Assembly: GCF_007655485.1 (NCBI RefSeq)
Contig: NZ_VJXQ01000001.1
Coordinates: 395,468-459,467 of the forward strand
Length of the DNA: 64,000 nucleotides
Origin: Halobellus captivus
GTDB lineage: Archaea > Halobacteriota > Halobacteria > Halobacteriales > Haloferacaceae
Reading direction: 5' to 3'
Shown here: piece by piece, positions 1-64,000 of the stretch
Numbering within the stretch: position 1 is the first letter of the stretch
How the letters are laid out: the number at the start of each line of letters is the position of its first letter
Made by a program: the position numbers and the translations under genes
The notes under the pieces: model-generated
What the model was told of the DNA's origin: nothing
The model's database searches: none
What the model saw: only the letters and a program-made list of their open reading frames with translations

Positions 1-84
1 TTCCGCTGAGCGGATCTCGGTTCTCTGCGTCTCTTTTCTTCTCACGCGCTGAGATAGTCCCATCAGTGCCACGCTTCACCGGAG

Positions 85-1833
85 TCAGCCCGCAACCCGT
101 TCTCGAACGAACACCGTGACCTCTCGGTTCCACAGCCCGAGTCGGTACGTCGATGCGTTGTACTCGGCCCCGAGCCGTTCGGAGAGTGCGGCGCGGTGAT
201 CCGGATCGGCGACGACGATCGGCGGCACCGACTCGGTTCCGTACGCGGCGTCGAACGTCGTTACGTTCTCTGTGCTCGCCGCGTCGGCACCCGTCGACTC
301 GAAGTACCACGGCAGCGGGAGGCGGTTACCCCACGCGTCGCCGACCGGTGGGCTGAGCGTCGTGCGCTCGTTCGGAATATAGTAGGCCGAGCCGACGTAC
401 AGCACTTCTATGGTCGAGGGATCGTCGTCCGCGACGTTTCCCGCGGCGGCCGCCAGCGGTTCGAGGTCGTCGGCGGGTTGGGCGAACTGCGCCAGTTCGT
501 TGCTCCGGTCGGACGGCCCGTAGACACCAGCAGCCGCCACGGCACCCATCTGCGCGGCGACCGCGACGACGACGAGCACGAGGGCGACGACGGTTCCGGC
601 GTCGACGTCGGGCGTCGATAGCGGTGCGTCATCACCCGCGACCGAGGCGGCAGCGAATCCCCGGCGAACGACCGCCACGAGACCGACCGCCGCGGGCAGA
701 CACATCGGCGCGATCACGTGCACGAGCGTCCACGGGGCCGAAACCTCCGATACCGTCGGGAAGACAACGATCGCCGCCAGACCCCAGTAGCCGACGCCCT
801 CGACGAGTGGTCGGCGGGAAGTGCCGTATCGCGCCCACAGCGCCGTTCCGACGCCCAATACGAGCACCGGGAGTGCGAGCGAGACGAGAAGCCTGACCGC
901 ATCGCCGAGATGCGGAATGAACGCGTGAACCCCGTCGGGGCCGCGGTGAACGATTCGAACACCGACGAACTGACGGACGGCACCGACGGTGCCCGCGTAG
1001 AGTGCCAGGTGCACCGTCGCGGGATCGTAGAGGCCGACGTCGACGCCGGGGCCCGACCGCGGTGCGAACAGAAACGCCGTCACGCCGGTCGCGAGAAGCC
1101 CGGCGCGGGCGGCGGGAGTCGCGGACCCCGACAGCCGCGTCCGGAGTTCCGCGAGCGTCGCGCGGGCGCTCGAACCGCGGTCCGCGGCGACGCTCCGCTG
1201 GTCGATGACCAGTGCCCACGCGAGGAGCCAACAGAGCAGGTAGCCCGCGACGAACCCCGACGCCGACGCGGCGAGCGGCAACGCGACCGCCGCGGCGTAG
1301 GCGTCGCGGCGACTCCCGCGATCCCACGCCCGGACCGCGAACCCGACGAACGCGAGACCGAAGAGCGCGAGCGGCACGTCGCCGCGGAGGAATCGCGAGT
1401 AGTAGAGGAGGAACGGGTGGACGGCCAGCAGCGCGGCGAACAACACCGTCTCCGCGTCGTCGAGACGGTCGCGGAAGAGCAGTGCGACGAGCGGGAGACC
1501 CGAGCCCAACAGCGCGACCGGGAGTCTGGCGACACGCTCGGAGACGCCGACGACGTCGAACAGGGTTCGATCGAGGAGGTAGAGAAGGGGGCCGCCCGCG
1601 ACGGGCCGATACTGGTAGGCACCGGTCTCCAGATAGCGGAGCGTCCAGTAGCCGACGCGGGCCTCGTCCCAGTGGAACGGCCGCTCGCCGAGGCGGATAA
1701 CTCGGAGCGCCAACCCGACGAGCGAGAGTGCGAAGACTGCGACAACGACGGGATCACGCCCGACGGATGCAGCGGCGAACGGGGCGCGCCGCCGCTCGGA
1801 ACCCTCGGACTCGACGTCGCCCTCGCGCGACAT
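85..1833 (-). CDS. Agl23-family (TIGR03663-like) multi-pass membrane protein
   Basis: 582 aa. After a charged N-terminus of about 26 residues there are roughly a dozen hydrophobic segments and an extracytoplasmic C-terminal domain. The first loop carries FHWDEA (D56, E57), followed by an LETGAY segment and a GGPLLYLL segment. This arrangement is typical of the family described as flippase-activity-associated Agl23, a GT-C-like membrane protein tied to haloarchaeal N-glycosylation. D56/E57 correspond to the acidic motif that GT-C enzymes use for metal and lipid-phosphate donor binding. The open frame extends upstream to 2436, but I start at the ATG at 1833 because the extra N-terminus is arginine-rich and unlike a haloarchaeal protein. 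No other glycosylation gene lies beside it. A sugar-transfer role is inferred from family only. Confidence 0.72.
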   Translation of the reverse strand: MSREGDVESEGSERRRAPFAAASVGRDPVVVAVFALSLVGLALRVIRLGERPFHWDEARVGYWTLRYLETGAYQYRPVAGGPLLYLLDRTLFDVVGVSERVARLPVALLGSGLPLVALLFRDRLDDAETVLFAALLAVHPFLLYYSRFLRGDVPLALFGLAFVGFAVRAWDRGSRRDAYAAAVALPLAASASGFVAGYLLCWLLAWALVIDQRSVAADRGSSARATLAELRTRLSGSATPAARAGLLATGVTAFLFAPRSGPGVDVGLYDPATVHLALYAGTVGAVRQFVGVRIVHRGPDGVHAFIPHLGDAVRLLVSLALPVLVLGVGTALWARYGTSRRPLVEGVGYWGLAAIVVFPTVSEVSAPWTLVHVIAPMCLPAAVGLVAVVRRGFAAASVAGDDAPLSTPDVDAGTVVALVLVVVAVAAQMGAVAAAGVYGPSDRSNELAQFAQPADDLEPLAAAAGNVADDDPSTIEVLYVGSAYYIPNERTTLSPPVGDAWGNRLPLPWYFESTGADAASTENVTTFDAAYGTESVPPIVVADPDHRAALSERLGAEYNASTYRLGLWNREVTVFVRERVAG

Positions 1834-1913
1834 ACGAGGCTGTGACCACCCGGAGGGTAGAAGTGTTGTGATCGGCGTCGGTTCGGCAGATCGCGACTCG
1901 ACCGGACGGGGGA

Positions 1914-1954
1914 CTCGATTCGACGAGGGGTTCGATTCGACGAGGGATTCGATG
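1914..1954. repeat. 17-bp tandem repeat (2.4 copies)
   Basis: Two adjacent 17-bp units with core TCGATTCGACGAGGG (1914-1930, 1931-1947) plus a partial third. They lie in the promoter-side gap between the divergent Agl23-like gene and the small gene at 2008. One of a series of intergenic minisatellites in this window. Confidence 0.8.
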
Positions 1955-2007
1955 CCCCGGCAACGACAATCACAACCCACAAGCGGCGTCCTCCCGCAAG
2001 TCGACGT

Positions 2008-2349
2008 ATGAGTGTCGTCGATTCGTTGCCAGCGCGGCCGTTGAACCCACAGGAACTGGTACAACTCAACGCGGCCGAGGCACTGGAACTGGCCGTTCCG
2101 ATCGAGGACGAGGGGCGGGCGTCCGGCCTCCTCGTCGCCGCCGAGACCTGGGTAAAGGGACTCGCCTTCGAGGCGGACGCGGAATCGTGGACCGTCGTGG
2201 AGACAGTCCCGCTCGACGGGGAAACGGAGCGCGTCGACGCACTCCAAGCGTGCGAGCGAGCGATTCTTCGATTCCGCGGCGACGACCCCGACGAGATGAC
2301 GGCCGCGAACGCGCCGGGGACGTACCAACCCACTCCCGACGACGAGTGA
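2008..2349 (+). CDS. Small acidic haloarchaeal protein of unknown function
   Basis: 113 aa, soluble, acidic, with no cysteines beyond one and no membrane segment. It looks like a mixed alpha/beta fold: an N-terminal LNPQELVQL helix, a central stretch (ETWVKGLAFE, WTVVETVPL) reading as two beta strands, and a disordered acidic tail. It starts at ATG 2008, the only sensible start. It is transcribed divergently from the Agl23-like gene and stands alone. I recognise the general type (short haloarchaea-only conserved proteins) but not a named function. Confidence 0.6.
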   Translation: MSVVDSLPARPLNPQELVQLNAAEALELAVPIEDEGRASGLLVAAETWVKGLAFEADAESWTVVETVPLDGETERVDALQACERAILRFRGDDPDEMTAANAPGTYQPTPDDE

Positions 2350-2525
2350 TCGATCCGACCGTCGTCGACGGGTGATCGTACGGAACTGACGGCGTGTGGC
2401 CGATCCGGCACTGACGGCGAACGACTCGCGTCTCATCGCCGACGAGTGGGAACACCAGTTGCGCGTTTCACGTGGCGAGAGTCACGGGTAGTTTCTAAAC
2501 CCCCGATGACGTACGTTAACACGCG

Positions 2526-2969
2526 ATGTACGATAAAATCCTCGTTCCGACGGATGGGAGCGCCGCCAGTGAGGGGGCGGTCGAGCACGCCATCGAACTC
2601 GCCAAACAGTACGGCGCGACGCTCCACGCGCTGTACGTCATCGACACCGGCGCGTACTCGGCGATGGAAGTCGGTTCGGACATCGTCGTCGAGGCGCTCC
2701 GCGAGGAGGGGAATCAGGCTGTCGACCGTGTGGTCGAAGAAGCCGAGGCCGCCGGTGTGACTGTCGAAACGTCCGTACAGACCGGGATCGCCCACCGAAC
2801 GATCGTCCAGTACGCCGCTGACGAGGGGGTCGACCTCGTGGTGATGGGAACGCACGGGCGGACCGGTGTCGGGCGCTTCCTCCTCGGGAGCGTCGCGGAG
2901 AAAGTCGTCAGGACCGCCGAGGTCCCGGTGATGACCGTTCGATCGCAGGCGGAAGAACTGGAGGAGTAG
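2526..2969 (+). CDS. Universal stress protein (UspA family)
   Basis: 147 aa, full length for a single-domain Usp. It begins MYDKILVPTDGS, the first strand and nucleotide-binding Asp, and ends with the ATP-binding signature G-x2-G-x9-G-S (GTHGRTGVGRFLLGS). It should therefore bind ATP and dimerise in the cytoplasm as a stress-response protein; its partner is unknown. A TATA-like TTCTAAAC near 2493-2500 lies about 30 nt upstream, consistent with a leaderless monocistronic transcript. Haloarchaea carry dozens of paralogues, so no specific role can be given. Confidence 0.93.
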   Translation: MYDKILVPTDGSAASEGAVEHAIELAKQYGATLHALYVIDTGAYSAMEVGSDIVVEALREEGNQAVDRVVEEAEAAGVTVETSVQTGIAHRTIVQYAADEGVDLVVMGTHGRTGVGRFLLGSVAEKVVRTAEVPVMTVRSQAEELEE

Positions 2970-3124
2970 CGAGCGACGGTGTTCGACTACGGGAGCGCGG
3001 CGTTCGACGGCAAGAATGGAGTCACACAGCTGTCACTGCCAGTCCCCCGATTCGCTTCGGATCGAGGTCACCGGGGGCGAGCGCTTCGCAAAGAGTTTTG
3101 AATCGATCCGTCGAACGGCGAGGT

Positions 3125-3451
3125 ATGACTGACTACACCGTCGAGTTCGTCGGCACGGGCGAGGCGATCGAGGTATCGGACAAGCAGACGATTCTGAAAG
3201 CCTGCATCGAAGAAGGGATCGCACAGGAGTACTCCTGCCGCGTCGGGATGTGTCTGGCCTGTTCGGCGGAGATCATCGAGGGGGACGTCGCCCAGCCAGC
3301 GGCGCGAGGACTCACCGACGAGGAGCGCGAGAACTACGCGTTGACGTGTATGGCCCGCCCGCAGAGCGATCTGAAACTCGACCGCGGCGTCTATCCCCCG
3401 AGCATCGAGCAGGACGCGACCGACGCCGCCGCCGCAGCGGACGACGACTAA
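3125..3451 (+). CDS. Plant-type 2Fe-2S ferredoxin
   Basis: 108 aa. Cluster ligands are C38, C43, C46 (C-x4-C-x2-C) and C75, the order used by [2Fe-2S] ferredoxins; C27 is extra. It is shorter than the main ~130-aa haloarchaeal ferredoxin and lacks that protein's N-terminal acidic insertion, so it is a paralogue rather than the bulk electron carrier. Start ATG 3125 is supported by a TATA-like GTTTTGAAT at 3095-3103, 26 nt upstream. An in-frame start at 3098 would sit inside that promoter. The C-terminus is an Ala/Asp-rich tail. Its electron-transfer partner is not evident from neighbours. Confidence 0.92.
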   Translation: MTDYTVEFVGTGEAIEVSDKQTILKACIEEGIAQEYSCRVGMCLACSAEIIEGDVAQPAARGLTDEERENYALTCMARPQSDLKLDRGVYPPSIEQDATDAAAAADDD

Positions 3452-3589
3452 GCGCGAGTCGTCGTGGTCACCGACGACACCGATTACCGTAGCGGTTGCA
3501 ACTGATTCTCATCCGACCGCACAACAGCGTGCGGTCGAGTGAGCGAAGACTTGCAAACGCTACTATAGCTTCGAGGGATTCTACACGGT

Positions 3590-4285
3590 ATGAGCGGTGA
3601 GAACGATGGCGGATCGAACAGCTATTCGACGGCCGACGACCTCCGCGACCGACTCGAATCCGCGCACGCCGAGGAACTGGCGCTTCTCGGTTCCTCGGAC
3701 TTCCTCGCCGCGGCGTCCGGAGGCGAAGTGACGGCGACGGCGCTACTCGACGCCGCGGCGGAGAGCGAGCGCGCCGCGCGAGCGACGTTCACCGAGTGGG
3801 CGGCTGACGCCGCTGACGACGACGCCCGCGCGGCGTTCGAGTCCGTCGTCGCCCAGGAGGCGGAGCACCGCGAGCGGGTCGCCGCCGAACTCACCGAGTG
3901 GACGCCGCGAGGCGGCCCGCCGGGACCGATGCACGCGTATCTCCGCGGGCGTGAGTCGACGATCGAACGGGTCGCCGGGGGGATGGTCGGTCGACCGCTC
4001 GTCTCGCTCCGGACGCACGCGCGACTCGTCGATTTCTTCGGACGACGGCGAGCGAAGGCCGCTGCGCGCCGGGAGAGTCTCTTTTCGGACCTCCGGACAG
4101 AGACGGCGGGAGCCCTCGATGACGGGCTGCAGCTGCTCTCTGCACGCTGTGAGACCGAACGCGACTGGGAAACGGCGGAGTTGGTCGCTGGGTACACGAT
4201 CCGCCTGGCTTACGACGATACCGCCGACGCGCTCCGGTCTCTCGGTATCGACCCGAACGCCACGGCCCGTGATGAGTCGGACTGA
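3590..4285 (+). CDS. Ferritin-like / rubrerythrin-type domain protein
   Basis: 231 aa, almost entirely helical. Helix one has E-E (AHAEELALL) and the second has AQEAEHRERV, an ExxH pair as in ferritin-like four-helix bundles. The carboxylate/His set is sparse, so metal binding is plausible but not proven. A second helical half (residues about 120-215) contains RRRAKAAARRE, unusually basic for this host. A CTATAG box about 28 nt ahead supports leaderless ATG 3590. It is convergent with the dehydratase gene. Annotated widely in haloarchaea as rubrerythrin-like; the actual reaction is unknown. Confidence 0.6.
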   Translation: MSGENDGGSNSYSTADDLRDRLESAHAEELALLGSSDFLAAASGGEVTATALLDAAAESERAARATFTEWAADAADDDARAAFESVVAQEAEHRERVAAELTEWTPRGGPPGPMHAYLRGRESTIERVAGGMVGRPLVSLRTHARLVDFFGRRRAKAAARRESLFSDLRTETAGALDDGLQLLSARCETERDWETAELVAGYTIRLAYDDTADALRSLGIDPNATARDESD

Positions 4286-4410
4286 GACAGGATAACTACG
4301 AAACACAGCCGACGAAACTACGTCGAACACCGCGGAGCATAGCCCCGCGAGCCCGACTTCGCTTCGTTCAGTCGAACGCCGCCGGACGCGGTCCGGCGAG
4401 CTCCACGAAA

Positions 4411-5649
4411 CTACGTTTCGTCGAACAACTCCTCGCCGTCGACCATATGACCCTCCACGGCGTCCAGATCGAGCGTAAGACCGAGCCCCGGTTTCTCGGG
4501 GATCTCGATCGAACCGTCCTCGATGACGGTCTCCTCGACGAGTTCGTCCCACCAACCCAGCTCGTAGGAGTGGTACTCGACGGCGAGCGCGTTCGGAATC
4601 GCCGCGCCGACCTGCGCGGAGGCCATCGTCGCGACCGGCGAGGAGACGTTGTGCATCGCGACCGGAACGTAGTACTGATTCGCCACGTCGGCGATCTTCC
4701 GCGTCTCGCGCATTCCGCCGACCTTCGGGAGGTCGGGCGCGATGATGTCGACCGCCTGGTTCTCGATCAGGCGACGCTCCTCGGTCACCCGATACCTGTT
4801 CTCGCCGACAGTGATCGGCGTCGTCGTCGACTTCGTGACCTCCGCTTGGACTTCCAAGTTCTCCGGCGGCACGGGATCTTCGAGCCACCAGACGTCGTAC
4901 TCCTCGATCGCCGCCGCGAGCCGCTTGGCCGACCCGCCCGAGAACGTCCAGTGGCAGTCGAACGCGACGTCCGCGCGGTCCTTCACGCGCTCTGTGACCT
5001 TCTCGACGATCTCCGCTTTGTGTCGAATTTCGCCCGGCCTGAGGTGGCGGTTCGCGCGGTCCTTTTCGAGCCCCGAGGGCACGTCGAGGTCGAACTTCAG
5101 CGCGTCGTATCCCAGTTCTTCGACGACGCGCTCGGCCTCGTCGGCGCAGGCGTCGGGGTCGGCCTCCTCCTCGGTGTGGCAGTCGCAGTAGACGCGCATC
5201 TCGTCGCGGTATTTCCCTCCCAGAAGCTGGTACGCCGGGAGGTCGAGGATCTTACCCGCGAGGTCGTGAAGCGCGATTTCAACGCCCGAGATGGCAGTGA
5301 CGGTGACGCCCTCGACGGATCCCTCGCCGGACATCTTCTGGATCAGGTGCTCGTAGAGCCGATCGATGTCCAGCGGGTTCTCGCCGACGATCATCGGCGT
5401 CATCCGCTTGATGAGTTCCGGGACGCCAGCGCCCCAGTAGGCCTCGCCGGTGCCGACGATTCCGGCGTCGGTGTAGACGCGCACGAGCGTCCACGGGAAG
5501 TTGCCGTCGACCATCGTCGTTTGCACGTCGGTGATCTCGACGTCGCGGCCGCCGCCGCGCTTCGCTCGCACGCCCATCGTCTCACCGGAAAGCTCCCGCA
5601 TCGTGTACTCCGCGTTCGGATCGTGTAACTCGGCGTAGTCGACTCCCAT
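4411..5649 (-). CDS. xacD: Sugar-acid dehydratase, XacD-like (D-xylonate / L-arabinoate dehydratase)
   Basis: 412 aa enolase-superfamily enzyme (mandelate racemase group). Metal ligands visible are D231 (FDCHW), E257 (WLEDP) and E283 (VGENR). H332 (MHNVSSP) is the general base position of the acid-sugar dehydratase branch. The start MGVDYAELHDPNAEYTMR and overall length agree with what I recall of Haloferax XacD, which converts D-xylonate to 2-keto-3-deoxyxylonate in the oxidative pentose pathway. No other xac gene (dehydrogenase, KDX dehydratase) is adjacent, so the pathway is split elsewhere or the substrate differs; gluconate/galactonate dehydratase is the alternative. Start ATG 5649. Confidence 0.75.
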   Translation of the reverse strand: MGVDYAELHDPNAEYTMRELSGETMGVRAKRGGGRDVEITDVQTTMVDGNFPWTLVRVYTDAGIVGTGEAYWGAGVPELIKRMTPMIVGENPLDIDRLYEHLIQKMSGEGSVEGVTVTAISGVEIALHDLAGKILDLPAYQLLGGKYRDEMRVYCDCHTEEEADPDACADEAERVVEELGYDALKFDLDVPSGLEKDRANRHLRPGEIRHKAEIVEKVTERVKDRADVAFDCHWTFSGGSAKRLAAAIEEYDVWWLEDPVPPENLEVQAEVTKSTTTPITVGENRYRVTEERRLIENQAVDIIAPDLPKVGGMRETRKIADVANQYYVPVAMHNVSSPVATMASAQVGAAIPNALAVEYHSYELGWWDELVEETVIEDGSIEIPEKPGLGLTLDLDAVEGHMVDGEELFDET

Positions 5650-5793
5650 AGGATTCTATTTACTCGATGTTAGGTAATTCTTTTGAGACCGCAGTCTTCG
5701 GAGATTGTGCGACCGTGATCCCCGGAGACAGTCTGTCATTCGGGGCGGTTAATCGACAATTAGTTATCTGTTCCTGTAACGCAGACCCGCTCG

Positions 5794-6612
5794 ATGACCA
5801 CGCTCAACGGCGGAACGTTCAGATTGAAACGGCCCGAGTACACCGGTGAAAACCGCTGTCTGCCGTGCACCGCGATCAACGTCGCCATCACGGCCCTGGT
5901 GGCCGCTGCCGTCGGAGCGGTGTGGATCCCGCTGGGCGTCGCGGCCGCGGGAATCGGACTCGCAGCCATCTACTTCCGCGGGTATCTGGTACCCGGAACG
6001 CCGACGCTCACGAAGCGATACCTCCCGGAGCGCATCCATCGGCTGTTCGGGACGCATCACGATTCGGACGTCGACCTCGACGCCGGGGCGATCGAAGAAA
6101 CGCTGCTGTCGCTGTCCGTCCTCGAACCGTGTGACGAACGCGCTGACGACCTGTGTTTGACGCCCCGGTTTCGCGAGTCCTGGCACGAGCAATCCGACCG
6201 GATCGATGCCGACACCGCATCCGTCTCCCGATTGTTCTCCGGCCTCGATACAGACCTCTCGGAACTAACGACCGAACGCCGCGCGAACGCCTTCGTCGCG
6301 ACGACCGGATCGATGACGCTCGCGAAGTGGGAGTCGGACGCGGCGTTCGTCGCCGACGTCGCCGCCGATACGGTGCTCCGCGAGCGGTCGACCGCGTGGG
6401 CCAATCTGAACCCCGAACCGCGGCTGGAACTCCTGGGCGCACTTCGGCTGTGGCTGGAGCGCTGCCCGTCCTGTGCGGGCCGCGTCGCGCTCGACGAAGA
6501 AACCGTCGAGTCCTGCTGTCGGTCCTACGAGGTCGTTGCCGCCACGTGCAACGACTGCGAGGCGCGGCTGTTCGAGGCGCGACTCTCGCCCGGCGCCGCG
6601 TCCGACGTCTGA
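5794..6612 (+). CDS. Membrane-anchored protein with C-terminal zinc-ribbon, unknown function
   Basis: 272 aa. An N-terminal CLPCTA is followed by two hydrophobic segments (about residues 28-62). A soluble helical domain comes next, then a C-terminal cysteine cluster: CPSC, CC, then CNDC, reading as a treble-clef or zinc-ribbon. The CPSC...CNDC spacing is zinc-ribbon-like, so metal binding is likely but the ligand set is ambiguous because of the CC pair. It is divergent from xacD with 144 bp between. Haloarchaea-type hypothetical; I do not recognise a function. Confidence 0.6.
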   Translation: MTTLNGGTFRLKRPEYTGENRCLPCTAINVAITALVAAAVGAVWIPLGVAAAGIGLAAIYFRGYLVPGTPTLTKRYLPERIHRLFGTHHDSDVDLDAGAIEETLLSLSVLEPCDERADDLCLTPRFRESWHEQSDRIDADTASVSRLFSGLDTDLSELTTERRANAFVATTGSMTLAKWESDAAFVADVAADTVLRERSTAWANLNPEPRLELLGALRLWLERCPSCAGRVALDEETVESCCRSYEVVAATCNDCEARLFEARLSPGAASDV

Positions 6613-6663
6613 TGAGGTGTCTCGTACGAAGACGAGCCTCTTTCCGAAGTCGAATTACCTGAT

Positions 6664-6767
6664 GTCACTCCGGAATCAACTCGTCTGAGGTCGCTCTGGA
6701 GTCAACTCGTCTGAGGTCGCTCTGGGGTCAAATCGTCCGAGGTCGCCCCGAAATCAACCCATTTGAG
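6664..6767. repeat. 26-bp tandem repeat, 4 copies, overlapping the end of a gene
   Basis: Units at 6664-6689, 6690-6715, 6716-6741 and 6742-6767. The middle units share GTCGCTCTGGRGTCAA and end TCGTCTGAG. The last unit covers the stop codon (6754-6756) and final codons of the minus-strand metallo-hydrolase; the other three extend beyond it. Divergence increases toward the gene-proximal unit. Confidence 0.92.
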
Positions 6768-7332
6768 CCGCTCTATACGCGAGTTCGACGTCGTCGAGCG
6801 GACGCTCTAGGACGCTGGGACCGTGACCGACGTGGAGCGCGGTGAGGTTCTCGCTGACGGCTTCTCGAAGTGAGCCGATACTCTCGACGAGCGTCGGCCG
6901 GTCGCCGCCCGCCAGATCAGTTCGGCCGAACGAACCGTTCGCGAAGACGAGATCGCCCGCGAAACAGACGCCGGTGGAAGCCGCGTACAGGCAGAGGTGG
7001 TCTGGGGCGTGCCCCGGCGTGAACAGCGCCTCGTAGTCGTCGTCGCCGACCGGAACCGTCTCTCCGTCGTCGATCGCGTTGTCGACGTACTCGCTCTCGG
7101 GATCGTAGCCCCACGTTTCGACGTCGAAGGCGTCGCGGACGGCGGCGACGTTCTCCACGTGGTCGGGATGGGTGTGCGTGAGATACAGCCGATCGAGGTC
7201 GTCGACGTGGTCGTCGACGCGGGAAACGAGATCGAAGTTCGCGCCCGCGTCGATGAGCGCCGTCGTGTCGCCGGTGACGAGAAAGACGTTCGAGGTGAAG
7301 GCCTGCACGTCGCGCGCGAGATTTCGGATCAC
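6754..7332 (-). CDS. MBL-fold metallo-hydrolase
   Basis: 192 aa. It has the metallo-beta-lactamase signature THTHPDH (HxHxDH), a distal His (TPGHAPDHL), a metal Asp in FAGDLVF and a final His in HVGHGPS. These six ligands give a dinuclear zinc or iron site of glyoxalase-II/hydroxyacylglutathione-hydrolase type. The substrate is not predictable. The start is GTG 7332 (no in-frame ATG nearby; the protein begins at the family's usual first strand). The last codons lie inside a four-copy 26-bp tandem repeat. Confidence 0.88.
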   Translation of the reverse strand: MIRNLARDVQAFTSNVFLVTGDTTALIDAGANFDLVSRVDDHVDDLDRLYLTHTHPDHVENVAAVRDAFDVETWGYDPESEYVDNAIDDGETVPVGDDDYEALFTPGHAPDHLCLYAASTGVCFAGDLVFANGSFGRTDLAGGDRPTLVESIGSLREAVSENLTALHVGHGPSVLERPLDDVELAYRAAQMG

Positions 7333-7426
7333 AACATCGGGTAGGCGTCCGGTCGACTTGCGTCTTTCCGCTTCGCTACGAGCCCTCGGTCACGACGCTT
7401 TTGTGTGCCCGCGACCAGCCACGAGT

Positions 7427-7942
7427 ATGTACCAGAAGGGCCATTACGGCGTCTCGCTCTTGGTCTTCGCCCCGATCGCGTTCGTGTTGCTCGCCATCGA
7501 CCAAGCGGGTCTCGCGATCGTTACGGGCGGTGCAATGCTCTCGCTGGCGATGCTTCCCGACGTGGACCATCGGATTCCGGGGATCCCGCACCGCGGTCCG
7601 ACGCACTCGCTCGTCTTCGCGGCGCTTGTCGGCGGCGCGTTCGGAGCTGCGGGATTCGCGCTCGAAACGGCGAGTGTCGGCGGAAGCTCACTTCCTATCG
7701 ACACGGTTCTCGGCGGCGTGTCCCTCGCTGTAGCCGGGTTCGCACTGGGCGCGGTCACCGTGGTCGCACACCTCCTCGGCGACGTGCTCACTCCGGCGGG
7801 CGTCAACTTCTTTTGGCCGTTCTCGACGCGAACCTACACGCTCGGCTTCTGGCGAGCGGACAACGCGATCGCGAACTACGGCCTGCTCGCAGTGGGTGTG
7901 TTCGTGACTGCCGCGGCGGTGTATCTCGGGGCGGCTCTCTGA
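7427..7942 (+). CDS. Membrane-bound metal-dependent hydrolase family (YdjM/DUF457-like)
   Basis: 171 aa with about five hydrophobic segments. Metal-ligand residues recur at the segment borders: HYG near the N-terminus, DVDHR, HRGPTHS and HLLGD. This is the layout of the inner-membrane metal-dependent hydrolase family (COG1988). The ATG at 7427 is chosen because the upstream extension is Arg/Ser-rich shadow sequence. It is divergent from the MBL gene, 94 bp apart. The family's substrate is not established; a lipid or membrane-signal role is only conjecture. Confidence 0.8.
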   Translation: MYQKGHYGVSLLVFAPIAFVLLAIDQAGLAIVTGGAMLSLAMLPDVDHRIPGIPHRGPTHSLVFAALVGGAFGAAGFALETASVGGSSLPIDTVLGGVSLAVAGFALGAVTVVAHLLGDVLTPAGVNFFWPFSTRTYTLGFWRADNAIANYGLLAVGVFVTAAAVYLGAAL

Positions 7943-8025
7943 GTAGATCCGACTGCGACTATCCAGCAGAATACGGCAAGTAACCACAGGAACCTTCGGG
8001 TATCTGGTCAGATTCTGCGACACAA

Positions 8026-8039
8026 GGCTTATTTATCGC
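8026..8039 (+). promoter_or_regulatory. TATA promoter of the cold-shock gene
   Basis: GCTTATTTATCG, centred about 25 nt ahead of ATG 8061. This spacing implies a leaderless transcript starting at the AUG. It is one of the clearest TATA elements in the window. Confidence 0.7.
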
Positions 8040-8060
8040 CTCCGCGTTGGTCCGGTCGCA

Positions 8061-8255
8061 ATGGCGAAAGGTACGGTTGCGTTCTTTAACGACACGGGCG
8101 GTTACGGTTTCATCGAAAGCGACGATTCTGACGAGGACGTCTTCTTCCACATGGAAGACATCGGCGGTCCAGACCTCGAGGAAGGTCAGGAAGTCGAATT
8201 CGACATCGAGCAGGCCGACAAGGGCCCGCGAGCGACGAACCTCCAGCGCCTGTAA
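8061..8255 (+). CDS. cspA: Cold-shock domain protein (CspA-like)
   Basis: 64 aa, one complete OB-fold cold-shock domain. RNP1 is visible as GGYGFIE and RNP2 as DVFFHM, with the start MAKGTVAFFND. It binds single-stranded RNA or DNA as a chaperone. It is more acidic than bacterial CspA (DDSDED, EDIGGPDLEEGQE), a halophilic adaptation, and the aromatic face (F, Y, F, F, F, H) is intact. Strong TATA promoter, monocistronic. Confidence 0.95.
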   Translation: MAKGTVAFFNDTGGYGFIESDDSDEDVFFHMEDIGGPDLEEGQEVEFDIEQADKGPRATNLQRL

Positions 8256-8450
8256 GGACGACCCCCAACAGCGGTACTGTGGTCGGCGACCCCGTCGATT
8301 CTCACCACGATTTCGCATTTCTCACCCACAGAGCGGCGCGTTCCTGTTCGCGTGGCGTGGGTGACTCGCGTGGAGAGCGGTGACTATCAGAATCGATATA
8401 CTGAGGGCAAGAATTTAGACGGCGGGCTTCGAGAGGGGTGGTGGATTGAA

Positions 8451-9065
8451 ATGGACGGCGCTACACCCCGGGTCCTCGTCGTCGAAGACGAGCCCGATTT
8501 GGCGGAACTCTATGCCATCTACCTCTCGGACGTCTACGAGGTGCAAACGGCAACGGATGGAAAAACTGCACTGGAACTGGTCGATGAGGGCACGGACGTC
8601 GTCCTGCTTGACCGCCGAATGCCGGACCTGACCGGCGACGAGGTCCTCGAAGCGATGCGGGCGCGCGGATTGGACACGCAGGTCGCGATGATCACGGCGG
8701 TCGAACCCGACGTCGACATCGTCGAGATGCAGTTCGACGATTACCTGGTCAAACCGGTGACCAAGGACGACCTCCACGGACTCGTCGAGGTGTTGCTCCG
8801 GCGGGCAAACTACGACGAGCGGTCTCAGGAGTTCTTCAGACTCGCCTCGAAGAAGGCGGCGCTGGAATCTTCTCCCGACGTCTCCGTCGACGACGAGACC
8901 GAGTACCGCGAACTGACCGAACGGATGGAAGCGCTTCGGGCCGAAATGGACGACACGCTCGCAGAGTTGAGCGAGTCGGATTTCCGCGACGCATTCGCAT
9001 CCTTCGACGACGTCGAGTTCGACGGCTCGGCGTCGTTCGAGAACGGAACGAGCGGGTCGGAATAG
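8451..9065 (+). CDS. HalX-family response regulator (first of three)
   Basis: 204 aa. The N-terminal receiver domain has the acidic pocket E12-D13, phospho-acceptor D54 (LLDRRMPD), Thr/Ala switch region and K101 (DYLVKPV). The C-terminus (about 115-185) is the HalX domain: helix around ASKKAALES followed by a coiled coil (TERMEALRAEMDDTLAEL). No DNA-binding domain is present, so output is probably protein-protein. Start ATG 8451 is chosen over an in-frame upstream codon because the receiver begins immediately. There is no histidine kinase next door. Confidence 0.92.
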   Translation: MDGATPRVLVVEDEPDLAELYAIYLSDVYEVQTATDGKTALELVDEGTDVVLLDRRMPDLTGDEVLEAMRARGLDTQVAMITAVEPDVDIVEMQFDDYLVKPVTKDDLHGLVEVLLRRANYDERSQEFFRLASKKAALESSPDVSVDDETEYRELTERMEALRAEMDDTLAELSESDFRDAFASFDDVEFDGSASFENGTSGSE

Positions 9066-9099
9066 CCCTTTTGGATAGCGCGCCGTCGATTCCACCGTA

Positions 9100-9148
9100 C
9101 GAATGTCGTTGATTTCGCTGTGCGAACGGATCCCGTTGATTTCGCTTT
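9100..9148. repeat. Degenerate two-copy repeat (~25 bp) after the HalX gene
   Basis: The 14-base core CGTTGATTTCGCT occurs twice about 27 nt apart, with similar preceding bases (CGAATG / CGAACGGA). It lies between convergent gene ends. Confidence 0.55.
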
Positions 9149-9164
9149 TCGTCGGAGGCGACGT

Positions 9165-9971
9165 TCACTCGCTCCGTCGACTGCCCGGCTGTGGATCGAC
9201 GTGAGCCGGAGCGAGCAGATCCTCGATGCGTCGGTCGTCGAGCCACGAGAGTAGCTGTACGAGCTGGTCGACCGCCGCCTCGAACAGCTCCTCGCCGACC
9301 GCCGCAGTCGCGTCGGTCTGATCGCCGAACACGCCGTTGTCGGAGTTCTCGATCGCGTCGTAGAACGTTCGTGCACCGTGTTTCTGCAGCAGATCTGCGG
9401 CCGCATCGAGGTCGACGACACCGCCGTCGCGAGCGGCTTCGAGCCGGTCCTCGCGCGCCAGTTCGGGCGCGAGGTGTTGGATCATCGCCGTCTCTTTCGG
9501 GCCGCCGTGGGGGCCGTTATGTTCGAATACCTCGTCGACGAGGTCGGGGATCGACTCGTCCCACATCCACTCGATCGCGTACATCGACCCGTCGTCGCGG
9601 AGTCGGCGGCCGACCTCGCGGAGGTGCTGGACGTTGCCGCCGTGGGCGTTGACGTACACGACGCGGTCGATACCGTGGTACGCGAGGTTCCGCGTCATCG
9701 ACTCGACGTAGTCGCGGAACTGCGGCGCGTCGACCCACATCGTCCCGTGGAACTGCCGGTGATGCGGGCTGACGCCGACGGTCACCGTCGGCGTGCAGAG
9801 AAACCCCGTTCGGTCGGCCGCTTCGCGGGCCAGTCCCTCGGCGATGAGGTGATCGGTGGCGAGCGGGAGGTGCGGCCCGTGTTGCTCGGTCGAGCCGAGC
9901 GGGACGATCGCGATCGACTCCTCGGCGACGTAGTCTCCGAGCTCGGGCCACGTCTGATCTGCGACGTACAT
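9165..9971 (-). CDS. Creatininase-family amidohydrolase
   Basis: 268 aa. Metal/catalytic motif STEQHGPHLPLATD gives E29, H31, H34 and D40; YVNAHGGN and HGGPKETA supply the remaining ligands. The family includes creatininase, MftE and archaeal ArfB, the FAPy deformylase of F420/riboflavin synthesis. Several paralogues are usual in haloarchaea and nothing here picks one substrate. ATG 9971 is preferred to an upstream GTG at 10010, which would add 13 residues before the conserved first helix. Convergent with the HalX gene. Confidence 0.85.
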   Translation of the reverse strand: MYVADQTWPELGDYVAEESIAIVPLGSTEQHGPHLPLATDHLIAEGLAREAADRTGFLCTPTVTVGVSPHHRQFHGTMWVDAPQFRDYVESMTRNLAYHGIDRVVYVNAHGGNVQHLREVGRRLRDDGSMYAIEWMWDESIPDLVDEVFEHNGPHGGPKETAMIQHLAPELAREDRLEAARDGGVVDLDAAADLLQKHGARTFYDAIENSDNGVFGDQTDATAAVGEELFEAAVDQLVQLLSWLDDRRIEDLLAPAHVDPQPGSRRSE

Positions 9972-10060
9972 ACCGGCCGAACGCGGGGCCGCATCAAGAA
10001 GGTACGGCACTGCGGACCGCCCGCGGCAGGAGAGTCGAGGGGCGTTCTCGCGATCCGAGC

Positions 10061-11209
10061 TTACCGAGCCGCGTCGGTGTCGCGGGATCTGATTCCCGAG
10101 CCGCGGTCAGCCGAGTCGCCGTCAGCTGAGTCACCCCGGCGGTTGTGGAGCGCGGAGACGAACGCCCCGAGCCCAACGAGGAGGACGAGGAGGGTGACGA
10201 GTGCCCCGACGAACGGGACGAGATCCAGGACCGCCACGACGGCGACGCCCACGAGGAGCGCGGCCCAGCGGTTCGAGACGTCGGCGAGCGAGAGTAGTCC
10301 AGTTCCGAGGACGATCATTCCGTACACCGACGTCACCCACAGGAGGAGCGCGAAGAGAACGAGACCGGCCAGCGAAATCGGAATGCCGACGATCGTAACG
10401 AGAAGGAGCAGGAGGACGATCGGCGTCCCGAGGAGCACGAGCAGGCCGATCCCGCCGCTGCGAAGCGTCCGAGACGTCCCGACTGCGGCAACGTCGCGGG
10501 CGAAGCGGGGCGCGGCCAAAAGGAGGATCGCCCCGAGCAAGAGGTTCACGAGGCTGCCGTACAGCACTCCGACCCAGACGGGGATGGTCGGCAGTTCTGC
10601 GCCGCTGCCGAACACGTCGGGTCCGGTGACCGAGAGCGAGTCGTCACGGATGACGGTCCCGGAGACGGTCGCATCCTCCGACAGGGAGAACTCCTCGGCG
10701 TCGTACGTCAGCGAGCCGCCGATGGAAGCGGGCGCACCGATCGAGAGCGTGTCGGCTCCGACGGTCGCGTCGCCGTCGATCTGTCCCTCCAAGCGGACGT
10801 CCGCAGCACCGGCTTCCAACGATCCACCGACGCGTGCGCCCTCGCGGATCTCCAGCGCCGCAGCGCCCACCGTGACGTCGCCGTCGACGGATCCCTCGAT
10901 CACGACGCTTCCGGCTGCTGCATCGAGCGAACCGATCACGCGGCCGGATTCGGCGATGATCACGGAGCCCGCGGCCGCCGAGACGTCGCCGTCGACGGTG
11001 CCAGCGATCACGACGCTTCCGGCCGCCGCGTCGAGATCACCCTGGTGCGTTTCTCCGGTGTCGACCCGAACGACACCGCCAGCGACGCCGTCAGCGCCCG
11101 ATCCGCTCGGGCCGAACTGCTGTGCGCCCGCCGCCATCGGCAACCCGCCCAACACGACGAGCGAGGCGAGGAGGACGAGTACGAGCCGTCTGTGTGTATC
11201 GCGTGACAT
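10061..11209 (-). CDS. Secreted/membrane bactofilin-like polymer-forming protein
   Basis: 382 aa. It has a cleavable-looking signal (RRLVLVLLASLVVLGG...AGAQ, residues 7-30). A region of repeated short beta-turns follows (residues 45-205: GSVVIAGTVDGDVSAAA, GSVIIAESGRVIG, GSVVIEGSVDGDVTVGA), a left-handed beta-helix like that of bactofilins. A C-terminal block of four to five membrane segments comes next (about 225-350) and an Arg/Asp tail. Unlike cytosolic bactofilins, the beta-helix here is predicted outside the cell, tethered by the C-terminal membrane block. The repeats are nearly perfect at DNA level, so copy-number variation is possible. Envelope or scaffold role inferred. Confidence 0.75.
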   Translation of the reverse strand: MSRDTHRRLVLVLLASLVVLGGLPMAAGAQQFGPSGSGADGVAGGVVRVDTGETHQGDLDAAAGSVVIAGTVDGDVSAAAGSVIIAESGRVIGSLDAAAGSVVIEGSVDGDVTVGAAALEIREGARVGGSLEAGAADVRLEGQIDGDATVGADTLSIGAPASIGGSLTYDAEEFSLSEDATVSGTVIRDDSLSVTGPDVFGSGAELPTIPVWVGVLYGSLVNLLLGAILLLAAPRFARDVAAVGTSRTLRSGGIGLLVLLGTPIVLLLLLVTIVGIPISLAGLVLFALLLWVTSVYGMIVLGTGLLSLADVSNRWAALLVGVAVVAVLDLVPFVGALVTLLVLLVGLGAFVSALHNRRGDSADGDSADRGSGIRSRDTDAAR

Positions 11210-11373
11210 CCCGGTTCACGAGAGGGGACCTCTCATCTCAACGATACGACTGCCGGGGTATTAGTTTCACCCTCGCGCACAAGTGTCTGGTATCGTCTCA
11301 GCGAGGAGATAACGGGAAGGCGGCAATTCACAGCGCTGGTGGCTTTTTGACCTTGCACCGTATGAGATTCCGT

Positions 11374-12351
11374 ATGGAGTATACGACACTCGGTGACACG
11401 GGAATGACGGTCTCGAAGATCTGCCTCGGTTGTATGAGCTTCGGCGACAGCGACTGGCGCGAGTGGGTCCTCGACGAGGAGGAAGGCAAGGAGCTCGTCG
11501 ACAGAGCCATCGAACTCGGCGTGAACTTCTTCGACACCGCCAATATGTACTCGGTGGGCGAGTCCGAACGAGTGCTCGGCGAGGCGCTTGCCGAGTACGA
11601 TCCCGAGGAGTTCGTCGTCGCCTCGAAGGTGTACTTCCAAGCGCGCGAGGACGATCCCAATTCCGGGGGATTGTCCCGAAAGGCGATCGAACAGGAGCTC
11701 GACAACTCGCTGGACCGATTGGGAATGGATACGCTCGATCTGCTCCAGATACATCGGTGGGACTACGACACGCCGATCGAGCAGACGATGCGTACGCTCG
11801 ACGACGCCGTGCGACGCGGGAAGGCCAGATACCTCGGCGCGTCGTCGATGTGGGCGCACCAGTTCGCCGAGGCCCAGCAGGTCGCCGAACGGCTCGGACT
11901 GACGCCGTTCTCGACGATGCAGAACCACTACAACCTGCTCTACCGGGAGGAAGAGCGCGAGATGCTGCCGCTGTGTGAGAAACAGGGCGTCGGCGTCATC
12001 CCGTGGTCGCCGCTGGCGCGTGGGTGGCTCGCGCGGCCACACGAGGAATCGCGCTCGACGACCCGCGGCGAGACGGACGAACCCGCCCATCAGCATCCGT
12101 ACCTCGAAGGCGGCGGCCGCGAGGTCAACGAACGCGTCGAGGAGCTCGCCGACGAGAAGGGCGTGAAGATGGCGCAGATCGGCCTCGCGTGGCTGTTCGC
12201 CGATGACCGCGTCGACGCGCCGATCGTCGGAACGACGAGCGTCGAACACCTCGAAGACGCGGTCGAGGCGCTCTCGATCGATCTTTCGGAATCCGATATC
12301 GAGTACCTCGAAGCGCCCTACGAGCCCGTTCGCGTGTCGGGCCACGAGTAG
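11374..12351 (+). CDS. Aldo/keto reductase
   Basis: 325 aa. The catalytic tetrad is complete: D54 and Y59 (FFDTANMYS), K85 (VASKVY) and H127 (QIHRWD). The NADPH-binding C-terminus (VVGTTSVEHL here reads IVGTTSVEHL) is present. It belongs to the AKR group resembling YajO/Gsp69-like general aldehyde reductases. ATG 11374 rather than 11362 is chosen because CTTTTTGA at 11343-11350 lies 27 nt ahead, fitting leaderless transcription. Its 3' end overlaps the convergent MFS gene by 34 bp. Confidence 0.92.
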   Translation: MEYTTLGDTGMTVSKICLGCMSFGDSDWREWVLDEEEGKELVDRAIELGVNFFDTANMYSVGESERVLGEALAEYDPEEFVVASKVYFQAREDDPNSGGLSRKAIEQELDNSLDRLGMDTLDLLQIHRWDYDTPIEQTMRTLDDAVRRGKARYLGASSMWAHQFAEAQQVAERLGLTPFSTMQNHYNLLYREEEREMLPLCEKQGVGVIPWSPLARGWLARPHEESRSTTRGETDEPAHQHPYLEGGGREVNERVEELADEKGVKMAQIGLAWLFADDRVDAPIVGTTSVEHLEDAVEALSIDLSESDIEYLEAPYEPVRVSGHE

Positions 12352-13517
12352 TCGGACTCCGAAATCCGCCAGACGGCCCGCGCGGCGACGAGCGCGATTG
12401 CGACCTCCGAGAGCCCGACGACGGCGAACGCCGCGAGGTAGCCCGCGCTCGATGTCGTCGTTCCGCCGAGGAGAAAGCCCGCGAGGAAGCCGAGACTGCC
12501 GAAGACGTTGAATCCGCCGAGCGCCGCGCCCCGGGTCTCTACCGACGCGATGTCGGTCACGAGGGCCATCGTCGCGGGCGCGACCAACGCGCCGAGCGCG
12601 CCGACGGCGACCATCGCCCCGATGGCGAGCCAGAGGCTGGGAGCGACGCCGACGGCGACGATTCCGAGGCCGTAACAGACGGATCCGATCACGACCGGGA
12701 TCGCTCGTCCCACCCTATCGGAGAGCACTCCCGCGGGGTACTGAAGCAGCGCGAAGGGAATGAAGAAGGCGGCGAGGGCGAGTCCCGCTCCGGCGGCGTC
12801 GAGTCCGAACGACTCCCTGAAGTAGTAGACGCCGACGAGCGCGAAGAAGCCCGCTGTCATCCGGTCGATGAACCCGAACGCGTACGGAACCCCGAGCGCC
12901 GGACGCTTCCGGAGTCGGCCGAGCACCTCGCCGATGCCGAGTCGATCGCCGCTCGGCAGTTCCTCTGAGACCGTCCCGAACAGGATCGCGACGGCGACGA
13001 GCGTGCCAGCGGCCGCGTACAGCGGGAAGAGCGGATCGGCGTCGGCGAGGCGACCGCCGACGACGGAACCGAGCGCCGCGCCGAGGCCGATCGCGATCCC
13101 GGCCGCGCCCATATTCCGCCCGTTTCCGCCGGAGAGGTCCGCGAGCGCCGTGATCGCGAGCGAGAACGCGCCGATCGTCGCCGCGCCCCCGACGATTCGA
13201 ACGACGAGAACGGCCGCAAACGGGAGGCCGAGCGTCGGCGCGGCGGCGAGGAGGAGATAGCCCGCGGCCCCGCCCAGGGCTCCGGCGGCGGCGAGCGGCA
13301 TCCGATGACCGACGGCGTCGCTGGCGGCGCCCCACACGCTCGCGAAGGCGACGAAGGCGGCGAACTCGGCGACGAGGAACCACATTCCGGCGCTGATGGT
13401 CCCCGAGCCGCCGAGGGCGACGACGATGTCCTCGACGCCGGGGTATAGAAAGACCTGCGAGAGGAGCACTCCCCACACCCCGAGCGCGAGGCGAATCCGA
13501 GTCCCGCGACGAGTCAC
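12318..13517 (-). CDS. MFS transporter
   Basis: 399 aa, about 12 hydrophobic segments. The motif-A-like loop (ASDAVGHRMPLA) lies between TM2 and TM3 and is repeated in the second half (LSDRVGRAIPV). The substrate is unknown; drug or sugar exporter homology cannot be resolved by eye. I choose GTG 13517 rather than ATG 13568 because the minus-strand GGATATTTG at 13540-13548 sits 28 nt ahead of the GTG, ideal for leaderless expression, and would lie inside the longer version. Its C-terminus overlaps the aldo/keto reductase end on the opposite strand. Confidence 0.85.
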   Translation of the reverse strand: MTRRGTRIRLALGVWGVLLSQVFLYPGVEDIVVALGGSGTISAGMWFLVAEFAAFVAFASVWGAASDAVGHRMPLAAAGALGGAAGYLLLAAAPTLGLPFAAVLVVRIVGGAATIGAFSLAITALADLSGGNGRNMGAAGIAIGLGAALGSVVGGRLADADPLFPLYAAAGTLVAVAILFGTVSEELPSGDRLGIGEVLGRLRKRPALGVPYAFGFIDRMTAGFFALVGVYYFRESFGLDAAGAGLALAAFFIPFALLQYPAGVLSDRVGRAIPVVIGSVCYGLGIVAVGVAPSLWLAIGAMVAVGALGALVAPATMALVTDIASVETRGAALGGFNVFGSLGFLAGFLLGGTTTSSAGYLAAFAVVGLSEVAIALVAARAVWRISESDYSWPDTRTGS

Positions 13518-13604
13518 GACCCGGCGTTTGCGCTCCGGGCAAATATCCGCGTCGTTTCCCCGACGCATCCGAATCCACTTAGCCGTCCGCCGCCAACGCG
13601 GCGT

Positions 13605-14924
13605 ATGGCAGACGGGGACGGCGAACCGACGCGACAACGCGTGACCACGCGTCGGAACGTGCTGAAGGGTGCGGTCGCGGTCGGCGGCGCGGCAGCGCTG
13701 TCCGCGTGCCTCGAACAGACCGGGGGCGAGTCGGTTCCGAGCGGGGTCGGCGACCCCTCGTCGCTCCCGAACCGACAGCACGCGTGGAACGAGCACGTTC
13801 GCACCGACGAGCACGGAAACACGCTGCTTCCCCGCCATCAAGTGCTGTTGTATCTGACGCTACCCGAAGACGGCCCGGCCGACGCCTCGGATCGTGAAAC
13901 CCTCGAATCGGCGCTTCGGACGCTCGATCGAGCGTACGAGCGGAGCAGCGACGGCTTGCTGTACTCCATCGCGTACTCGCCGAGTTATTTTGACCGCTTC
14001 GACGACCCCCTTCCCGATTCGATCGACCTCCCCGGACCGCGGGCGCTCTCGCCGTTCGAGACGCCGACGTTCGACGAGCAGGACGCGCTGCTGCATCTGG
14101 CATCCGACCGCGCGGACGCGATCCTCGCCGCCGAGGAGGCGCTTCGAGGCGAGAAACCGGCGGTGAACGGTCGGGAGATGGACGCGGCGCTGACCGACGT
14201 GTTCGCGGTCGACGACCGCCGGAGCGGCTTCGTCGGAGCCGGGATGCCCGCGGAGCGACAGGACGGGCTGAATGGGATTCCATCTTCGAACCCGGTCCCC
14301 GAGGAATCGCCGCTCTTTATGGGGTTTGTGGCGGGCTTCCGACAGAACCAGGCGACCGAGGAGTACGTCACGCTCCCCGACGGCCCGTTCGCGGGAGGGA
14401 CGACGAAACACGTTTCGAACCTCCGGATGCGGCTTGACGACTGGTACGGCGAGCAGTCCTTCGAGGAACGCGTCGCCGAGCTGTTCTCACCCGAGCACGC
14501 CGAGCGCGCGTTGGTCGAGGACGTCGGGTCGAACCTCGGCGACGACAGCGGAATCACGCCGGAGATGATCGAGGACGTCGGCGAGCACGCCCGGCGGTTC
14601 GGACGCGTCGGTCACGCGCAGAAGGCCGCCCGCGGCAACCGAACGAACGACGGGACCGTTCGGACGCTCAGACGGCACTTCGAGTCGACCGACGACGGCG
14701 AAGCGGGGCTGCACTTCCCGAGCCTGCAGCGCGAGATCACGACGTTCGAGGAGGTTCGAGCGGCGATGAACGGCATCGACCTGACCGCGGAGCCGACGAT
14801 CCGCCAGCGCGTGAACAACGGGATTCTGGAGTACATCTTCGTGAAGCGTCGCGGCAACTTCCTCGTGCCACCGCGGGCGCTCCGGGCGCTGCCGACGCCG
14901 ACCGGCGAGACGCCCGGTTTCTGA
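13605..14924 (+). CDS. Tat-exported lipoprotein, DyP-type-peroxidase-like (DUF7405-type)
   Basis: 439 aa. It has a twin-arginine signal (TTRRNVLKGAVAVGGAAALSAC) with a lipobox ending in Cys about residue 36, so it should be lipid-anchored outside the membrane. The rest resembles dye-decolorising peroxidases: two ferredoxin-like halves, an MGFVAGFRQNQA segment where DyP proteins have the GxxDG region, and a C-terminal FLVPPRALRALP as in DyP ends. The canonical GxxDG aspartate is not seen, so peroxidase activity is doubtful. It could be a heme-binding or degenerate homologue. Confidence 0.6.
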   Translation: MADGDGEPTRQRVTTRRNVLKGAVAVGGAAALSACLEQTGGESVPSGVGDPSSLPNRQHAWNEHVRTDEHGNTLLPRHQVLLYLTLPEDGPADASDRETLESALRTLDRAYERSSDGLLYSIAYSPSYFDRFDDPLPDSIDLPGPRALSPFETPTFDEQDALLHLASDRADAILAAEEALRGEKPAVNGREMDAALTDVFAVDDRRSGFVGAGMPAERQDGLNGIPSSNPVPEESPLFMGFVAGFRQNQATEEYVTLPDGPFAGGTTKHVSNLRMRLDDWYGEQSFEERVAELFSPEHAERALVEDVGSNLGDDSGITPEMIEDVGEHARRFGRVGHAQKAARGNRTNDGTVRTLRRHFESTDDGEAGLHFPSLQREITTFEEVRAAMNGIDLTAEPTIRQRVNNGILEYIFVKRRGNFLVPPRALRALPTPTGETPGF

Positions 14925-14975
14925 GATTTCGCAGTGACACAGCGTGCGTGCGGACCGTGACGCAGTGATCGCTCT

Positions 14976-15644
14976 CTACCCGTCGAGGCGGCTATCGATC
15001 GCGCTGCTGACCGATTCCCAGCCGTAGTTGTCGAGCAGTTCGCCGTCGACGTAGACGGCTGGCGTTCCGGGGACGCCTCTGTCAGATCCCGTCTCGCGGT
15101 CGGTTTCGGCGACCTCCCGGTACGGCTCCTGATCGGCCGCGGCGGCGACCGTACAGCCGTCGACGTCGAGGTCGTTCGCGATGTCGTGGACGATCTGATA
15201 CCCGCTGTCGGGGAGGTCGCCCTGGTTCTCGTAGACGCGCTCGGTGAACGTGAAGAACGTCTCGACGTCGCCGTGGTCCTGCACGGCGCGCGCGGCGGAG
15301 GCGGCCGCCCAGGACCACGTCTCGTCGACCGGGATCGGGAAGTCGAAGAACCGATATAGAACGTCGCCGGAGTCGACGTAGTTCGATTTGATCTCCGGAT
15401 AGACGGAGGTGGTGAACGTCTGGCAGTGCGGACAGGCGAAATCCTCGAACACGTCGACGGTGACTGGGGCGTCCTCCGGCCCGAGCGCGGGCCGCGGGAG
15501 CGACGAGACGGAATCCAAGGTGCCGACGTCGCAGCCGTCCGGGAGGTTTCCGCTGCCGCCGGAGCCGCCGAGACAACCGGCTACCGACCCGAGAGCGCCC
15601 GTTCCGCCGAGCGCAGCGAGGTAGGAGCGTCGTGTTGATCGCAT
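14976..15644 (-). CDS. DsbA-family thiol-disulfide lipoprotein
   Basis: 222 aa. It has a Tat-like N-terminus (STRRSYLAALGG) and lipobox SVAGC, then a Gly/Ser linker and a DsbA/thioredoxin domain with active site CPHC (FEDFACPHCQTF) and cis-Pro segment GVPGTPAVYV. It probably acts outside the membrane in disulfide formation or reduction. ATG 15644 is preferred over GTG 15653. It is convergent with the DyP-like lipoprotein gene, 51 bp between stops. Confidence 0.9.
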   Translation of the reverse strand: MRSTRRSYLAALGGTGALGSVAGCLGGSGGSGNLPDGCDVGTLDSVSSLPRPALGPEDAPVTVDVFEDFACPHCQTFTTSVYPEIKSNYVDSGDVLYRFFDFPIPVDETWSWAAASAARAVQDHGDVETFFTFTERVYENQGDLPDSGYQIVHDIANDLDVDGCTVAAAADQEPYREVAETDRETGSDRGVPGTPAVYVDGELLDNYGWESVSSAIDSRLDG

Positions 15645-15750
15645 ACGTTTCACCAGGGAACGGTGACATATTACCGTACCGCCTCCGTGCCGACGGGTAG
15701 CGGCCGCTCCGAACCAGTCGACTTTTCACCGCCGCGCGTCGCTCTCACGT

Positions 15751-15957
15751 ATGGAGTTCGAAGAGGACGACAGCGTGGTACTGCACGACAAGCACAGCGA
15801 GTACGACGGGCAGGTCGGTACGGTCACGCAGGTCGTCGAGACGATGTTCGGCGACGCCACCTACACCGTGAGCTTCGATGACGGCCAGGAGGTCGGCATC
15901 TCCGCCGACCAGCTCGAAGCCGCAGAGGACGACGACGGCGACAGCGACGAAGAGTAA
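15751..15957 (+). CDS. Small SH3/KOW-like protein (DUF1918-like)
   Basis: 68 aa. It begins MEFEEDDSVVLHDKHSEYDG, then GQVGTVTQVVETMFGD and YTVSFDDGQEVGI, a five-strand SH3-like barrel of the type found in KOW/DUF1918 proteins, and ends in a Asp/Glu tail. A nucleic-acid-binding or hub role is typical for such folds but unproven. It lies 35 bp upstream of the RNA-binding DUF54 gene on the same strand and may share its transcript. Confidence 0.65.
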   Translation: MEFEEDDSVVLHDKHSEYDGQVGTVTQVVETMFGDATYTVSFDDGQEVGISADQLEAAEDDDGDSDEE

Positions 15958-15992
15958 CCGAACTTTTCCCCTCCCGGTGCGAAGCGCCGCTA

Positions 15993-16439
15993 ATGCCCCG
16001 AATTCCGTTTCATTACGTCGATCTGCGGACCTTCTGTTACGAGACCGAAGACGAGAAGCGAGTCGAGAGCGCGCTGCGGACGTTCCTTCCGGAGGAGTTC
16101 GAGATCACGCGAGCCGAGAGCGCGGGCCACCACGGTGACCGGATCGTCGTCCTCTCCGCTCGCGTCGAGAACGCCGACGACGTTCGGCATGTTCTCGCGC
16201 GGTTGACGGAGCTCCCCGAGTTCGACGCGCTGCTCGACGAACTCGACGACCGTGTCACCGACAACACCGAACTGTTCCTGCGGCTGGACAAGCAGGCGGC
16301 GTTCCGCGGCGACGTCCGACGCGGCGACGGGATCACGCTGCGAGCGAAGGTCGAGGCCTATCCCGCGACGAAGGAGTCGGCCGTCGGGAACGCTCGCGAG
16401 GCGCTCGAACGCGCCGAAACGCTCGATTCCGACCAGTGA
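15993..16439 (+). CDS. RNA-binding protein of the DUF54 / COG1325 family
   Basis: 148 aa. It starts MPRIPFHYVDLRTFCYETED and has the family's HHGDRI and LFLRLDKQAAF segments. COG1325 proteins were predicted exosome-associated from gene neighbourhoods and have an S24e/L6-like alpha-beta fold. It is complete, with a short Asp-rich tail. No exosome gene is adjacent here, so the link rests on family knowledge. Its 3' end faces the candidate small-RNA locus. Confidence 0.85.
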   Translation: MPRIPFHYVDLRTFCYETEDEKRVESALRTFLPEEFEITRAESAGHHGDRIVVLSARVENADDVRHVLARLTELPEFDALLDELDDRVTDNTELFLRLDKQAAFRGDVRRGDGITLRAKVEAYPATKESAVGNAREALERAETLDSDQ

Positions 16440-16504
16440 CTGTCGTGTGGACGCATCGGAAATGCGCGAAAGCGGGCGCATCGATGCGCCGCAGACAGAC
16501 GCTG

Positions 16505-16600
16505 AGACGCGAGAAATGGCGAACAGGTAGCACGGTTGTCGGCGCAGGGCGCTGTGCTACGCAACCGCGGCACGCCCTGCGTTCGGGGTCAACGCACGGC
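16505..16600 (-). ncRNA. Candidate structured small RNA (unassigned)
   Basis: A minus-strand TATA box (16620-16627) points into a gap that has no protein gene and unusually dense self-complementarity. GCAGGGCG (16544-16551) matches CGCCCTGC (16573-16580) perfectly. GTAGCAC (16527-16533) matches GTGCTAC (16554-16560), interleaved with the first pair, so a pseudoknot or two alternative folds are possible. ACGCAC/GTGCGT (16592-16606) forms a third tight hairpin near the predicted 5' end. An ATTTCT run on the minus strand near 16512-16517 could end it, giving a transcript of about 90 nt. An H/ACA-type or other guide RNA is possible, but I see no decisive box motif. Boundaries are approximate. Confidence 0.45.
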
Positions 16601-16619
16601 GTGCGTGGTCCCGCCTTCG

Positions 16620-16627
16620 TATATAAA
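16620..16627 (-). promoter_or_regulatory. TATA box driving the candidate small RNA
   Basis: TTTATATA on the minus strand, the best TATA match of the window, of the kind seen ahead of stable RNA genes. No minus-strand protein start lies within 150 nt downstream, so it must serve a non-coding transcript starting near 16597. Confidence 0.55.
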
Positions 16628-16659
16628 CGCTGGCAGTGTCGACCGTCACCCGACGGGTC

Positions 16660-17223
16660 TCAGTCGTCGAGCCACTTGATCGAACAGCCCTGCGAGGGCG
16701 TCGCCTCGACCGGGATCTCCTCGCCCGCGAGGAGCGCCTCGACGGCCTCGCGCATCTCGTAGCGCTCCGCCGTCGCGTCGGGGTTCATCGCGTCGTCGAT
16801 GCGGGAGTGGAACGCGAGTCGGAACGCGCCGCCGTCGTTCTCGAAGAGGAACGGGTCCGGCGTGCAGACCGCGCCGTACTCGCGAGCGACCTCCTGGGAT
16901 TCGTCGCGCAGGTACGCTGTGAATCGGATCTCTCCCGCTTCGACGCGTTCCTGCATTCGCTCGAGGGAGTCGTCGGGGTACTCCTCGGCGTCGTTCGGGT
17001 TGATCCCGACGACCGCGAGGTCGTCGTAGGTTTCACTCAGGTGGTTCAGTTCGTCGACCTTCGCCTCCGCGTAGGGGCAGTGATTACAGGTGAAGACGAC
17101 GAGCAGCGCGTCGTACTCGTCGAAGTGCGAGAGCGCGTACGTCTCGCCGTCCGCGCCGGGGAGTTCGAACGCCGGTGCCTCGTCGCCCGCGGTCAGCGCG
17201 GAGTCAGATTCGACTAGGACCAT
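16660..17223 (-). CDS. Thioredoxin-fold (AhpC/TSA-ResA-like) protein
   Basis: 187 aa. The redox motif is C46-N-H-C49-P in FTCNHCPYAEAK, on the usual first helix, followed by cis-Pro region VCTPDPFLF. This CNHCP subgroup is annotated as thioredoxin family / redoxin and is cytoplasmic, with no signal peptide. An additional C in the tail (SQGCSIKW) is conserved in this subgroup as far as I recall. ATG 17223 is used. EamA-like gene upstream on the same strand is 118 bp away, separated by a short tandem repeat, so separate transcription is likely. Confidence 0.85.
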   Translation of the reverse strand: MVLVESDSALTAGDEAPAFELPGADGETYALSHFDEYDALLVVFTCNHCPYAEAKVDELNHLSETYDDLAVVGINPNDAEEYPDDSLERMQERVEAGEIRFTAYLRDESQEVAREYGAVCTPDPFLFENDGGAFRLAFHSRIDDAMNPDATAERYEMREAVEALLAGEEIPVEATPSQGCSIKWLDD

Positions 17224-17260
17224 ACACGCGGGTAGGATCGCCGCACAAAAGACGTTGTTT

Positions 17261-17323
17261 GTTCCGGAGGCCGACGAGTTCGTTCCGGACACTGACGAGT
17301 TCGCCTCGGCGTTCGACCGGTTC
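17261..17323. repeat. 21-bp imperfect tandem repeat, 3 copies
   Basis: Units 17261-17281, 17282-17302 and 17303-17323. The first two share GTTCCGGA and GACGAGTTC, the third is more diverged. It lies between the EamA-like gene end and the thioredoxin-fold gene start. Confidence 0.7.
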
Positions 17324-17341
17324 GTCTGCAGTCGACGCGAC

Positions 17342-17767
17342 TCACTCGACGCTGACGAGGTAGACCGCGACGATGCCGAGACCGATCCCGAGCGCCTTTC
17401 TGGCGGTCACCGACTCGTTCAGGAACACGATCCCTAAGACGGAACTGAGCACGAGGAACATCCCGAAAATCGGCGAAACGACGCTCACCGGCCCGAGCGA
17501 CAGCGCCCGGTAGTACGCCAGGATACCGACCGTCAGGCAGACGCCCGCGATCGCGACGTAGCCCGCTTTCGGATGCGTCACGTAGGCGACTGCGTTCTCC
17601 TGGTTGTAAATCACGACGGCGGCGGTCAGGACGACGAGGATCGTGTTCGCCATCATCGTCGCGACGTTACTCGGAATCTTCGCCGTGCCGGTTGTTGCGA
17701 CGCGCATAAACGGGGCCACGAGCGCGTAGGCTGCGAGCGCGAGAATCGCCCACGGGAGATAGCTCAT
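17342..17767 (-). CDS. Half-size EamA/DMT-type transporter
   Basis: 141 aa with five hydrophobic segments, exactly one EamA domain. Full DMT exporters have two such domains in one chain, so this protein must dimerise or pair with another half. The C-terminal signature (ALSLGPVSVVSPIFGMFLVLSSVLG, then FLNESVTARKALGIGLG) is clear. It is not a truncation: start ATG 17767 and the stop frame a complete domain. The substrate is unknown. Confidence 0.85.
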   Translation of the reverse strand: MSYLPWAILALAAYALVAPFMRVATTGTAKIPSNVATMMANTILVVLTAAVVIYNQENAVAYVTHPKAGYVAIAGVCLTVGILAYYRALSLGPVSVVSPIFGMFLVLSSVLGIVFLNESVTARKALGIGLGIVAVYLVSVE

Positions 17768-17815
17768 ACGGATGCAGCGGAGGCGATCGGATTCACCGTT
17801 TCGGTCCGCCCGCGC

Positions 17816-19069
17816 TCAGTCGTCGCCCGGCACACCAGCGACAGCGACCGTCGCCGTCTCGGCGTCGCGAACGATCCACCAGGCCAGTCCGATCGAGATC
17901 GCGCCGAGCAGCGAGACGAGCGCGAAAGATGGCGCGAGGCCCACGGCCCCGATCAGGTAGCCGAAGAGGGGCGGCGCGACGGTCCCCCCGAGCGAGATCC
18001 CGATCGTGACGAGCGCGAAATTCTTCCCGAGATCCGCCCGCGCGGAGAGCAGATCTGCGAGCGTCGACCGCGCCGGTCGCGAGAGGCTGATGCTCCCGCT
18101 GAGGAGGAGCACGATGCCGAGCGCGAGCGTCGGGAGTTCGAGCGTCGCGAGCAGCGCAGCGACGGCGGCCAACAGCGCGTAGCCGCCGATGACGACCGGG
18201 CCCGCACCCACGCGATCCGTGAGCGCGCCGCCGACGAGGATGAGCCCCGCGCCGACGACCAGCATCGCCGAGGTGAGCGCGCTCGCCGTGCCGTCAGGCA
18301 GGCCGTATCCGGCGGCGAGGAGGTTCGGCGTGTACGTGCGGATCGTCCACGCCGCCGTGGACGTCAGAAACGCCAGCACGGTCAACGCGAGAATGCCGCG
18401 CGAGGCGGTGAGCGTCCGGACAAGCGCCCGGACTCGACCCGGAACCGACGAGAGCGTCGGTCGGTCGTCGGGGCGCTCTGCGAGTCCCGGCTGAGTGATC
18501 TCGTCGTCGACGCGCCGGAACCCGAGCAGGCAGTACGCGGCGTAGACGCCGCCGACGAGAGTCACGAGGCCGACGGCGACGCGCCACGAGAGGCCGAGCG
18601 CGGTCGTCGCCGCCACGACCGCGTACGGGGCCGCGAGGCCGACCGCCCCGCCGAACGCGTGGACGCTGTACGCTCGACCGCGGGTCTCGGCTGTCGAAAC
18701 CGCGGCGAGGAGCGGGTAGTGCGCTGGGTGATGACCGGCGATGCCGACACCGAGGATCGCCTGCGCGACGAGGAGCCAGGCGTAGGTGGGCGAAAGCGCC
18801 GTGAGCGCGGCGCCGACCGTCCCGACAACGAGGGAGACGCCCAGGACGAGCGTTCGGCTGTACGCGTCCGAGAGGTAGCCCATCGGAAGCTGGAGGGCGA
18901 GCACGACGGCGTTCTGCACCCCGATCGCGAGCCCGATCGCGGCGATGCTGACGTCGAACCGCGCCGCGAGGACGGTCACGAGCGGGGCCAGCATCACGAT
19001 GTAGGCGTGGTTCACGAAGTGCGACCCCGAGACGAGGGCGACGACCCGGCGGTCCTGTGCATCGGTCAC
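17816..19069 (-). CDS. MFS transporter
   Basis: 417 aa, 12 predicted membrane segments, with motif A after TM2 (GYLSDAYSRTLVLG) and again mid-protein (GALTDRVGAG). The start is GTG 19069: GTATAATT on the minus strand at 19094-19101 lies 28 nt upstream and there is no competing ATG. It follows the MoxR/DUF58/vWA operon by 25 bp, but the private promoter suggests independent expression. The substrate is unknown. Confidence 0.85.
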   Translation of the reverse strand: MTDAQDRRVVALVSGSHFVNHAYIVMLAPLVTVLAARFDVSIAAIGLAIGVQNAVVLALQLPMGYLSDAYSRTLVLGVSLVVGTVGAALTALSPTYAWLLVAQAILGVGIAGHHPAHYPLLAAVSTAETRGRAYSVHAFGGAVGLAAPYAVVAATTALGLSWRVAVGLVTLVGGVYAAYCLLGFRRVDDEITQPGLAERPDDRPTLSSVPGRVRALVRTLTASRGILALTVLAFLTSTAAWTIRTYTPNLLAAGYGLPDGTASALTSAMLVVGAGLILVGGALTDRVGAGPVVIGGYALLAAVAALLATLELPTLALGIVLLLSGSISLSRPARSTLADLLSARADLGKNFALVTIGISLGGTVAPPLFGYLIGAVGLAPSFALVSLLGAISIGLAWWIVRDAETATVAVAGVPGDD

Positions 19070-19093
19070 GGGAGCGAGTTGCCGCCGGAGAGA

Positions 19094-19101
19094 ATTATAC
19101 T
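19094..19101 (-). promoter_or_regulatory. TATA box embedded in the stop codon of the DUF58 gene
   Basis: GTATAATT on the minus strand overlaps the TAA stop (19095-19097) of the DUF58 gene and is 28 nt from the GTG start of the MFS gene. The stop codon bases are thus part of the next gene's promoter. Confidence 0.6.
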
Positions 19102-20000
19102 CGGCGAATGTCTCCCGCGACGGTCGCCCGTCGCGCCTCCCGCGCCGCCCAGATGTCGGCGAACGCGTCGAAGAAGTCCGCGCCGGTGTCGACGACGACG
19201 TGCTCGGCGCGGAGCCGACGCGCTCGCGCGGCGACGTCGTCGACGTGTTCGGTGAGTCGCTCGCGGTAGGACTCGGCGGTCGATCCGGCGAAGTACGCGC
19301 GCTGGGTCGATCCCGTTTCGGGGTCTTCGAACACCGCGTCGCCCGTCACGTCGGGATCGCGCTCCTCGGGCGCGACGAGGTGGACGAGGAGGACCTCGCT
19401 GTCGCCGAGCGCTGCGATCCCGTCTTCGATCGCGTCCGGGGAATCCAGGAAGTCGCTCACGACGACGACGAGCGATCGTGACCGGATCGTGCGGGCGTAG
19501 GCCGCGAGCGCGTCGAAAAACGCCGTTCGGTCGGCCGGGTTGGTCCCGTTCAGCGCGCCGAGGAGCCGAAGCAACTCCCCCCGCGTCGACCGGCCGCGGT
19601 CCAGTCGCTCGGCGTCCGTCCCGATCGTCGAGAACCGAAAGGAGTCGTGTCCGACGACCGCGAAGTAGGCGAACGCGAGGCCGACTCGCGCGCCGAATTC
19701 GAACTTGTTCGCCCGCTCCGTCCCGAACCCCATCGACGCCGAGGAGTCGAGGAGTACGTGGACCGTGAGGTCGCGCTCGGCCTCGTACTGCTTGATGAAG
19801 TGCTCGTCCGTCCGCGCGTACACCCGCCAGTCGATCAGTCGCACGTCGTCGCCGGGGGTGTACCGGCGGTAATCGCTGAACGTGAGTCCCTCGCCGACGT
19901 TCGCCGATCGCTGCTCGCCCTGCCGCCGCGAGTCGGTCCGATGACGCAGCGATCGCTCCAGCCGCGCCAGTTCGTCGAGGAAGTCGGGTTCGATCGACAT
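19095..20000 (-). CDS. DUF58 domain protein (vWA-type partner of MoxR)
   Basis: 301 aa. It contains the DUF58 hallmark (GDDVRLIDWRVYARTDEHFIK) and an overlapping von Willebrand A segment with a partial MIDAS motif (LLDSSASMGFG). It probably works as the adaptor for the MoxR ATPase encoded immediately upstream (one base between the genes). The set is common in haloarchaea and bacteria and linked to chaperone-like maturation of protein complexes. No membrane anchor is present here, unlike some DUF58 proteins. Confidence 0.9.
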   Translation of the reverse strand: MSIEPDFLDELARLERSLRHRTDSRRQGEQRSANVGEGLTFSDYRRYTPGDDVRLIDWRVYARTDEHFIKQYEAERDLTVHVLLDSSASMGFGTERANKFEFGARVGLAFAYFAVVGHDSFRFSTIGTDAERLDRGRSTRGELLRLLGALNGTNPADRTAFFDALAAYARTIRSRSLVVVVSDFLDSPDAIEDGIAALGDSEVLLVHLVAPEERDPDVTGDAVFEDPETGSTQRAYFAGSTAESYRERLTEHVDDVAARARRLRAEHVVVDTGADFFDAFADIWAAREARRATVAGDIRRV

Positions 20001-20001
20001 C

Positions 20002-20943
20002 TCACAACAGTGTCGAGACGATGTCGTCCGGCGTCACGCCCTCCCGCTCGGCGCGGAAGTCGACGACGAGGCGGTGCCGCAGCACGGGATTCGCCATCGC
20101 CTCGACGTCCTCCCACGCGACGTGCGCGCGGCCGTCGAGGAACGCGCGGGCCTTCGCGGCGAGGACGAGCCCCATACTGGCCCGCGGACTCGCGCCAAAT
20201 TCGACGTTCTCGGCCGTCCGCGTCGAGCGAACCAGATCAATCACGTCGTCGCGGACGTCCTCGGCGATCGGGACCTGCCGCGTGAGCTGTTGCGCCCGCG
20301 TGAGCCCGTCCCTGGAGAGAACTCGTTCGACGGACGGATCGGGCGCGCCCGTCGTGTACCGGTCGACGATTTCGCGCTCCTCGTCGCGGTCGGGGTAGTC
20401 AACGAGGATCTTCAGCAGGAAGCGGTCGGTCTGGGCCTCCGGGAGCGGGTACGTCCCCTCCTGATCGATCGGGTTCTGCGTCGCGAGCACGAAGAAGGGT
20501 CGGGGGAGTTCCCGCGTCTCCCCGCCGGTCGTCACCTGTTTCTCCTGCATCGCTTCCAAGAGCGCCGCCTGCGTCTTCGGCGTCGCGCGGTTGATCTCGT
20601 CGGCGAGGACGAGGTTCGCGAACACCGGGCCGCGCTCGAAAACGAACTCCCGCTCTCCACCGACCTCTCGGATGATCTCCGTGCCGGTGATGTCCGCGGG
20701 CATCAGATCCGGCGTGTTCTGGATTCGAGAGAAGGACAGATCCGTCGCCTCGGCGACCGTCCGCACCAGCGTCGTCTTCCCCAGTCCGGGATTGCTCTCG
20801 ATCAGCGCGTTACCGTCGCAGAGCAGACAGACGAGCAGTTGCTCGACGACGTCGGACTGGCCGACGATTCGTTTCGCGACCTCCTCGCGGAGGGCGGCGA
20901 GTCTGCGCTGTATCCGATCGATCTCCTCGTTGGTTCCGCTCAT
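20002..20943 (-). CDS. MoxR-family AAA+ ATPase
   Basis: 313 aa. Walker A is ESNPGLGKTT (K56), Walker B is LVLADEINRA, sensor 1 is VLATQNPIDQEGTYPLPEAQ and the family's LLKILVDYP follows. It is a cytosolic AAA+ chaperone. It is the third-last gene of an operon whose other members are vWA or membrane proteins, so MoxR is expected to act on them. Start ATG 20943; the upstream gene ends 3 bp away. Confidence 0.95.
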   Translation of the reverse strand: MSGTNEEIDRIQRRLAALREEVAKRIVGQSDVVEQLLVCLLCDGNALIESNPGLGKTTLVRTVAEATDLSFSRIQNTPDLMPADITGTEIIREVGGEREFVFERGPVFANLVLADEINRATPKTQAALLEAMQEKQVTTGGETRELPRPFFVLATQNPIDQEGTYPLPEAQTDRFLLKILVDYPDRDEEREIVDRYTTGAPDPSVERVLSRDGLTRAQQLTRQVPIAEDVRDDVIDLVRSTRTAENVEFGASPRASMGLVLAAKARAFLDGRAHVAWEDVEAMANPVLRHRLVVDFRAEREGVTPDDIVSTLL

Positions 20944-20946
20944 AGC

Positions 20947-22050
20947 TTAGGATGCATCGTTCGTAGTGTCCGCGTCGTCGATATCGCTGGTCGTGTCCGC
21001 GCCGTCGAGTTCCCTGATTCTGAGGTTGTACTCGCGGACCAGCTCTGCGTCTTCGATCCGCTCTTCCCCGGCGTATCCCGACTGTTGGCTGTCGAACTCC
21101 CCGCCTCCGCCGCCGCTGCCGACGCCGCCGCCGGGACCGGTCGGGCCGTCGGCGCTGCCCTCGCCCGTTCCCGGCACCGAGATGTTGTCCGAATCGTCAC
21201 CCGTTCCGACGTCCTCGGGATTGCCGAGGATCTCGTCACCGTCCTGTAAGCCGTCGTCATCCGGGCGCTCGACGGTCGGGTCGGCACCGGCACCCAGCAA
21301 GCCCGCGAGGTCTGGATCGACGACGGCGACCTGCACGCTCGCGACGCTCACGGCGACGACGAGGAGCACTGTCACGACCACGCGGCGCGTCTCGACGAGT
21401 TCGAGCGTCGAGGTCGAGCCCAGCGTCTCGACGACGTCGGCGTAGAGCCGTCGCGCCATCTCCGTGTCCGCCCCGTCGTCGACGGCATCTCGGGCGGTCC
21501 GCAGCGCTTCTCGAACCGGGGGATTCGCCCCCTCGAACTGCTCGACGAGCGGGCGGCGGAGCCTCGCGGCGTAGCCGACCCCGAACGCGACCGCGCCGAG
21601 CGCGAGGGCGACGAGCGAGGTGGCTTCGACCGTCGTCGGAGCGGCGATGCCGACGAGCGGGACGCTCCGAAGCGCCTCGACCACGACGGTCGGAAGACCG
21701 AGATCGATGGCGAGCCACCGCGGTTCGACGAGCGAGAGCACGAGGTTCGCGAGAAGCGCGGTCAGTGCGGCCTCGACGCTCGCATAGAGGAGCGCGACCG
21801 TTCTGACCTCGCGCCTGACTTCCGAGAGGGCGGCGCGGATCCGCGCGTTCTCCTCGTCAAACACGACGTCGTCCGAGCGCGCCTTCTCCTCGCCCGCCGC
21901 GCTCCCTCGCGCGCCGCCGCCATCGACGAATCCCGGGTCGGGATCGAACCGGGTGTCGTCTGCCGCACTGGTCGCGCCGCCTCCGTTCGTCGAATCCGAC
22001 GAGCCGTCTTCGGGCGGCGAATCCGAACGACTGTTCGCGTCCTTAGACAT
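20947..22050 (-). CDS. DUF4129-like membrane protein of the MoxR/vWA operon
   Basis: 367 aa. Layout: a low-complexity Asp/Ser N-terminus (1-70), two adjoining hydrophobic segments (about 85-160), a soluble loop of 80 residues (EGANPPVREALRTARDAV...), a third membrane segment (VVVTVLLVVAVSVASV), then an acidic, Gly-rich external tail (GPGGGVGSGGGGGEFD) ending in Asp/Thr repeats. The shape fits proteins often encoded in haloarchaeal MoxR operons. It starts at ATG 22050, overlapping the previous gene by 8 bp. Enzymatic motifs are absent; I suggest a scaffold or substrate of MoxR. Confidence 0.6.
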   Translation of the reverse strand: MSKDANSRSDSPPEDGSSDSTNGGGATSAADDTRFDPDPGFVDGGGARGSAAGEEKARSDDVVFDEENARIRAALSEVRREVRTVALLYASVEAALTALLANLVLSLVEPRWLAIDLGLPTVVVEALRSVPLVGIAAPTTVEATSLVALALGAVAFGVGYAARLRRPLVEQFEGANPPVREALRTARDAVDDGADTEMARRLYADVVETLGSTSTLELVETRRVVVTVLLVVAVSVASVQVAVVDPDLAGLLGAGADPTVERPDDDGLQDGDEILGNPEDVGTGDDSDNISVPGTGEGSADGPTGPGGGVGSGGGGGEFDSQQSGYAGEERIEDAELVREYNLRIRELDGADTTSDIDDADTTNDAS

Positions 22051-22399
22051 CCTCGCACTCCTCCGGCGCGTCGTCGCGCTCCTGTCGCCACTGCTCGCAG
22101 ACGGATGCGAGGTCCTCGCGGTGCTCGTTCCGCTCCTCGCGGACGGTCGAGAGCGTTTCCCGCGTCGATTCCAGTTCATCCCGCAGGCGACTCACCTCCG
22201 CTTCGAGCGATTCGATCCGGTCGCGAGCGGACTGGATATCGTCGCGCAGCTGGTCGTTCTGGGTGCGCAACTGCTCGTTCTGGGTCTCGATCGCGGTCAC
22301 GCCGGACTGAAAGAGCACCGTGGCTCCGACAGTCCCCGCGACGAGGACGAGGAGGGCGATCACGAGCGCGCGGTTCAGGGGGCGACCGACGAACGTCAC
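22043..22399 (-). CDS. Single-pass coiled-coil membrane protein
   Basis: 118 aa. One membrane segment near the N-terminus (LNRALVIALLVLVAGTVGATVLF) and a long heptad coiled coil (about residues 42-100, TQNEQLRTQNDQLRDDI...) with a Cys pair near the end (SVCEQW, PEECEDV). The start is GTG 22399, which overlaps the upstream stop as GTGA, typical of translational coupling. The coiled coil may space or oligomerise the complex made by this operon. Confidence 0.7.
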   Translation of the reverse strand: MTFVGRPLNRALVIALLVLVAGTVGATVLFQSGVTAIETQNEQLRTQNDQLRDDIQSARDRIESLEAEVSRLRDELESTRETLSTVREERNEHREDLASVCEQWRQERDDAPEECEDV

Positions 22400-24780
22400 G
22401 GGAGACCTCCGTCCGACGTGGTATTGCGGCGACGGACTTGAAGCCGCCGGTAGCACACCTCAGTCGTGAAGACGAACAGCCCGAGCGCGAGAGACAGCCA
22501 CGTCCAGCCGGTCCTGACGGGGCGGACGCCGCGAGCGCGCTCGGTCGCGAAGCGAGCGATTTCCGCACCCTGACCGCCGGTGAACTCCCGGCCGCCCGTG
22601 TCGTCGACGAGGGTATCGAGCGCCGGATCGGGGCCGAACGCGGCGTACTCCCGCGGGTAGTTCGCGGCGTAGGTCGCGCCGAGCACGTCGTGATAGCCGG
22701 TCGACCCCGGCGTCACCGTCGCCTGAAACAGCTCCCCGTCCACTCGACGGAACGACGCGTTCTCGCTCGGCGGTCGCTCGTCGCCGCGGTACGTCACGGT
22801 CGTCGACTCTCCGACGCGAGTGTCGGGAATCCCCGTGATTCCGGTCGCCTTCCGTTCGGGGTCGCCGACGGCGTAGTTCGTGGTGCGCGTCAGGAGCAGC
22901 GAGTCGGGCTCTCGGAGCAGGCCGTCGAGCGTCCCGTCCTCGCCGTGGGCGGTGAGCGTCGCGACCCGGCCGAGCCCGTAGCGCCACGTCGCGAGCGCGG
23001 GCTGCCCGTTGCTCCCGGCGACGAGGTAGTCAGCGCCCGATCGGACTGAGACGTCGTTGAACGCCGCTGGCGACGACGTCAGCGAGACGCCGGAAGTGAC
23101 GAACGAGCCCCGGTCGAGGACGACGAGTTCGGCCGCGCCCGGCGCGCCCGACCCGCCGAACAGGATCCCCAACCGCGTCGTCTCCGTCGCGCGGAAGTAG
23201 CTGCCGTCGCCCGCACCGGCGACCGTCTGCAGCGTCCGCTCGTTGACGCTCTGGCCCGCGCCGACGGTGACGACGCGAACCCCCCGATCTGTCAGTTCCG
23301 ACGCGACGCTCGCGGCCTCGTCGGGGTTGTCGTGACCGTCGCTGACGAGGATGATCGTCCCCGATCGGTCGCCGAGGAGTTCGCCGCCGCCGCGGACGCC
23401 CGCGGCGATGTCCGTCGCCCCGCCCGCGCGGAGCCGACGGATCTTGTCTGACAGTTGGCCGCGATTCTCCGAGAGCGGCTCGACGTCGGCGACGCGGTAC
23501 GCTTGGTAGTTGAAGCCGACGATGCCGACCTCGTTCTCGTCGCCGAGCTGTTCGAGCACCGAGAGCGACGCGGACTTCTGGACGCTCATCCCCTCCTCGG
23601 CGCTGCCGGAGACGTCGATCGCGAGCACGATGTTCGTCGCGCGGGGTTCGCCCTCGCCGGTCGTGACCGGCAGCATCGACGCGAGGTTCGAGCCCTCGTA
23701 GCCCCCGTTCTCGAAGGCGTTGGGACCGCCGACGACGAACAGGCCGCCGCCGCCGATGACGAACTCCTGGAGGCGGTCGACGTTGTCGATGGAATCGGCC
23801 GGAGCGTCCTGTACGACGACCGCGTAGTACGGCGAGAGGTCCGCCGGAACCTCCTCGGCGGTCTCGACGTCGTACAGCCGATCGAGGTAGTCGCGGAAGG
23901 GGTACTCGCCGGGCGAAACGTACAGAATCTCGGGTTGCTCGACGACGCGGACGGTCTTCCTGAAGACGTCGTTATCGGAGAAGCGATCCGTCGCGTCGAT
24001 CTCCGCTGTGACGGTGTGACTCCCCGTCGACTCGAACGTGTGGTTGAATTCGACGGTTCGCGGGGCGTCCTCCATCGTTCGTTCGAGCACCCGCTCGCCG
24101 TCGACGCGCACGGTGAGCGTCGCGGAGGTGTTGGGGCCGACGCCAGCGACTCGGGCCCCAAAGCGGTTTTCGACGCCGAGGCTCACCTTCTCCGGACCCG
24201 CGACGGACACGTACCGCTCGGCGGTTCGCGGTTCGGGCGAGACCGCAGAGACGGTGGCGTTGGCCGAGCGGGCGAGGTCGGTCGCGGCCGGGAGTGACTG
24301 TCCGCTCGTCACTCGGCCGTCGCTGAGCAGGACGAGGTTGCCGCCTTCCCGCACGTTGGCCGCGACCGCATCGCCGATCGGCGAGTCGGCGTCCGCGCCC
24401 ACCGGCACGCGCCGGACGGAGACGCCCTCGGCCTCGATGGACTCGGTGAGCCGGTCCTCGACGTCCGGCGCGACGGCCATACTGTCGGACTCGTCGACCA
24501 GCAGCGTCACGCTCGGATCGCCGTCCGTCAGTTGCGACTGCACGGTGTACGGCCCGGCGGCCGAGAGCACGACGAGCGCGACGACGGCGACTCTCGCAGC
24601 GAGGAACCAGCGTCGCGAGTCGGGGGAGGCGGTCCCCGACGCGCCGCGGAAGACGAGCGCCCAGAGAGCGACGGCGGCGACGGGAAGGGCGAGCAGGAGG
24701 AGCGGCCGTTCGAGACCCACGGAGAACGTGTCCGTGAGTTCGACCGACGTCGCGAGCGCGACACGGGGGAGCGCCGACAT
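22396..24780 (-). CDS. Large vWA / glutamine-amidotransferase-like membrane protein
   Basis: 794 aa. Two N-terminal membrane segments (about 25-75), a first vWA-like region with MIDAS start LLVDESDSMAV, a beta-sandwich region, an amidotransferase-like segment (EILYVSPGEYPFRDYLDRLYDVE, then FVIGGGGLFVVGGPNAF), a second vWA with a fuller MIDAS (VLAIDVSGSAEEGMSV) and a final membrane segment near the C-terminus (TWLSLALGLFVFTTEV). It matches the BatB-like/COG2304-type proteins in MoxR operons. ATG 24780 overlaps the upstream TGA by one base (TGATG). Confidence 0.82.
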   Translation of the reverse strand: MSALPRVALATSVELTDTFSVGLERPLLLLALPVAAVALWALVFRGASGTASPDSRRWFLAARVAVVALVVLSAAGPYTVQSQLTDGDPSVTLLVDESDSMAVAPDVEDRLTESIEAEGVSVRRVPVGADADSPIGDAVAANVREGGNLVLLSDGRVTSGQSLPAATDLARSANATVSAVSPEPRTAERYVSVAGPEKVSLGVENRFGARVAGVGPNTSATLTVRVDGERVLERTMEDAPRTVEFNHTFESTGSHTVTAEIDATDRFSDNDVFRKTVRVVEQPEILYVSPGEYPFRDYLDRLYDVETAEEVPADLSPYYAVVVQDAPADSIDNVDRLQEFVIGGGGLFVVGGPNAFENGGYEGSNLASMLPVTTGEGEPRATNIVLAIDVSGSAEEGMSVQKSASLSVLEQLGDENEVGIVGFNYQAYRVADVEPLSENRGQLSDKIRRLRAGGATDIAAGVRGGGELLGDRSGTIILVSDGHDNPDEAASVASELTDRGVRVVTVGAGQSVNERTLQTVAGAGDGSYFRATETTRLGILFGGSGAPGAAELVVLDRGSFVTSGVSLTSSPAAFNDVSVRSGADYLVAGSNGQPALATWRYGLGRVATLTAHGEDGTLDGLLREPDSLLLTRTTNYAVGDPERKATGITGIPDTRVGESTTVTYRGDERPPSENASFRRVDGELFQATVTPGSTGYHDVLGATYAANYPREYAAFGPDPALDTLVDDTGGREFTGGQGAEIARFATERARGVRPVRTGWTWLSLALGLFVFTTEVCYRRLQVRRRNTTSDGGLP

Positions 24781-26588
24781 CACAGGTCACCTCGGCGGCG
24801 GAGGAAGGCGACCTCACCCAGAACGACGGACAGAATCCCGAGGGCGACGAACTCGGTCAGCGGATCGGGCACCGTCCGCTCCTCCGTTCTCGCCGTCTCC
24901 CCGCCGTCAGCGCCCGGATCGATTTCCGACGCCGACACCGCGGATTCCGTCGGACTCAGGAGCGACGCGCTGTACCGACTCCCGTCGGCGGCGTAGAATC
25001 CGACGTCGGCGACGTCGACGGACGAAGCGGTCACCTGGCCGCGCGGCGTTTCCACCGCGGTCTCGTTCGCGAAGGCGAGTCGCTCGCCGGTCTGGCGGTT
25101 CAGCTCCGAAAGCGACTCCCGGTCCGCGAGCGCGTAGACGCTCCGCTTCCAGAAGATCGGGTACTCGAAGTCGTATTTGAACGCGGAGGCAGACTCGATA
25201 TAGCCGTAGTAGAGCACCTGCCCGCCGCTGTGGCTGGCGGTCGCAACGATCGGTGTCCCGTCAGTCGTCGAGACGAGCGCACGTCCGGACCGGAGATCGC
25301 CGCGGACGTACCGCTCCGGCGGCGGGAAGGTTATATCGCGTGTGAGGTCGTCTTGAACCGGCTCCGACAGCGTCGGGTTCGAGCCCATACGGCCCGGATC
25401 CAACAGGAGGAGGTCCCCGTAGGCGTCGACCGGCATCGACTCGCTCGCCTGGATCCCGACCCCGCCGCCCGCCGCGAGCGCCTCGCGGCCAGCGGCCACG
25501 TGACTGTCGCCGAGTTCGGCCTCGGCGACGTTGCTGTAGAGCACCACGTCGTAGGCGTCTTCCGGGGGTTCGGGGATCGAATCCGGCGGCTCCACCACCG
25601 TGAGTTCGACCGGATCGATCACCGACAGCGCCGTCGTCAGGTAGCGGTTCTCGTCGGTAGTGACGAGCAGGACGTCGACCGCAGCGTCCTCGGGCGCGGC
25701 CACGTACGCGACGTCGTCGGTGGGGAACGAGTCGCCCGGCGAGAGCCGGACTTCGCCCCCGCCAGCGGGAACCGGAAGCGTGACGCTCCTGACGTCACCG
25801 GGCGCGAGCGAAACGGTCGTTTCGGCTCCGCCCAGCGAAACCCGGCGGGTGACGTCGTCCCCGCCGAAGTTCTGAACCGAGACGGTCACTTCCTCGCCGG
25901 AGAACTCGCGGTCGACGATCCCGACGTTGTCGTCGCCGCCGCCGTCGAACTGCCGCAGATCGACGGTCAGACCGCGGGCGCGGGCGGACTGTACGGCGGA
26001 TTCCCAGCCCTCGCCCGCGAAGTCGCTGAGGACGACGATCCGAGCGTTCTCTCCGGCGAGGCTCGACGCCCGCGAGATCGACGTCCGGAGGTCTCCGGGG
26101 GCGTCGGTCGCGCGCAACGAGGCGAGCGTGTCGTCGGCGTCGCCCGCGGTTCCGCCGCGGAGCGCGATCGAGGCGCGGCCGTCGGCTACGACGATCGAAG
26201 TCGTCGAGGACGTCTCCGCGCGCGCGGCCGAGATCGCCCGATCGAAGCGCGTCTCGGCGCTTGTCTCGACGTTCATACTGGCGCTGGCGTCGACGACGAT
26301 GACCGTCTCCTCGACGAGTTCCGACTCCGACACGGGGACGTACGGTGTCGCGAGCGCGGTCGCGAAGAGGACGATCGCGAGCAGTTGGAGCAGCAAAAGC
26401 GCGCTGCGCTTCAGCCGTTCGAGGAGCGGCGTCGACGCTGACGTGCCGTCGGAGTCCGAGAGAAACCGGACGGTCGGCAGCGTCACGCGGCGGGGGTCCG
26501 GCCGCACGAGGTACAGGACGATCACGGGGACCGCGGCGAGGAGGGCGGCGAATCCGAGCGGGGAGAGGAAGGCGTCCGGGAGGGCCAT
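24780..26588 (-). CDS. BatA N-terminal domain / vWA membrane protein
   Basis: 602 aa. It opens with the BatA N-terminal pattern (SPLGFAALLAAVPVIVLYLVRP; RFLSDS; LKRSALLLLQLLAIVLFATAL). A vWA domain with MIDAS VVDASASMNV follows, then a beta-rich exterior region, and a last membrane segment at the C-terminus (LTEFVALGILSVVLGEVAFL). It is the first gene of a six-gene minus-strand operon, starting at ATG 26588. A longer frame upstream is Arg/Pro-rich shadow. It likely acts with MoxR, DUF58 and the two companion membrane proteins at the cell surface. Confidence 0.85.
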   Translation of the reverse strand: MALPDAFLSPLGFAALLAAVPVIVLYLVRPDPRRVTLPTVRFLSDSDGTSASTPLLERLKRSALLLLQLLAIVLFATALATPYVPVSESELVEETVIVVDASASMNVETSAETRFDRAISAARAETSSTTSIVVADGRASIALRGGTAGDADDTLASLRATDAPGDLRTSISRASSLAGENARIVVLSDFAGEGWESAVQSARARGLTVDLRQFDGGGDDNVGIVDREFSGEEVTVSVQNFGGDDVTRRVSLGGAETTVSLAPGDVRSVTLPVPAGGGEVRLSPGDSFPTDDVAYVAAPEDAAVDVLLVTTDENRYLTTALSVIDPVELTVVEPPDSIPEPPEDAYDVVLYSNVAEAELGDSHVAAGREALAAGGGVGIQASESMPVDAYGDLLLLDPGRMGSNPTLSEPVQDDLTRDITFPPPERYVRGDLRSGRALVSTTDGTPIVATASHSGGQVLYYGYIESASAFKYDFEYPIFWKRSVYALADRESLSELNRQTGERLAFANETAVETPRGQVTASSVDVADVGFYAADGSRYSASLLSPTESAVSASEIDPGADGGETARTEERTVPDPLTEFVALGILSVVLGEVAFLRRRGDL

Positions 26589-26719
26589 CGTGCCAGTGGG
26601 GGACCGCCGGGGTATTGGACCTTTCCCACTGCGGGCGCGGGTTCGCGCGACGCCCTCGGAGCACCGCGCGGATGGGACGGAGAGCAAACCCTTTCAACGG
26701 GGCCCGCTTCGCAACTCGT

Positions 26720-27208
26720 ATGGAAGCGAAGCGGGAACTGCTCGACCTGTTGCTGAGTGACGCTCGTCAGAGCACCGAGGACATCGCGCGACAACTCGGT
26801 ACCGACGCAGCAACGGTGGAGAAACTGGTCGACGAACTGGAGTCCGAGGGCGCGGTCCGCGGCTACCAGGCCGTCGTCGACTGGGACCACGTGGACGAAG
26901 AGCACGTCCGCGCGGAGGTCGAGTTGAACGTCGAACTCGACCGCGAGACGGGGTACGAGGAGATCGCACGGCGCATCGCGAAGTTCCCCGAGGTCTCGTC
27001 GCTGCGGCTCATCTCCGGCAGTTACGACTTCGCCGTCGACGTCGAAGGCGAATCGATGCACGACGTCTCGAACTTCGTCTCCGAGCAGATCGCGCCGATC
27101 CCGGAGGTCACCCAGACGGTGACCCACTTCGTGATGACGACGTACAAAGAGCGCGGCGTTTACTTCGGCGACGGCGACGACGACGACCGCCTCGCCGTCT
27201 CGCCATGA
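26720..27208 (+). CDS. Lrp/AsnC-family regulator
   Basis: 162 aa. The N-terminal winged helix (LLDLLLSDARQSTEDIARQLG) and C-terminal RAM domain (VSSLRLISGSYDFAVDVEG) are both complete. The stop overlaps the aminotransferase ATG by 4 bp (ATGA), so regulator and enzyme are co-translated. Pairing suggests it senses an amino acid and controls the operon. ATG 26720 is 131 bp from the divergent BatA gene, leaving room for both promoters. Confidence 0.93.
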   Translation: MEAKRELLDLLLSDARQSTEDIARQLGTDAATVEKLVDELESEGAVRGYQAVVDWDHVDEEHVRAEVELNVELDRETGYEEIARRIAKFPEVSSLRLISGSYDFAVDVEGESMHDVSNFVSEQIAPIPEVTQTVTHFVMTTYKERGVYFGDGDDDDRLAVSP

Positions 27209-28368
27209 CGGGGCCGTCCGACCGGCTTTCCCAGCGGGCCAAGGAGACGCCGCCGTCGGGAATCCGGCGGTTCTTCGAACTCGCCGAGGAGATGGACGAC
27301 ATCATCTCGCTGGGCGTCGGCGAGCCCGATTTCTCCGCCCCGTGGGCCGCTCGTGCGGCCGCGATCGACTCGCTGGAGCGGGGCCGCACCTCCTACACCG
27401 CGAACTTGGGTCGGCGAGACCTCCGCCAGCGGATCGCCTCGCACGTGACGCGATACGATCTCTCCTACGATCCCGACGAGGAGATCCTCGTCAGCACGGG
27501 CGCGAGTGAGGCCGTCGACCTCGCGATGCGCGCGCTCGTCGACCCCGGCGACGCCGTCGCCGTCCCGCAGCCCTCGTACATCTCCTACGGGCCGACAGTG
27601 TCGTTCTCGGGCGGGGACGTGGTCCAGGTGGAGACGCACGCCGAGAACGATTTCGTGCTGACGTACGACGACCTCGAACGCGCCGGGGCCGCAGAGGCGT
27701 CCGCGCTCGTGCTCTGTTACCCGAACAATCCGACGGGGGCGGTGATGACGCGCGAGGAACTGTCCGAGGTGGCCGAGTTCGCCCGCGAGCACGACCTGTT
27801 CGTCCTCTCCGATGAAATCTACGCGGCGCTCCGCTACGAGGACGATCACGTCTCGATCGCGACGCTGCCGGGTATGCGCGATCGAACGGTGGTGTTTAAC
27901 GGCTTCTCGAAGGCCTACGCGATGACGGGGATGCGCCTCGGGTACGCGCTCGGCCCCAGCGAGATGATCGACGCGATGAACCGGATCCACCAGTACACAA
28001 TGCTGTCGGCCCCGACGACCGCGCAGTTCGCCGCGCTCGAAGCGTTGGAGTCGTGCGACGGGGCCGTCGAAGAGATGCGTCGGGAGTTCGATCGCCGCCG
28101 CCAGTTCGTCATCTCGCGGTTCAACGAGATCGGGATGGACTGCTTCGAGGCGAAAGGCGCGTTCTACGTCTTCCCGAAGTGCCCGCCGGGGTGGGACGAC
28201 GACGAGGCGTTCGCGGAGGCGCTCATCCGCGAGGAGCGCGTTGCGCTCGTGCCGGGACGCGTCTTCGGATCGGGCGGAGCGGGTCACCTTCGCGTGTCGT
28301 ACGCGTCGGGAATGAACGAGCTGAAAGAGGCGTTGAATCGGATCGAATCGTTCCTGGAAACGCAATGA
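27205..28368 (+). CDS. PLP-dependent class I/II aminotransferase
   Basis: 387 aa. PLP-binding lysine is K236 (FNGFSKAYAMTG); also visible are YPNNPTG (PLP phosphate/Asn), LSDEIY (Asp/Tyr contacting the pyridine) and the C-terminal Arg in HLRVSYA. It is of the fold type I, AspB/aromatic aminotransferase-like group; the substrate amino acid cannot be fixed. Coupled to the Lrp regulator by a 4-bp overlap. Confidence 0.92.
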   Translation: MTGPSDRLSQRAKETPPSGIRRFFELAEEMDDIISLGVGEPDFSAPWAARAAAIDSLERGRTSYTANLGRRDLRQRIASHVTRYDLSYDPDEEILVSTGASEAVDLAMRALVDPGDAVAVPQPSYISYGPTVSFSGGDVVQVETHAENDFVLTYDDLERAGAAEASALVLCYPNNPTGAVMTREELSEVAEFAREHDLFVLSDEIYAALRYEDDHVSIATLPGMRDRTVVFNGFSKAYAMTGMRLGYALGPSEMIDAMNRIHQYTMLSAPTTAQFAALEALESCDGAVEEMRREFDRRRQFVISRFNEIGMDCFEAKGAFYVFPKCPPGWDDDEAFAEALIREERVALVPGRVFGSGGAGHLRVSYASGMNELKEALNRIESFLETQ

Positions 28369-28423
28369 TGTAACGCCTTCGATCACAAACTATTACTTCA
28401 ATCAGCGTGTTGGTACGGCACGA

Positions 28424-29230
28424 ATGCACACAGGTGGCGAATCTGATACATCGACCGTCGGTGCCACCATGGGCGTTGCGACCGCTCTCGACGAACTGAA
28501 GTCCCGGGGCAGTGCGCTGCTCGTCGTCGGCTCGGTTCCGGAGGAAGTGTACGCTCGGGTTTCCGCGTGTCTCCTCGGGAGTGGCTGTTCGGGCGACCGA
28601 CGCCGACTCGTCGTCGAAGACGGGACCGCTCCCCAGTGGAGATACGAATCCGTCGACAGGTGGACCCCGGAGTGGACACGGATCATCCAGTGCGAAGTCG
28701 ACGCCCGCGGTACGGCAGCCGCGTCCAGCGACGGCGACGGGCGTCCCTCCCCGTTTGAACCCGCCACGAATCAGTCTCTTCGTCCATCGTCTCCCCAGGT
28801 TTCTTCGAATCCCTCGTCTCGAGCCGACGGGCAGGGGCAAACGCGAGAACGTTCGAGAGTGACCGTCGACGGATCGATCTCGGATCTCGGCGTCGAAATC
28901 GGACGGGCAATTCAGCAGTTCGAGGCGATCGCGGGCGGGCTCGAACCGGCGGAGTTACGCGTCGGATTCGACTGCATCGCGACGCTGTTGGCCGAGTACG
29001 ACGAACCAACCGTGTTCCGGTTCCTCCATCTGCTCGCGAACGATGTCAGGACGGCCGACGGGATGGTGCACGTTCGACTCCCCGAACCGTTTGACGCCGA
29101 AACGACGCGACTGTTCGCCCCGCTGTTCGACGGGATCGTCGAACTACGACTCAACGGCAGCGAGCCGCAACAGCGCTGGCATCTCCACGACGGCGACGTC
29201 GTCTCCGAGTGGCTGCCGATCGAGTCCTAA
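28424..29230 (+). CDS. DUF7504 family protein (HTR-like, HalOD2-type)
   Basis: 268 aa. The N-terminus (LDELKSRGSALLVVGSVPEE) and second block (LRVGFDCIATLLAEYDEPTVFRFLHLLANDVRTADGMVHVRLP) match what I recall of haloarchaeal DUF7504 proteins, formerly called HTR-like. They resemble a P-loop-less RecA/KaiC-like fold with a strand-helix pattern but no Walker motif. The middle (about 95-150) is a disordered Ser/Pro-rich linker. Signalling role is assumed only from genome neighbourhoods near HalX and CHAT genes. CHAT gene starts 52 bp downstream and is probably co-transcribed. Confidence 0.65.
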   Translation: MHTGGESDTSTVGATMGVATALDELKSRGSALLVVGSVPEEVYARVSACLLGSGCSGDRRRLVVEDGTAPQWRYESVDRWTPEWTRIIQCEVDARGTAAASSDGDGRPSPFEPATNQSLRPSSPQVSSNPSSRADGQGQTRERSRVTVDGSISDLGVEIGRAIQQFEAIAGGLEPAELRVGFDCIATLLAEYDEPTVFRFLHLLANDVRTADGMVHVRLPEPFDAETTRLFAPLFDGIVELRLNGSEPQQRWHLHDGDVVSEWLPIES

Positions 29231-29282
29231 CGGCGATACGGCACCAGTATGCTTTTTGCTGCGTAAGTGATGTGTTGACACA

Positions 29283-31532
29283 ATGAATGGGCAGGGAGGG
29301 GGACAGAGCCGGGCTGTCGACCCGACCGAACTACCCGGTATCGACCACCTCCAGATCGAGTTCGACGGGTCGTCGGACCGCGGCGGACTCGTCGTTTCCG
29401 ATCCCATCGAGCGCAGTCAGTTCGTGCTCTCCGCGTCCGAGGCAATCCACCCCCGACAGGCGGATCCGGACGCGTTCCGCTTCCCCGCCGACGAGGCCGT
29501 GATGGTTCAGACGGACCAGTTGGACTTAGAGACCGTCGTCTCCGTTTGCGTCCGCGACGGGAACGGCGAGTTGCTGGCGCAGGCGGAGCACTTCGCGGAC
29601 CAGGTGTTTCCCGAGGGGACCTACAGCGTCGAGCTGTTCGCGCCGATCAAACTGTACCTTCGAGTCGACTCCTCGCTCCGCGTGGTTTCGGACGCGACAA
29701 ACACGCGGCTCGAGTTCGGCGATCGAACGAACGTCCTGATCGGGGCGCGATCACACCACAAGCGTCCGGCGGCGACCGTTCGGACGACGGACCGACCTCG
29801 CGATGTGATGCGCGCCGTCTCACTGCTCGGATCGGCGCTGAAAACGACGAGCGTCGAGCGGTCATATCCGACGCTCCGCGGACACCCGCCGTTGATCGAA
29901 CGCGGCGGTCGGTTCGCGGCCCCGGACGGTCTCGAACGGCCGGAGACGGGGATCACGCTGAAGTTGCCTGAGACGCTTCGACACGTCTACGCCGCCGCGC
30001 CGCTGGCGTACTACCTCGGCGCGGCGGTCGTCCCCGGGTCGATGCCGCGAATCGTGACCGACGCGGGGTTCACACACGAACTCGGCGGTCCCCCTGGGTT
30101 CGAGCGCTCCGTCGAGCGCGTGTTGAAGCAGACGTTCTTCCTGGACTGTCTCACCAGAACAGAAGGCTACTACGAGGTCGACCTCCACGAGCGGCGGGCG
30201 CTCGAACCGCGCCTCGGGTTGGACTTCGCGGCGCTGTACGACCGCTCGATCGGCGAGCAGCTGGAAGCCTACCTCGACATCCCGTACGAGCAGATCGAAG
30301 GGCACATCCCCGACTGGAAGCTGACGGCTCACGTCGCACCGACGGCGGCGAACGTGGAGGTGCTCCCGTTCGCCGCGAACGACCTCGCGGTCGTGATGAC
30401 GCCGCAGACGGAGCCGACCGGAGGGTCGACGATACAGGCGAACGCCGTCTCGGATTTCGTCCGTCGTGGCTCGCCGCGATCGGACGACGAGCCGTCACCC
30501 GAGCGCCCCCAGTTAGATTCGGAGCGCGCTGCTCCCCCGGCCCTCGCTTCCGACGACACGTTCACACGGAGCGCGAGCACGCGGAGTTCGGACACCCGCA
30601 GCCAGGAGACCAGGAGCGCACAGCGGGCGTACGTCCAGCCGCCGGAGTCGGACTCGCTGGAACAGGCGTGGCTCGGGGCCGGAATCCCGATCGGCGCGAG
30701 TAAGGCGTCGTTGCAGGCGTATCGGAACCGCCTGTCGCGCGCGCCCATCGACGGCGATATCGGCATCACGGTGGTGTGTAACGACCCGAAGATGGCCGAA
30801 GAGCGTGACGCCGTCGAGGCGGTGTACGGCTCGCGCGAGGAACTCCCCTTCGAGGTCAGGACGCACTACGAACTGACGGTCGAGGAACTCCGCTCGGTGC
30901 TCGCGGAGAAGACGGAGTTCCTCCACTACATCGGTCACATCGACGAGAACGGGTTTCAGTGCCCCGACGGCGCGCTCGACGTCGAGACCATCGACGAGCT
31001 CGGTGTCGACTCGTTCCTCCTCAACGCGTGTCAGTCCTACGAACAGGGGATGGAGCTCATCGAACGCGGGGCGATCGCCGGAATCGTCACGCTGAACGAC
31101 GTCGTCAACAGCGGCGCGGTCGACATCGGTCGGACCCTCGCTCGGCTGTTGAACTACGGATTCCCGATTCGGATCTCCCTCGATATCGCAAAGCGCGACA
31201 GCTACATCGGGAGCGACTACATCGTCGTCGGCGACGGGGGGTTCTGCGTGGCGCAGGTGCAGGCGATGCTCCCGAACATGTGTAAGATCACGCGGACTGA
31301 GTACGGGTTCGACGTCGATTACCGGACCTACCCCGCCGCTGAGTACGAACTCGGAAGTCTCGTCGTTCCGTATCTGCCCGGAAACGAAACGTACTATCTA
31401 TCGTCGGGAACCGCGGACGTATTCGAGTTAACGGAGTCAGAACTAGAACACTTTCTATCGCTGGAGAACGTCCCGGTGTTGGTCAATGGTTCGCTGCGGT
31501 GGAGCGACAATCTGCGAATCGATTCGCTGTAA
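29283..31532 (+). CDS. CHAT-domain (caspase-like) protease homologue
   Basis: 749 aa. The C-terminal third has the CHAT/caspase dyad: His at 552 in FLHYIGHIDENG and Cys at 583 in LLNACQSYEQG, spaced as in CHAT peptidases, followed by IAGIVTLNDVVNSG, the usual AGA-R-x-V segment equivalent. The first ~380 residues form a novel beta-rich region without a motif I recognise. Residues ~385-455 are a disordered Ser/Arg/Thr linker (SASTRSSDTRSQETRSAQ). Both dyad residues being intact argues for activity. Substrates are unknown; haloarchaeal genomes keep it beside DUF7504 and a DUF7503 peptide. TTTTTGCTGCG TATA-like sequence lies upstream near 29251. Confidence 0.75.
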   Translation: MNGQGGGQSRAVDPTELPGIDHLQIEFDGSSDRGGLVVSDPIERSQFVLSASEAIHPRQADPDAFRFPADEAVMVQTDQLDLETVVSVCVRDGNGELLAQAEHFADQVFPEGTYSVELFAPIKLYLRVDSSLRVVSDATNTRLEFGDRTNVLIGARSHHKRPAATVRTTDRPRDVMRAVSLLGSALKTTSVERSYPTLRGHPPLIERGGRFAAPDGLERPETGITLKLPETLRHVYAAAPLAYYLGAAVVPGSMPRIVTDAGFTHELGGPPGFERSVERVLKQTFFLDCLTRTEGYYEVDLHERRALEPRLGLDFAALYDRSIGEQLEAYLDIPYEQIEGHIPDWKLTAHVAPTAANVEVLPFAANDLAVVMTPQTEPTGGSTIQANAVSDFVRRGSPRSDDEPSPERPQLDSERAAPPALASDDTFTRSASTRSSDTRSQETRSAQRAYVQPPESDSLEQAWLGAGIPIGASKASLQAYRNRLSRAPIDGDIGITVVCNDPKMAEERDAVEAVYGSREELPFEVRTHYELTVEELRSVLAEKTEFLHYIGHIDENGFQCPDGALDVETIDELGVDSFLLNACQSYEQGMELIERGAIAGIVTLNDVVNSGAVDIGRTLARLLNYGFPIRISLDIAKRDSYIGSDYIVVGDGGFCVAQVQAMLPNMCKITRTEYGFDVDYRTYPAAEYELGSLVVPYLPGNETYYLSSGTADVFELTESELEHFLSLENVPVLVNGSLRWSDNLRIDSL

Positions 31533-31676
31533 TTAGGGACCGGAAATCGCGCCGTGGTTGCCCGCAGCAACTGCGCCAGCCTGCGAGAGCAGGAGCAGCG
31601 CGGTGAACAGGACGCCCATTGCGCGGGGGTGGTCGGCCAGGTACTGTGCGACAGCGTTGGAGTCATTGTCGGACAT
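31533..31676 (-). CDS. DUF7503-type 47-aa hydrophobic protein
   Basis: 47 aa: a short acidic N-terminus (MSDNDSNAVAQYLADHPR), a hydrophobic segment (AMGVLFTALLLLSQAGAVAAG) and a small tail. It is convergent with the CHAT gene and the two stop codons are directly adjacent with no base between. On the minus strand a TTTTAAA box at about 31699-31706 is 25-30 nt ahead of the ATG. The hydrophobic part could be a membrane segment or a signal peptide; the AAGN end is a possible signal-peptidase site. The pattern matches small DUF7503 proteins as I recall them. Function unknown. Confidence 0.72.
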   Translation of the reverse strand: MSDNDSNAVAQYLADHPRAMGVLFTALLLLSQAGAVAAGNHGAISGP

Positions 31677-31689
31677 GACGATTGGTACC

Positions 31690-31780
31690 TATGCGCGCTT
31701 TAAAATAAATTTTTCTGACACTTTCTGATATGATATTATCTTAATTTAACTCAAAAAATATTGCACAAAAAGGTAGACGG
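31690..31780. other. AT-rich intergenic island
   Basis: About 90 bases with runs of A and T, in sharp contrast with the GC-rich surroundings. It contains the promoter region of the DUF7503 gene and separates it from the HalX gene end. No ORF is seen in it. Confidence 0.8.
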
Positions 31781-31864
31781 CTCCGAGAAGGACTGTCGGT
31801 TGACGCCAGTCGGTAACGCGGAGTTGGGAAGGGAGAGGAGAAGAGCGCGCCGCCGAACCTGTCG

Positions 31865-32464
31865 TTATTCGGAGCGTTCGGCTTCGACATCGATATCGTC
31901 GCCGAGATCGCGGTACATCGCCGTGAAGTCGTGCTCGTCGTCGAACGCGGAGAGAGTGTCGTCGAGCTGGGTGCGAAGTTCACGGACGCGTTCGGTGAGT
32001 CGTTGGTACTCCTCGTGGTCTTCGAGCGTCGCGGCGTCTTTCTCCGACTCCAAGAGGGCCTTTTTCGATGCGAGCGCGAACAGCTCCTGAATCCCGTCGT
32101 CGTAGTGGCTCCGACGGAGCAGGTTCTGGACGGTGTCCTTGAGCGACTCCCGAGAGACCGGTTTCACGAGATAGTCGTCGAAGCCCATCGCGACGATATC
32201 GAAGTCGGGTTCGACGGCGGTGACCATCGCGACGCGGCAGCCGACGTCCCGCTCGCGGATCGCCTCCAAGGCTTCATCGCCGGAGAGGTCCGGCATTCGT
32301 CGGTCGAGCAAGACGACGTCTACCTCGTCGTCCAGCTCTTCGAGCGCCTCGCGACCGCCGTAGGCGACGCGAACGCGATATTCGTCTCTCAACCACGTTG
32401 CGTACAGGTCAGCGAGGTCCGGCTCGTCTTCGACGACGAGTACCATCGGCAGGTCAGCGCTCAT
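31865..32464 (-). CDS. HalX-family response regulator (second of three)
   Basis: 199 aa. Receiver domain with acidic pair E12-D13, D54 (LLDRRMPD) and K101 (DYLVKPVS), then HalX domain (ALASKKALLESEKD followed by coiled coil TERVRELRTQLDDTLSAF). It closely parallels the 8451 paralogue in length and key residues. ATG 32464 is used. A GGTGTT-N6-AACACC palindrome stands just upstream. It lies beside CHAT/DUF7503/DUF7504, suggesting (not proving) a shared signalling circuit. No adjacent kinase. Confidence 0.92.
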   Translation of the reverse strand: MSADLPMVLVVEDEPDLADLYATWLRDEYRVRVAYGGREALEELDDEVDVVLLDRRMPDLSGDEALEAIRERDVGCRVAMVTAVEPDFDIVAMGFDDYLVKPVSRESLKDTVQNLLRRSHYDDGIQELFALASKKALLESEKDAATLEDHEEYQRLTERVRELRTQLDDTLSAFDDEHDFTAMYRDLGDDIDVEAERSE

Positions 32465-32476
32465 TGGTAGGTGTGC

Positions 32477-32494
32477 GGTGTTTTCGGGAACACC
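32477..32494. promoter_or_regulatory. Perfect palindrome upstream of the second HalX gene
   Basis: GGTGTT-TTCGGG-AACACC, 6-bp arms, 13 bases from the HalX start. It could be an operator or a hairpin in the 5' leader. Confidence 0.45.
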
Positions 32495-32557
32495 GATACG
32501 AAGGATTGTCTCGCGGGGGCATATCAAGATACCCCTTACGACGCGGCTGTGGTCCGT

Positions 32558-32591
32558 CCCGACACCGGGTGCCCCCGCGTCGGGTGTCGGG
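32558..32591. terminator. Inverted repeat downstream of guaB
   Basis: CCCGACACC (32558-32566) and GGTGTCGGG (32583-32591) form a 9-bp stem with a 16-nt loop, 78 bases beyond the guaB stop. There is no clear U-run on either strand, so it may be a processing or attenuating hairpin rather than a terminator. Confidence 0.4.
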
Positions 32592-32613
32592 ATTCCCCGT
32601 CGAAACGACGATC

Positions 32614-32689
32614 AGTTCCGTCCCGGCCGAGCAATTCCCGTCCGGCTGTTTAGTCCCATCCCGGCCGATCAGTCCCCGTCCGGACTGTA
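32614..32689. repeat. 38-bp tandem duplication at the 3' end of guaB
   Basis: Two imperfect units (32614-32651 and 32652-32689) share CCCGGCCGA and CCCGTCCGG. The second covers the last codons and stop of guaB (stop 32669-32671); the first lies beyond the stop. Confidence 0.8.
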
Positions 32690-34171
32690 GTTCGGCGCTT
32701 CGTCGGTGATCATCACGTCGTGGGGGTGACCCTCGGTCTGTCCGGCGCTGGAGATGCGGACGAACTCGGAGCGCTCTTTGAACGCCGGAATCGTCTCCGC
32801 GCCGACGTAGCCCATCCCGGAGCGCATTCCGCCGACGAGTTGGTGCAGTTCGGAGGCGAGCGTGCCCTTGTACGGCGTGGCGGCTTCGACGCCCTCGGGG
32901 ACGAAGTCCTCTTCCTCCTCGTCGGTGTCCTTGAGATACCGTTCGCCGCCGCCGGATTTCATCGCCCCGACCGAGCCCATTCCGCGATACTGCTTGTACT
33001 TCTTGCCGTTCATCGTGATGACGCGACCGGGGGCCTCGTCGGTCCCCGCGAAGTACGACCCGAGCATCACGGCGTCCGCGCCCGCGGCGATCGCCTTGAT
33101 CGCATCGCCCGAGTAGCGGATGCCGCCGTCGGCGATGACCGGGATACCCTCCCGCGCCGCGACGTCGGCCACCTGTGCGACGGCGGTGATCTGCGGCATC
33201 CCCGCGCCGGAGACGACGCGCGTGGTACAGATCGATCCGGGGCCGATCCCGACCTTCAGGCCGTCGGCGAAGTCGACCGCCGCCTCGGCGGCCTCCCGCG
33301 TGCCGACGTTGCCGACGACGACGTCCGCCTCGACGGAGGACTTGATGTCTCGGGCGTTGTCGAGCACGTTGAGGTTGTGCGCGTGCGCGCAATCGATGAA
33401 CAGGACGTCCGCACCGGCCTCGTCGGCCGCTTCGGCGCGCTCGCTGTCGAACGGCCCGACGGCGACGCCGACGCGGAGTCGACCGTCCTCGTCGCGCGCG
33501 GCGTTCTCGTGCTCGCGCCGCTGGAGGATGCCCTGCATCGTGACGAGGCCCACGAGCCGGTCGCCGTCGTCAACGATGGGGACGCGCTCGATCTTGTGGT
33601 CGTACATCAGTTCGAGCGCCTCGCGCGCGCCGACGTCCCGGGGGGCCGTGATAACCTCGTCGGTCATCGCCTCGCGCACCTCGTCGGTGTCGCCGACTTC
33701 GAGGTACGGCCGAATGTCGGTCGCGGAGATGATCCCGAGCACCGTGTCGTCCTCGTCGACGACGGGCGCACCCGAGACGCCCTCGTGTTCCATCATCGCG
33801 TCAACGTCGCGGACCGTCTGCGACGGGCTCGCGGTGACGACGTTCTCGCGACGGATCACCAGCTCGTCGGCGCGCTTGACGCGCTCGACTTCGGCGAGCA
33901 ACTGCTCTTGATTCATGTTCTGGTGCAGGACGCCGAGTCCGCCTTCCCGCGCCATTCCGATCGCCATCCCCGCCTCGGTGACGGTGTCCATCGCCGCCGA
34001 GAGGATCGGGATGTTCAGTTTGACGTTCTTCGAGACGTGCGTCGAGACGTCGGCAGCGTCGGGTTCGACGCGACTCTCCATCGGCCGAAGCAGCACGTCG
34101 TCGAACGTCAACGCCTCTGGCACGCGTAGTTTCTCCGAAAAGGATCCCTGTGTGGAACCGTCGTTCGCCAT
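32669..34171 (-). CDS. guaB: IMP dehydrogenase
   Basis: 500 aa. It catalyses the NAD-dependent oxidation of IMP to XMP in guanine nucleotide synthesis. The TIM barrel has the catalytic Cys at 315 ([11 protein letters not shown]), preceded by FIDCAHAH and followed by [10 protein letters not shown] and [12 protein letters not shown]. The flap is visible as GMGSVGAM. Two CBS domains (about 108-225) are inserted as expected. Length is normal and the start ATG 34171 gives the usual TFDDVLLRP at residue 21. A 38-bp tandem duplication overlaps its end. Confidence 0.97.
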
Positions 34172-34312
34172 ATAAATGGTCCACAGTCGACTGGCAAAAG
34201 CGTTGCGAGACACCATCGCTGTGCAGATTGTTGGCATATAGTCGCCGAATGTGCTCGTGATCTTGCATAACTCACGCGGTGGGAATGCTGCTTACTCCGT
34301 ACGACTGCGAGA

Positions 34313-34372
34313 CTCCCGTCCAATTCTCGTGCAACAGCGATACTCCGTCCAATTTCTCGTACAATCGTGATA
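34313..34372. repeat. 30-bp tandem repeat, 2 copies
   Basis: Units 34313-34342 and 34343-34372 share CCGTCCAATTTCTCGT-like cores and end CGATA / TGATA; a partial third copy (CGCCCGTC) follows. It lies within the 682-bp stretch without a firm gene upstream of DUF5794. Confidence 0.75.
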
Positions 34373-34602
34373 CGCCCGTCAGCGACCCGATCTGCGATTC
34401 TTCGCAGATGAGGCAGGCCACACTCGGGAACCGCCCATCGGAGTGAGACACACAACGTAGCTGAAGATGGACGCAATAATTGCCTGGGGAAACCGAGATA
34501 CCGTCGAATCATCCGAGATCCCTCCATATTTCGCCACAATCACCGATTTCTGTCCCCGTCTGCTGTAAGAGACCCAGAACCGTGAGCCGCTGTCCCACAC
34601 AA
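34373..34602. other. Intergenic stretch with no recognised feature
   Basis: About 230 bases between the guaB promoter side and the leader of the DUF5794 gene. Reading frames are short and have non-haloarchaeal composition; I see no gene or RNA motif. Confidence 0.5.
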
Positions 34603-34614
34603 CGTTTAATATCC
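34603..34614 (+). promoter_or_regulatory. TATA promoter upstream of the DUF5794 leader
   Basis: GTTTAATATCCC centred about 26 nt ahead of an AUG at 34635. It predicts a transcript beginning at 34635, i.e. 219 nt before the DUF5794 start. Confidence 0.6.
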
Positions 34615-34634
34615 CACTCCGGTTTCACTTAGGT

Positions 34635-34847
34635 ATGGACTCCGAGTGTCCCTCTGCATCGCGCATCGCCGTTCAGCAGACCGCGGAATTCGATGCGACT
34701 TTTACATTTACAGCGATGCAGAACTTCAAACGCGGAAATCGGATGCAGTCCGCGCTTGATTCGCTTGGAGTGCTCGGGCAGGCCCACGGCGTTTCCGCGT
34801 CGGGCTTGCGCCCGCATCGCCGCTTGGCCGATGGTGACGGCCGTTAG
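34635..34847 (+). other. Long leader or leaderless 70-codon upstream ORF of DUF5794
   Basis: A TATA box at the right distance makes AUG 34635 a potential leaderless start of a 70-aa ORF ending 6 bases before the DUF5794 start. The peptide is neutral-to-basic and lacks the acidic bias of local genes, arguing against a normal protein. The RNA has local complementarity (two CGATGC-type elements around 34690-34727, and a GCGTCGGGC...GCCCGC pair near 34797-34813). A structured 5' leader is an equal possibility. Confidence 0.4.
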
Positions 34848-34853
34848 TCCCGA

Positions 34854-35837
34854 ATGAGCGTCTCACGGCATCCAGTCGCACTCCGCCTCGAGCAGCGCGT
34901 CGGCGGTGCGACCCGACTTCTGGCGACGGTGATGGCCCTCCCGCTCGTCGACGGGATCTTCCCGGCTCTCATCATCGCGGGTGCGCTCAGCAGCCCGCTC
35001 GGCATCATCGAGACCGGACTCCTGATCTTCGGCGGTTCGGCGACCGTCGCGGTCATCCTCGCGGAGATGGACGGAACCCGCCGCGAACAGGTGACGTCGA
35101 TTCTCCTCCTCGGGGCGCTGTTGCTCCCCGTCGCAGGACTCGAAGCGCTCTTCGCGGAGACGCTGAAGAGCGTGCTGAACTTCGAGGTGTTCCACCGCTT
35201 CGCCGGACTCGTCATCCTCGCGGTCGCGGCGAAGACGGCCTCGGCGAAGATCGGCGAGTACCTCCCCTCTCCGAGCATCATCATCGGCTTCGGTCTGATC
35301 GCGAGTCTCGAACTCGGCGGCGCAGCGCTGGTGGTCGACCCCAACCTCGAGACGGTCGCCCGCGCGGTCGCCGCCGCCGGAACCGGTGTCGCGTTCGCGC
35401 TCGCGGTCGCAGTCTTCGCGCCGAAGCTCCGCGGGGCGGTCGACATTGACCGCTTCCGATTCGGTAGCTCGGTTGCGCTCGGGATGCTCGCCGTCGACGT
35501 GCTAGGGCTGCTCCCCACCCAAGCGCCCGTCGCGCTGGCGGTGCTGGGCGTCACCGCCCTGTTCGCCTACGACCCCGACGCGAGTCTGGAGCGCGACGCC
35601 AGCGGGGCGGACGAGTCGGTCGACGCCGACGACGCTGACGACCTCGATATCGACGCCGAGCAGGGCAGCCTCGACGGCGGAGCGGGCGAGGCGCTCGCGT
35701 CGATCCGCGCGGCCGTCACCGACGGCGGCGATCACAAAGATGACGACCACGATGACGACGGCGGATCGGGCGAGACCGGCGGCGACGTCGGATACGGCTA
35801 TCCCGACTCAGACGGCTCCAGAGCGCCCTGGCTCTGA
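34854..35837 (+). CDS. DUF5794 membrane protein
   Basis: 327 aa. Seven or so hydrophobic segments fill residues 18-235, then an acidic Asp-rich C-terminus (DADDADDLDIDAEQG..., HKDDDHDDDGGSGETGG). It opens with HPVALRLEQRVGGATRLLATVMALPLVDGIFPALI, as I recall for this haloarchaea-only family. It is next to the DUF5795 zinc-ribbon gene, a conserved pairing. Function unknown; a transport or regulatory membrane role is conjectural. Confidence 0.75.
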   Translation: MSVSRHPVALRLEQRVGGATRLLATVMALPLVDGIFPALIIAGALSSPLGIIETGLLIFGGSATVAVILAEMDGTRREQVTSILLLGALLLPVAGLEALFAETLKSVLNFEVFHRFAGLVILAVAAKTASAKIGEYLPSPSIIIGFGLIASLELGGAALVVDPNLETVARAVAAAGTGVAFALAVAVFAPKLRGAVDIDRFRFGSSVALGMLAVDVLGLLPTQAPVALAVLGVTALFAYDPDASLERDASGADESVDADDADDLDIDAEQGSLDGGAGEALASIRAAVTDGGDHKDDDHDDDGGSGETGGDVGYGYPDSDGSRAPWL

Positions 35838-35932
35838 CTGCGGCGATCGGTCGATGGCCCGTCGGGATTCTCCCGCGTCGTGATCGGACCCGCCACGACG
35901 GATTTACCACCCTGCACATCGTCGGACGCCAT

Positions 35933-36154
35933 ATGAGCAATCGCGTCGTCGAAGGACGGATGGTCACCCCGAAGCGGCTCGCCGAACTCGTCGAAGGCGA
36001 GCGCCCGCTGGAAGCGGAAGCGATCGAAGACGCCGAGATTGACTGTCCGGAGTGTGGCGAAAACGTCATCTCTGTCGGGTATATGCCGAGTGTGACCGAA
36101 TTCGTGACGGCCTACAAGTGCCAGGAGTGCTCGTGGTCTGACACGGATCGGTGA
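35933..36154 (+). CDS. DUF5795 small zinc-ribbon protein
   Basis: 73 aa. CPECGE and CQECSW give a C-x2-C...C-x2-C zinc ribbon. The N-terminal half (VVEGRMVTPKRLAELVEGERPLEAEA) is helical. Found beside DUF5794 in many haloarchaea. It may be a regulatory or RNA/protein-binding partner. Start ATG 35933. Confidence 0.75.
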   Translation: MSNRVVEGRMVTPKRLAELVEGERPLEAEAIEDAEIDCPECGENVISVGYMPSVTEFVTAYKCQECSWSDTDR

Positions 36155-36192
36155 TCGACCGCCTGTCGTTCCAGTCCGCCGACCGATCGTAA

Positions 36193-36204
36193 TTCCTTTA
36201 TGCG
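36193..36204 (+). promoter_or_regulatory. Promoter of tRNA-Trp
   Basis: A T-rich TCCTTTATGCGG lies about 35 nt ahead of the mature 5' end, as expected for an archaeal tRNA promoter. Confidence 0.55.
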
Positions 36205-36234
36205 GTATCGGCATACGGACGGATGCAACACACA

Positions 36235-36414
36235 GGGGCCGTGGCCAAGCCCGGCATGGCGACTGACTCCAGAGGCTTGGCGCCCGGTGACGACACTCCA
36301 GACTGATATACCGAGCGACCGACTGATCATCGGTTCGCGATGACGACCCTCTGGAGTACCGAGGCGCGTACCGGAGATATCAGTCGATCGGGGGTTCAAA
36401 TCCCTCCGGCCCCA
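36235..36414 (+). tRNA. tRNA-Trp(CCA) with a 106-nt intron
   Basis: Acceptor stem GGGGCCG (36235-36241) pairs with CGGCCCC (36407-36413); discriminator A36414. Anticodon CCA is 36269-36271 with U33 and G37. Anticodon stem ACTGA pairs with TCAGT (36380-36384). T-loop TTCAAAT is present. Exon one ends at position 37/38 and exon two begins around 36379. CCA is not encoded. The intron position and length match the archaeal tRNA-Trp intron known in haloarchaea, cut by the splicing endonuclease at a bulge-helix-bulge. Downstream bases carry a remnant repeated at 39.6 kb. Confidence 0.93.
36273..36378 (+). ncRNA. tRNA-Trp intron, box C/D guide RNA
   Basis: C box GTGACGA (36287-36293), D' box CCGA (36311-36314), C' box ATGACGA (36340-36346), D box CCGA (36359-36362). 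The antisense element GACTGATAT (36301-36309) is complementary to the junction of the pre-tRNA (36377-36384 region), putting the fifth base upstream of D' on U39. CTCTGGAGT (36349-36357) is complementary to ACTCCAGAG of exon one, placing the fifth base upstream of D on C34. These are the sites of Cm34 and Um39 guided by the intron in Haloferax. Both D boxes are CCGA rather than CUGA. Confidence 0.85.
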
Positions 36415-36525
36415 TTCCAAAAAATAACCCTTTCTGAACCTCAGGTAAACACAGAACCGAAAATCTGCGAGTTCTGTGGCCTACACAGTACAGAAATCAA
36501 GCAGCGCTGCCCGGTACGGAAGTAA
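36401..36525 (+). pseudogene. tRNA tail plus remnant small zinc-finger ORF (copy 1)
   Basis: Follows the tRNA-Trp end. A reading frame has ICEFCGLHSTEIKQRCPVRK and a stop (36523-36525) but no usable start, since upstream in frame is the tRNA gene. A degraded second copy of the whole stretch is at 39586-39706. The differences between copies in the CEFCGL part are largely synonymous, hinting that it once encoded a small zinc protein. The rest of the gap up to 36780 shows nothing I can assign. Confidence 0.5.
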
Positions 36526-36814
36526 ACCCCGAGTCGGAACCCTGCGCAGATCTCTGCACGATCCGGAAGGCACTCGTCTTCAACGACAAGGCCGACGAGC
36601 GCACCGAGTGGCCCGCAAACAGCGCCGTGAGAACCGACCCCGGTACAAAAGAGCCCCGTCACGGAGAGACCCACGGCCCGAACGACCAACACGAGCGGCG
36701 CACCAGCTTGGGATGACGAGACTCCGGGCGAGTGATTCAGCGATGGTTATCGAGGAGCGGTCGAAAAGTTTCGCCGGGCACGAACCTTTTAGGATTGGTA
36801 CCCAAGCGTCGGAT

Positions 36815-37603
36815 ATGGACATTGACCTCGGACTGGAAGGAAACGTGGCGCTGGTCACCGGGAGTGGGACCGGACTCGGCCACTCCTGTGCGGAAGCGTT
36901 CTCGCGTCAGGGGGCGAACGTCGCCCTTGCCGCGCCGAATCTGGATGGGCTCGCGTACGCCAGCGACAGACTTCACGCTCTCGGCGAGGGCGAGATTTTC
37001 GGTCTCGAAGTAGACGTCCGCAACCGTGATCACCTGGCGGCACTCGTCGAGGAGACGGTCGACCAGTACGGCGGCATCGACCACCTCGTCACGGGACCCC
37101 GACCACTCGGACCGGAACGGTTTCTCGACGTCTCCGACGAGGATTGGTTCCGGGGATTCGACCGGCTGTTTATGAGCACCGTCTGGGCTATCCGTGAGTC
37201 CTACGCCCACCTCGAAGACTCCGACCAGGGGACGGTCGTCACCGTCGCCAATCCCGCCATCCCCGCACTCGCCGACGAACTGCCGGTGGCGACCGCGTAC
37301 GGGCGGGCGGTTCAGGGTCTGACCGAGAGCCAGGCCACGACGTTCGCGCCCGATGTCCGCGTGAACGCCGTCGTACCGGGTCCCCACGAGACCGAAGACT
37401 TGGAGACGTTTCTCGCCCGACGGGTCGAAGCCGGTGACTTCCCCGACATCACGTCGGCTTGGGAGGCCGTGCTCGCGGACTGTCCCTACGAGTCGCCGGG
37501 GGATCCGCTGGATCTCGGGAAACTGGTCACCTTCCTATCCAGCCAGCACGCGAGCTTCGTCAACGGCGCGACCGTCCCGGTCGACGGCGGGTCCGGGCTC
37601 TGA
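36815..37603 (+). CDS. SDR-family oxidoreductase lacking catalytic Lys/Ser
   Basis: 262 aa. NAD(P)-binding motif TGSGTGLG (15-22) and C-terminal VNGATVPVDGGSGL are present, so it is a complete FabG-like SDR. The YxxxK motif is AYGRAV: Y162 is kept but Lys is Val166. The upstream Ser position reads VANP. It therefore belongs to a divergent SDR subgroup and may not be a standard dehydrogenase. CCTTTTAGG at 36786-36794 is 27 nt ahead of ATG 36815. It lies in the island bracketed by the duplicated tRNA-Trp tail. Confidence 0.85.
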   Translation: MDIDLGLEGNVALVTGSGTGLGHSCAEAFSRQGANVALAAPNLDGLAYASDRLHALGEGEIFGLEVDVRNRDHLAALVEETVDQYGGIDHLVTGPRPLGPERFLDVSDEDWFRGFDRLFMSTVWAIRESYAHLEDSDQGTVVTVANPAIPALADELPVATAYGRAVQGLTESQATTFAPDVRVNAVVPGPHETEDLETFLARRVEAGDFPDITSAWEAVLADCPYESPGDPLDLGKLVTFLSSQHASFVNGATVPVDGGSGL

Positions 37604-37848
37604 GGGTCGGAGTCGAAACCGGAGCGTGTCCGCTCACGATTCGGGCAGTTCGACCTTGGCGGTCGCCGCAGATCGTCTCTGCGTCGGCGAGTCGTTCAAT
37701 CAAAATGACACTTGGCCGAGACAAAATCCGCTCTCGGAGGAATTTCGCGCGTCCTGTGGCAGTGCACTCGGGATCCGAGGTGCGGCTTGATCTGCGTACG
37801 TTCGACGCTGACTGTTCCCGCTATCTGCGTCGAGTGGCTACAGGGTGG

Positions 37849-38859
37849 TCATTCGGCCACTCGAACGACCTGTTTCCCGATGTTGTCGCCGGAAAATAGT
37901 CCGAGGAACGCATCCGGCGCGTTCTCTAAGCCCGCAACGACTGATTCACGGTGACCGATCTCGCCGCTTGCAACCCACGTTGCGAGCTGTTCGCTCGCTT
38001 TCCCGAACCGGGTTGCGTAATCGCCGACGAGAAGGCCCTGCACCTTCGCGCGTGGCGCGATGAGCAGCGGAAGCTTTCGAGGTCCAGTCGGGACACTCTC
38101 GTCGTTATAGTGCGCAATCTGCCCGCAGACGGCCACACGAGCGTCGAGGTTCAGTTTCGTGAAGACGGCGTCCGTGATCGATCCGCCGACGTTGTCGAAA
38201 TAGACATCAACGCCGTCAGGCGCGGCCTCGTCAAGCGCAGCCCCGTAGTCGTCGGTCTCTTTGTAGTTGATCGCAGCGTCGAATCCGAGATCGTCGGTGA
38301 GCCAGCGGGTCTTCTCGTCCGACCCGGCGAACCCGACGACGCGGCAGCCGCTTAGCTTCGCGATCTGCCCGACAACCGAACCGACCGCACCCGCGGCCCC
38401 GGAAACCACGACGGTCTCGCCAGGCTTGGGCTCACCGACATCGAGCAACCCGAAGTACGCCGTCCGGCCCGGCATCCCGAGGACGCCGAGGTACGCGGGC
38501 AGGTCGGCAATCTCGGGATCGACGGGGGCGACGTCATCTGCATCGAGAACGCTGTAATCAGCCCACGTTCCCTCTCCGGTCACGAAGTCGCCTGCGTCGT
38601 ACTCTTCGCTGTTGCTCTCGACGACTTCGGCAACCACGCCTCCTTTCAGGGTATCTCCGACGTCCCACGGCTCCGCGTACGATTCGCTGTCCCGCATCCG
38701 ACCGCGCATATACGGATCGACGGAGAGGTACTCGACACGAACCAGCAGTTCACCTTCGGCGGGATCTGGTACGTCCGCTTCTCGGAGTTCGAAGCAGTCC
38801 GCGTCCGGTTCACCCACTGGTCGTTCTACGAAGTACCAACTGCGGTTTGTGTCTTCCAC
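37849..38859 (-). CDS. NADP-dependent medium-chain oxidoreductase (CurA/prostaglandin-reductase-like)
   Basis: 336 aa. It has YLSVDPYMRGRM (the family's N-terminal signature), the NADP-binding VVVSGAAGAVGSVVGQIAKL and VDVYFDNVGG. Zinc ligands are absent, as expected for this branch that reduces alkenals/enones. It starts at GTG 38859. It faces the SDR gene across 245 bp of sequence where I see no feature. Both oxidoreductases lie between the two tRNA-tail copies. Confidence 0.9.
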   Translation of the reverse strand: MEDTNRSWYFVERPVGEPDADCFELREADVPDPAEGELLVRVEYLSVDPYMRGRMRDSESYAEPWDVGDTLKGGVVAEVVESNSEEYDAGDFVTGEGTWADYSVLDADDVAPVDPEIADLPAYLGVLGMPGRTAYFGLLDVGEPKPGETVVVSGAAGAVGSVVGQIAKLSGCRVVGFAGSDEKTRWLTDDLGFDAAINYKETDDYGAALDEAAPDGVDVYFDNVGGSITDAVFTKLNLDARVAVCGQIAHYNDESVPTGPRKLPLLIAPRAKVQGLLVGDYATRFGKASEQLATWVASGEIGHRESVVAGLENAPDAFLGLFSGDNIGKQVVRVAE

Positions 38860-39102
38860 ACCCCCTTTCGACTCGTTGCATCAAAGAGACTTCGGGAGGC
38901 GGTAGGCCTATCTGGATACTTCGAGCAGTTGAATCGTTGAACGCATCGAACCCGGGTTCCATTCAACCGCGTTTTCTCCCCTGGAGCGAGACGGTCATCC
39001 TCCACGTCCTTCATAGCGCGACTGATTCGCTCGTGGCCGAGGGGACGCCGACCGCTGCGTAGGTTCGAGGTGTTGTGCGATTCCGACTGACGCCAGTCGC
39101 GG

Positions 39103-39333
39103 TTATCGAGCCGAACCGTCCTGCGGGTCCGATTCGGATTTCTTGGGGAGGTTCCGTCGCTCCGAGAAGTAGTAGAGGATAACCACGAAGCCGACGGCTG
39201 GGGCGACGACGCCGAGCCAGTACACTTCGGGGTTCTCGAGGTCGAGTCGCCTCGCGTCGAAGTACATCACGACGCCGAGCGGGAACTGAATGAGCACGGC
39301 CCCGACCAACAGCAGCATCACCAGTTCCCGCAT
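39103..39333 (-). CDS. Small two-TM membrane protein
   Basis: 76 aa. Two hydrophobic segments (MLLLVGAVLIQFPLGVVMYF; VYWLGVVAPAVGFVVILYYF) flanking a short acidic loop, with a charged tail (RRNLPKKSESD). Family unknown to me but common in haloarchaea. ATG 39333. Confidence 0.7.
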   Translation of the reverse strand: MRELVMLLLVGAVLIQFPLGVVMYFDARRLDLENPEVYWLGVVAPAVGFVVILYYFSERRNLPKKSESDPQDGSAR

Positions 39334-39585
39334 TGACGGCGTGTTACGCGGTCGCAGTGGATTACGCTTTCGTCAGACGCGCTCGACTTCGACAGACGAG
39401 GGCCGACCAGCGATCGAACGCCGTCAAATTAGTCGAGCGCGTTTCGCTGAGCCGCGCTCGACCCTCTTCTCCGCGAACTACCTGGACGAACGGCTTCGCG
39501 ATCGCGACGAGTGGGACTGAGACGAGGCTGCCAGCGAGGTGCTATCGGACCTTCATCGACTCAGGTGCCGACCGGCGAGGTGGGC

Positions 39586-39706
39586 TCTCTCCGGCCCGAT
39601 TCGGAGAAATAAATCGTTCCGAGTCCAGATAAACGCAGAACCACAATCTGCGAATTCTGTGGCCTGTACATCACAGAAGTCGATCAGCGCTGATCGGCGT
39701 CGGAAA
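39586..39706 (+). repeat. Degenerate second copy of tRNA-Trp tail and zinc-finger remnant
   Basis: Aligns by eye with 36401-36522 over about 120 bases (CTCCGGCCC, AAATAA, CAGAACC, ATCTGCGARTTCTGTGGCCT, ACAGAA, CAGCGCTG are shared). The CEFCGLYITEVDQR frame ends at TGA 39691-39693. The rest of the 405-bp gap holds nothing else I can assign. Confidence 0.75.
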
Positions 39707-39738
39707 CGCTCGCACACGGTGGAGACCGACTCACGGCG

Positions 39739-39924
39739 CTACTCATCGGGATCGTCGACGAACAGCACCACCCGTTCACCGGGCGTCAACTCGTCGACGA
39801 GCAGCCCGAACTCGTCACGCCCCGCGAACGACCGAACGCGGGGGATGGGCGCTTCGTCGTCGCTCCGTTCACAGACGAGTTCGATCGTCCCGGTGTCGTC
39901 GGCTCGGAGTTCGAACGTCCGCAT
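39739..39924 (-). CDS. Small acidic protein, unknown
   Basis: 61 aa, starting MRTFELRADDTGTIELVC and ending LVDELTPGERVVLFVDDPDE, likely a small beta-rich domain. ATG 39924; upstream codons in frame overlap promoter space. Typical of short haloarchaeal conserved proteins; function unknown. Confidence 0.6.
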   Translation of the reverse strand: MRTFELRADDTGTIELVCERSDDEAPIPRVRSFAGRDEFGLLVDELTPGERVVLFVDDPDE

Positions 39925-40131
39925 ACGCCACACTACGCCACTCTGGCGTATAGGTGTACGTGCGGGCGAGAGTCTCTCGCACCCGATTCGCGTTCCGCCA
40001 CCCGTTCGCGGATCGGACCGTGGCAGGTTCCACACGGTCCAGGGCGTCGGGAGGGCTTTTCGAAGGCCTGAATGCACTGATAGGAAGATTGAAGTACACC
40101 TCGTCGGGCTTTCGTATCACTGGGGGAACGA

Positions 40132-41328
40132 ATGTCCGATGAGAGCCGGTTCTTGAAACAGCGACTGCCGCAGCTACTGATCGCGAGCAGCGGGCTTCTC
40201 ACTCTCGAAATACTCATCGGGGCAGTGCTCCGCTTCGTGCTACGCGTTCCAAGCGATATAACGGCACTCGGAATCGACCAGACGTTTCTGGTGGGAGTCC
40301 TCACTTCGGTCCCATTCATCCTCGCACTCGGGTACGCCGGTCGCTGGCTCGCTCGTCACGATATGCGACGCGATCGATATCCCCGGATCTTCTATTGGTT
40401 TCTCGTGGGAGGTTTCGCGTTTCTGTCGGTGAACGTCCCGCTGATGGCGTTGTTTCCGCTGTCTGAACTCGTCGTGGCCTCGTGGATCCGTTGGGGGCTC
40501 TCGATCGGGTTGACCGTCGGCGTCTGGGTCGGCATCGCCGAGGCCCGGACGATCGAGAACACGCTGACGAAAGAGCGCCAGAAAATACGGATGGAGCAAC
40601 TCGAAGCCCAGCGCGATCTCTTCGAGTATCTGAACAGCCTCCTCCGACACGAGGTGCTGAACACGGCGAATACGATCGACGGATACGCGACGCTGCTGTT
40701 AGAAACGAACGCGTCAGACACGGAGACACACCACTACGCGGACGTGATCTCCCAGCAGAGTACCGATCTGGAGGTCATTATCGAGGACATTCGAATCCTG
40801 CTGCGGATCTTGGACGGGACCGCCGAGTTCACACCGATCGATCTCGACGAGAAGATATCCGAAGAGACGGACCTGTTAGAAACGACCTATCCGGACGTCG
40901 AAATCACGGTGGATCTGCCGGACGAGGCCGTCGTATACGGCGATTCGTTGATTCGCCGGTTGTTCGGAAACCTGGTCCGGAACGCGATCGAGCACAACAA
41001 CAGTGACGTCGCGAGGGTCGCCGTCGACGGAGCGAAGGTCGACGACAGCATCGTCATCACAATCTCAGATAACGGACCGGGGATCCCAGAGGACGTCCGA
41101 AACACCCTCTTCGAGCGGCCGAGAAAGGCCCAGGTCAATCACGGTCTCGGACTCTACTTGGTCGGGAAGTTAGTCGAGTACTACGGCGGACGGATCGAAC
41201 TCGTATCGACCGACGGCGACGGCTCTACCTTCGAGATTTCGTTCCCGCTCGCCGGAGCCGAGGCCGCAGCGCAATCAGAAGAATCGCCGCGGCCGTCCGG
41301 ATTCGGCCTCCAGTCCGAGTTGCCGTAA
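40132..41328 (+). CDS. Membrane sensor histidine kinase
   Basis: 398 aa. Four predicted N-terminal membrane segments (about 13-37, 51-71, 88-108, 115-136), a short coiled coil, HisKA with H173 (LLRHEVLN), then HATPase: N box (LFGNLVRNAIEHNN), G1 (ISDNGPGIP) and G2 (HGLGLYLVGKLVEYYGG). There is no PAS or receiver domain, so sensing is presumably through the membrane. No cognate regulator next to it; HalX-type regulators are candidates. The N-terminus resembles other haloarchaeal kinases with 7TM-like half modules. Confidence 0.9.
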   Translation: MSDESRFLKQRLPQLLIASSGLLTLEILIGAVLRFVLRVPSDITALGIDQTFLVGVLTSVPFILALGYAGRWLARHDMRRDRYPRIFYWFLVGGFAFLSVNVPLMALFPLSELVVASWIRWGLSIGLTVGVWVGIAEARTIENTLTKERQKIRMEQLEAQRDLFEYLNSLLRHEVLNTANTIDGYATLLLETNASDTETHHYADVISQQSTDLEVIIEDIRILLRILDGTAEFTPIDLDEKISEETDLLETTYPDVEITVDLPDEAVVYGDSLIRRLFGNLVRNAIEHNNSDVARVAVDGAKVDDSIVITISDNGPGIPEDVRNTLFERPRKAQVNHGLGLYLVGKLVEYYGGRIELVSTDGDGSTFEISFPLAGAEAAAQSEESPRPSGFGLQSELP

Positions 41329-41488
41329 CGCCAACCCGGCAGACTCCGAGGCGTCCACACGCACGCAATTGTGGGACTAAGCGGCCTCACGAACGCGATC
41401 GCACCCAATTTTCGGAGCGTAGTCGCTCGTGCAGACCGCTCACATAGCTGAGTTGTAGTTAAGGGCGTCGACGACTTCCGTTGGAGTA

Positions 41489-41758
41489 ATGGCCCCAGAC
41501 GGCTCTCAGATGGTCGGGATACAGCCATCCGACGTGGCGGACCTCCCACCGAGCGCAAAGTTGGTCGCGAAGACACTGGAGTACGAGGGCTCGCTGACGC
41601 AGTCGCAACTCGCCGAATCGACCAGGCTCTCGGCTAGAACCGTCAGAAGTGCAGTGGTCGAACTCGAGAAACGCGGGATCGTCTCCTCGACGATCTCGTT
41701 TAGGGACGCGCGCAAGCGAATCCACTCGCTCGATCGGAACGCGTCCGAGACGGAATAG
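41489..41758 (+). CDS. Small winged-helix (MarR-like) protein
   Basis: 89 aa. Helix-turn-helix core SLTQSQLAESTRLSARTVRSAVVELEKRGIV with a wing (SSTISFRDARKRIHSL). It is almost only the DNA-binding domain, a common haloarchaeal type. Target unknown; convergent with the DsrE gene. Confidence 0.8.
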   Translation: MAPDGSQMVGIQPSDVADLPPSAKLVAKTLEYEGSLTQSQLAESTRLSARTVRSAVVELEKRGIVSSTISFRDARKRIHSLDRNASETE

Positions 41759-41811
41759 CCGGTTCGAGGGCCCGTTAGCGTCGCCAGGCCACCCATCTTT
41801 TCAGTTGCCGA

Positions 41812-42168
41812 TCAGAACGTGATGATGTCGTAGTCGTCGTCGACGAGCGAGCGGATGCTCGGATGACCGTCGTGGTCATCAAGTGTCACGACGCCCGCGT
41901 CGCTGACCGCGTCTTCGACGCCGAATGCACCGGCGCAGAAGTCACAGGCGGACGCGCTGTCCCGGACGGTCTGATAGAGTTCGTGGTAGTCGCTGTCCTC
42001 GTCTTCGAGTTCGGGGATCCACTGAGTCCCGGCACCGTCGAAGATCAGTTCCACGTCGTCGCCCTCCGTCTCTGCGAACTCTTTCGCCGTTTCGAGTCCG
42101 TTCACGAGTCGACCGAGGTTATCGTGGCCGTCTGTACCCGCCAAGATCACGACTGCTGCGTTCGTCAT
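41812..42168 (-). CDS. DsrE-family protein
   Basis: 118 aa. Rossmann-like start NAAVVILAGTDGHDNLGRL, LIFDGAGTQW and a cysteine region CDFCAGAFGV typical of DsrE/DsrF-like sulfur-relay or persulfide proteins. Two Cys (DFC, ASAC) are at the expected loop. ATG 42168. Function in sulfur transfer is family-based. Confidence 0.85.
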   Translation of the reverse strand: MTNAAVVILAGTDGHDNLGRLVNGLETAKEFAETEGDDVELIFDGAGTQWIPELEDEDSDYHELYQTVRDSASACDFCAGAFGVEDAVSDAGVVTLDDHDGHPSIRSLVDDDYDIITF

Positions 42169-42294
42169 ATGCACCCGTTCGTACGCCCGAGACGCACTAA
42201 AGCTCACGCGAACGGGGGAGTAACCCAGTTACACGTGCGTCACCGCGTGTGAACGTGGAGACCGGCACCGAGGATCGAGAGTCGGATGAGAGGC

Positions 42295-42336
42295 GGGGAT
42301 CGAAGTATGGGGATCGAAGAATGAGGATCGATAAAT
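42295..42336. repeat. 14-bp tandem repeat, 3 copies
   Basis: Units GGGGATCGAAGTAT, GGGGATCGAAGAAT and GAGGATCGATAAAT at 42295-42308, 42309-42322 and 42323-42336, upstream of the DsrE gene and past the end of the membrane gene at 42399. Confidence 0.85.
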
Positions 42337-42398
42337 CGGAGGGAGACCCATCCAACCGGGCGGAACCGTGCGATCGAGTGGGTGCGGGATTCCACACC

Positions 42399-42992
42399 CT
42401 ACAATAGTTCGGGATCGACGTTTCGCCCGACTAACAGCAGGCTTCCGACGAGCATCGCCAGCGCGACCGGGACGAGGAACTGGAATCCGGTGACGATCGT
42501 CGCGCTCGCTTGGATGCCGATCACGAGAAGGATCGTCGGGCCGCAGCAGGCCGCTCCGGACAGCAGTGCCGGGAGACCGGCCAGGACGCCCGTCGAACCC
42601 TCCAGCCCGCAGGCGCGCGGCTGAACGATGCCGAGGTAGGTGAGCGCGAGATTCGTACCGACGAGCGCCGCGAGGACGACGGCGACGACCGTGTTGAGCG
42701 GCGAAAAAAGGTAGGTGACCGGTCCGACCGAGACGACGGCGATAGCGTCGAATCGGAAGAACCCCTGACTAACGAGGGCCCGCGTCAGGTCGTCGACGAC
42801 GCGGATCGACGTCCCGACACCCGCACCGACGAAGATGTCACCGACCGTGAAGAGGTATGCGAGGAGGTAGATCCCGGCCACAACGATCATCACGACTCGC
42901 GAGTCACGACGGGTTCGGGCGACGGTCAGGGCGGCGACCGTCCGATCGACGACGGATCGAAGCGCCGCTATCGGGGAGCCAGAATCAGGCAT
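42399..42992 (-). CDS. Cysteine-pair membrane protein, unknown
   Basis: 197 aa with about five hydrophobic segments and a loop motif SGAACCGPTILL preceding the fourth. The vicinal CC in a membrane segment recalls MerT/MerC-like metal carriers, but no other hallmark is present. Start ATG 42992 overlaps the DUF3179 gene by 8 bp, so the two are co-translated. Possible role: thiol or metal handling with the lipoprotein; speculative. Confidence 0.6.
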   Translation of the reverse strand: MPDSGSPIAALRSVVDRTVAALTVARTRRDSRVVMIVVAGIYLLAYLFTVGDIFVGAGVGTSIRVVDDLTRALVSQGFFRFDAIAVVSVGPVTYLFSPLNTVVAVVLAALVGTNLALTYLGIVQPRACGLEGSTGVLAGLPALLSGAACCGPTILLVIGIQASATIVTGFQFLVPVALAMLVGSLLLVGRNVDPELL

Positions 42993-44154
42993 AGAGGGTT
43001 GTATCCGGGTAAAACCCGATCCACGCGAACCACATCGCGTCGAGCGCCAGCAGCCGTTCGCCCGGGAGCGCAGCCGGATCGTGCCATGCGCCAGTCGCGT
43101 CGGATTCGCCATCCGCGTCGGATCCGCCCGCCGTGTCGACGACGCGACCGTCACGGTACTCATACCGCGTTTCATCCGGGTTTCGGAAGACGAAACCCGT
43201 GTCGAGGTCGGAGTCGTAGACCGCGACGATCGGCGCTCCGTCGAGCGAACCGTACACGATCTTTTCGTCTCTGAGCCTGTCCTTCTCGAATGCGACCGCG
43301 CCCTCCTGCTGTCGGGTCCCGATAACGACCCGCTTCGGGGAGAGTCGGTCGTCGTCCGAGAGCGCTCGGAACATCGGGCGGGAGTCCGGCGCGTAGTATC
43401 CCGCCCGTGGGTTGTATGAGCCGTACGGATCGTTCGCGTAGTTGCGGGCGAATCCCGTCTCTTTCGACAGCACCTGCGTGTCAGGATACCGCTGCGACCA
43501 GCGCTCCCACGTGGTCCAGACGATGCGGAACTCCGAAAGCGACCGGATCGGGGGATCCTCGTTCCACGGCCCGGGAATCGCGGTGGCGAGCACCTGCGGC
43601 CACCACGTCTCAGTGGCCCGATCGTACATAATCAGGTTGTTGTTTATCAGCCGACCGGAGACGCCGAAGGTCGTCTCTCCGCGTTCGAATCCGATCGCTG
43701 TCCCGGTGAGCGGGCAGTAGGTGACGCTGACCGGCGTGCCGTCGAGCACGTCGTTACAGATCTCGTGGTGGACCAGTATCGACTGCGGGTACGCTTTCCG
43801 CGCAGTCCCGATCGCGACGCCGAACACCGGATCTCCTGGTTCGAGGTCCGTCGACGCCGCTGTGGCGGAGGCGAACGACGGGTCGTCAATCGACGGGATC
43901 CCGTCCTTCGGCGGGCCGCCCGACACCGACCTGCGCCGGAGTTCGTCGGGTTCCATCGGAAGCGGAAGCCGCTCGTCGGCCATCGGGACCGAGACGGCGT
44001 CACCGCCTCCCTCGGCTGTCACCGTACCCGACGTTCCGACCTCGTCTTCGGTGGGTGCCGCTGTCGACGCGTCGTCAACTCGACCGAGACAGCCTGCAAG
44101 CGATGCGGCGCCGAGCCCCGCGAGGACCGCTCGGCGAGTAACGCGGGAGCACAT
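42985..44154 (-). CDS. DUF3179 Tat lipoprotein
   Basis: 389 aa. Twin-arginine start RVTRRAVLAGLG and lipobox SLAGC, then the DUF3179 domain (KAYPQSILVHHEICNDVLDG; VTYCPLTGTAIGF; SGRLINNNLIMYDR; TWWPQ). A Cys and His-rich pocket (HHEIC, YCPLTG) is conserved in this family, whose activity is unknown. ATG 44154. Operon with the CC-membrane protein. Confidence 0.9.
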   Translation of the reverse strand: MCSRVTRRAVLAGLGAASLAGCLGRVDDASTAAPTEDEVGTSGTVTAEGGGDAVSVPMADERLPLPMEPDELRRRSVSGGPPKDGIPSIDDPSFASATAASTDLEPGDPVFGVAIGTARKAYPQSILVHHEICNDVLDGTPVSVTYCPLTGTAIGFERGETTFGVSGRLINNNLIMYDRATETWWPQVLATAIPGPWNEDPPIRSLSEFRIVWTTWERWSQRYPDTQVLSKETGFARNYANDPYGSYNPRAGYYAPDSRPMFRALSDDDRLSPKRVVIGTRQQEGAVAFEKDRLRDEKIVYGSLDGAPIVAVYDSDLDTGFVFRNPDETRYEYRDGRVVDTAGGSDADGESDATGAWHDPAALPGERLLALDAMWFAWIGFYPDTTLYA

Positions 44155-44287
44155 ACCACACGCTTGGCTCCGGACGGTCAAAAGCGCGCCCTAACGTCGG
44201 GGTAACCGCCTGAGACGCACCTCAGTCGAATCGAGGTGTGAGATCGATCCCACTGAACCGGTGGTAGGAGACACCGAGGATCACGCC

Positions 44288-45757
44288 TCATACCAGATGG
44301 CCGACGAGGCCGACGACCGAGAGTTGCGGGATCGAAGTGGGAATTCCGACAAGCGTGAGCCAGACTGGCATAATCACACCGGCCGCAACGAACCAGAGGA
44401 CGCTCCCCCAGACGAGACCGAGCACCCCGCATCGAATCGCCCCGGACGCGAGGTCGTGGAGGCGTGGGCTGGTAGTCGCGGCCGCGAACAGCAGCCCGAA
44501 GATCGCGCTGTGAAACAGGTGCGTGACCCAACCGATCAGCGGGCTCTGAATCCCGTAGAGCGATCCGATAACCGGGAGTAACCCCGTCGACGATTGATAG
44601 AAGCCACCCATTGCGATGCCGCCGAGAACGCCGCCCAGAACCGCCTGTCCGAGGTTGGGAAACGAGAGACCGACAGACTCCACGTCCATCGCTTCGCGAT
44701 CGCTCCGCGGGAGCGTGACTGTGATCTGCGTCCCGGTCTCCTCCCCCTGCGGCGTCCCGACGCCGATGGTCCCCCCGAACCGAACCACGAGAAGCCGGAC
44801 CATCTGAAGTCCGAACCCCGCGGTGGGATCGTCGAATTCGGGGAAGGACCCTTCCTCTAACAGCGCCCGCTGCGGTGCCGGGAGTCCAGACCCGTCGTCG
44901 GCAACTGACAGTTCGATCGCGTGCTGTCGCTCGCGAAGCACGACCGAGACATCGGTCCTTTGGCCGTACATCGCGGCGTTCTTGAGCAGCTCACGCACGA
45001 CGAGTTCAATCCGGCTATCGGCGGCGACCGAGGCGTCTTCCGTCCGATTATCGATCCGAATCTCGACCTCGCTTTCGGATTGAACACGCTCGATCTCGGC
45101 GCGCAGGACCCGTTCGAGGTCGATACGCTTCCCCCGATCACCGTCCCGAGCGATCGTTCCGACTTCACCGATCGTCGATCTGATCCGCTGAACCGCTCGT
45201 CGGATCGCCGCCAGCGATTCCGAGCGCGTTCCGCTAGTCTGCCGGAGCAGGTCCGCGTGCCCGTCGATAATCGTGATCGCGTTCAGGACCTCGTGTTTGA
45301 GCAGCCGGTTGACCAAGAGCGCGCGGTTCGCCGCGCTCCGGATCTCCCGCTGCTGTCGCAGAGTCTTCCCGGACTGCATCCCGGTGAGTGTACCGCCGAC
45401 GGCCCCGCCCAACAGCACGTTGGCGACGAGTAGCGGCGCATCGACGCCGACCGTGACCAGGCCCGTACGGAGGTACTGATCGAGACTCGTAAGCACGAAC
45501 ACGACAGCCATCGCCGTCACGCCCAACAGGTGCCAGCGCGCGACAGTGACCACGTATTCGTGGGAGAACGGGCCGACCGCGAGTGCGACACCGTAGAGCG
45601 TCAGCGCGAGTCCGACGACGAGCGGGAGGAGACCGGCGACGACGAACGGGAGCGCGGCGTCGACTCTGAGTGTCTGTGCGACGAAGATTCTGGTGATTCC
45701 GAAGCTAGAGACGGCCACGACGAGCCCGCCGAGATGGAGCCGTTCGACGGGGTTCAT
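44288..45757 (-). CDS. Histidine kinase with an extra C-terminal membrane module
   Basis: 489 aa. N-terminal membrane block of about four segments (10-122), HisKA with H155 (LLKHEVLN), HATPase N box (VVRELLKNAAMYG), G1 (VADDGSGLP) and G2 (AGFGLQMVRLL), then an unusual ~115-aa membrane domain of three to four segments (residues about 370-489: GGVLGGIAMGGFY..., WVTHLFHSAIFGLLFA, GLVWGSVLWFVAAGVIMPVWL). Kinases rarely carry membrane segments after the ATPase domain. The ATG at 45757 begins the first membrane segment; longer readings are Arg-rich. A 296-bp gap upstream shows no gene. Confidence 0.85.
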   Translation of the reverse strand: MNPVERLHLGGLVVAVSSFGITRIFVAQTLRVDAALPFVVAGLLPLVVGLALTLYGVALAVGPFSHEYVVTVARWHLLGVTAMAVVFVLTSLDQYLRTGLVTVGVDAPLLVANVLLGGAVGGTLTGMQSGKTLRQQREIRSAANRALLVNRLLKHEVLNAITIIDGHADLLRQTSGTRSESLAAIRRAVQRIRSTIGEVGTIARDGDRGKRIDLERVLRAEIERVQSESEVEIRIDNRTEDASVAADSRIELVVRELLKNAAMYGQRTDVSVVLRERQHAIELSVADDGSGLPAPQRALLEEGSFPEFDDPTAGFGLQMVRLLVVRFGGTIGVGTPQGEETGTQITVTLPRSDREAMDVESVGLSFPNLGQAVLGGVLGGIAMGGFYQSSTGLLPVIGSLYGIQSPLIGWVTHLFHSAIFGLLFAAATTSPRLHDLASGAIRCGVLGLVWGSVLWFVAAGVIMPVWLTLVGIPTSIPQLSVVGLVGHLV

Positions 45758-46053
45758 ACTCCGCTCCCGCGTCTCGTGATGACGGTCTCTGCTGCGGGGA
45801 GCGACGGGCGACCGTCCGGTGTCGCGGTACGCACAGAGCGACGGTCGTCGCGGTTCCGGTACTTGTGACGTGACGCGACGGCGAGATGGGGTCGTGAAAT
45901 CGAGATCATACCATACGTACTGTCGCCTCCTAGGACCGCACCCTAAATTACTGTTCACCGAACTGTCAACATACGGGATTTCTTACGGGTAACCTCGTAT
46001 TCAACCTCGTTCGAGCCGACGGCCGGTCGAATTTGGACCGGATCCCGTAGCGA

Positions 46054-46578
46054 TCACATCGTCTGTCTGTCAACCGGGTGAACGTTCAACGCATCCATCA
46101 TCGCGTTCGCGGAGATCGCAGACGTGACGAGCGCGAGCAGTTCGACGACGTCGGCATCCGAAAATCCGACCGTACGCAGCGCCTCGATGTGATCGTCGGT
46201 GACGCGTTTCGGATCCTCAGTGACCTGCTCGGCGAATCGCATCACGGCCCGCTCTCGGTCGTCGAACGTGTCGAACTCGCGGTTCTCGATCGCATCGATT
46301 CGTTCCTCGGAGAAGCCGAACACCTCGACGAGGTTCTGCGTGTGCGCATCAGTACAGTACTCGCACTCGTTCGTCCGGTCGACGACGACGTGGGCCAGTT
46401 CTTTCAGTTCGCGTTCGAGCGATCCCTCGTTTCGGAGCCACCCCGAATAACTCAGCCGCCGTTCCAACACGGTCGGGTTATTCAGCAGCACGGCGCGAAA
46501 CAACGATATTTCCGAGCTATCGCACTCGTACTGGGGGAGCTCTGCAGTCTCGGGATCGACGTACTCTAGCAGCGCCAT
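46054..46578 (-). CDS. AhpD/carboxymuconolactone-decarboxylase-like protein
   Basis: 174 aa. The CxxC motif with adjacent Glu and His (NECEYCTDAHTQN) is the alkylhydroperoxidase-D signature, with RAVLLNNPTVLERR and ISANAMMDALNV as in the family. Likely a peroxidase-like or thiol-redox protein. ATG 46578 is picked over 46596 and 46662: minus-strand GATTAATC at 46600-46607 lies 25 nt ahead. Confidence 0.85.
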   Translation of the reverse strand: MALLEYVDPETAELPQYECDSSEISLFRAVLLNNPTVLERRLSYSGWLRNEGSLERELKELAHVVVDRTNECEYCTDAHTQNLVEVFGFSEERIDAIENREFDTFDDRERAVMRFAEQVTEDPKRVTDDHIEALRTVGFSDADVVELLALVTSAISANAMMDALNVHPVDRQTM

Positions 46579-46795
46579 AGCGCACGCAGAATTCATACTG
46601 ATTAATCGTTTCGCGTTCCGCCGATTCGGCTCCCACTTAGCTTCAGGCGTCGCACGAGTCATACCAACGGCGGGATCGAATCCCTCAGTGCGTGATGGCG
46701 CCCGGCGTCATCGATCCGGTCAAACCACGCCAAAGAGACGCGCGCCGACTGCGACGGTCGAAAAGGGTATTCTTCCAGCGGTCTTGTGTACGGCT

Positions 46796-46825
46796 ATGTC
46801 CGAATTGGAGCGAGAGGGTGCGTGA
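46796..46825 (+). CDS. Leaderless nine-codon upstream ORF
   Basis: MSELEREGA followed by a stop, out of frame with the JAMM gene that starts 16 bases later. GGGTATTCT at 46765-46773 is 27 nt ahead of this ATG, so the transcript should start here rather than at the JAMM ATG. The peptide may regulate or re-initiate. Confidence 0.4.
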   Translation: MSELEREGA

Positions 46826-46841
46826 TCGCGGGGGAACGTCC

Positions 46842-47276
46842 ATGAACCCGACCACGCTCACCCTGACCCGAGACGTCTACGACGAGATCGTCTACCAAGG
46901 ATACGGCGGTGCCGACGAGGAGATCTGCGGAATCCTCGGCGGTGAGTTCGGCGACGAGGAGAGCGTCGTCCACGAGGTGCGACAGGTCGCGAACATCGCA
47001 GAAACCCCGCAGATCCGGTACGCGATGGATCCCGAAGAACAGCTGGCGGCCACGGAAACCCTCGAAGACGCCGGATACGACGTCGTGGGATTCTACCACA
47101 CCCACCCGACGGGACCACCGCGGCCGAGCGAGACAGACGCCGCTCGGGCCACGTGGCCCGGTTACTCTTATGCGATCTGCGCTTTCGATGGCTACCCGTT
47201 CGTAGGGTCGTGGCGCTGGACCGACGAGGGATTCCAGCGCGAAATCGTCGGCCTAATCGATGGATCGAGACAGTAG
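46842..47276 (+). CDS. JAMM/MPN+ metalloprotease (HJAMM-like desampylase)
   Basis: 144 aa. JAMM motif complete: Glu in ADEEICG (26/27), H86-T-H88 (FYHTHPTG), S96 and D99 (SETDA). Similar size to Haloferax HJAMM1, which cleaves ubiquitin-like SAMP proteins from targets. ATG 46842, preceded by a nine-codon leaderless uORF. Zinc-dependent isopeptidase activity is inferred. Confidence 0.9.
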   Translation: MNPTTLTLTRDVYDEIVYQGYGGADEEICGILGGEFGDEESVVHEVRQVANIAETPQIRYAMDPEEQLAATETLEDAGYDVVGFYHTHPTGPPRPSETDAARATWPGYSYAICAFDGYPFVGSWRWTDEGFQREIVGLIDGSRQ

Positions 47277-47311
47277 CCGTGCGGACGGGACCGGACGAGC
47301 ACTACGGAGTA

Positions 47312-47334
47312 GTTACCGACTTTCTACTGGTAAC
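47312..47334. promoter_or_regulatory. Candidate HxlR operator
   Basis: GTTACC-N11-GGTAAC directly abuts the TATA region (CCCTTATGCC, about 47335-47342), 27 nt ahead of the HxlR ATG. It is the right spot for autoregulation by a dimeric regulator. Confidence 0.55.
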
Positions 47335-47365
47335 CCTTATGCCGACGAATCGGGAACTGGATACT

Positions 47366-47758
47366 ATGTCGAATAGCACCGATACCTCGGACGAACACGT
47401 GAAACTCGAAGTGTGGTGCGCGGGCGAAGAGTGGTGCCCGGTCACGACCACCTCCTCGCTCATCGGGAAGAAGTGGCATCCGGTAATCATCCATCGGCTG
47501 CTCGAACACGGGCCGAGCGGGTTCAACGAACTCAAAGAGAACGTGGACGGGATTTCGAGCAAAGTCCTCTCCGACAGCCTCGAAGATCTCGGTGAGAAGC
47601 AACTGGTCGAGCGGACGGTTATCAGCGAAAAGCCGTTCCGGGTGCAGTACTCGCTCACCGACCACGGGAAGTCGCTTCGGTCCGTCATCGAAGCGATGCG
47701 GGATTGGGGGCTCGAACACCTCACCAAGCCCGACGAGGCCGGATCAAGCAGTCGTTGA
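47366..47758 (+). CDS. HxlR-family transcriptional regulator
   Basis: 130 aa. Winged-helix HxlR core (LIGKKWHPVIIHRLLEHGPSGFNELKENVDGISSKVLSDSLEDLGEKQLVERTV) with a CAGEEWCPV N-terminal Cys pair that might sense redox or metal. ATG 47366 is preferred over 47339 because of the TATA spacing. Its last codons are part of a 32-bp tandem repeat. Confidence 0.9.
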   Translation: MSNSTDTSDEHVKLEVWCAGEEWCPVTTTSSLIGKKWHPVIIHRLLEHGPSGFNELKENVDGISSKVLSDSLEDLGEKQLVERTVISEKPFRVQYSLTDHGKSLRSVIEAMRDWGLEHLTKPDEAGSSSR

Positions 47759-47836
47759 GATCAGCCGATACCCAGTCGAGCAGTCGTTGAGATCAGCCGA
47801 TACCTAGTCGAGCAGTCGCCGAGATCAGCGGTTGCC
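47744..47836. repeat. 32-bp tandem repeat, 3 copies, starting in the HxlR gene
   Basis: Units 47744-47775, 47776-47807 and 47808-47836 share AGCAGTCG and GAGATCAGC. The first covers the last five codons of HxlR; the stop is at 47756-47758. The remaining gap to 48060 holds no gene. Confidence 0.92.
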
Positions 47837-48060
47837 TTTTCGGACTCTCCTGTGTGCTCCCGTTGCACCTCCGCTGAACGCTTATCTCTAACACGTCCCT
47901 ACACTGACCGGGGCGTCGTGCACGCGCTCCATCCCCCTTCAATGACCAGTAACCGTCGTCTCGGTACCTGTCGGAAATACTGATACGACATCCGGCCGGT
48001 TCAGACACACACAACGATGACACAGCATAACTATTGCTACGGCAGTGCTGCAGGGAACCT

Positions 48061-49476
48061 ATGAACGAGGTCGATTTTTTAGTCATCGGCTCGGGGTCGG
48101 GACTGGACGTCGCGAACGCGGCCGCGAGCCGCGGGCAGTCGGTCGCAATCGTCGAAAAGGGGCCGCTCGGCGGGACGTGTCTCAACCGGGGGTGTATCCC
48201 CTCGAAGATGCTGTTGTACCACGCGGAAGTGCTCGAGACTATCGAACACTCGGGATCGTTCCACATCGACGCCGACGTCACCGACGTGCAGTTCTCCGAA
48301 ATCGTTCGCGAGGTCAACGAGGAGGTCGAAGGCGATGCCGAATCGATCCGAAACGGCCTCCGCTCGTCGTCGCGACACGACCTCTACGAGGGCGAAGGCC
48401 GGTTCGTCGACGAGCGCACCGTCGAGATCGTCAGCGGTGAAGACGAGGGTGCCAGAATCCGGGCCGAAACCGTGCTCATCGCCGCGGGAACACGACCGGG
48501 GATTCCGGACATCGACGGGATCGACGACGTGAACTATCTGACGAGCACCGAAGCACTCCAAGTGGAGACGCCGCCCGATCACCTCGTGATCGTCGGCGGC
48601 GGGTACATCGCTGCGGAACTCGGCCACTTCTTCGGGACGTTCGGAAGCGACGTGACTGTCATCGGCCGTCGACCGAACCTGCTACCGGAGGCCGACGAGG
48701 AGGTCGCCGAGGCCTTCACCGAACGCTTCGCCGATCGATTTACCGTGCACACCGGCCACGCCGCGACCGCCGTGTCGGAGACCGACGGGACGATTACCGT
48801 CGAGGCGCAGCCCTACGAATACGGCGAGAACGGTGGCATCGTCGAGGGGGAGGGCCTGACAGTCACCGGCGACGAACTGCTCGTCGCCACCGGGCGAACG
48901 CCAAATACGGATCTGCTCGACCTCGATGTGGCGGGCGTCGAAACCGACGAGCGAGGGTTCGTTCAGACTGACGAGTACCTCCGGACCACCGCCGACGGCG
49001 TGTGGGCCCTCGGCGACATCGTCGGCGAGTACCTCCTCAAGCACAGCGCGAACCACGAGGCACAGACCGTCGTTCGGAATCTCTTCGGCGATGACCTCCA
49101 AGCAGTCGATTACACCGCGATGCCGTTCGCGGTGTTCACGTCCCCGGAGGTCGCAGGCGTCGGGGTTTCAGAGGGAGAACTCAGCGGGACGGGCCGCGAG
49201 TACGCGACCCGTACGTACCGATACGATCAGACCGCGCGAGGGAGCGCGATGCAGGCCGACGGGTTCCTGAAAGCGATAATCGACCTCGACGGCACCATCC
49301 TGGGCTGTCACATCATCGGTCCGGAGGCCTCCAACCTCATCCAAGAGGTAGTCGTCGCGATGAAATCGGGATCCGGTACCGTTCGGGACATCCGCGAATC
49401 GGTTCACATCCATCCTGCGCTCTCGGAAGTCGTCCAGCGCGGATTCTCCGGGCAGTTCTCTCGGGGCGGCGACTGA
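48061..49476 (+). CDS. FAD-dependent pyridine nucleotide-disulfide oxidoreductase
   Basis: 471 aa. FAD motif GSGSG (10-14), redox pair C40-x4-C45 (GGTCLNRGCIPSK), NAD motif VIVGGGYIAAEL, second FAD segment ALGDI and the C-terminal His-Glu pair in HIHPALSEVV. This is dihydrolipoamide-dehydrogenase-like; in haloarchaea homologues include bis-gamma-glutamylcystine and mycothione-type reductases. No 2-oxoacid dehydrogenase genes are near, favouring a low-molecular-weight thiol reductase. ATG 48061. Confidence 0.85.
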   Translation: MNEVDFLVIGSGSGLDVANAAASRGQSVAIVEKGPLGGTCLNRGCIPSKMLLYHAEVLETIEHSGSFHIDADVTDVQFSEIVREVNEEVEGDAESIRNGLRSSSRHDLYEGEGRFVDERTVEIVSGEDEGARIRAETVLIAAGTRPGIPDIDGIDDVNYLTSTEALQVETPPDHLVIVGGGYIAAELGHFFGTFGSDVTVIGRRPNLLPEADEEVAEAFTERFADRFTVHTGHAATAVSETDGTITVEAQPYEYGENGGIVEGEGLTVTGDELLVATGRTPNTDLLDLDVAGVETDERGFVQTDEYLRTTADGVWALGDIVGEYLLKHSANHEAQTVVRNLFGDDLQAVDYTAMPFAVFTSPEVAGVGVSEGELSGTGREYATRTYRYDQTARGSAMQADGFLKAIIDLDGTILGCHIIGPEASNLIQEVVVAMKSGSGTVRDIRESVHIHPALSEVVQRGFSGQFSRGGD

Positions 49477-49925
49477 AATATAGGCGACCAAACGAGCAAC
49501 TGGAGGCTCAGCGACAGACACCCACTCGCGGCCCAGAACGCCGATATCGACCCGGGGTCCAGACGACTGACACGGATCGGCGGCCCGGACGACAGATACC
49601 CCAAAAGAGCCGTTCACTTCCCGACAACCACACAGATCAGATTAGTATGCATTCGCCGATGACGGCGGATTCGACGCGCAGAAAACGGTCCGCAGCAACG
49701 TCCGCACACGACGCGCTGATGGGCGGCGTCGCGACGATGGTCCTCAAACAGTGACTGTAAACGTGCGTCACTGTCGCTCGAACGAGGATTCCGAAGCGGC
49801 CACCTTCTCACCCTCGGTTGTGGTCGTCCGAATCTGGGGTATCTTCCTACCCGCAGGTGGACAGTGGGTAGCGACTGGCAAACGCTAGAGGCTGGGAAGG
49901 CACACGACAGCCGCGGGAAAAGGAG
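49477..49925. other. Gap without a firm gene; inverted repeat
   Basis: 449 bases between the reductase and tRNA-Glu. A 35-codon frame (49647-49754) has a plausible start but no homology I know. CAGTGAC (49749-49755) and GTCACTG (49767-49773) form a 7-bp inverted repeat with an 11-nt loop, possibly an operator or terminator. Nothing else is seen. Confidence 0.5.
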
Positions 49926-50000
49926 TGCTCCGTCAGGGATTCGAACCCTGGTCCTTGCCGTGAGAGGGCAAGATGATTGGCCGGACTACACCAACGGAGC
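49926..50000 (-). tRNA. tRNA-Glu(CTC)
   Basis: On the minus strand: acceptor GCTCCGT pairs with ACGGAGC; discriminator A. D-arm GGTGTAGTCCGGCC, anticodon stem-loop TTGCC-CTCTCAC-GGCAA with anticodon CTC, and TTCGAAT in the T-loop. No intron; CCA is not encoded. A GATATCG-type box at about 50018-50024 lies upstream, and TTTT follows the end. Confidence 0.95.
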
Positions 50001-50109
50001 GGTTCGACATCCTTCGATATCCCCGGGATGTGTAAAACGGTTCCGTTTTGCCACCGCCGTGCGGTGGTGTGCCGCACTTCTCAATGCCTTCGACGCGGCC
50101 GCGAGGCGG

Positions 50110-50862
50110 CTATTCGACGTCCTCGGAGTCGTCGTCGTCCTCGGCGTACCGGTCGATTACCTCCTCGATTTCGCTCTCTGTGACGTCGCGATAGCCCTCC
50201 GTCGTGATAGTCGCGATGGTCACGCTGTGTGCATCGAGTTCGTCGTCGGCGATCAAGAGCGCTCGAACCGCGAGCTCGACGCCCGCATCGAGGGTGAGCG
50301 AGTCCGACCAGTTGGCTTCGAGGAACTCCTGGATGTCGTCGCGACCGGAACCGATCGCGACAGCACGCCACTCCTGCGGTGCGCCGGACGGGTCGGTCTG
50401 GTAGAGTCGCGGGCGCGATTCGGTTCCGTCGCCGTCCAATCCGGCGATCAACAGCGCGGCACCGAAGGGACGGGTTCCGCCGTACTGGGTGGTTTCCTGT
50501 ATCTCATCGGAGATCGTTTTCGTGAGCGTCTCGACGCCGAGCGGTTCCCCGTATCGCAGTCGGTTGCGCTGGGCGGCCGTCCGGGCGTCGTCGATCAGCC
50601 GACGGGCGTCGGCGACGTGTCCGGCCGAGGCGGCCCCCAAGAAGTCGTCGAGTTTGTGCAGCTTTTCGATGCTGTCGCCCTCCATCAGCGAGGAACTCGT
50701 CCGTCGCTGGGCGGCGAGCACAACACCCTCCGTCGTTCGGATTCCGAGGCTCGGTGCGCCGCGGTTGACGGCCTCGCGAGCGTACTCGACCTGGTAGATG
50801 CGCCCGTCGGGAGAGAAAAGCGACGTCCCCCGATCGTACGCCTGCTGGTCGTTTTGGTTCAT
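50110..50862 (-). CDS. psmA: Proteasome alpha subunit
   Basis: 250 aa. N-terminal alpha signature YDRGTSLFSPDGRIYQVEYAREAVNRG followed by ordinary Ntn fold; no N-terminal catalytic Thr as expected for alpha. It forms the outer rings of the 20S proteasome. Haloarchaea commonly carry two alpha genes; this could be the second paralogue (the tail is highly acidic). ATG 50862. Confidence 0.95.
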   Translation of the reverse strand: MNQNDQQAYDRGTSLFSPDGRIYQVEYAREAVNRGAPSLGIRTTEGVVLAAQRRTSSSLMEGDSIEKLHKLDDFLGAASAGHVADARRLIDDARTAAQRNRLRYGEPLGVETLTKTISDEIQETTQYGGTRPFGAALLIAGLDGDGTESRPRLYQTDPSGAPQEWRAVAIGSGRDDIQEFLEANWSDSLTLDAGVELAVRALLIADDELDAHSVTIATITTEGYRDVTESEIEEVIDRYAEDDDDSEDVE

Positions 50863-50949
50863 CTGCTCGCATTCGGAGCCGTGGACGGATAAAGCCACCA
50901 CCGCCACACGATTTTACCGGAACCGTTGGTCTGGTCGTGGGGATTCCCC

Positions 50950-51135
50950 TCAGGAGTCGCGTTCGACGACGTCCGCGTCCGGGGCGTTCTGCTTGACGCT
51001 CTCGATTCCCTGCGTCGCTTTCTGCTTTGTGGCGTACCCCTCTCCGCTGTCGGCGATGATGTTGCCGTTCGCGTGAACGAGTCGCCAGCGGTACTTTCCG
51101 GAACGGTCCTCGTACACCTCGAACGTCGCGCTCAT
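50950..51135 (-). CDS. HVO_2922-family small protein (DUF1508-like)
   Basis: 61 aa. DUF1508 pattern: FEVYEDRSGKYRWRLVHANGNIIADSGEGYATKQKATQGIESVK. Complete single repeat; a Haloferax homologue has an NMR structure. ATG 51135. Function unknown. Confidence 0.88.
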   Translation of the reverse strand: MSATFEVYEDRSGKYRWRLVHANGNIIADSGEGYATKQKATQGIESVKQNAPDADVVERDS

Positions 51136-51231
51136 ATGACTCGGGCTTCGAGAGTGCGGAACAAAAGGTTACTCCCCAAACAAGACGGGGCGGACGCGGA
51201 CAAGATACGGTGTCCTTCTCTGAGAGGACCC

Positions 51232-51765
51232 TCAACAGTCCTCTCGCTCGTACGTGACGAAGTCGAACTCGCCGTGTGGCTCGCGCGCGGTCTCGGTCCA
51301 CTCGTCTTCGTCCCACGCCGGAAAGCGCGTGTCGCCGTCGTATGTATCGTGAATTTCGGTGAGGATCAGGCGGTCCGCGACGGGGAGGAACTGCTCGTAG
51401 ATCCGTCCGCCGCCCGCGACGTACGCCGTCTCGACCCCTCGTTCGGCGGCGTCGACGGCGGCCCGTTCGATCGCCTCCTCGACGGAGTTCGCGAGTGCCG
51501 CACCCGCAGGGAGGTCCAGCGACTGCGAGGAGAGGACGACGCTGGTCCGCCCCGGGAACGGCTCGCCGAGCGCGTCGACCACTGTCTCGTACGTCTTGCG
51601 ACCGACGATCACCGGGTGGCCGGTCGTGATTCGCTTGAAATGCTTCAGATCCTCGCTGAAGTGCCACGGCATCCCGCCGTCCCGGCCGATGACCCGGTTC
51701 GCTCCGACAGCGGCGATCAGCACGAGTTCGAGGTCCGTAGTGTCGTCCGCAACGTCGTCCGTCAT
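51232..51765 (-). CDS. folA: Dihydrofolate reductase
   Basis: 177 aa. Substrate/cofactor motifs LIAAVGANRVIGRDGGMPWHFSEDLKHFK, GRKTYE and AYVAGGGRIYEQFL are intact. It reduces dihydrofolate made by thymidylate synthase, whose gene is immediately upstream: ATG 51765 overlaps the thyA stop as TGATG. Named hdrA/hdrB in Haloferax. Confidence 0.96.
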   Translation of the reverse strand: MTDDVADDTTDLELVLIAAVGANRVIGRDGGMPWHFSEDLKHFKRITTGHPVIVGRKTYETVVDALGEPFPGRTSVVLSSQSLDLPAGAALANSVEEAIERAAVDAAERGVETAYVAGGGRIYEQFLPVADRLILTEIHDTYDGDTRFPAWDEDEWTETAREPHGEFDFVTYEREDC

Positions 51766-52763
51766 CACTCGGCCACCGCGAAGTCGATTCCCGGTTCGGG
51801 GTCGTATCCGGACAGGACGACGTCATCGTGCGTGAGTTCGTCGAGCGGCACGTCTGCAACATCGATGTTCGGCCGTTCCCGCGGTTCCCGGGCGCACTGT
51901 TCGAGCAGTCCGGGGACGTGATCGTAGCGCTCCTCGCCCTCGGCCTCCGGCGGGGCCGTCGCTTCGAGCCACTCGCAGACGTCGCGGTAGCCGTCGCGGT
52001 CGTCGACGTCCGCAAAGCGGGACTGCAACGCGGCGAGGTTGTCCGCGTACCACGTGCCGCGCTCGCCGGACCCGCAGTAGACGTGGGCGTCGACGACGCT
52101 GTGTGCGAACTCTCCGACCTCGAATCCGGTCCGTTGGGCGATTGCCGTCGCGAGCAACGCATACGCGGCGATGTTGAACGGGATGCCGAGCGCGACGTCG
52201 CCGGAGCGTTGGTGGAGGTGGACGTTCAGGCGGTCGCCCTGCACGTTGAGCACGAAGGTGTAGTGACACGGCGGGAGCGTCGAGACCGCGGCGTTCGCGG
52301 GATGCCACGCGTTCACGACGATCCGGCGTGAGTTGGGGTTCTCGCGCAGCATATCCAGCGCGTAGGCGATCTGATCGAACGTCCCCTCGTCGTTCATCCA
52401 GCGGTGGTCGTCGTCGGGCCACGACTCGCCGGGCAGTCCCTCGTCGGGAACGGGATACCGCCGCCAGAAGCGTCCGTACGCCGTGTCGAGGTGTCCCTCA
52501 TCGTCGGCCCACGCGTCCCAGATGCCCGTCTCCTCGCGGAGGTCGCGGATGTGCTCCTCGCCGGAGAGATACCAGACGAACTCGTGGATCAGCGAGTTCC
52601 ATCGCGGCCCCGAGAGGTCCTTCGTCGTGAGCAGCGGATACCCCTTCGAGAGATCCACCCGGTAGTGGCGGCTGAACGCGGAGATCGTGTCGACTCCCGT
52701 TCGGTTCGGCTTGTATCCCCCGTTTTCGAGGACGTCGGTGACGAGATTGAGATACTGGCGCAT
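51765..52763 (-). CDS. thyA: Thymidylate synthase
   Basis: 332 aa. Catalytic C166 (LPPCHYTF), folate-binding HQRSGDVALGIPFNIAAYA and the C-terminal YDPEPGIDFAVAE. Classical ThyA, longer than E. coli's by a mid-domain insertion rich in Asp/Glu. Overlaps folA by one base; together they make dTMP. Confidence 0.97.
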   Translation of the reverse strand: MRQYLNLVTDVLENGGYKPNRTGVDTISAFSRHYRVDLSKGYPLLTTKDLSGPRWNSLIHEFVWYLSGEEHIRDLREETGIWDAWADDEGHLDTAYGRFWRRYPVPDEGLPGESWPDDDHRWMNDEGTFDQIAYALDMLRENPNSRRIVVNAWHPANAAVSTLPPCHYTFVLNVQGDRLNVHLHQRSGDVALGIPFNIAAYALLATAIAQRTGFEVGEFAHSVVDAHVYCGSGERGTWYADNLAALQSRFADVDDRDGYRDVCEWLEATAPPEAEGEERYDHVPGLLEQCAREPRERPNIDVADVPLDELTHDDVVLSGYDPEPGIDFAVAE

Positions 52764-52842
52764 AGTGGTCGAGTCGTCGTAAGCGTCGTCGCCCGCAATC
52801 TTGATACTGTCGGAGGTGTCCGCTCGACATACGATCGAAACT

Positions 52843-54279
52843 GTGAGCGAACGCAGCGGGGCCGGGGGAGACGAGCGTGCACAGAGCGACAGTCAACCGA
52901 CGCAACACACAGGCGTCGATGGGGAACGCAGTGGAGCCGACGGGCAACACACAGGAGTCGACGGCTGGCTCTACGGGTGGGCGCTGGGCTACGCGGCCGT
53001 CGGTGCCGCGTCGCTTCTGGTGCCGCTGTACGCGATCGACCTGGGTGCGGGCGCGCTCGTCGTCAGTCTCATCGCCGCGACGGCCGCCTTCGCGGGCGTT
53101 CCCGGTGCGATTCTCTGGGGGCGGTTAGTGACGCGGACTCGACGCCGACGCCCGTTCATCCTCGTCGCGCTCGCGCTCGCGTCCGCCGTCTTCCTCCTGC
53201 TCCCGTTCCTCTCCTCTCCGTGGACCGTGCTCCTCGCGAACGCGGCGCTGTGGTTCGTCGTCGCCGCGGCCGCACCCGTCCTCAACATCATCGTCGTCGA
53301 GGGACACGAACCGTCGCAGTGGCCACAGCGGTTCGGTCGCCTGAACCACTTTCAGGGGTACGGCTGGCTGGGCGGACTCATCGCTGGCGGCGCGTGGTCG
53401 ACGGTGGTCGGAGCCCGCTTCGCGTTTTCACCGCTCGCCTCGAAGCGGCTGTTCTTCGTCGTCAGCGCGGTCGTCACGCTCGCCGGGATCGCAGTCGTAC
53501 TCCTGCGCTATCCCGAACCCTCCCTGATTACAGAGCAGCGGTTCAGACGACTCTCACGCCGGTTCGTCTTCACTAACGGAACGGCGGTCCGCGCGACGCG
53601 AGCCGTCCCGTTCGGCCCGACGCGGATGTACGGGGCGTTCCGTGATCTCGGATTCGGACGGAACGGAGCAAAACGAGGCCAGGGTCGGAGTGTTCTCTCC
53701 AGACTTCGAACCCGGTTTTCCGGAGGGCTGCTGCGGTATCTCCTCGCGGCGACGGTCTTCTTCGCGGGGTTTTCCGCGTTCTTCGGGCCGCTTCCGGCGT
53801 ATCTCGTCGAGGCGGGCTACGCCACCGACGAGGTGTTCGCGCTGTTCATCGCGAGTTCGGCGGCGTCGGCGGCGACGTACGCGGCCGCGGGGACGGCGGC
53901 GACGACCTACGACCCGTTCCGACTGCAGGCGGGTGCACTCCTGTTTCGCGCGGGCGCGTTTCCGATCGTCGCCGTGGCTGGCGCGGCCGTTGCGCCGCCC
54001 GCGGGTCTGCTGGTGGTCGGCGCGCTGTTCCTCCTGATCGGCGGCTCGTGGGCCGTCATCGCCGTGACCGCGACCGGACTCGTCTCGCGGCTCGCACCCG
54101 AATCCGCCCGTGCGGAAGCGCTCGGACTGTACACGGCGATCGGGAGCCTCGGCGGCGGCATCGGCAGCGTCGTCGGCGGCGCGATCGCCGACGGAATCGG
54201 CTACGTTCCGGCGTTCGGGGTCGCCGGTGGCGGCGTCGCCGTCGGCTTGCTACTCGCTGTCGGCACGGCTCGGGAGTGA
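52843..54279 (+). CDS. MFS transporter with duplicated N-terminal motif
   Basis: 478 aa, 12 membrane segments. The N-terminus holds a repeated block QHTGVDGERSGADG / QHTGVDGW at DNA level too (two copies of ACACACAGG-GTCGA-GG). A 70-residue charged loop sits between TM6 and TM7. Start is uncertain: GTG 52843 used; TTG 52801 extends it by 14 residues. Substrate unknown. Confidence 0.78.
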   Translation: MSERSGAGGDERAQSDSQPTQHTGVDGERSGADGQHTGVDGWLYGWALGYAAVGAASLLVPLYAIDLGAGALVVSLIAATAAFAGVPGAILWGRLVTRTRRRRPFILVALALASAVFLLLPFLSSPWTVLLANAALWFVVAAAAPVLNIIVVEGHEPSQWPQRFGRLNHFQGYGWLGGLIAGGAWSTVVGARFAFSPLASKRLFFVVSAVVTLAGIAVVLLRYPEPSLITEQRFRRLSRRFVFTNGTAVRATRAVPFGPTRMYGAFRDLGFGRNGAKRGQGRSVLSRLRTRFSGGLLRYLLAATVFFAGFSAFFGPLPAYLVEAGYATDEVFALFIASSAASAATYAAAGTAATTYDPFRLQAGALLFRAGAFPIVAVAGAAVAPPAGLLVVGALFLLIGGSWAVIAVTATGLVSRLAPESARAEALGLYTAIGSLGGGIGSVVGGAIADGIGYVPAFGVAGGGVAVGLLLAVGTARE

Positions 54280-54326
54280 AAGACGACGCAGTGGTGCTCG
54301 CCGGTATCGGGCCTGATTACGGGATC

Positions 54327-54393
54327 GGGATTGCTGGGATCGGTGTGAAACCGCGATTGCTGGGAGTTGTGCGATACCGCGACTGCTGGTACC
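54327..54393. repeat. 26-bp tandem repeat, 2.5 copies
   Basis: Units 54327-54352 and 54353-54378 share CGATTGCTGGGA-type starts and end AAACC/ATACC; a partial third begins GCGACTGCTGG. It lies between the convergent MFS and cheW ends. Confidence 0.85.
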
Positions 54394-54422
54394 GACGCAG
54401 CCTCACGTCGGTGACTGTCGAG

Positions 54423-54908
54423 CTACGAATCGGACGTTTTCGTCGGCGAGATCCACACGACGAGGTCATCGTCGCGGCGGACGATGCCCTCGATGAAGTC
54501 GCCGTGCTCCATCGGCGGTTCTTCGACGTCGTCCATCGAGACCCGGATCACCTGATCGACCTCGTCGACGAGCCAGCCCACCGCGGCGGCGTCCTCGAAC
54601 CGTTTCGGATCGAAGATGACGATCCGACTCGCCTCACCGGTGTCTTCGACGTTCAACAGCGTCTTTGGGTTGACGATCGAGGTCGTCCGCCCCCGGAGGT
54701 CCATCACGCCCTCGACGTACGCCGGCGCGTTCGGTACCGACGTGAGAGAGCCGCGATCGACGATTTCGGAGACGTAGTCGATGTCGACACAGTACGTTTC
54801 CGCACCCAGTTCGAATTCGAGGACTTGCATCTGGTGGGTGGTGGCGTCGCCGTCGTCTGCGGCGGTCGGGGTCGAATTGCCCAACGCCGCGCTTTGTCTC
54901 TGCGCCAT
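54423..54908 (-). CDS. cheW: Chemotaxis coupling protein CheW
   Basis: 161 aa. CheW fold: LEFELGAETYCVDIDYVSEIV, GVMDLRGRTTSIVNPKTLL and IVRRDDDLVVW. It bridges transducers (Htr/MCP) and CheA. It is divergent from cheB with 143 bp between, so the two share the promoter region. An N-terminal polar extension of about 25 residues is present. ATG 54908. Confidence 0.95.
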   Translation of the reverse strand: MAQRQSAALGNSTPTAADDGDATTHQMQVLEFELGAETYCVDIDYVSEIVDRGSLTSVPNAPAYVEGVMDLRGRTTSIVNPKTLLNVEDTGEASRIVIFDPKRFEDAAAVGWLVDEVDQVIRVSMDDVEEPPMEHGDFIEGIVRRDDDLVVWISPTKTSDS

Positions 54909-55018
54909 AGTGGTATCGCCAGCGACCGCACGCGGTCACCGGTGGTACTTCATCTGCCGGAGACGCGACCAATAAATGTACTCTCGCTATTATCACGGCT
55001 GATTTTCACCGGCGAGCG

Positions 55019-55024
55019 CTTAAG
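55019..55024 (+). promoter_or_regulatory. TATA-like box for the cheB operon
   Basis: CTTAAG centred 30 nt ahead of AUG 55052; predicts transcription starting at or near that small ORF. Confidence 0.45.
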
Positions 55025-55051
55025 TCCCCCAGACTGGATGATCGAGTAGAG

Positions 55052-55120
55052 ATGCGCGGGTACGAGTACGTCGCTGAAGGGCCGGAACGCGGCGATCGGG
55101 ACGGGGGCGGCGGTCGATGA
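55052..55120 (+). CDS. 22-aa upstream ORF overlapping cheB
   Basis: MRGYEYVAEGPERGDRDG-type peptide whose stop overlaps cheB ATG as ATGA (55117-55120). TATA spacing suggests it is the first codon of a leaderless transcript, so cheB could be translated by reinitiation. It may also be an incidental leader. Confidence 0.4.
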   Translation: MRGYEYVAEGPERGDRDGGGGR

Positions 55121-56361
55121 GTGCGGCCTCCGAGTCACGGGACGGGGACGGCTCGACGCGGGCGGTGATCGTCGACGACTCGCGGTTTATGCGAACGCTC
55201 ATTCGAAGGCTGCTCGAAGACGGGGGCGTCGAGGTCGTCGGCGAGGGGAAAAACGGCGCGGAGGCCGTCGAGCGGGTCCGCGAACACGACCCGGACGTCG
55301 TCACGATGGACATCGAGATGCCGACGATGAACGGCCTCGAAGCGGTTGCGGCCATTATGCGTAAACACCCGACGCCCGTGCTGATGCTGTCGGCGCACGC
55401 CGAGGAGGACGCCGATGTGACCTTCGATGCCCTCGATCGAGGTGCGGTCGACTTCGTCACGAAACCGGGCGGCGAAGTCACCTCGTCGATGCCGCGCGTG
55501 AGGGCTGAACTCGTCGAAAAGGTCCGATCAGCCGCCCGTGTCGACCTTTCGGCGAACGCTCGAGCGGCGGCAGACCGAAGTTCGGCGTCGCCGACGGCGC
55601 GTTCGGGATCCGCAACAGGTACAGAAGCGGATGGAAGGGCGTCAAGCAGCACCGTATCGACGAGTGCAGAATCCGGCGGAGCAGCGACGACTGGTGGGGG
55701 TTCGGCCGGGGCATCCCCGGGTAACAGTGTGTCGACCGCGGCCTCGACACCCGAGGATGCCACGCCCACGGCGCGATATCCTGACGTCGGCACGCTTGTC
55801 GTCGGTGCGTCGACCGGCGGACCGAACGTCGTCGAACGCGTGCTGTCGGACCTCCCCAGAGCGGCGAACCTCAGGGTTCTCGTGGTCCAACACATGCCCG
55901 AGGGATTCACGGCGCGGTTCGCGGACAGGCTCGACGATCGGTCGGCCTACGCCGTTCGCGAGGCGCAGTCGGGCGAGCGGATCGAACCGGGCGAGGCGCG
56001 GGTCGCTCCCGGCGGCAAACACCTGGTCGTGACGAGCGACAGAAACGGACGGCTCAGCCTCGATCTGACGGAAACAGAGCAGATTCACGGCGTTCGCCCC
56101 GCGATCGATCTAACGATGGCCTCGGCCGTCGAGACGGTGAAGGGGGCGTTCTGCGGCGTGCTGCTCACCGGAATGGGTCGCGACGGCGTCGACGGAATGC
56201 GACGGATCGGCCGAAATGGCGGGTACACCGTCGCACAGGACGAATCGACGTCGGCGATCTTCGGGATGCCGCGACGGGCCATCGAAACCGGCTGCGTCGA
56301 CGCCGTCGCGCCCGCTGAGGAAGTTGCCACGAGCGCGCTGCAGTACTTCGAGGAGGAGTGA
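55117..56361 (+). CDS. cheB: Protein-glutamate methylesterase CheB
   Basis: 414 aa. Receiver domain with D20/D21, D65 (TMDIEMPTMNG) and K in VTKPGG, a 100-residue Ser/Thr/Gly linker, then methylesterase with catalytic Ser in VVGASTGGP, His in VVQHMPEG and Asp in GMGRDGVDG. Demethylates/deamidates transducers. The linker is longer than usual. Followed by cheA 3 bp after the stop. Confidence 0.96.
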   Translation: MSAASESRDGDGSTRAVIVDDSRFMRTLIRRLLEDGGVEVVGEGKNGAEAVERVREHDPDVVTMDIEMPTMNGLEAVAAIMRKHPTPVLMLSAHAEEDADVTFDALDRGAVDFVTKPGGEVTSSMPRVRAELVEKVRSAARVDLSANARAAADRSSASPTARSGSATGTEADGRASSSTVSTSAESGGAATTGGGSAGASPGNSVSTAASTPEDATPTARYPDVGTLVVGASTGGPNVVERVLSDLPRAANLRVLVVQHMPEGFTARFADRLDDRSAYAVREAQSGERIEPGEARVAPGGKHLVVTSDRNGRLSLDLTETEQIHGVRPAIDLTMASAVETVKGAFCGVLLTGMGRDGVDGMRRIGRNGGYTVAQDESTSAIFGMPRRAIETGCVDAVAPAEEVATSALQYFEEE

Positions 56362-56364
56362 ACG

Positions 56365-58935
56365 ATGAACGACGACCTATACCAGGAATTCATTACCGAG
56401 TCCGAAGAGAGCATCACCCAACTGAACAACTCGCTTTTGGATCTCGAATCGAATCCGGACGACATCGACGCGATCGACGACATCTTCCGACAGGCGCACA
56501 CGCTGAAGGGGAACTTCGGCGCGATGGGCTTCGACAACGCCGCGACCGTCGCCCACGCGGTCGAGGACCTCCTAGACGCGATCCGAAACGGCGAGACCGA
56601 TGTCACGCCCGAGCGGATGGACCTGGTCTTCGACGGGATGGACGAAATTCTCGACATCCTGCGGGAGATCGAAGAACACGGCGACTCACAGCGCGACCCG
56701 AGCGGTCTCGTCGACTCGCTCCGGGCGGCCGCAGAGGCAGAGAGCGCGGCGGAGGCGGCCACCGAATCCCCGGCGGCGTCCGAGAGCAACGACCGAACCA
56801 GCGGGGGGCCCGAGAGCGGCGAACGAGCCAGAAACGAATTCGGACCCGAGTCCGAGTCGACGGCGAACGTCCCAGATGACCGTGACTCGGCATCCAACGC
56901 TGACGACGACCCATCATCGAACGCTGAGGACGATCCGTCATCGAACGTCGCCAACGACGGAGAGTCGGAATCGGATATCGAGGGCAACAGCGATGCGCTG
57001 GACCTGGCCAGGGAGGTGCTCGAAACCGGCAATCCGGCGCTCGCCGATGCAGCTCACCTGTATCTCGCGCGGATCGAACTCGACGTGGGCGGAATGAAAG
57101 GCGTCGACGGCGGTCTGTTCGTCAACGGCCTGCCCGACGACATCACCGTGGTCGGCGCGGAACCGGACCTGAACCGCATCGCCGAGGGCGACTTCGGCGA
57201 CGACTTCGTCGTCTTCGTCGCCGACGCTTCGCGCGCGGAGCTGAAATCGACGTTCGAAGGCCTCTGGAAGGTGCAGTCGGTGGCGCTGACGGACGTCGGC
57301 GGGTTCCTCGACGAGGCGACTGCGGACCGCTCGGCGACGTCGGCGGGAGGTCACGAATCTGACGGGGTCCCCGACGCGTCCGCCGCCGCGGCTGTCGACG
57401 CGGTCGTCGAGGCCTACACCGCGACGGAGACGACTGACGAAGCGTCTGGCGAAGCAAGTGAAAACCCCGTCAAAGAGCTCGGTGACGAAACCGACGCGAC
57501 CGTCGAGGTGGCCGATGGGGACGACGGGGCGGAAGGCGGCTCCGACGAATCCGGTACCCAAATCGGGAGGAGCGACACCGACGGTCTCGATAGTGATACG
57601 GAAGACGTGGCATCCGATTCCGCTATGGAAGACACAGTATCCGACCCTGCTACGGAAGACGCAGCATCCGACTCCGACACGGGCGCAACCGATTCAGACA
57701 GCGAGAGGGAACCCTCGATTTCGGAGGTGAAGTCGGTTCGCGTCGACGTCGATCAACTCGACGAACTCCACAGTCTCGTCGAACAGCTCGTGACCAGTCG
57801 GATCAAACTCAGACAGGCGCTCGGAACTGAGGACACCGCCGGGAAAGACAGCATCGACGAACTGGACAAGATCTCCTCGAACCTCCAGGACACCGTGATG
57901 GATATGCGGCTGATCCCGCTGAAGAAGGTCTTCGACAAGTTCCCGCGGCTGGTCCGCGACCTCGCCCGCGAAGAGGACAAAGAAGTCCGGTTCTCCGTGG
58001 AGGGCCAAGACATCGAACTTGATCGGACGATCCTCGATGAGATCTCCGATCCGCTGATGCACGTGCTGCGAAACGCCGTCGATCACGGCATCGAATTGCC
58101 CGATCAAAGAGAGACCGCGGGGAAGTCCCGAACCGGAACCGTGGAGCTTCGCGCCGAGCGCGAACACGACACGGTCGTTATCACCGTCGAGGACGACGGC
58201 GGCGGGATCGACGCCGACGTCATCAGAGAGAAGGCGGCCACGAAGGGGATCCGATCGCGCGAGAAACTCGATAAACTCCCCGACGAGGAGGTGTACGACT
58301 TCGTCTTCCACCCCGGGTTTTCGACCAACGACGAAATCACCGACGTCAGCGGTCGCGGCGTCGGAATGGACGTCGTCAAGACGACCGTCGAATCGCTCGA
58401 CGGCTCGGTGAACGTCGACAGCACGCTGGGAGCGGGCACGAGGATCTCGATCCGGTTGCCGGTGACCGTCGCGATCATCAAGGTGCTGTTCGTCCGGATC
58501 GGCGATCGGGAGTTCGGGGTGCCGATCAAGTACATCGACGAGATCTCCCGACAGCAACGGATCCAACGGGTCGACGGCGCGGAGGTCGTGGTCCACGCCG
58601 ATCACATCTTCCCGCTGATCCGCCTGCGCGACGCGCTGGACCTCGGCGAAAAGCGGCACGAGGACGGGATGATCGTGAGAATCCGGCCCGCGGACCGGCA
58701 GGTCGCCCTCCGATGCGACGGCGTCGCCCGGCAGGAGGAAGTCGTGGTGACACCGCTTCAAGGGCCGCTGAAGGGTACCAACGGACTCTCGGGCACCGCG
58801 GTCGTCGGCGACGGCAACGTCGTTCCCATCCTCGATATCAACTCGCTATCGATCCCCTCCCGCGGCAAGCAGGCCCGGCGGGAGTGGGTCCCACCCGAAG
58901 ATGACGGTGTCGAAGCCGAGGGGGCCGCCGACTGA
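56365..58935 (+). CDS. cheA: Chemotaxis histidine kinase CheA
   Basis: 856 aa. P1/Hpt with H45 (QAHTLKGNFGAMGF); an acidic linker with repeats (DDPSSNAEDDPSSNV); a P2-like segment (about 220-315, HLYLARIELDV...FVADASRAELKSTFEGLWKV) for CheY/CheB binding; a second Asp/Ser linker (about 370-450); P3 dimerisation (RVDVDQLDELHSLVEQLV); P4 with N box (DPLMHVLRNAVDHGIE) and G1/G2 (VEDDGGGIDAD, GRGVGMDVVKTTVE); and P5 (VTVAIIKVLFVRIGDREFGVPI). All catalytic elements are intact. Phosphorylates CheY and CheB. Confidence 0.97.
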   Translation: MNDDLYQEFITESEESITQLNNSLLDLESNPDDIDAIDDIFRQAHTLKGNFGAMGFDNAATVAHAVEDLLDAIRNGETDVTPERMDLVFDGMDEILDILREIEEHGDSQRDPSGLVDSLRAAAEAESAAEAATESPAASESNDRTSGGPESGERARNEFGPESESTANVPDDRDSASNADDDPSSNAEDDPSSNVANDGESESDIEGNSDALDLAREVLETGNPALADAAHLYLARIELDVGGMKGVDGGLFVNGLPDDITVVGAEPDLNRIAEGDFGDDFVVFVADASRAELKSTFEGLWKVQSVALTDVGGFLDEATADRSATSAGGHESDGVPDASAAAAVDAVVEAYTATETTDEASGEASENPVKELGDETDATVEVADGDDGAEGGSDESGTQIGRSDTDGLDSDTEDVASDSAMEDTVSDPATEDAASDSDTGATDSDSEREPSISEVKSVRVDVDQLDELHSLVEQLVTSRIKLRQALGTEDTAGKDSIDELDKISSNLQDTVMDMRLIPLKKVFDKFPRLVRDLAREEDKEVRFSVEGQDIELDRTILDEISDPLMHVLRNAVDHGIELPDQRETAGKSRTGTVELRAEREHDTVVITVEDDGGGIDADVIREKAATKGIRSREKLDKLPDEEVYDFVFHPGFSTNDEITDVSGRGVGMDVVKTTVESLDGSVNVDSTLGAGTRISIRLPVTVAIIKVLFVRIGDREFGVPIKYIDEISRQQRIQRVDGAEVVVHADHIFPLIRLRDALDLGEKRHEDGMIVRIRPADRQVALRCDGVARQEEVVVTPLQGPLKGTNGLSGTAVVGDGNVVPILDINSLSIPSRGKQARREWVPPEDDGVEAEGAAD

Positions 58936-59783
58936 TGGCGTTCGAGAGGGATTCGGGGGGAGACGACGGGTTCGAGGACCTGCTCGAATACGTCGAAAAC
59001 TCGCTCTCGTTCGTGACCAGTTCGTACAATCGATCCTACCTCGATCGACGGGTCTCCGCGCGGATGCGACGCCGACACGTCGAGGAGTACGACGCGTATC
59101 TGAAACTCTTGAAAGACGAGGAAGACGAACAGGAGGCGTTGCTGAACGCGCTCAGCGTCAACGTCACGAGCTTCTTCCGCAACCCCGAGGTCTGGGAGGG
59201 ACTCAGGGAACTCCTCGCCGAACTCAGTCGACGGGGACGGGTCACGATCTGGAGCGCGGCCTGTTCGGACGGACGCGAGGCGTACTCCGCGGCGATGCTC
59301 GCGCTCGACGACGAGCGGATCGACCACACCCGCGTGGAGATTCTCGGAACCGACATCAAGCCCGATATCCTCCGTGCGGCGCGTGCCGGGCAGTATCACG
59401 CCTCCGAGACCAACGACCTCGAAGCGCAACTCGAACCGCTGGCCGACAGCGACCGGTACGTCGACCGCGACGGCGACACCTATCGGGTCGCCGACGAGGT
59501 TCGCGACCTCGTCTCGTTCCGGCGCCACGACCTGGTCCGGGAGGACCCGCCGGGGACGTTCGACCTCGTCATCTGTCGGAACCTGTTCATATACATCAAC
59601 AAGGGCGCCAAGGAGACGATTTTCGAGACGCTCGGATCCGCCGTCGACGCCGGAGGATACCTGACGATCGGGATGACCGAGACGGTTCCCGCTTCCTGCC
59701 GGGAGCGGTTCGAAGCGGTCGAAAAACGGCTCAGGATCTACCGCGACACGGGAACGAAACAGTCGACACAGATGCGGAGGTGA
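58935..59783 (+). CDS. cheR: Chemotaxis methyltransferase CheR
   Basis: 282 aa. N-terminal helical domain (NRSYLDRRVSARMRRR) and SAM-binding domain (IWSAACSDGREAYSAAML; ILGTDIKPDIL; FDLVICRNLFIYI). Uses SAM to methylate transducer glutamates. ATG overlaps the cheA stop (TGATG). The SAM motif is SDGREAYS rather than the usual TGEEPYS, a mild divergence. Confidence 0.95.
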   Translation: MAFERDSGGDDGFEDLLEYVENSLSFVTSSYNRSYLDRRVSARMRRRHVEEYDAYLKLLKDEEDEQEALLNALSVNVTSFFRNPEVWEGLRELLAELSRRGRVTIWSAACSDGREAYSAAMLALDDERIDHTRVEILGTDIKPDILRAARAGQYHASETNDLEAQLEPLADSDRYVDRDGDTYRVADEVRDLVSFRRHDLVREDPPGTFDLVICRNLFIYINKGAKETIFETLGSAVDAGGYLTIGMTETVPASCRERFEAVEKRLRIYRDTGTKQSTQMRR

Positions 59784-59789
59784 GCACGC

Positions 59790-60677
59790 TTGCAACCCGG
59801 CGAAACGAAGATCGAAGACACTCGCGGACGATTTCTGCAGGCCGTCAGAAGCGGCCGGGAGCGGAACGACGCCGCGTGGGCGAACGGTCGGATCCTGATC
59901 TCGAATAAGCGGATCGTCCTGGCCGGAACGGGTGGAAAACGAACGTTCCCGTTAGCCGACATTGATCAACTCGGCGGACGGTTCGACGTGAACCAGCGCG
60001 TCGCGACCGTCGCGGACTACCTCGCGCTCCAGTTCGACGAGGGTGAGGACGTAATTCTCGTCGCGCCCGCTGAGTTCGAGGAGTTCAAGATGAAGCTCTA
60101 CGACGTGCTGCTCTCCTCGACGCAGTTTCTCGTCCGCCATCCGGCCGTCGAGGGCGGCGTCGTCCAGAACACCGAGTGGGTCGGCGCGCGCCTCAAGGTG
60201 GAACCGAACGCCGAGGGAGTCAGCATCGCGACCGTCACCGGACGGTTCGTCGAGATCCCCTTGGACGACATCGGTGACATCGAAATCGGCCATCGGACGG
60301 TGAGAGAAGAGCGTCGAAAGGTCATCGAGGTCGAACACTCCGACGACTCGACGAGCGTGCAGACGTACATCTCCGGGCCCGAACGGCCGGTGCAGATTCT
60401 GAGTTCGCTCCTCCGGATCGGCGAGGAGCAGACGGAAACCTCGCTGGATCTCTCCACACAGGATAAACAGGTGTTGATGGCGCTGTACTCGGGGGTCTCC
60501 CCGTTCGATATCCCGGCGTTTCTCGGCATCGACGTCGATCAGGTCGAGGAGCTCTTCGTTCGGCTCATCGATCACGACGTCCTCGACGAGGTGCGGATCC
60601 GCCACGAGGTCGAACTCAACGCGAAGGGGCGCTCGATCGCGGCCGACGCCATCGACGAGCAAAGCGCAGAGATGTGA
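59790..60677 (+). CDS. cheF: CheF-family taxis/archaellum protein
   Basis: 295 aa. It opens ETKIEDTRGRFLQAV, then two PH-like halves (NGRILISNKRIVLAG; TWVGARLKVE region as TEWVGARLKVEP) and a C-terminal winged-helix-like part (TQDKQVLMALYSGVSPFDIPAFLGIDVDQVEELF). CheF links CheY/CheD/CheC to the archaellum switch in haloarchaea. The start is TTG 59790, 6 nt after cheR stop; no ATG or GTG fits. Confidence 0.92.
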   Translation: MQPGETKIEDTRGRFLQAVRSGRERNDAAWANGRILISNKRIVLAGTGGKRTFPLADIDQLGGRFDVNQRVATVADYLALQFDEGEDVILVAPAEFEEFKMKLYDVLLSSTQFLVRHPAVEGGVVQNTEWVGARLKVEPNAEGVSIATVTGRFVEIPLDDIGDIEIGHRTVREERRKVIEVEHSDDSTSVQTYISGPERPVQILSSLLRIGEEQTETSLDLSTQDKQVLMALYSGVSPFDIPAFLGIDVDQVEELFVRLIDHDVLDEVRIRHEVELNAKGRSIAADAIDEQSAEM

Positions 60678-60685
60678 GCACCGGG

Positions 60686-61099
60686 TCAGCCCCGCGCGAT
60701 CGAGCGTATCTCCGTCCGCGCCCGCGTCGCGCAGTCGCGCCCGCCGCGACCGAAGTGAAGCGTATTCTCGTTCACCGGATCGCTGAGCAGTCCCCCCTCG
60801 TCGACCGCGACTCCCACCTGCTCGATCTGGAGGTAGCCGATGGTGATCCCCTTCGAGAAGTCGACGCCGCGGATTTCGTCGGCTGAGATCGTTTTGTCCC
60901 CGAACCGCGAGCGGTCGACGCGCTCGATTTCGACGCGGTCGTCGTAAACTGCCAGCGTGCCGTCCTGAAATCGGCAGGTGAGGCGAGCGTCGGCGTGGCG
61001 TTCGTCGGGGGAGGCATCCTCGCTCGCGGCAGTGCGTTCAGCCCGGCTCCCGCCACCGTCGCCTCCACCACCGCGCCCGCTCCACGGGAGTTTGACCAT
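60686..61099 (-). CDS. PH-like domain small protein, unknown
   Basis: 137 aa. Gly/Ser/Ala-rich N-terminus (KLPWSGRGGGGDGG), then beta-rich C-terminal part (LTCRFQDGTLAVYDDRVEIERVDR; ITIGYLQIEQVGVAVD; ENTLHFGRGGRDCATRAR) resembling bacterial PH/DUF4429 domains, distantly like the PH-like halves of CheF. It is convergent with cheF, 8 bp between stops. ATG 61099. Confidence 0.6.
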   Translation of the reverse strand: MVKLPWSGRGGGGDGGGSRAERTAASEDASPDERHADARLTCRFQDGTLAVYDDRVEIERVDRSRFGDKTISADEIRGVDFSKGITIGYLQIEQVGVAVDEGGLLSDPVNENTLHFGRGGRDCATRARTEIRSIARG

Positions 61100-61369
61100 C
61101 GCCCGTCTTTTCGCCTGTCGGTCGCAAAAGCGTTCGCCCGCTGATCGCATTCTCGGCAGCTTCAACGTCGACTCCGTTCCGGCGTACATTTATCACCGAA
61201 CGGGCGGCCAGTGCCCGCGTGACGTAGAGTTTGCCCCGCGCCGCTTCGCGGTTGTTCGGCACGTCGACGCGGGGACAGCGGCGACGACAGCGACGCTGAC
61301 GGGTCGTCGCGAGCGGGTGCCGACTGTTCGCCAACGGACGAGCGTAGCTTACGTCCCCGTTCGACGGCT

Positions 61370-63118
61370 TCACTCCTCGAACCACTGGGCGTCCGAGAGC
61401 GTTCGCTGTACCGCCTCCTCGCCGACGGCGAACGCCAGCGCCTCGAATCCGCGGCGCTCGGCGCGGTCGCGGGCGTTCGCGACGAGTCGGGAAACGATGA
61501 ACTCGGGCGTGGACTTGCCGACGGTGCCGAACCGCGGCTGGTAGTCGACCTGCAGCGCAAGCTCTTCGGTGAGTCCCTCCGCGAAGATGCCGTCGATCCG
61601 CGCCTCCTCGGGGAGCGGACTGAGGTCGTCGGCCAAGTGAGTCACGTACACGCCGAGCGCGTCGCGGTCGACGGTCAGATCGACGAGGCCGTTCAACAGG
61701 TCGGCGGCGCGTCCGGGCTCGGTGATCGCCTCGAACTCGTCGACGAGCATGAGCGTTCTGTCACCAGTCGACAGCGGCGGCACGATCGACTTCAACGTGG
61801 ACTCAAGGACGCCAGCGTTGAAACTGGCGTGTCGCCGGTGGAAAACCACCGTATCGAACTGTCCGACGTCCGCTCGTTCGGCCGGGACTGGCAGTCCCAT
61901 CGACGCCAGCAGGACGACCTGCGCGAGCGTCTCCAAGAGCGTCGTCTTCCCGCCGGAGTTCGCGCCGGTGAGCACGGCGACCCGATCGCCGGACGGGGGA
62001 CTCGGATCCCCGCCGACGTCGTGCGTTCCGACGGCGTACGTCACCGGCTGGACGTCCCCAGACAGCGTGAGGTTCCGCGCTTCCGCCACCGCGAGGCCGT
62101 CGTCGACGAGCCGCGGCCGTTCGAGGTCGTATGCGACGGCGAAACGGCCCAGCGAGAGCTCGAAGGCGATCTCCGAGACGGCGTCGATCGCGACGTCGAC
62201 GTCTTCGCGCGCGGACTCGACCGATTCCCGTAGCTCGGCCGCGACGGTCGTCTCGCGTTCCTCGACCGCCGCGTCGAATTCCGAGAGCAGCCCGCGCAGC
62301 GACGTCGACACGAAGTCCGCTTCGTCGTGCGCGTCGTCGGCGACGGTGGATTCGACGCGCCCGCGACGGACGTCTGCCTCGCTCGCGACGTACTCGACGA
62401 ACGCCGAGCGGAACTCCTCGAAGCTCCGGACGCCGCGCTCGCGGACGGACTCGAGCACGTCCAGCGCGCCCGATTCCATCTCGGCGACCGCATCGCGGCG
62501 CTCGCGCAGTCGATCGAGTTCGTCGTCGGTCCCGGGAGCGACCGTGCCGTCCTCCCTGACGGTCCCGAGCGCGCTGGCGGCGCGTCGGAGCGCGTCGTCG
62601 TCGAGCGCGTCGAGCGCCTCGAACGTCCCGCCGCGGAGGCCGACCGCCCGGAGCGACAGCGCCGTTTCGACGGCGGCGCGGTCGCTACCGTCGGCCTCGT
62701 CGTACGCCTCGAAGGCAGAGCGGACGGCATCGCGTTCGTCGTCAGCCAGTCCCGCCCACGCGTCGCGAGCGGCGAGCACCCGGTCGAGTCGCGCCTCGCG
62801 CTCGTCGAGCGCAGTGAGCGGCGTCAACACCCGAATCCGATCGGCAGCGTGCGCCGTGAGCGCGCGTTCGCTCGCCAGCGCGAGCAACTCGTCGTAGACG
62901 TCGCGGGTGTCGCGGGTTCCGAGCGTGTCGATTCCCGCCGCGCCGTTCGCCCGCCGAAGGATTCGAACGGCCCGTCCGCGGGGAATCCCGGCGTCAGCCA
63001 GCGCCCGAATATCGGCGCTCTCGATAGCCTCGATCGCGCGCTCGACGCCGAGTCGCTCCCGGAGCGTGTCGCTCGTCTTCGGGCCGACCCCCCAGTAATC
63101 CTCCAGTCGCATACGCAT
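61370..63118 (-). CDS. Archaeal MutS-family ATPase with N-terminal HhH
   Basis: 582 aa. N-terminal helix-hairpin-helix-like repeats (YWGVGPKTSDTLRERLG; ALADAGIPRGRAVRILRR), a long helical lever with coiled coils (about 75-345), and a MutS ATPase: Walker A LTGANSGGKTTLLE, Walker B LMLVDEFEAIT and GVYVTHLADDL. It lacks the mismatch-recognition domain I and Smr nuclease, so it fits the archaeal MutS5/MutS2-like group proposed to act on branched DNA. ATG 63118 (63112 also possible). Confidence 0.8.
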   Translation of the reverse strand: MRMRLEDYWGVGPKTSDTLRERLGVERAIEAIESADIRALADAGIPRGRAVRILRRANGAAGIDTLGTRDTRDVYDELLALASERALTAHAADRIRVLTPLTALDEREARLDRVLAARDAWAGLADDERDAVRSAFEAYDEADGSDRAAVETALSLRAVGLRGGTFEALDALDDDALRRAASALGTVREDGTVAPGTDDELDRLRERRDAVAEMESGALDVLESVRERGVRSFEEFRSAFVEYVASEADVRRGRVESTVADDAHDEADFVSTSLRGLLSEFDAAVEERETTVAAELRESVESAREDVDVAIDAVSEIAFELSLGRFAVAYDLERPRLVDDGLAVAEARNLTLSGDVQPVTYAVGTHDVGGDPSPPSGDRVAVLTGANSGGKTTLLETLAQVVLLASMGLPVPAERADVGQFDTVVFHRRHASFNAGVLESTLKSIVPPLSTGDRTLMLVDEFEAITEPGRAADLLNGLVDLTVDRDALGVYVTHLADDLSPLPEEARIDGIFAEGLTEELALQVDYQPRFGTVGKSTPEFIVSRLVANARDRAERRGFEALAFAVGEEAVQRTLSDAQWFEE

Positions 63119-63146
63119 CGATGCGGCGGAGCCGCCTTGTAGGTTG

Positions 63147-63218
63147 GCGATCGGCCGGACGCTAATTACGGCGACCGACCGGACGCTAATTACGGCGACC
63201 GACCGGACGCTAACTACG
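63147..63218. repeat. 24-bp tandem repeat, 3 copies, upstream of the MutS-family gene
   Basis: Units 63147-63170, 63171-63194 and 63195-63218 share GACCGGACGCTAATTACG-type sequence. They fill the promoter region of the minus-strand gene starting at 63118. Confidence 0.93.
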
Positions 63219-63381
63219 GTGTTCGGTCGGACCTCGATTGCGAAGACGGTGACCCGATACGTCTGCTTCGCACGGTGTGCCCGGTCGATTTCGCTTCGCT
63301 GTCGGTGTAGGGGGTCGTGCCCGGAGCGGAGCCTGAGCGTCGGCGCCGCGTGTGACGTCTGGAGGTGTCGCGACGGGGAGG

Positions 63382-63546
63382 CTACAGCGACGAAACCCGC
63401 CGCGAGCGGGCATCGCGGACCGCAGCGCCTTCGCGGATCATATCCTCGCAGTGCGGACAGACTCGTGCGTTCTCGACTCCTTCCGGGGCGAACACTCGAA
63501 CGTAGTCACGGGAGACGAACGAGCCGCAGTTTTGACACTCAGGCAC
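63382..63546 (-). CDS. DUF7563-type small zinc-finger protein
   Basis: 54 aa. MPECQNCGSFV...RVFAPEGVENARVCPHCEDMIREG: two CxxC knuckles for one zinc. Ends with a basic tail (VRDARSRRVSSL). The start is GTG 63546, a conserved start position for this haloarchaeal family as I recall. Too short for usual ORF calls. Function unknown; regulatory nucleic-acid or protein binding is a guess. Confidence 0.8.
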   Translation of the reverse strand: MPECQNCGSFVSRDYVRVFAPEGVENARVCPHCEDMIREGAAVRDARSRRVSSL

Positions 63547-63712
63547 GAGTCTCCACCCCGGCGACGGTTCCTTCGTTCATAGCCAGCCGTCTCGAGCATC
63601 GCCGACGGCCTAACACGATGGCCTACGTCGTTAGGGTCGACCCAACGAAGACCGCACATCGGACCGAGGGGCAACTATTTGTCGGTGGACTCGTTCCCTC
63701 TCGGTACCACGA

Positions 63713-64000
63713 ATGCCTGCCGACGGAGCGCCCGACGACGCAGTGGCGGATCTCGATTCGACGGCACCGGCCGACAGGCCCGTTGTTCTCGTCGTCGACG
63801 ACGACAGGGACCTCGCAGACACCTGCGAGTACTGGCTGCGCGAGGATTTCGCGGTGCGAATCGCCTACGGTGGCGAGGAGGCGCTCGACCTGATCGACGA
63901 CGAGGTCGACGTCGTCCTCCTTGACCGCCGGATGCCGGATCTCTCCGGGGACGAGGTTCTCGCGGAGATCGACGAGCGGGGGTTCGAGTGCCGCATCGCG
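63713..64000 (+). CDS. HalX-family response regulator (third), cut by window end
   Basis: 96 codons visible. The receiver domain has D29/D30 (VVDDDRD), D71 (LLDRRMPD) and the SGDEVL segment shared with the other two HalX regulators; the C-terminal HalX domain lies outside the window. It has a ~22-residue polar N-terminal extension absent from the other two. ATG 63713. Confidence 0.9.
   Translation, partial: MPADGAPDDAVADLDSTAPADRPVVLVVDDDRDLADTCEYWLREDFAVRIAYGGEEALDLIDDEVDVVLLDRRMPDLSGDEVLAEIDERGFECRIA

What the first reader, a model, noticed from the sequence alone, without database searches (positions are those of the whole stretch)
28424..32464. CHAT protease + DUF7504 + 47-aa hydrophobic DUF7503 + HalX: a possible proteolytic signalling or defence module
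Seen: a 749-aa protein with an intact CHAT-like dyad (H552, C583) and a large unassigned N-terminal region; a likely co-transcribed DUF7504 gene before it; a 47-aa protein with one hydrophobic segment whose stop directly abuts the CHAT stop; then a HalX regulator with a palindrome at its start. Known: CHAT/caspase-like proteases in prokaryotes act in regulated proteolysis and defence, some on membrane effectors. Inferred: the small protein may be the substrate, activator or membrane partner, and DUF7504/HalX the sensory side.
Basis: partly seen in the sequence, partly recalled or inferred. Interest (0 to 1): 0.78.

Follow-up and report, generated by a model that had tools for sequence, protein, structure and literature searches.

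The report
Archaeal caspase-like protease paired with peptide gene
Salt-loving archaea almost all carry an unrecognised family of caspase-like (CHAT) proteases, each facing tail-to-tail a tiny gene whose last ~9 amino acids are the part that evolution preserves and, in one genus, copies up to 14 times in a row, which points to an archaeal protease-and-peptide circuit that nobody appears to have described.

Summary
The 749-aa protein is a CHAT-fold cysteine protease (AlphaFold/Foldseek: SAVED-CHAT, separase, Csx29, gingipains) that falls below Pfam's cut-off; its His/Cys dyad is intact in 183 of 183 homologues. Homologues occur in 173 of 195 haloarchaeal genomes. The 47-aa DUF7503 gene lies tail-to-tail with CHAT on the opposite strand in 217 of 249 non-redundant CHAT loci (median stop-to-stop gap 1 bp); 59 of 60 DUF7503-anchored loci have CHAT beside it. 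DUF7503 is a real gene under purifying selection with its own promoter, is lost together with CHAT, and co-diverges with it. DUF7504 (KaiC-like fold, no Walker A) is an optional upstream partner (about half). HalX is a bystander, found only in the window's genus. Nothing points to viruses or known defence families.

New: in Haloplanus, DUF7503 has repeatedly been replaced in place by a protein without the membrane segment, carrying 2-14 tandem copies of its tail (ADGNxxxISGP); copies differ by 995 synonymous and 19 non-synonymous codon changes. So the tail peptide, not the membrane helix, is the conserved functional unit. Most likely it is the CHAT protein's ligand or substrate; cleavage and signalling are inferred, not shown.

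The parts
29283..31532 (+). CHAT-fold cysteine protease, 749 aa
   Evidence: AlphaFold2 model pLDDT 79.5, pTM 0.83; Foldseek SAVED-CHAT 8tl0 E=1.7e-6, separase 5fc3 1.2e-5, Csx29 8eey 2.7e-4, gingipains ~8e-4; homologues in 173/195 order genomes
29346..30410 (+). Conserved N-terminal region (res. 22-376): beta-rich part 26-168, then alpha/beta part 172-375; no PDB relative of its own among the top hits
   Evidence: invariant ALKTTSxERSxPTLRGHPP and FFLDCxTRTEG motifs
30420..30620 (+). Disordered linker (res. 380-446) with FTRS motif at R429, a candidate autocleavage site
   Evidence: pLDDT<50; [FYLIMVW][TS][RK][SATG] present in 84/161 linkers; autocleavage is inference
30936..30938 (+). Catalytic His552 (HYIGH)
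   Evidence: 183/183 conserved
31029..31031 (+). Catalytic Cys583 (LLNAC)
   Evidence: 183/183 conserved
31533..31676 (-). DUF7503, 47-aa small precursor/partner, convergent with CHAT, 0-bp stop-to-stop gap
   Evidence: PF24335 E=8e-22; codon-position differences 25/19/121 among congeners; convergent with CHAT in 217/249 loci
31563..31622 (-). DUF7503 hydrophobic segment AMGVLFTALLLLSQAGAVAA (signal-peptide-like or transmembrane)
   Evidence: column conservation; (-3,-1) signal-peptidase pattern in 190 of 192 matching sequences; absent in Haloplanus array form
31536..31562 (-). DUF7503 C-terminal tail GNHGAISGP, the proposed functional unit; C-terminal -GP
   Evidence: 196/217 end in GP; tail tandemly amplified 2-14x in Haloplanus, 995 synonymous to 19 non-synonymous differences
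31704..31716 (-). BRE/TATA-type promoter of DUF7503 at -40 to -28 from ATG
   Evidence: positional A/T bias at fixed distance in 161 loci
28424..29230 (+). DUF7504, KaiC/RecA-like fold without Walker A; optional upstream partner
   Evidence: PF24336 E=1e-51; model pLDDT 85.4; Foldseek KaiC CI E=4e-8; upstream in 76/161

Best explanation
The core is a two-gene module: a CHAT-fold cysteine protease and a tiny convergent gene whose product delivers a short C-terminal peptide (GNHGAISGP here) that is the ligand or substrate of the CHAT protein. Shown: the pairing, the intact dyad, the CHAT fold, real coding and an own promoter for the small gene, joint loss, joint divergence, and selection on the tail as the unit that is kept and multiplied. 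Inferred: the tail is freed from its precursor by proteolysis (after the VAA motif in the ordinary membrane/signal-peptide form, and at the repeated [Y/F/M][T/N]AD-GN junction in the Haloplanus arrays, which reads like a caspase site), and the peptide then engages the CHAT protein to switch or report its activity. The hydrophobic segment is a delivery or tethering device that tandem repetition can replace. DUF7504, a KaiC-like protein without Walker A, is an optional regulatory subunit. HalX is not part of it. Tightly convergent genes without a terminator between them probably also interfere with each other's expression.
For: DUF7503 convergent with CHAT in 217/249 non-redundant loci, median gap 1 bp, plus 9 with arrays; converse 59/60. 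Dyad 183/183; CHAT fold. Mirror tree r=0.55 (permutation maximum 0.14), and within-genome partner swap 0.44 observed against mean 0.09, maximum 0.25. Joint loss in L108 and L109. Coding: codon-position differences 25/19/121. Promoter. Nine Haloplanus loci carry tail arrays at the same site, same gap -4, no membrane segment; array copies differ 995 synonymous to 19 non-synonymous, and 13 copies in L281 have 13 different DNAs but one peptide. Array and membrane forms alternate on the CHAT tree and are mutually exclusive per genome. In Halobellus the tail changes faster than the core while -GP never changes.
Against: No direct evidence that CHAT cleaves or binds the tail. Co-divergence may reflect linked inheritance only. 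The array form has no secretion signal, so a secreted-peptide reading must invoke another export route or an intracellular role. About 10% of DUF7503 tails lack -GP, many of them ending TI[S/D/R/G/V] instead. 23/249 CHAT loci have neither partner form, about 15 of them divergent paralogues. The D in the array junction could simply be an acidic halophile substitution.
Confidence: 0.5

Rival explanations
1. Induced-proximity scaffold: the tail is an intact docking motif that is never released. The conserved hydrophobic helix oligomerises in the membrane, or tandem repeats do the same in solution, and both cluster CHAT molecules to activate them, as adaptors cluster caspases.
For: Explains why the helix is itself conserved (Q, G, F, P over 90%) and why losing it goes together with multiplying the tail. 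SAVED-CHAT, the best structural match, is described as an activated filament.
Against: A docking motif should be conserved, yet the tail evolves faster than the core within Halobellus and differs between Haloplanus species while staying identical within each array. One species has only two copies.
Confidence: 0.25
2. Membrane effector (gasdermin- or holin-like): CHAT cleaves DUF7503 to release a toxic membrane peptide.
For: One hydrophobic segment with conserved HP[RK] before it, a possible cleavage site; protease-effector pairs of this sort are known in bacteria (general knowledge).
Against: In nine Haloplanus loci the hydrophobic segment and HP[RK] are gone while CHAT stays intact.
Confidence: 0.08
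3. Type I toxin-antitoxin-like regulation: convergent overlapping transcripts, with the CHAT mRNA 3' end silencing a small hydrophobic toxin.
For: Tail-to-tail arrangement with almost no gap and no T-run between stops in 156/161; small hydrophobic product.
Against: The catalytic dyad is invariant, so the CHAT protein itself is under selection; the array form is not hydrophobic; DUF7503 is lost with CHAT rather than persisting.
Confidence: 0.07
4. Anti-viral defence module using regulated proteolysis.
For: CHAT proteases serve defence elsewhere (general knowledge); copies on megaplasmids and up to 8 DUF7503 copies per genome.
Against: No PADLOC hit for the module's proteins, near-universal in haloarchaea, same locus kept through most of the genus, no homologue in phage or viral collections.
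Confidence: 0.1

Closest known systems
CHAT/caspase-like proteases (SAVED-CHAT, TPR-CHAT/Csx29, separase, gingipains)
   Same: Fold of residues ~455-745 and His/Cys dyad
   Different: Own N-terminal domain, no SAVED or TPR match; sequence below Pfam CHAT cut-off
Craspase (Csx29 with its dedicated substrate Csx30)
   Same: CHAT protease with a genetically linked dedicated partner protein
   Different: Partner is a ~45-aa protein encoded convergently, not Csx30; cleavage unproven
Bacterial gasdermin with caspase-like protease
   Same: Protease beside a small membrane-associated protein
   Different: DUF7503 matches no gasdermin model, and the membrane segment is dispensable
Tandem-repeat peptide precursors (yeast alpha-factor, fungal Kex2-processed repeat proteins, PMC7329392)
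   Same: Multiple identical core peptides, separated by short linkers, copy number varying between species
   Different: Archaeal; no secretion signal in the array form; processing enzyme not shown, no dibasic Kex2 sites
Arbitrium/Phr/SHP peptide precursors (from general knowledge)
   Same: Short leader with hydrophobic segment plus variable C-terminal peptide of 6-9 residues with fixed last residues, gene next to the putative receptor
   Different: Partner is a CHAT protease, not a TPR-type regulator; no recurrent importer found nearby
KaiC-family ATPases (for DUF7504)
   Same: RecA/KaiC CI fold (E=4e-8)
   Different: Walker A replaced (GSVPEEV), probably no ATP hydrolysis

Membership tests
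CHAT/clan CD cysteine protease | His/Cys catalytic dyad | tested here: met
   183/183
CHAT/clan CD cysteine protease | Caspase-haemoglobinase fold | tested here: met
   Foldseek 8tl0 1.7e-6, 5fc3 1.2e-5
CHAT/clan CD cysteine protease | Pfam PF12770 above curated cut-off | tested here: not met
   13.5 bits against 24; a sensitivity limit of the model rather than a defining biochemical feature
CHAT/clan CD cysteine protease | Peptidase activity | not testable with these tools
   needs biochemistry
DUF7503 (PF24335) | Model match above cut-off | tested here: met
   77 bits against 27
DUF7504 (PF24336) | Model match above cut-off | tested here: met
   176 bits against 27
Known anti-phage defence system (PADLOC) | Match to any PADLOC model by CHAT, DUF7503 or DUF7504 | tested here: not met
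   none
Craspase/Csx29 | TPR-CHAT with Cas7-11 and Csx30 | tested here: inconclusive
   no TPR match in P0002; recurrent neighbours clustered were not each assigned, and cas genes were not searched for specifically
Gasdermin module | Gasdermin-type substrate | tested here: not met
   47-aa DUF7503, no gasdermin match
Tandem-repeat peptide precursor | Several identical core peptides per precursor under purifying selection | tested here: met
   Haloplanus arrays only
Tandem-repeat peptide precursor | N-terminal secretion signal | tested here: not met
   array leaders are hydrophilic by inspection; the ordinary form is signal-peptide-like
Tandem-repeat peptide precursor | Cleavage between repeats by a known protease | not testable with these tools
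   [YFMS][TN]AD-GN junction is only a candidate
RRNPP/arbitrium peptide signalling | TPR-type peptide receptor | tested here: not met
   no TPR match in P0001 or P0002
Toxin-antitoxin | Toxicity of the small protein alone | not testable with these tools
   one orphan DUF7503 locus (L033)

The most novel reading that the evidence does not exclude
DUF7503 and its Haloplanus arrays are precursors of archaeal signalling peptides (mature form about GNxxxxSGP), processed and/or perceived by a dedicated CHAT protease. That would be a peptide-based communication or self-recognition circuit in archaea, with a lineage-specific alpha-factor-like multi-copy precursor and an aspartate-specific CHAT protease that could account for the unexplained caspase-like activity of Haloferax.
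Probability: 0.3. Interest if true: 0.95.

Novelty: categorically new. Interest (0 to 1): 0.85.

Why it matters
A protease family present in about nine of ten haloarchaeal genomes, several copies in many, has gone unrecognised because it scores below the CHAT model. Its near-constant partner is a ~45-aa gene whose conserved, and once amplified, part is a 9-11-residue peptide. Peptide signalling has no established archaeal example that I know of or found in the library searched. Separately, very high caspase-like activity in Haloferax volcanii has had no gene assigned (PMC3615174 notes a lack of gene homologues); H. volcanii carries DUF7503 and other Haloferax species carry the CHAT-DUF7503 pair, so this family is a concrete candidate, testable in a model organism with good genetics.

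Tried and rejected
HalX as a module member: rejected, seen only in the window's genus. DUF7504 as obligatory: rejected. Viral or phage origin: no hits in phages or IMG/VR; 25 plasmid records carry the CHAT gene. Literature searches for DUF7504 and for CHAT in haloarchaea found nothing. Chance or non-coding DUF7503: rejected by codon-position bias and promoter conservation. Conserved third partner nearby: the best recurrent neighbour family occurs in only 11 of 60 loci. Ribosome arrest at Gly-Pro-stop (SecM/TnaC-like) was considered for the C-terminal -GP; it does not explain internal repeated GP units and was set aside. R429 (FTRS) as a universal autocleavage site: even the broader motif is found in only 84/161. 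A search for the GP-xx-ADGN repeat junction across 392 genomes found clustered arrays only in the Haloplanus genus. CHAT-DUF7503 complex modelling was not possible with the tools (no two-chain jobs).
Full report
What is there. The 749-aa protein has only a sub-threshold match to Pfam CHAT and no PDB relative by sequence, but an AlphaFold2 model built on 29 sequences (pLDDT 79.5, pTM 0.83) finds SAVED-CHAT, separase, Csx29 and gingipains as its best PDB neighbours. Long stretches of the N-terminal ~350 residues are as conserved as the catalytic part, and this region gave no PDB match of its own among the top hits.

How common it is. Homologues occur in 173 of 195 genomes of the order and in 125 of 148 of the family; the window's genome has one copy. 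DUF7503 occurs in 95 of 117 order genomes and, of the 14 control genomes, over the cut-off only in Haloferax volcanii; presence and absence of the two families agree closely. Beyond the order, four genomes of one other family of the phylum have CHAT homologues, without DUF7503 in the four loci examined. Named relatives are all haloarchaea, the nearest being Halobellus, so the window is probably Halobellus (inference).

The pair. In all 30 loci fetched for CHAT, DUF7503 is convergent and adjacent; of 60 loci fetched for DUF7503, 59 have CHAT in the same arrangement. Over all 249 non-redundant CHAT loci, 217 have DUF7503 (148 with a gap of 5 bp or less, median 1) and 9 more have the array form described below; about 15 of the remaining 23 are divergent paralogues fetched on purpose. 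DUF7504 sits directly upstream in 76 of 161. HalX is found only in the window's genus.

DUF7503 is a real gene and belongs to CHAT. Among nine congeners the codon positions differ 25/19/121 times. A BRE/TATA-like element stands at a fixed distance (-40 to -28) before the start codon in 161 loci. In two congeners CHAT and DUF7503 have gone together, one with CHAT remnants, while DUF7504 and HalX remain. DUF7503 distances follow CHAT distances (r 0.55), and among 48 copies in 16 multi-copy genomes, swapping partners within a genome destroys the fit (0.44 against mean 0.09, maximum 0.25 in 1000). This shows co-inheritance of the pair as a unit; it does not by itself prove contact.

What is conserved in DUF7503. 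The family reads YLxx[HN]P[RK]MxGxLFTxxLLLxQxGxVAA followed by about 8 variable residues and -GP; 196 of 217 end in GP. The hydrophobic stretch with VAA fits a signal-peptide (-3,-1) pattern in 190 of 192 matching sequences, or a single membrane helix; topology is unresolved. Within Halobellus, pairwise non-synonymous differences per codon are 8.6 in the tail, 2.6 in the core and 0 in the final GP.

The decisive surprise. In the genus represented by Haloplanus, 9 of 12 species loci have, at the same site with the same -4 gap and a similar upstream sequence, a protein that keeps the DUF7503 N-terminus (MSExDSGTV..) and tail but lacks the hydrophobic segment, and the tail is present 2, 4, 5, 7, 7, 10, 13 or 14 times (the ninth array is interrupted by withheld sequence). 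Units are A[AD]GNxxxISGP (or xVSGP), with linkers [MYFS][TN]. Between copies of one array the codons differ 995 times synonymously and 19 times non-synonymously; in L281, 13 copies have 13 different DNAs and one peptide. Such genomes have no other DUF7503 above cut-off, while congeners with the membrane form have no array. On the CHAT tree the two states are interspersed with strong support (L286 membrane with L290 array, 1.0; L284 array with L289 membrane, 0.97), so they have interconverted, or been exchanged, more than once. CHAT stays intact in all. Clustered arrays were not seen outside this genus among 392 genomes, and a degenerate tail pattern matched nowhere else in the four genomes checked. 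The simplest reading is that the tail peptide is what selection preserves, and the membrane segment is one of two ways to present it.

A second hint. A divergent CHAT paralogue in another family (L205-L209, L211, L212) lacks DUF7503 but has a convergent small ORF ending [AS]KR[VI]S[TS]Y[GR]GP, whose last ten codons differ mostly at third positions (28/6/106). Its N-terminal part is unrelated. A C-terminal -GP peptide opposite CHAT may thus be a more general theme; this was not developed further.

Mechanism. Shown: pairing, intact dyad, fold, selection on the tail. Inferred: that the tail is the ligand or substrate of the CHAT protein. The array junctions read [YFM][TN]AD-GN, and the first ones VTAD, TTAD, LTAD, TVAD, YTAD or ITAD-GN, which resemble caspase tetrapeptides with a small P1' residue; Haloferax volcanii extracts have very high LEVD/VEID/IETD-hydrolysing activity with no gene known (PMC3615174). 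These facts suggest, but do not show, that CHAT is an Asp-specific protease that liberates GNxxxxSGP peptides. Within-genome identity and between-species difference of the array units is what a specific signal would show; the lack of a secretion signal in the array form argues for an intracellular role or an unknown exporter. The scaffold model (clustering by membrane helix or by repeats) is the main rival. DUF7504 has a KaiC-like fold without Walker A and may be a regulatory subunit; it is dispensable.

Expression. No T5 run lies between the stops in 156 of 161 loci, and where one follows CHAT it is usually beyond the whole DUF7503 gene, so the two transcripts probably overlap; a regulatory role is possible but untested.

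Verdict. 'Categorically new' refers to the architecture: a CHAT protease with a near-obligate convergent peptide gene, whose tail is amplified in tandem in one genus. I found no description of it in the library searched, and no known system whose tests it passes as a whole; the biochemical mechanism remains to be shown.

Noticed in passing
L205-L209, L211, L212: Divergent CHAT paralogues with a different convergent small ORF ending [AS]KR[VI]S[TS]Y[GR]GP; third-position-biased codon changes suggest it is real. In L213-L214 a further type ends HSTSTGP.
   Followed up: partly
L205, L216-L219 (downstream of the divergent CHAT): A co-directional gene (NPSxxxxxELVSxLD...VRLLAxERxLKDxMDDFxVAS..) follows the divergent CHAT paralogues, possibly a TbsP-like regulator; not identified with a tool.
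   Followed up: no
window 32476-32495: Inverted repeat CGGTGTT-TTCGGG-AACACCG just upstream of the HalX start, possibly autoregulatory.
   Followed up: no
window 8460-9020 (+): A second HalX-type regulator about 57% identical to the one next to the module; another match begins at about 63770 near the window end.
   Followed up: no
L033 4506-4649: DUF7503 homologue without a neighbouring CHAT, the only orphan among 60 DUF7503-anchored loci.
   Followed up: no
L052 4350-4697: Two DUF7503 genes in tandem facing one CHAT gene (one search also shows two neighbouring copies in G089).
   Followed up: no
L108 and L109: Loci with CHAT and DUF7503 lost or decayed but DUF7504 and HalX kept, useful natural knock-outs in the same genus.
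   Followed up: partly
window upstream of DUF7503, about 31709-31733 (-): Direct repeat TCAGAAAGTGTCAGAAA overlapping the start of the DUF7503 BRE/TATA element, a possible operator shared by some relatives.
   Followed up: no
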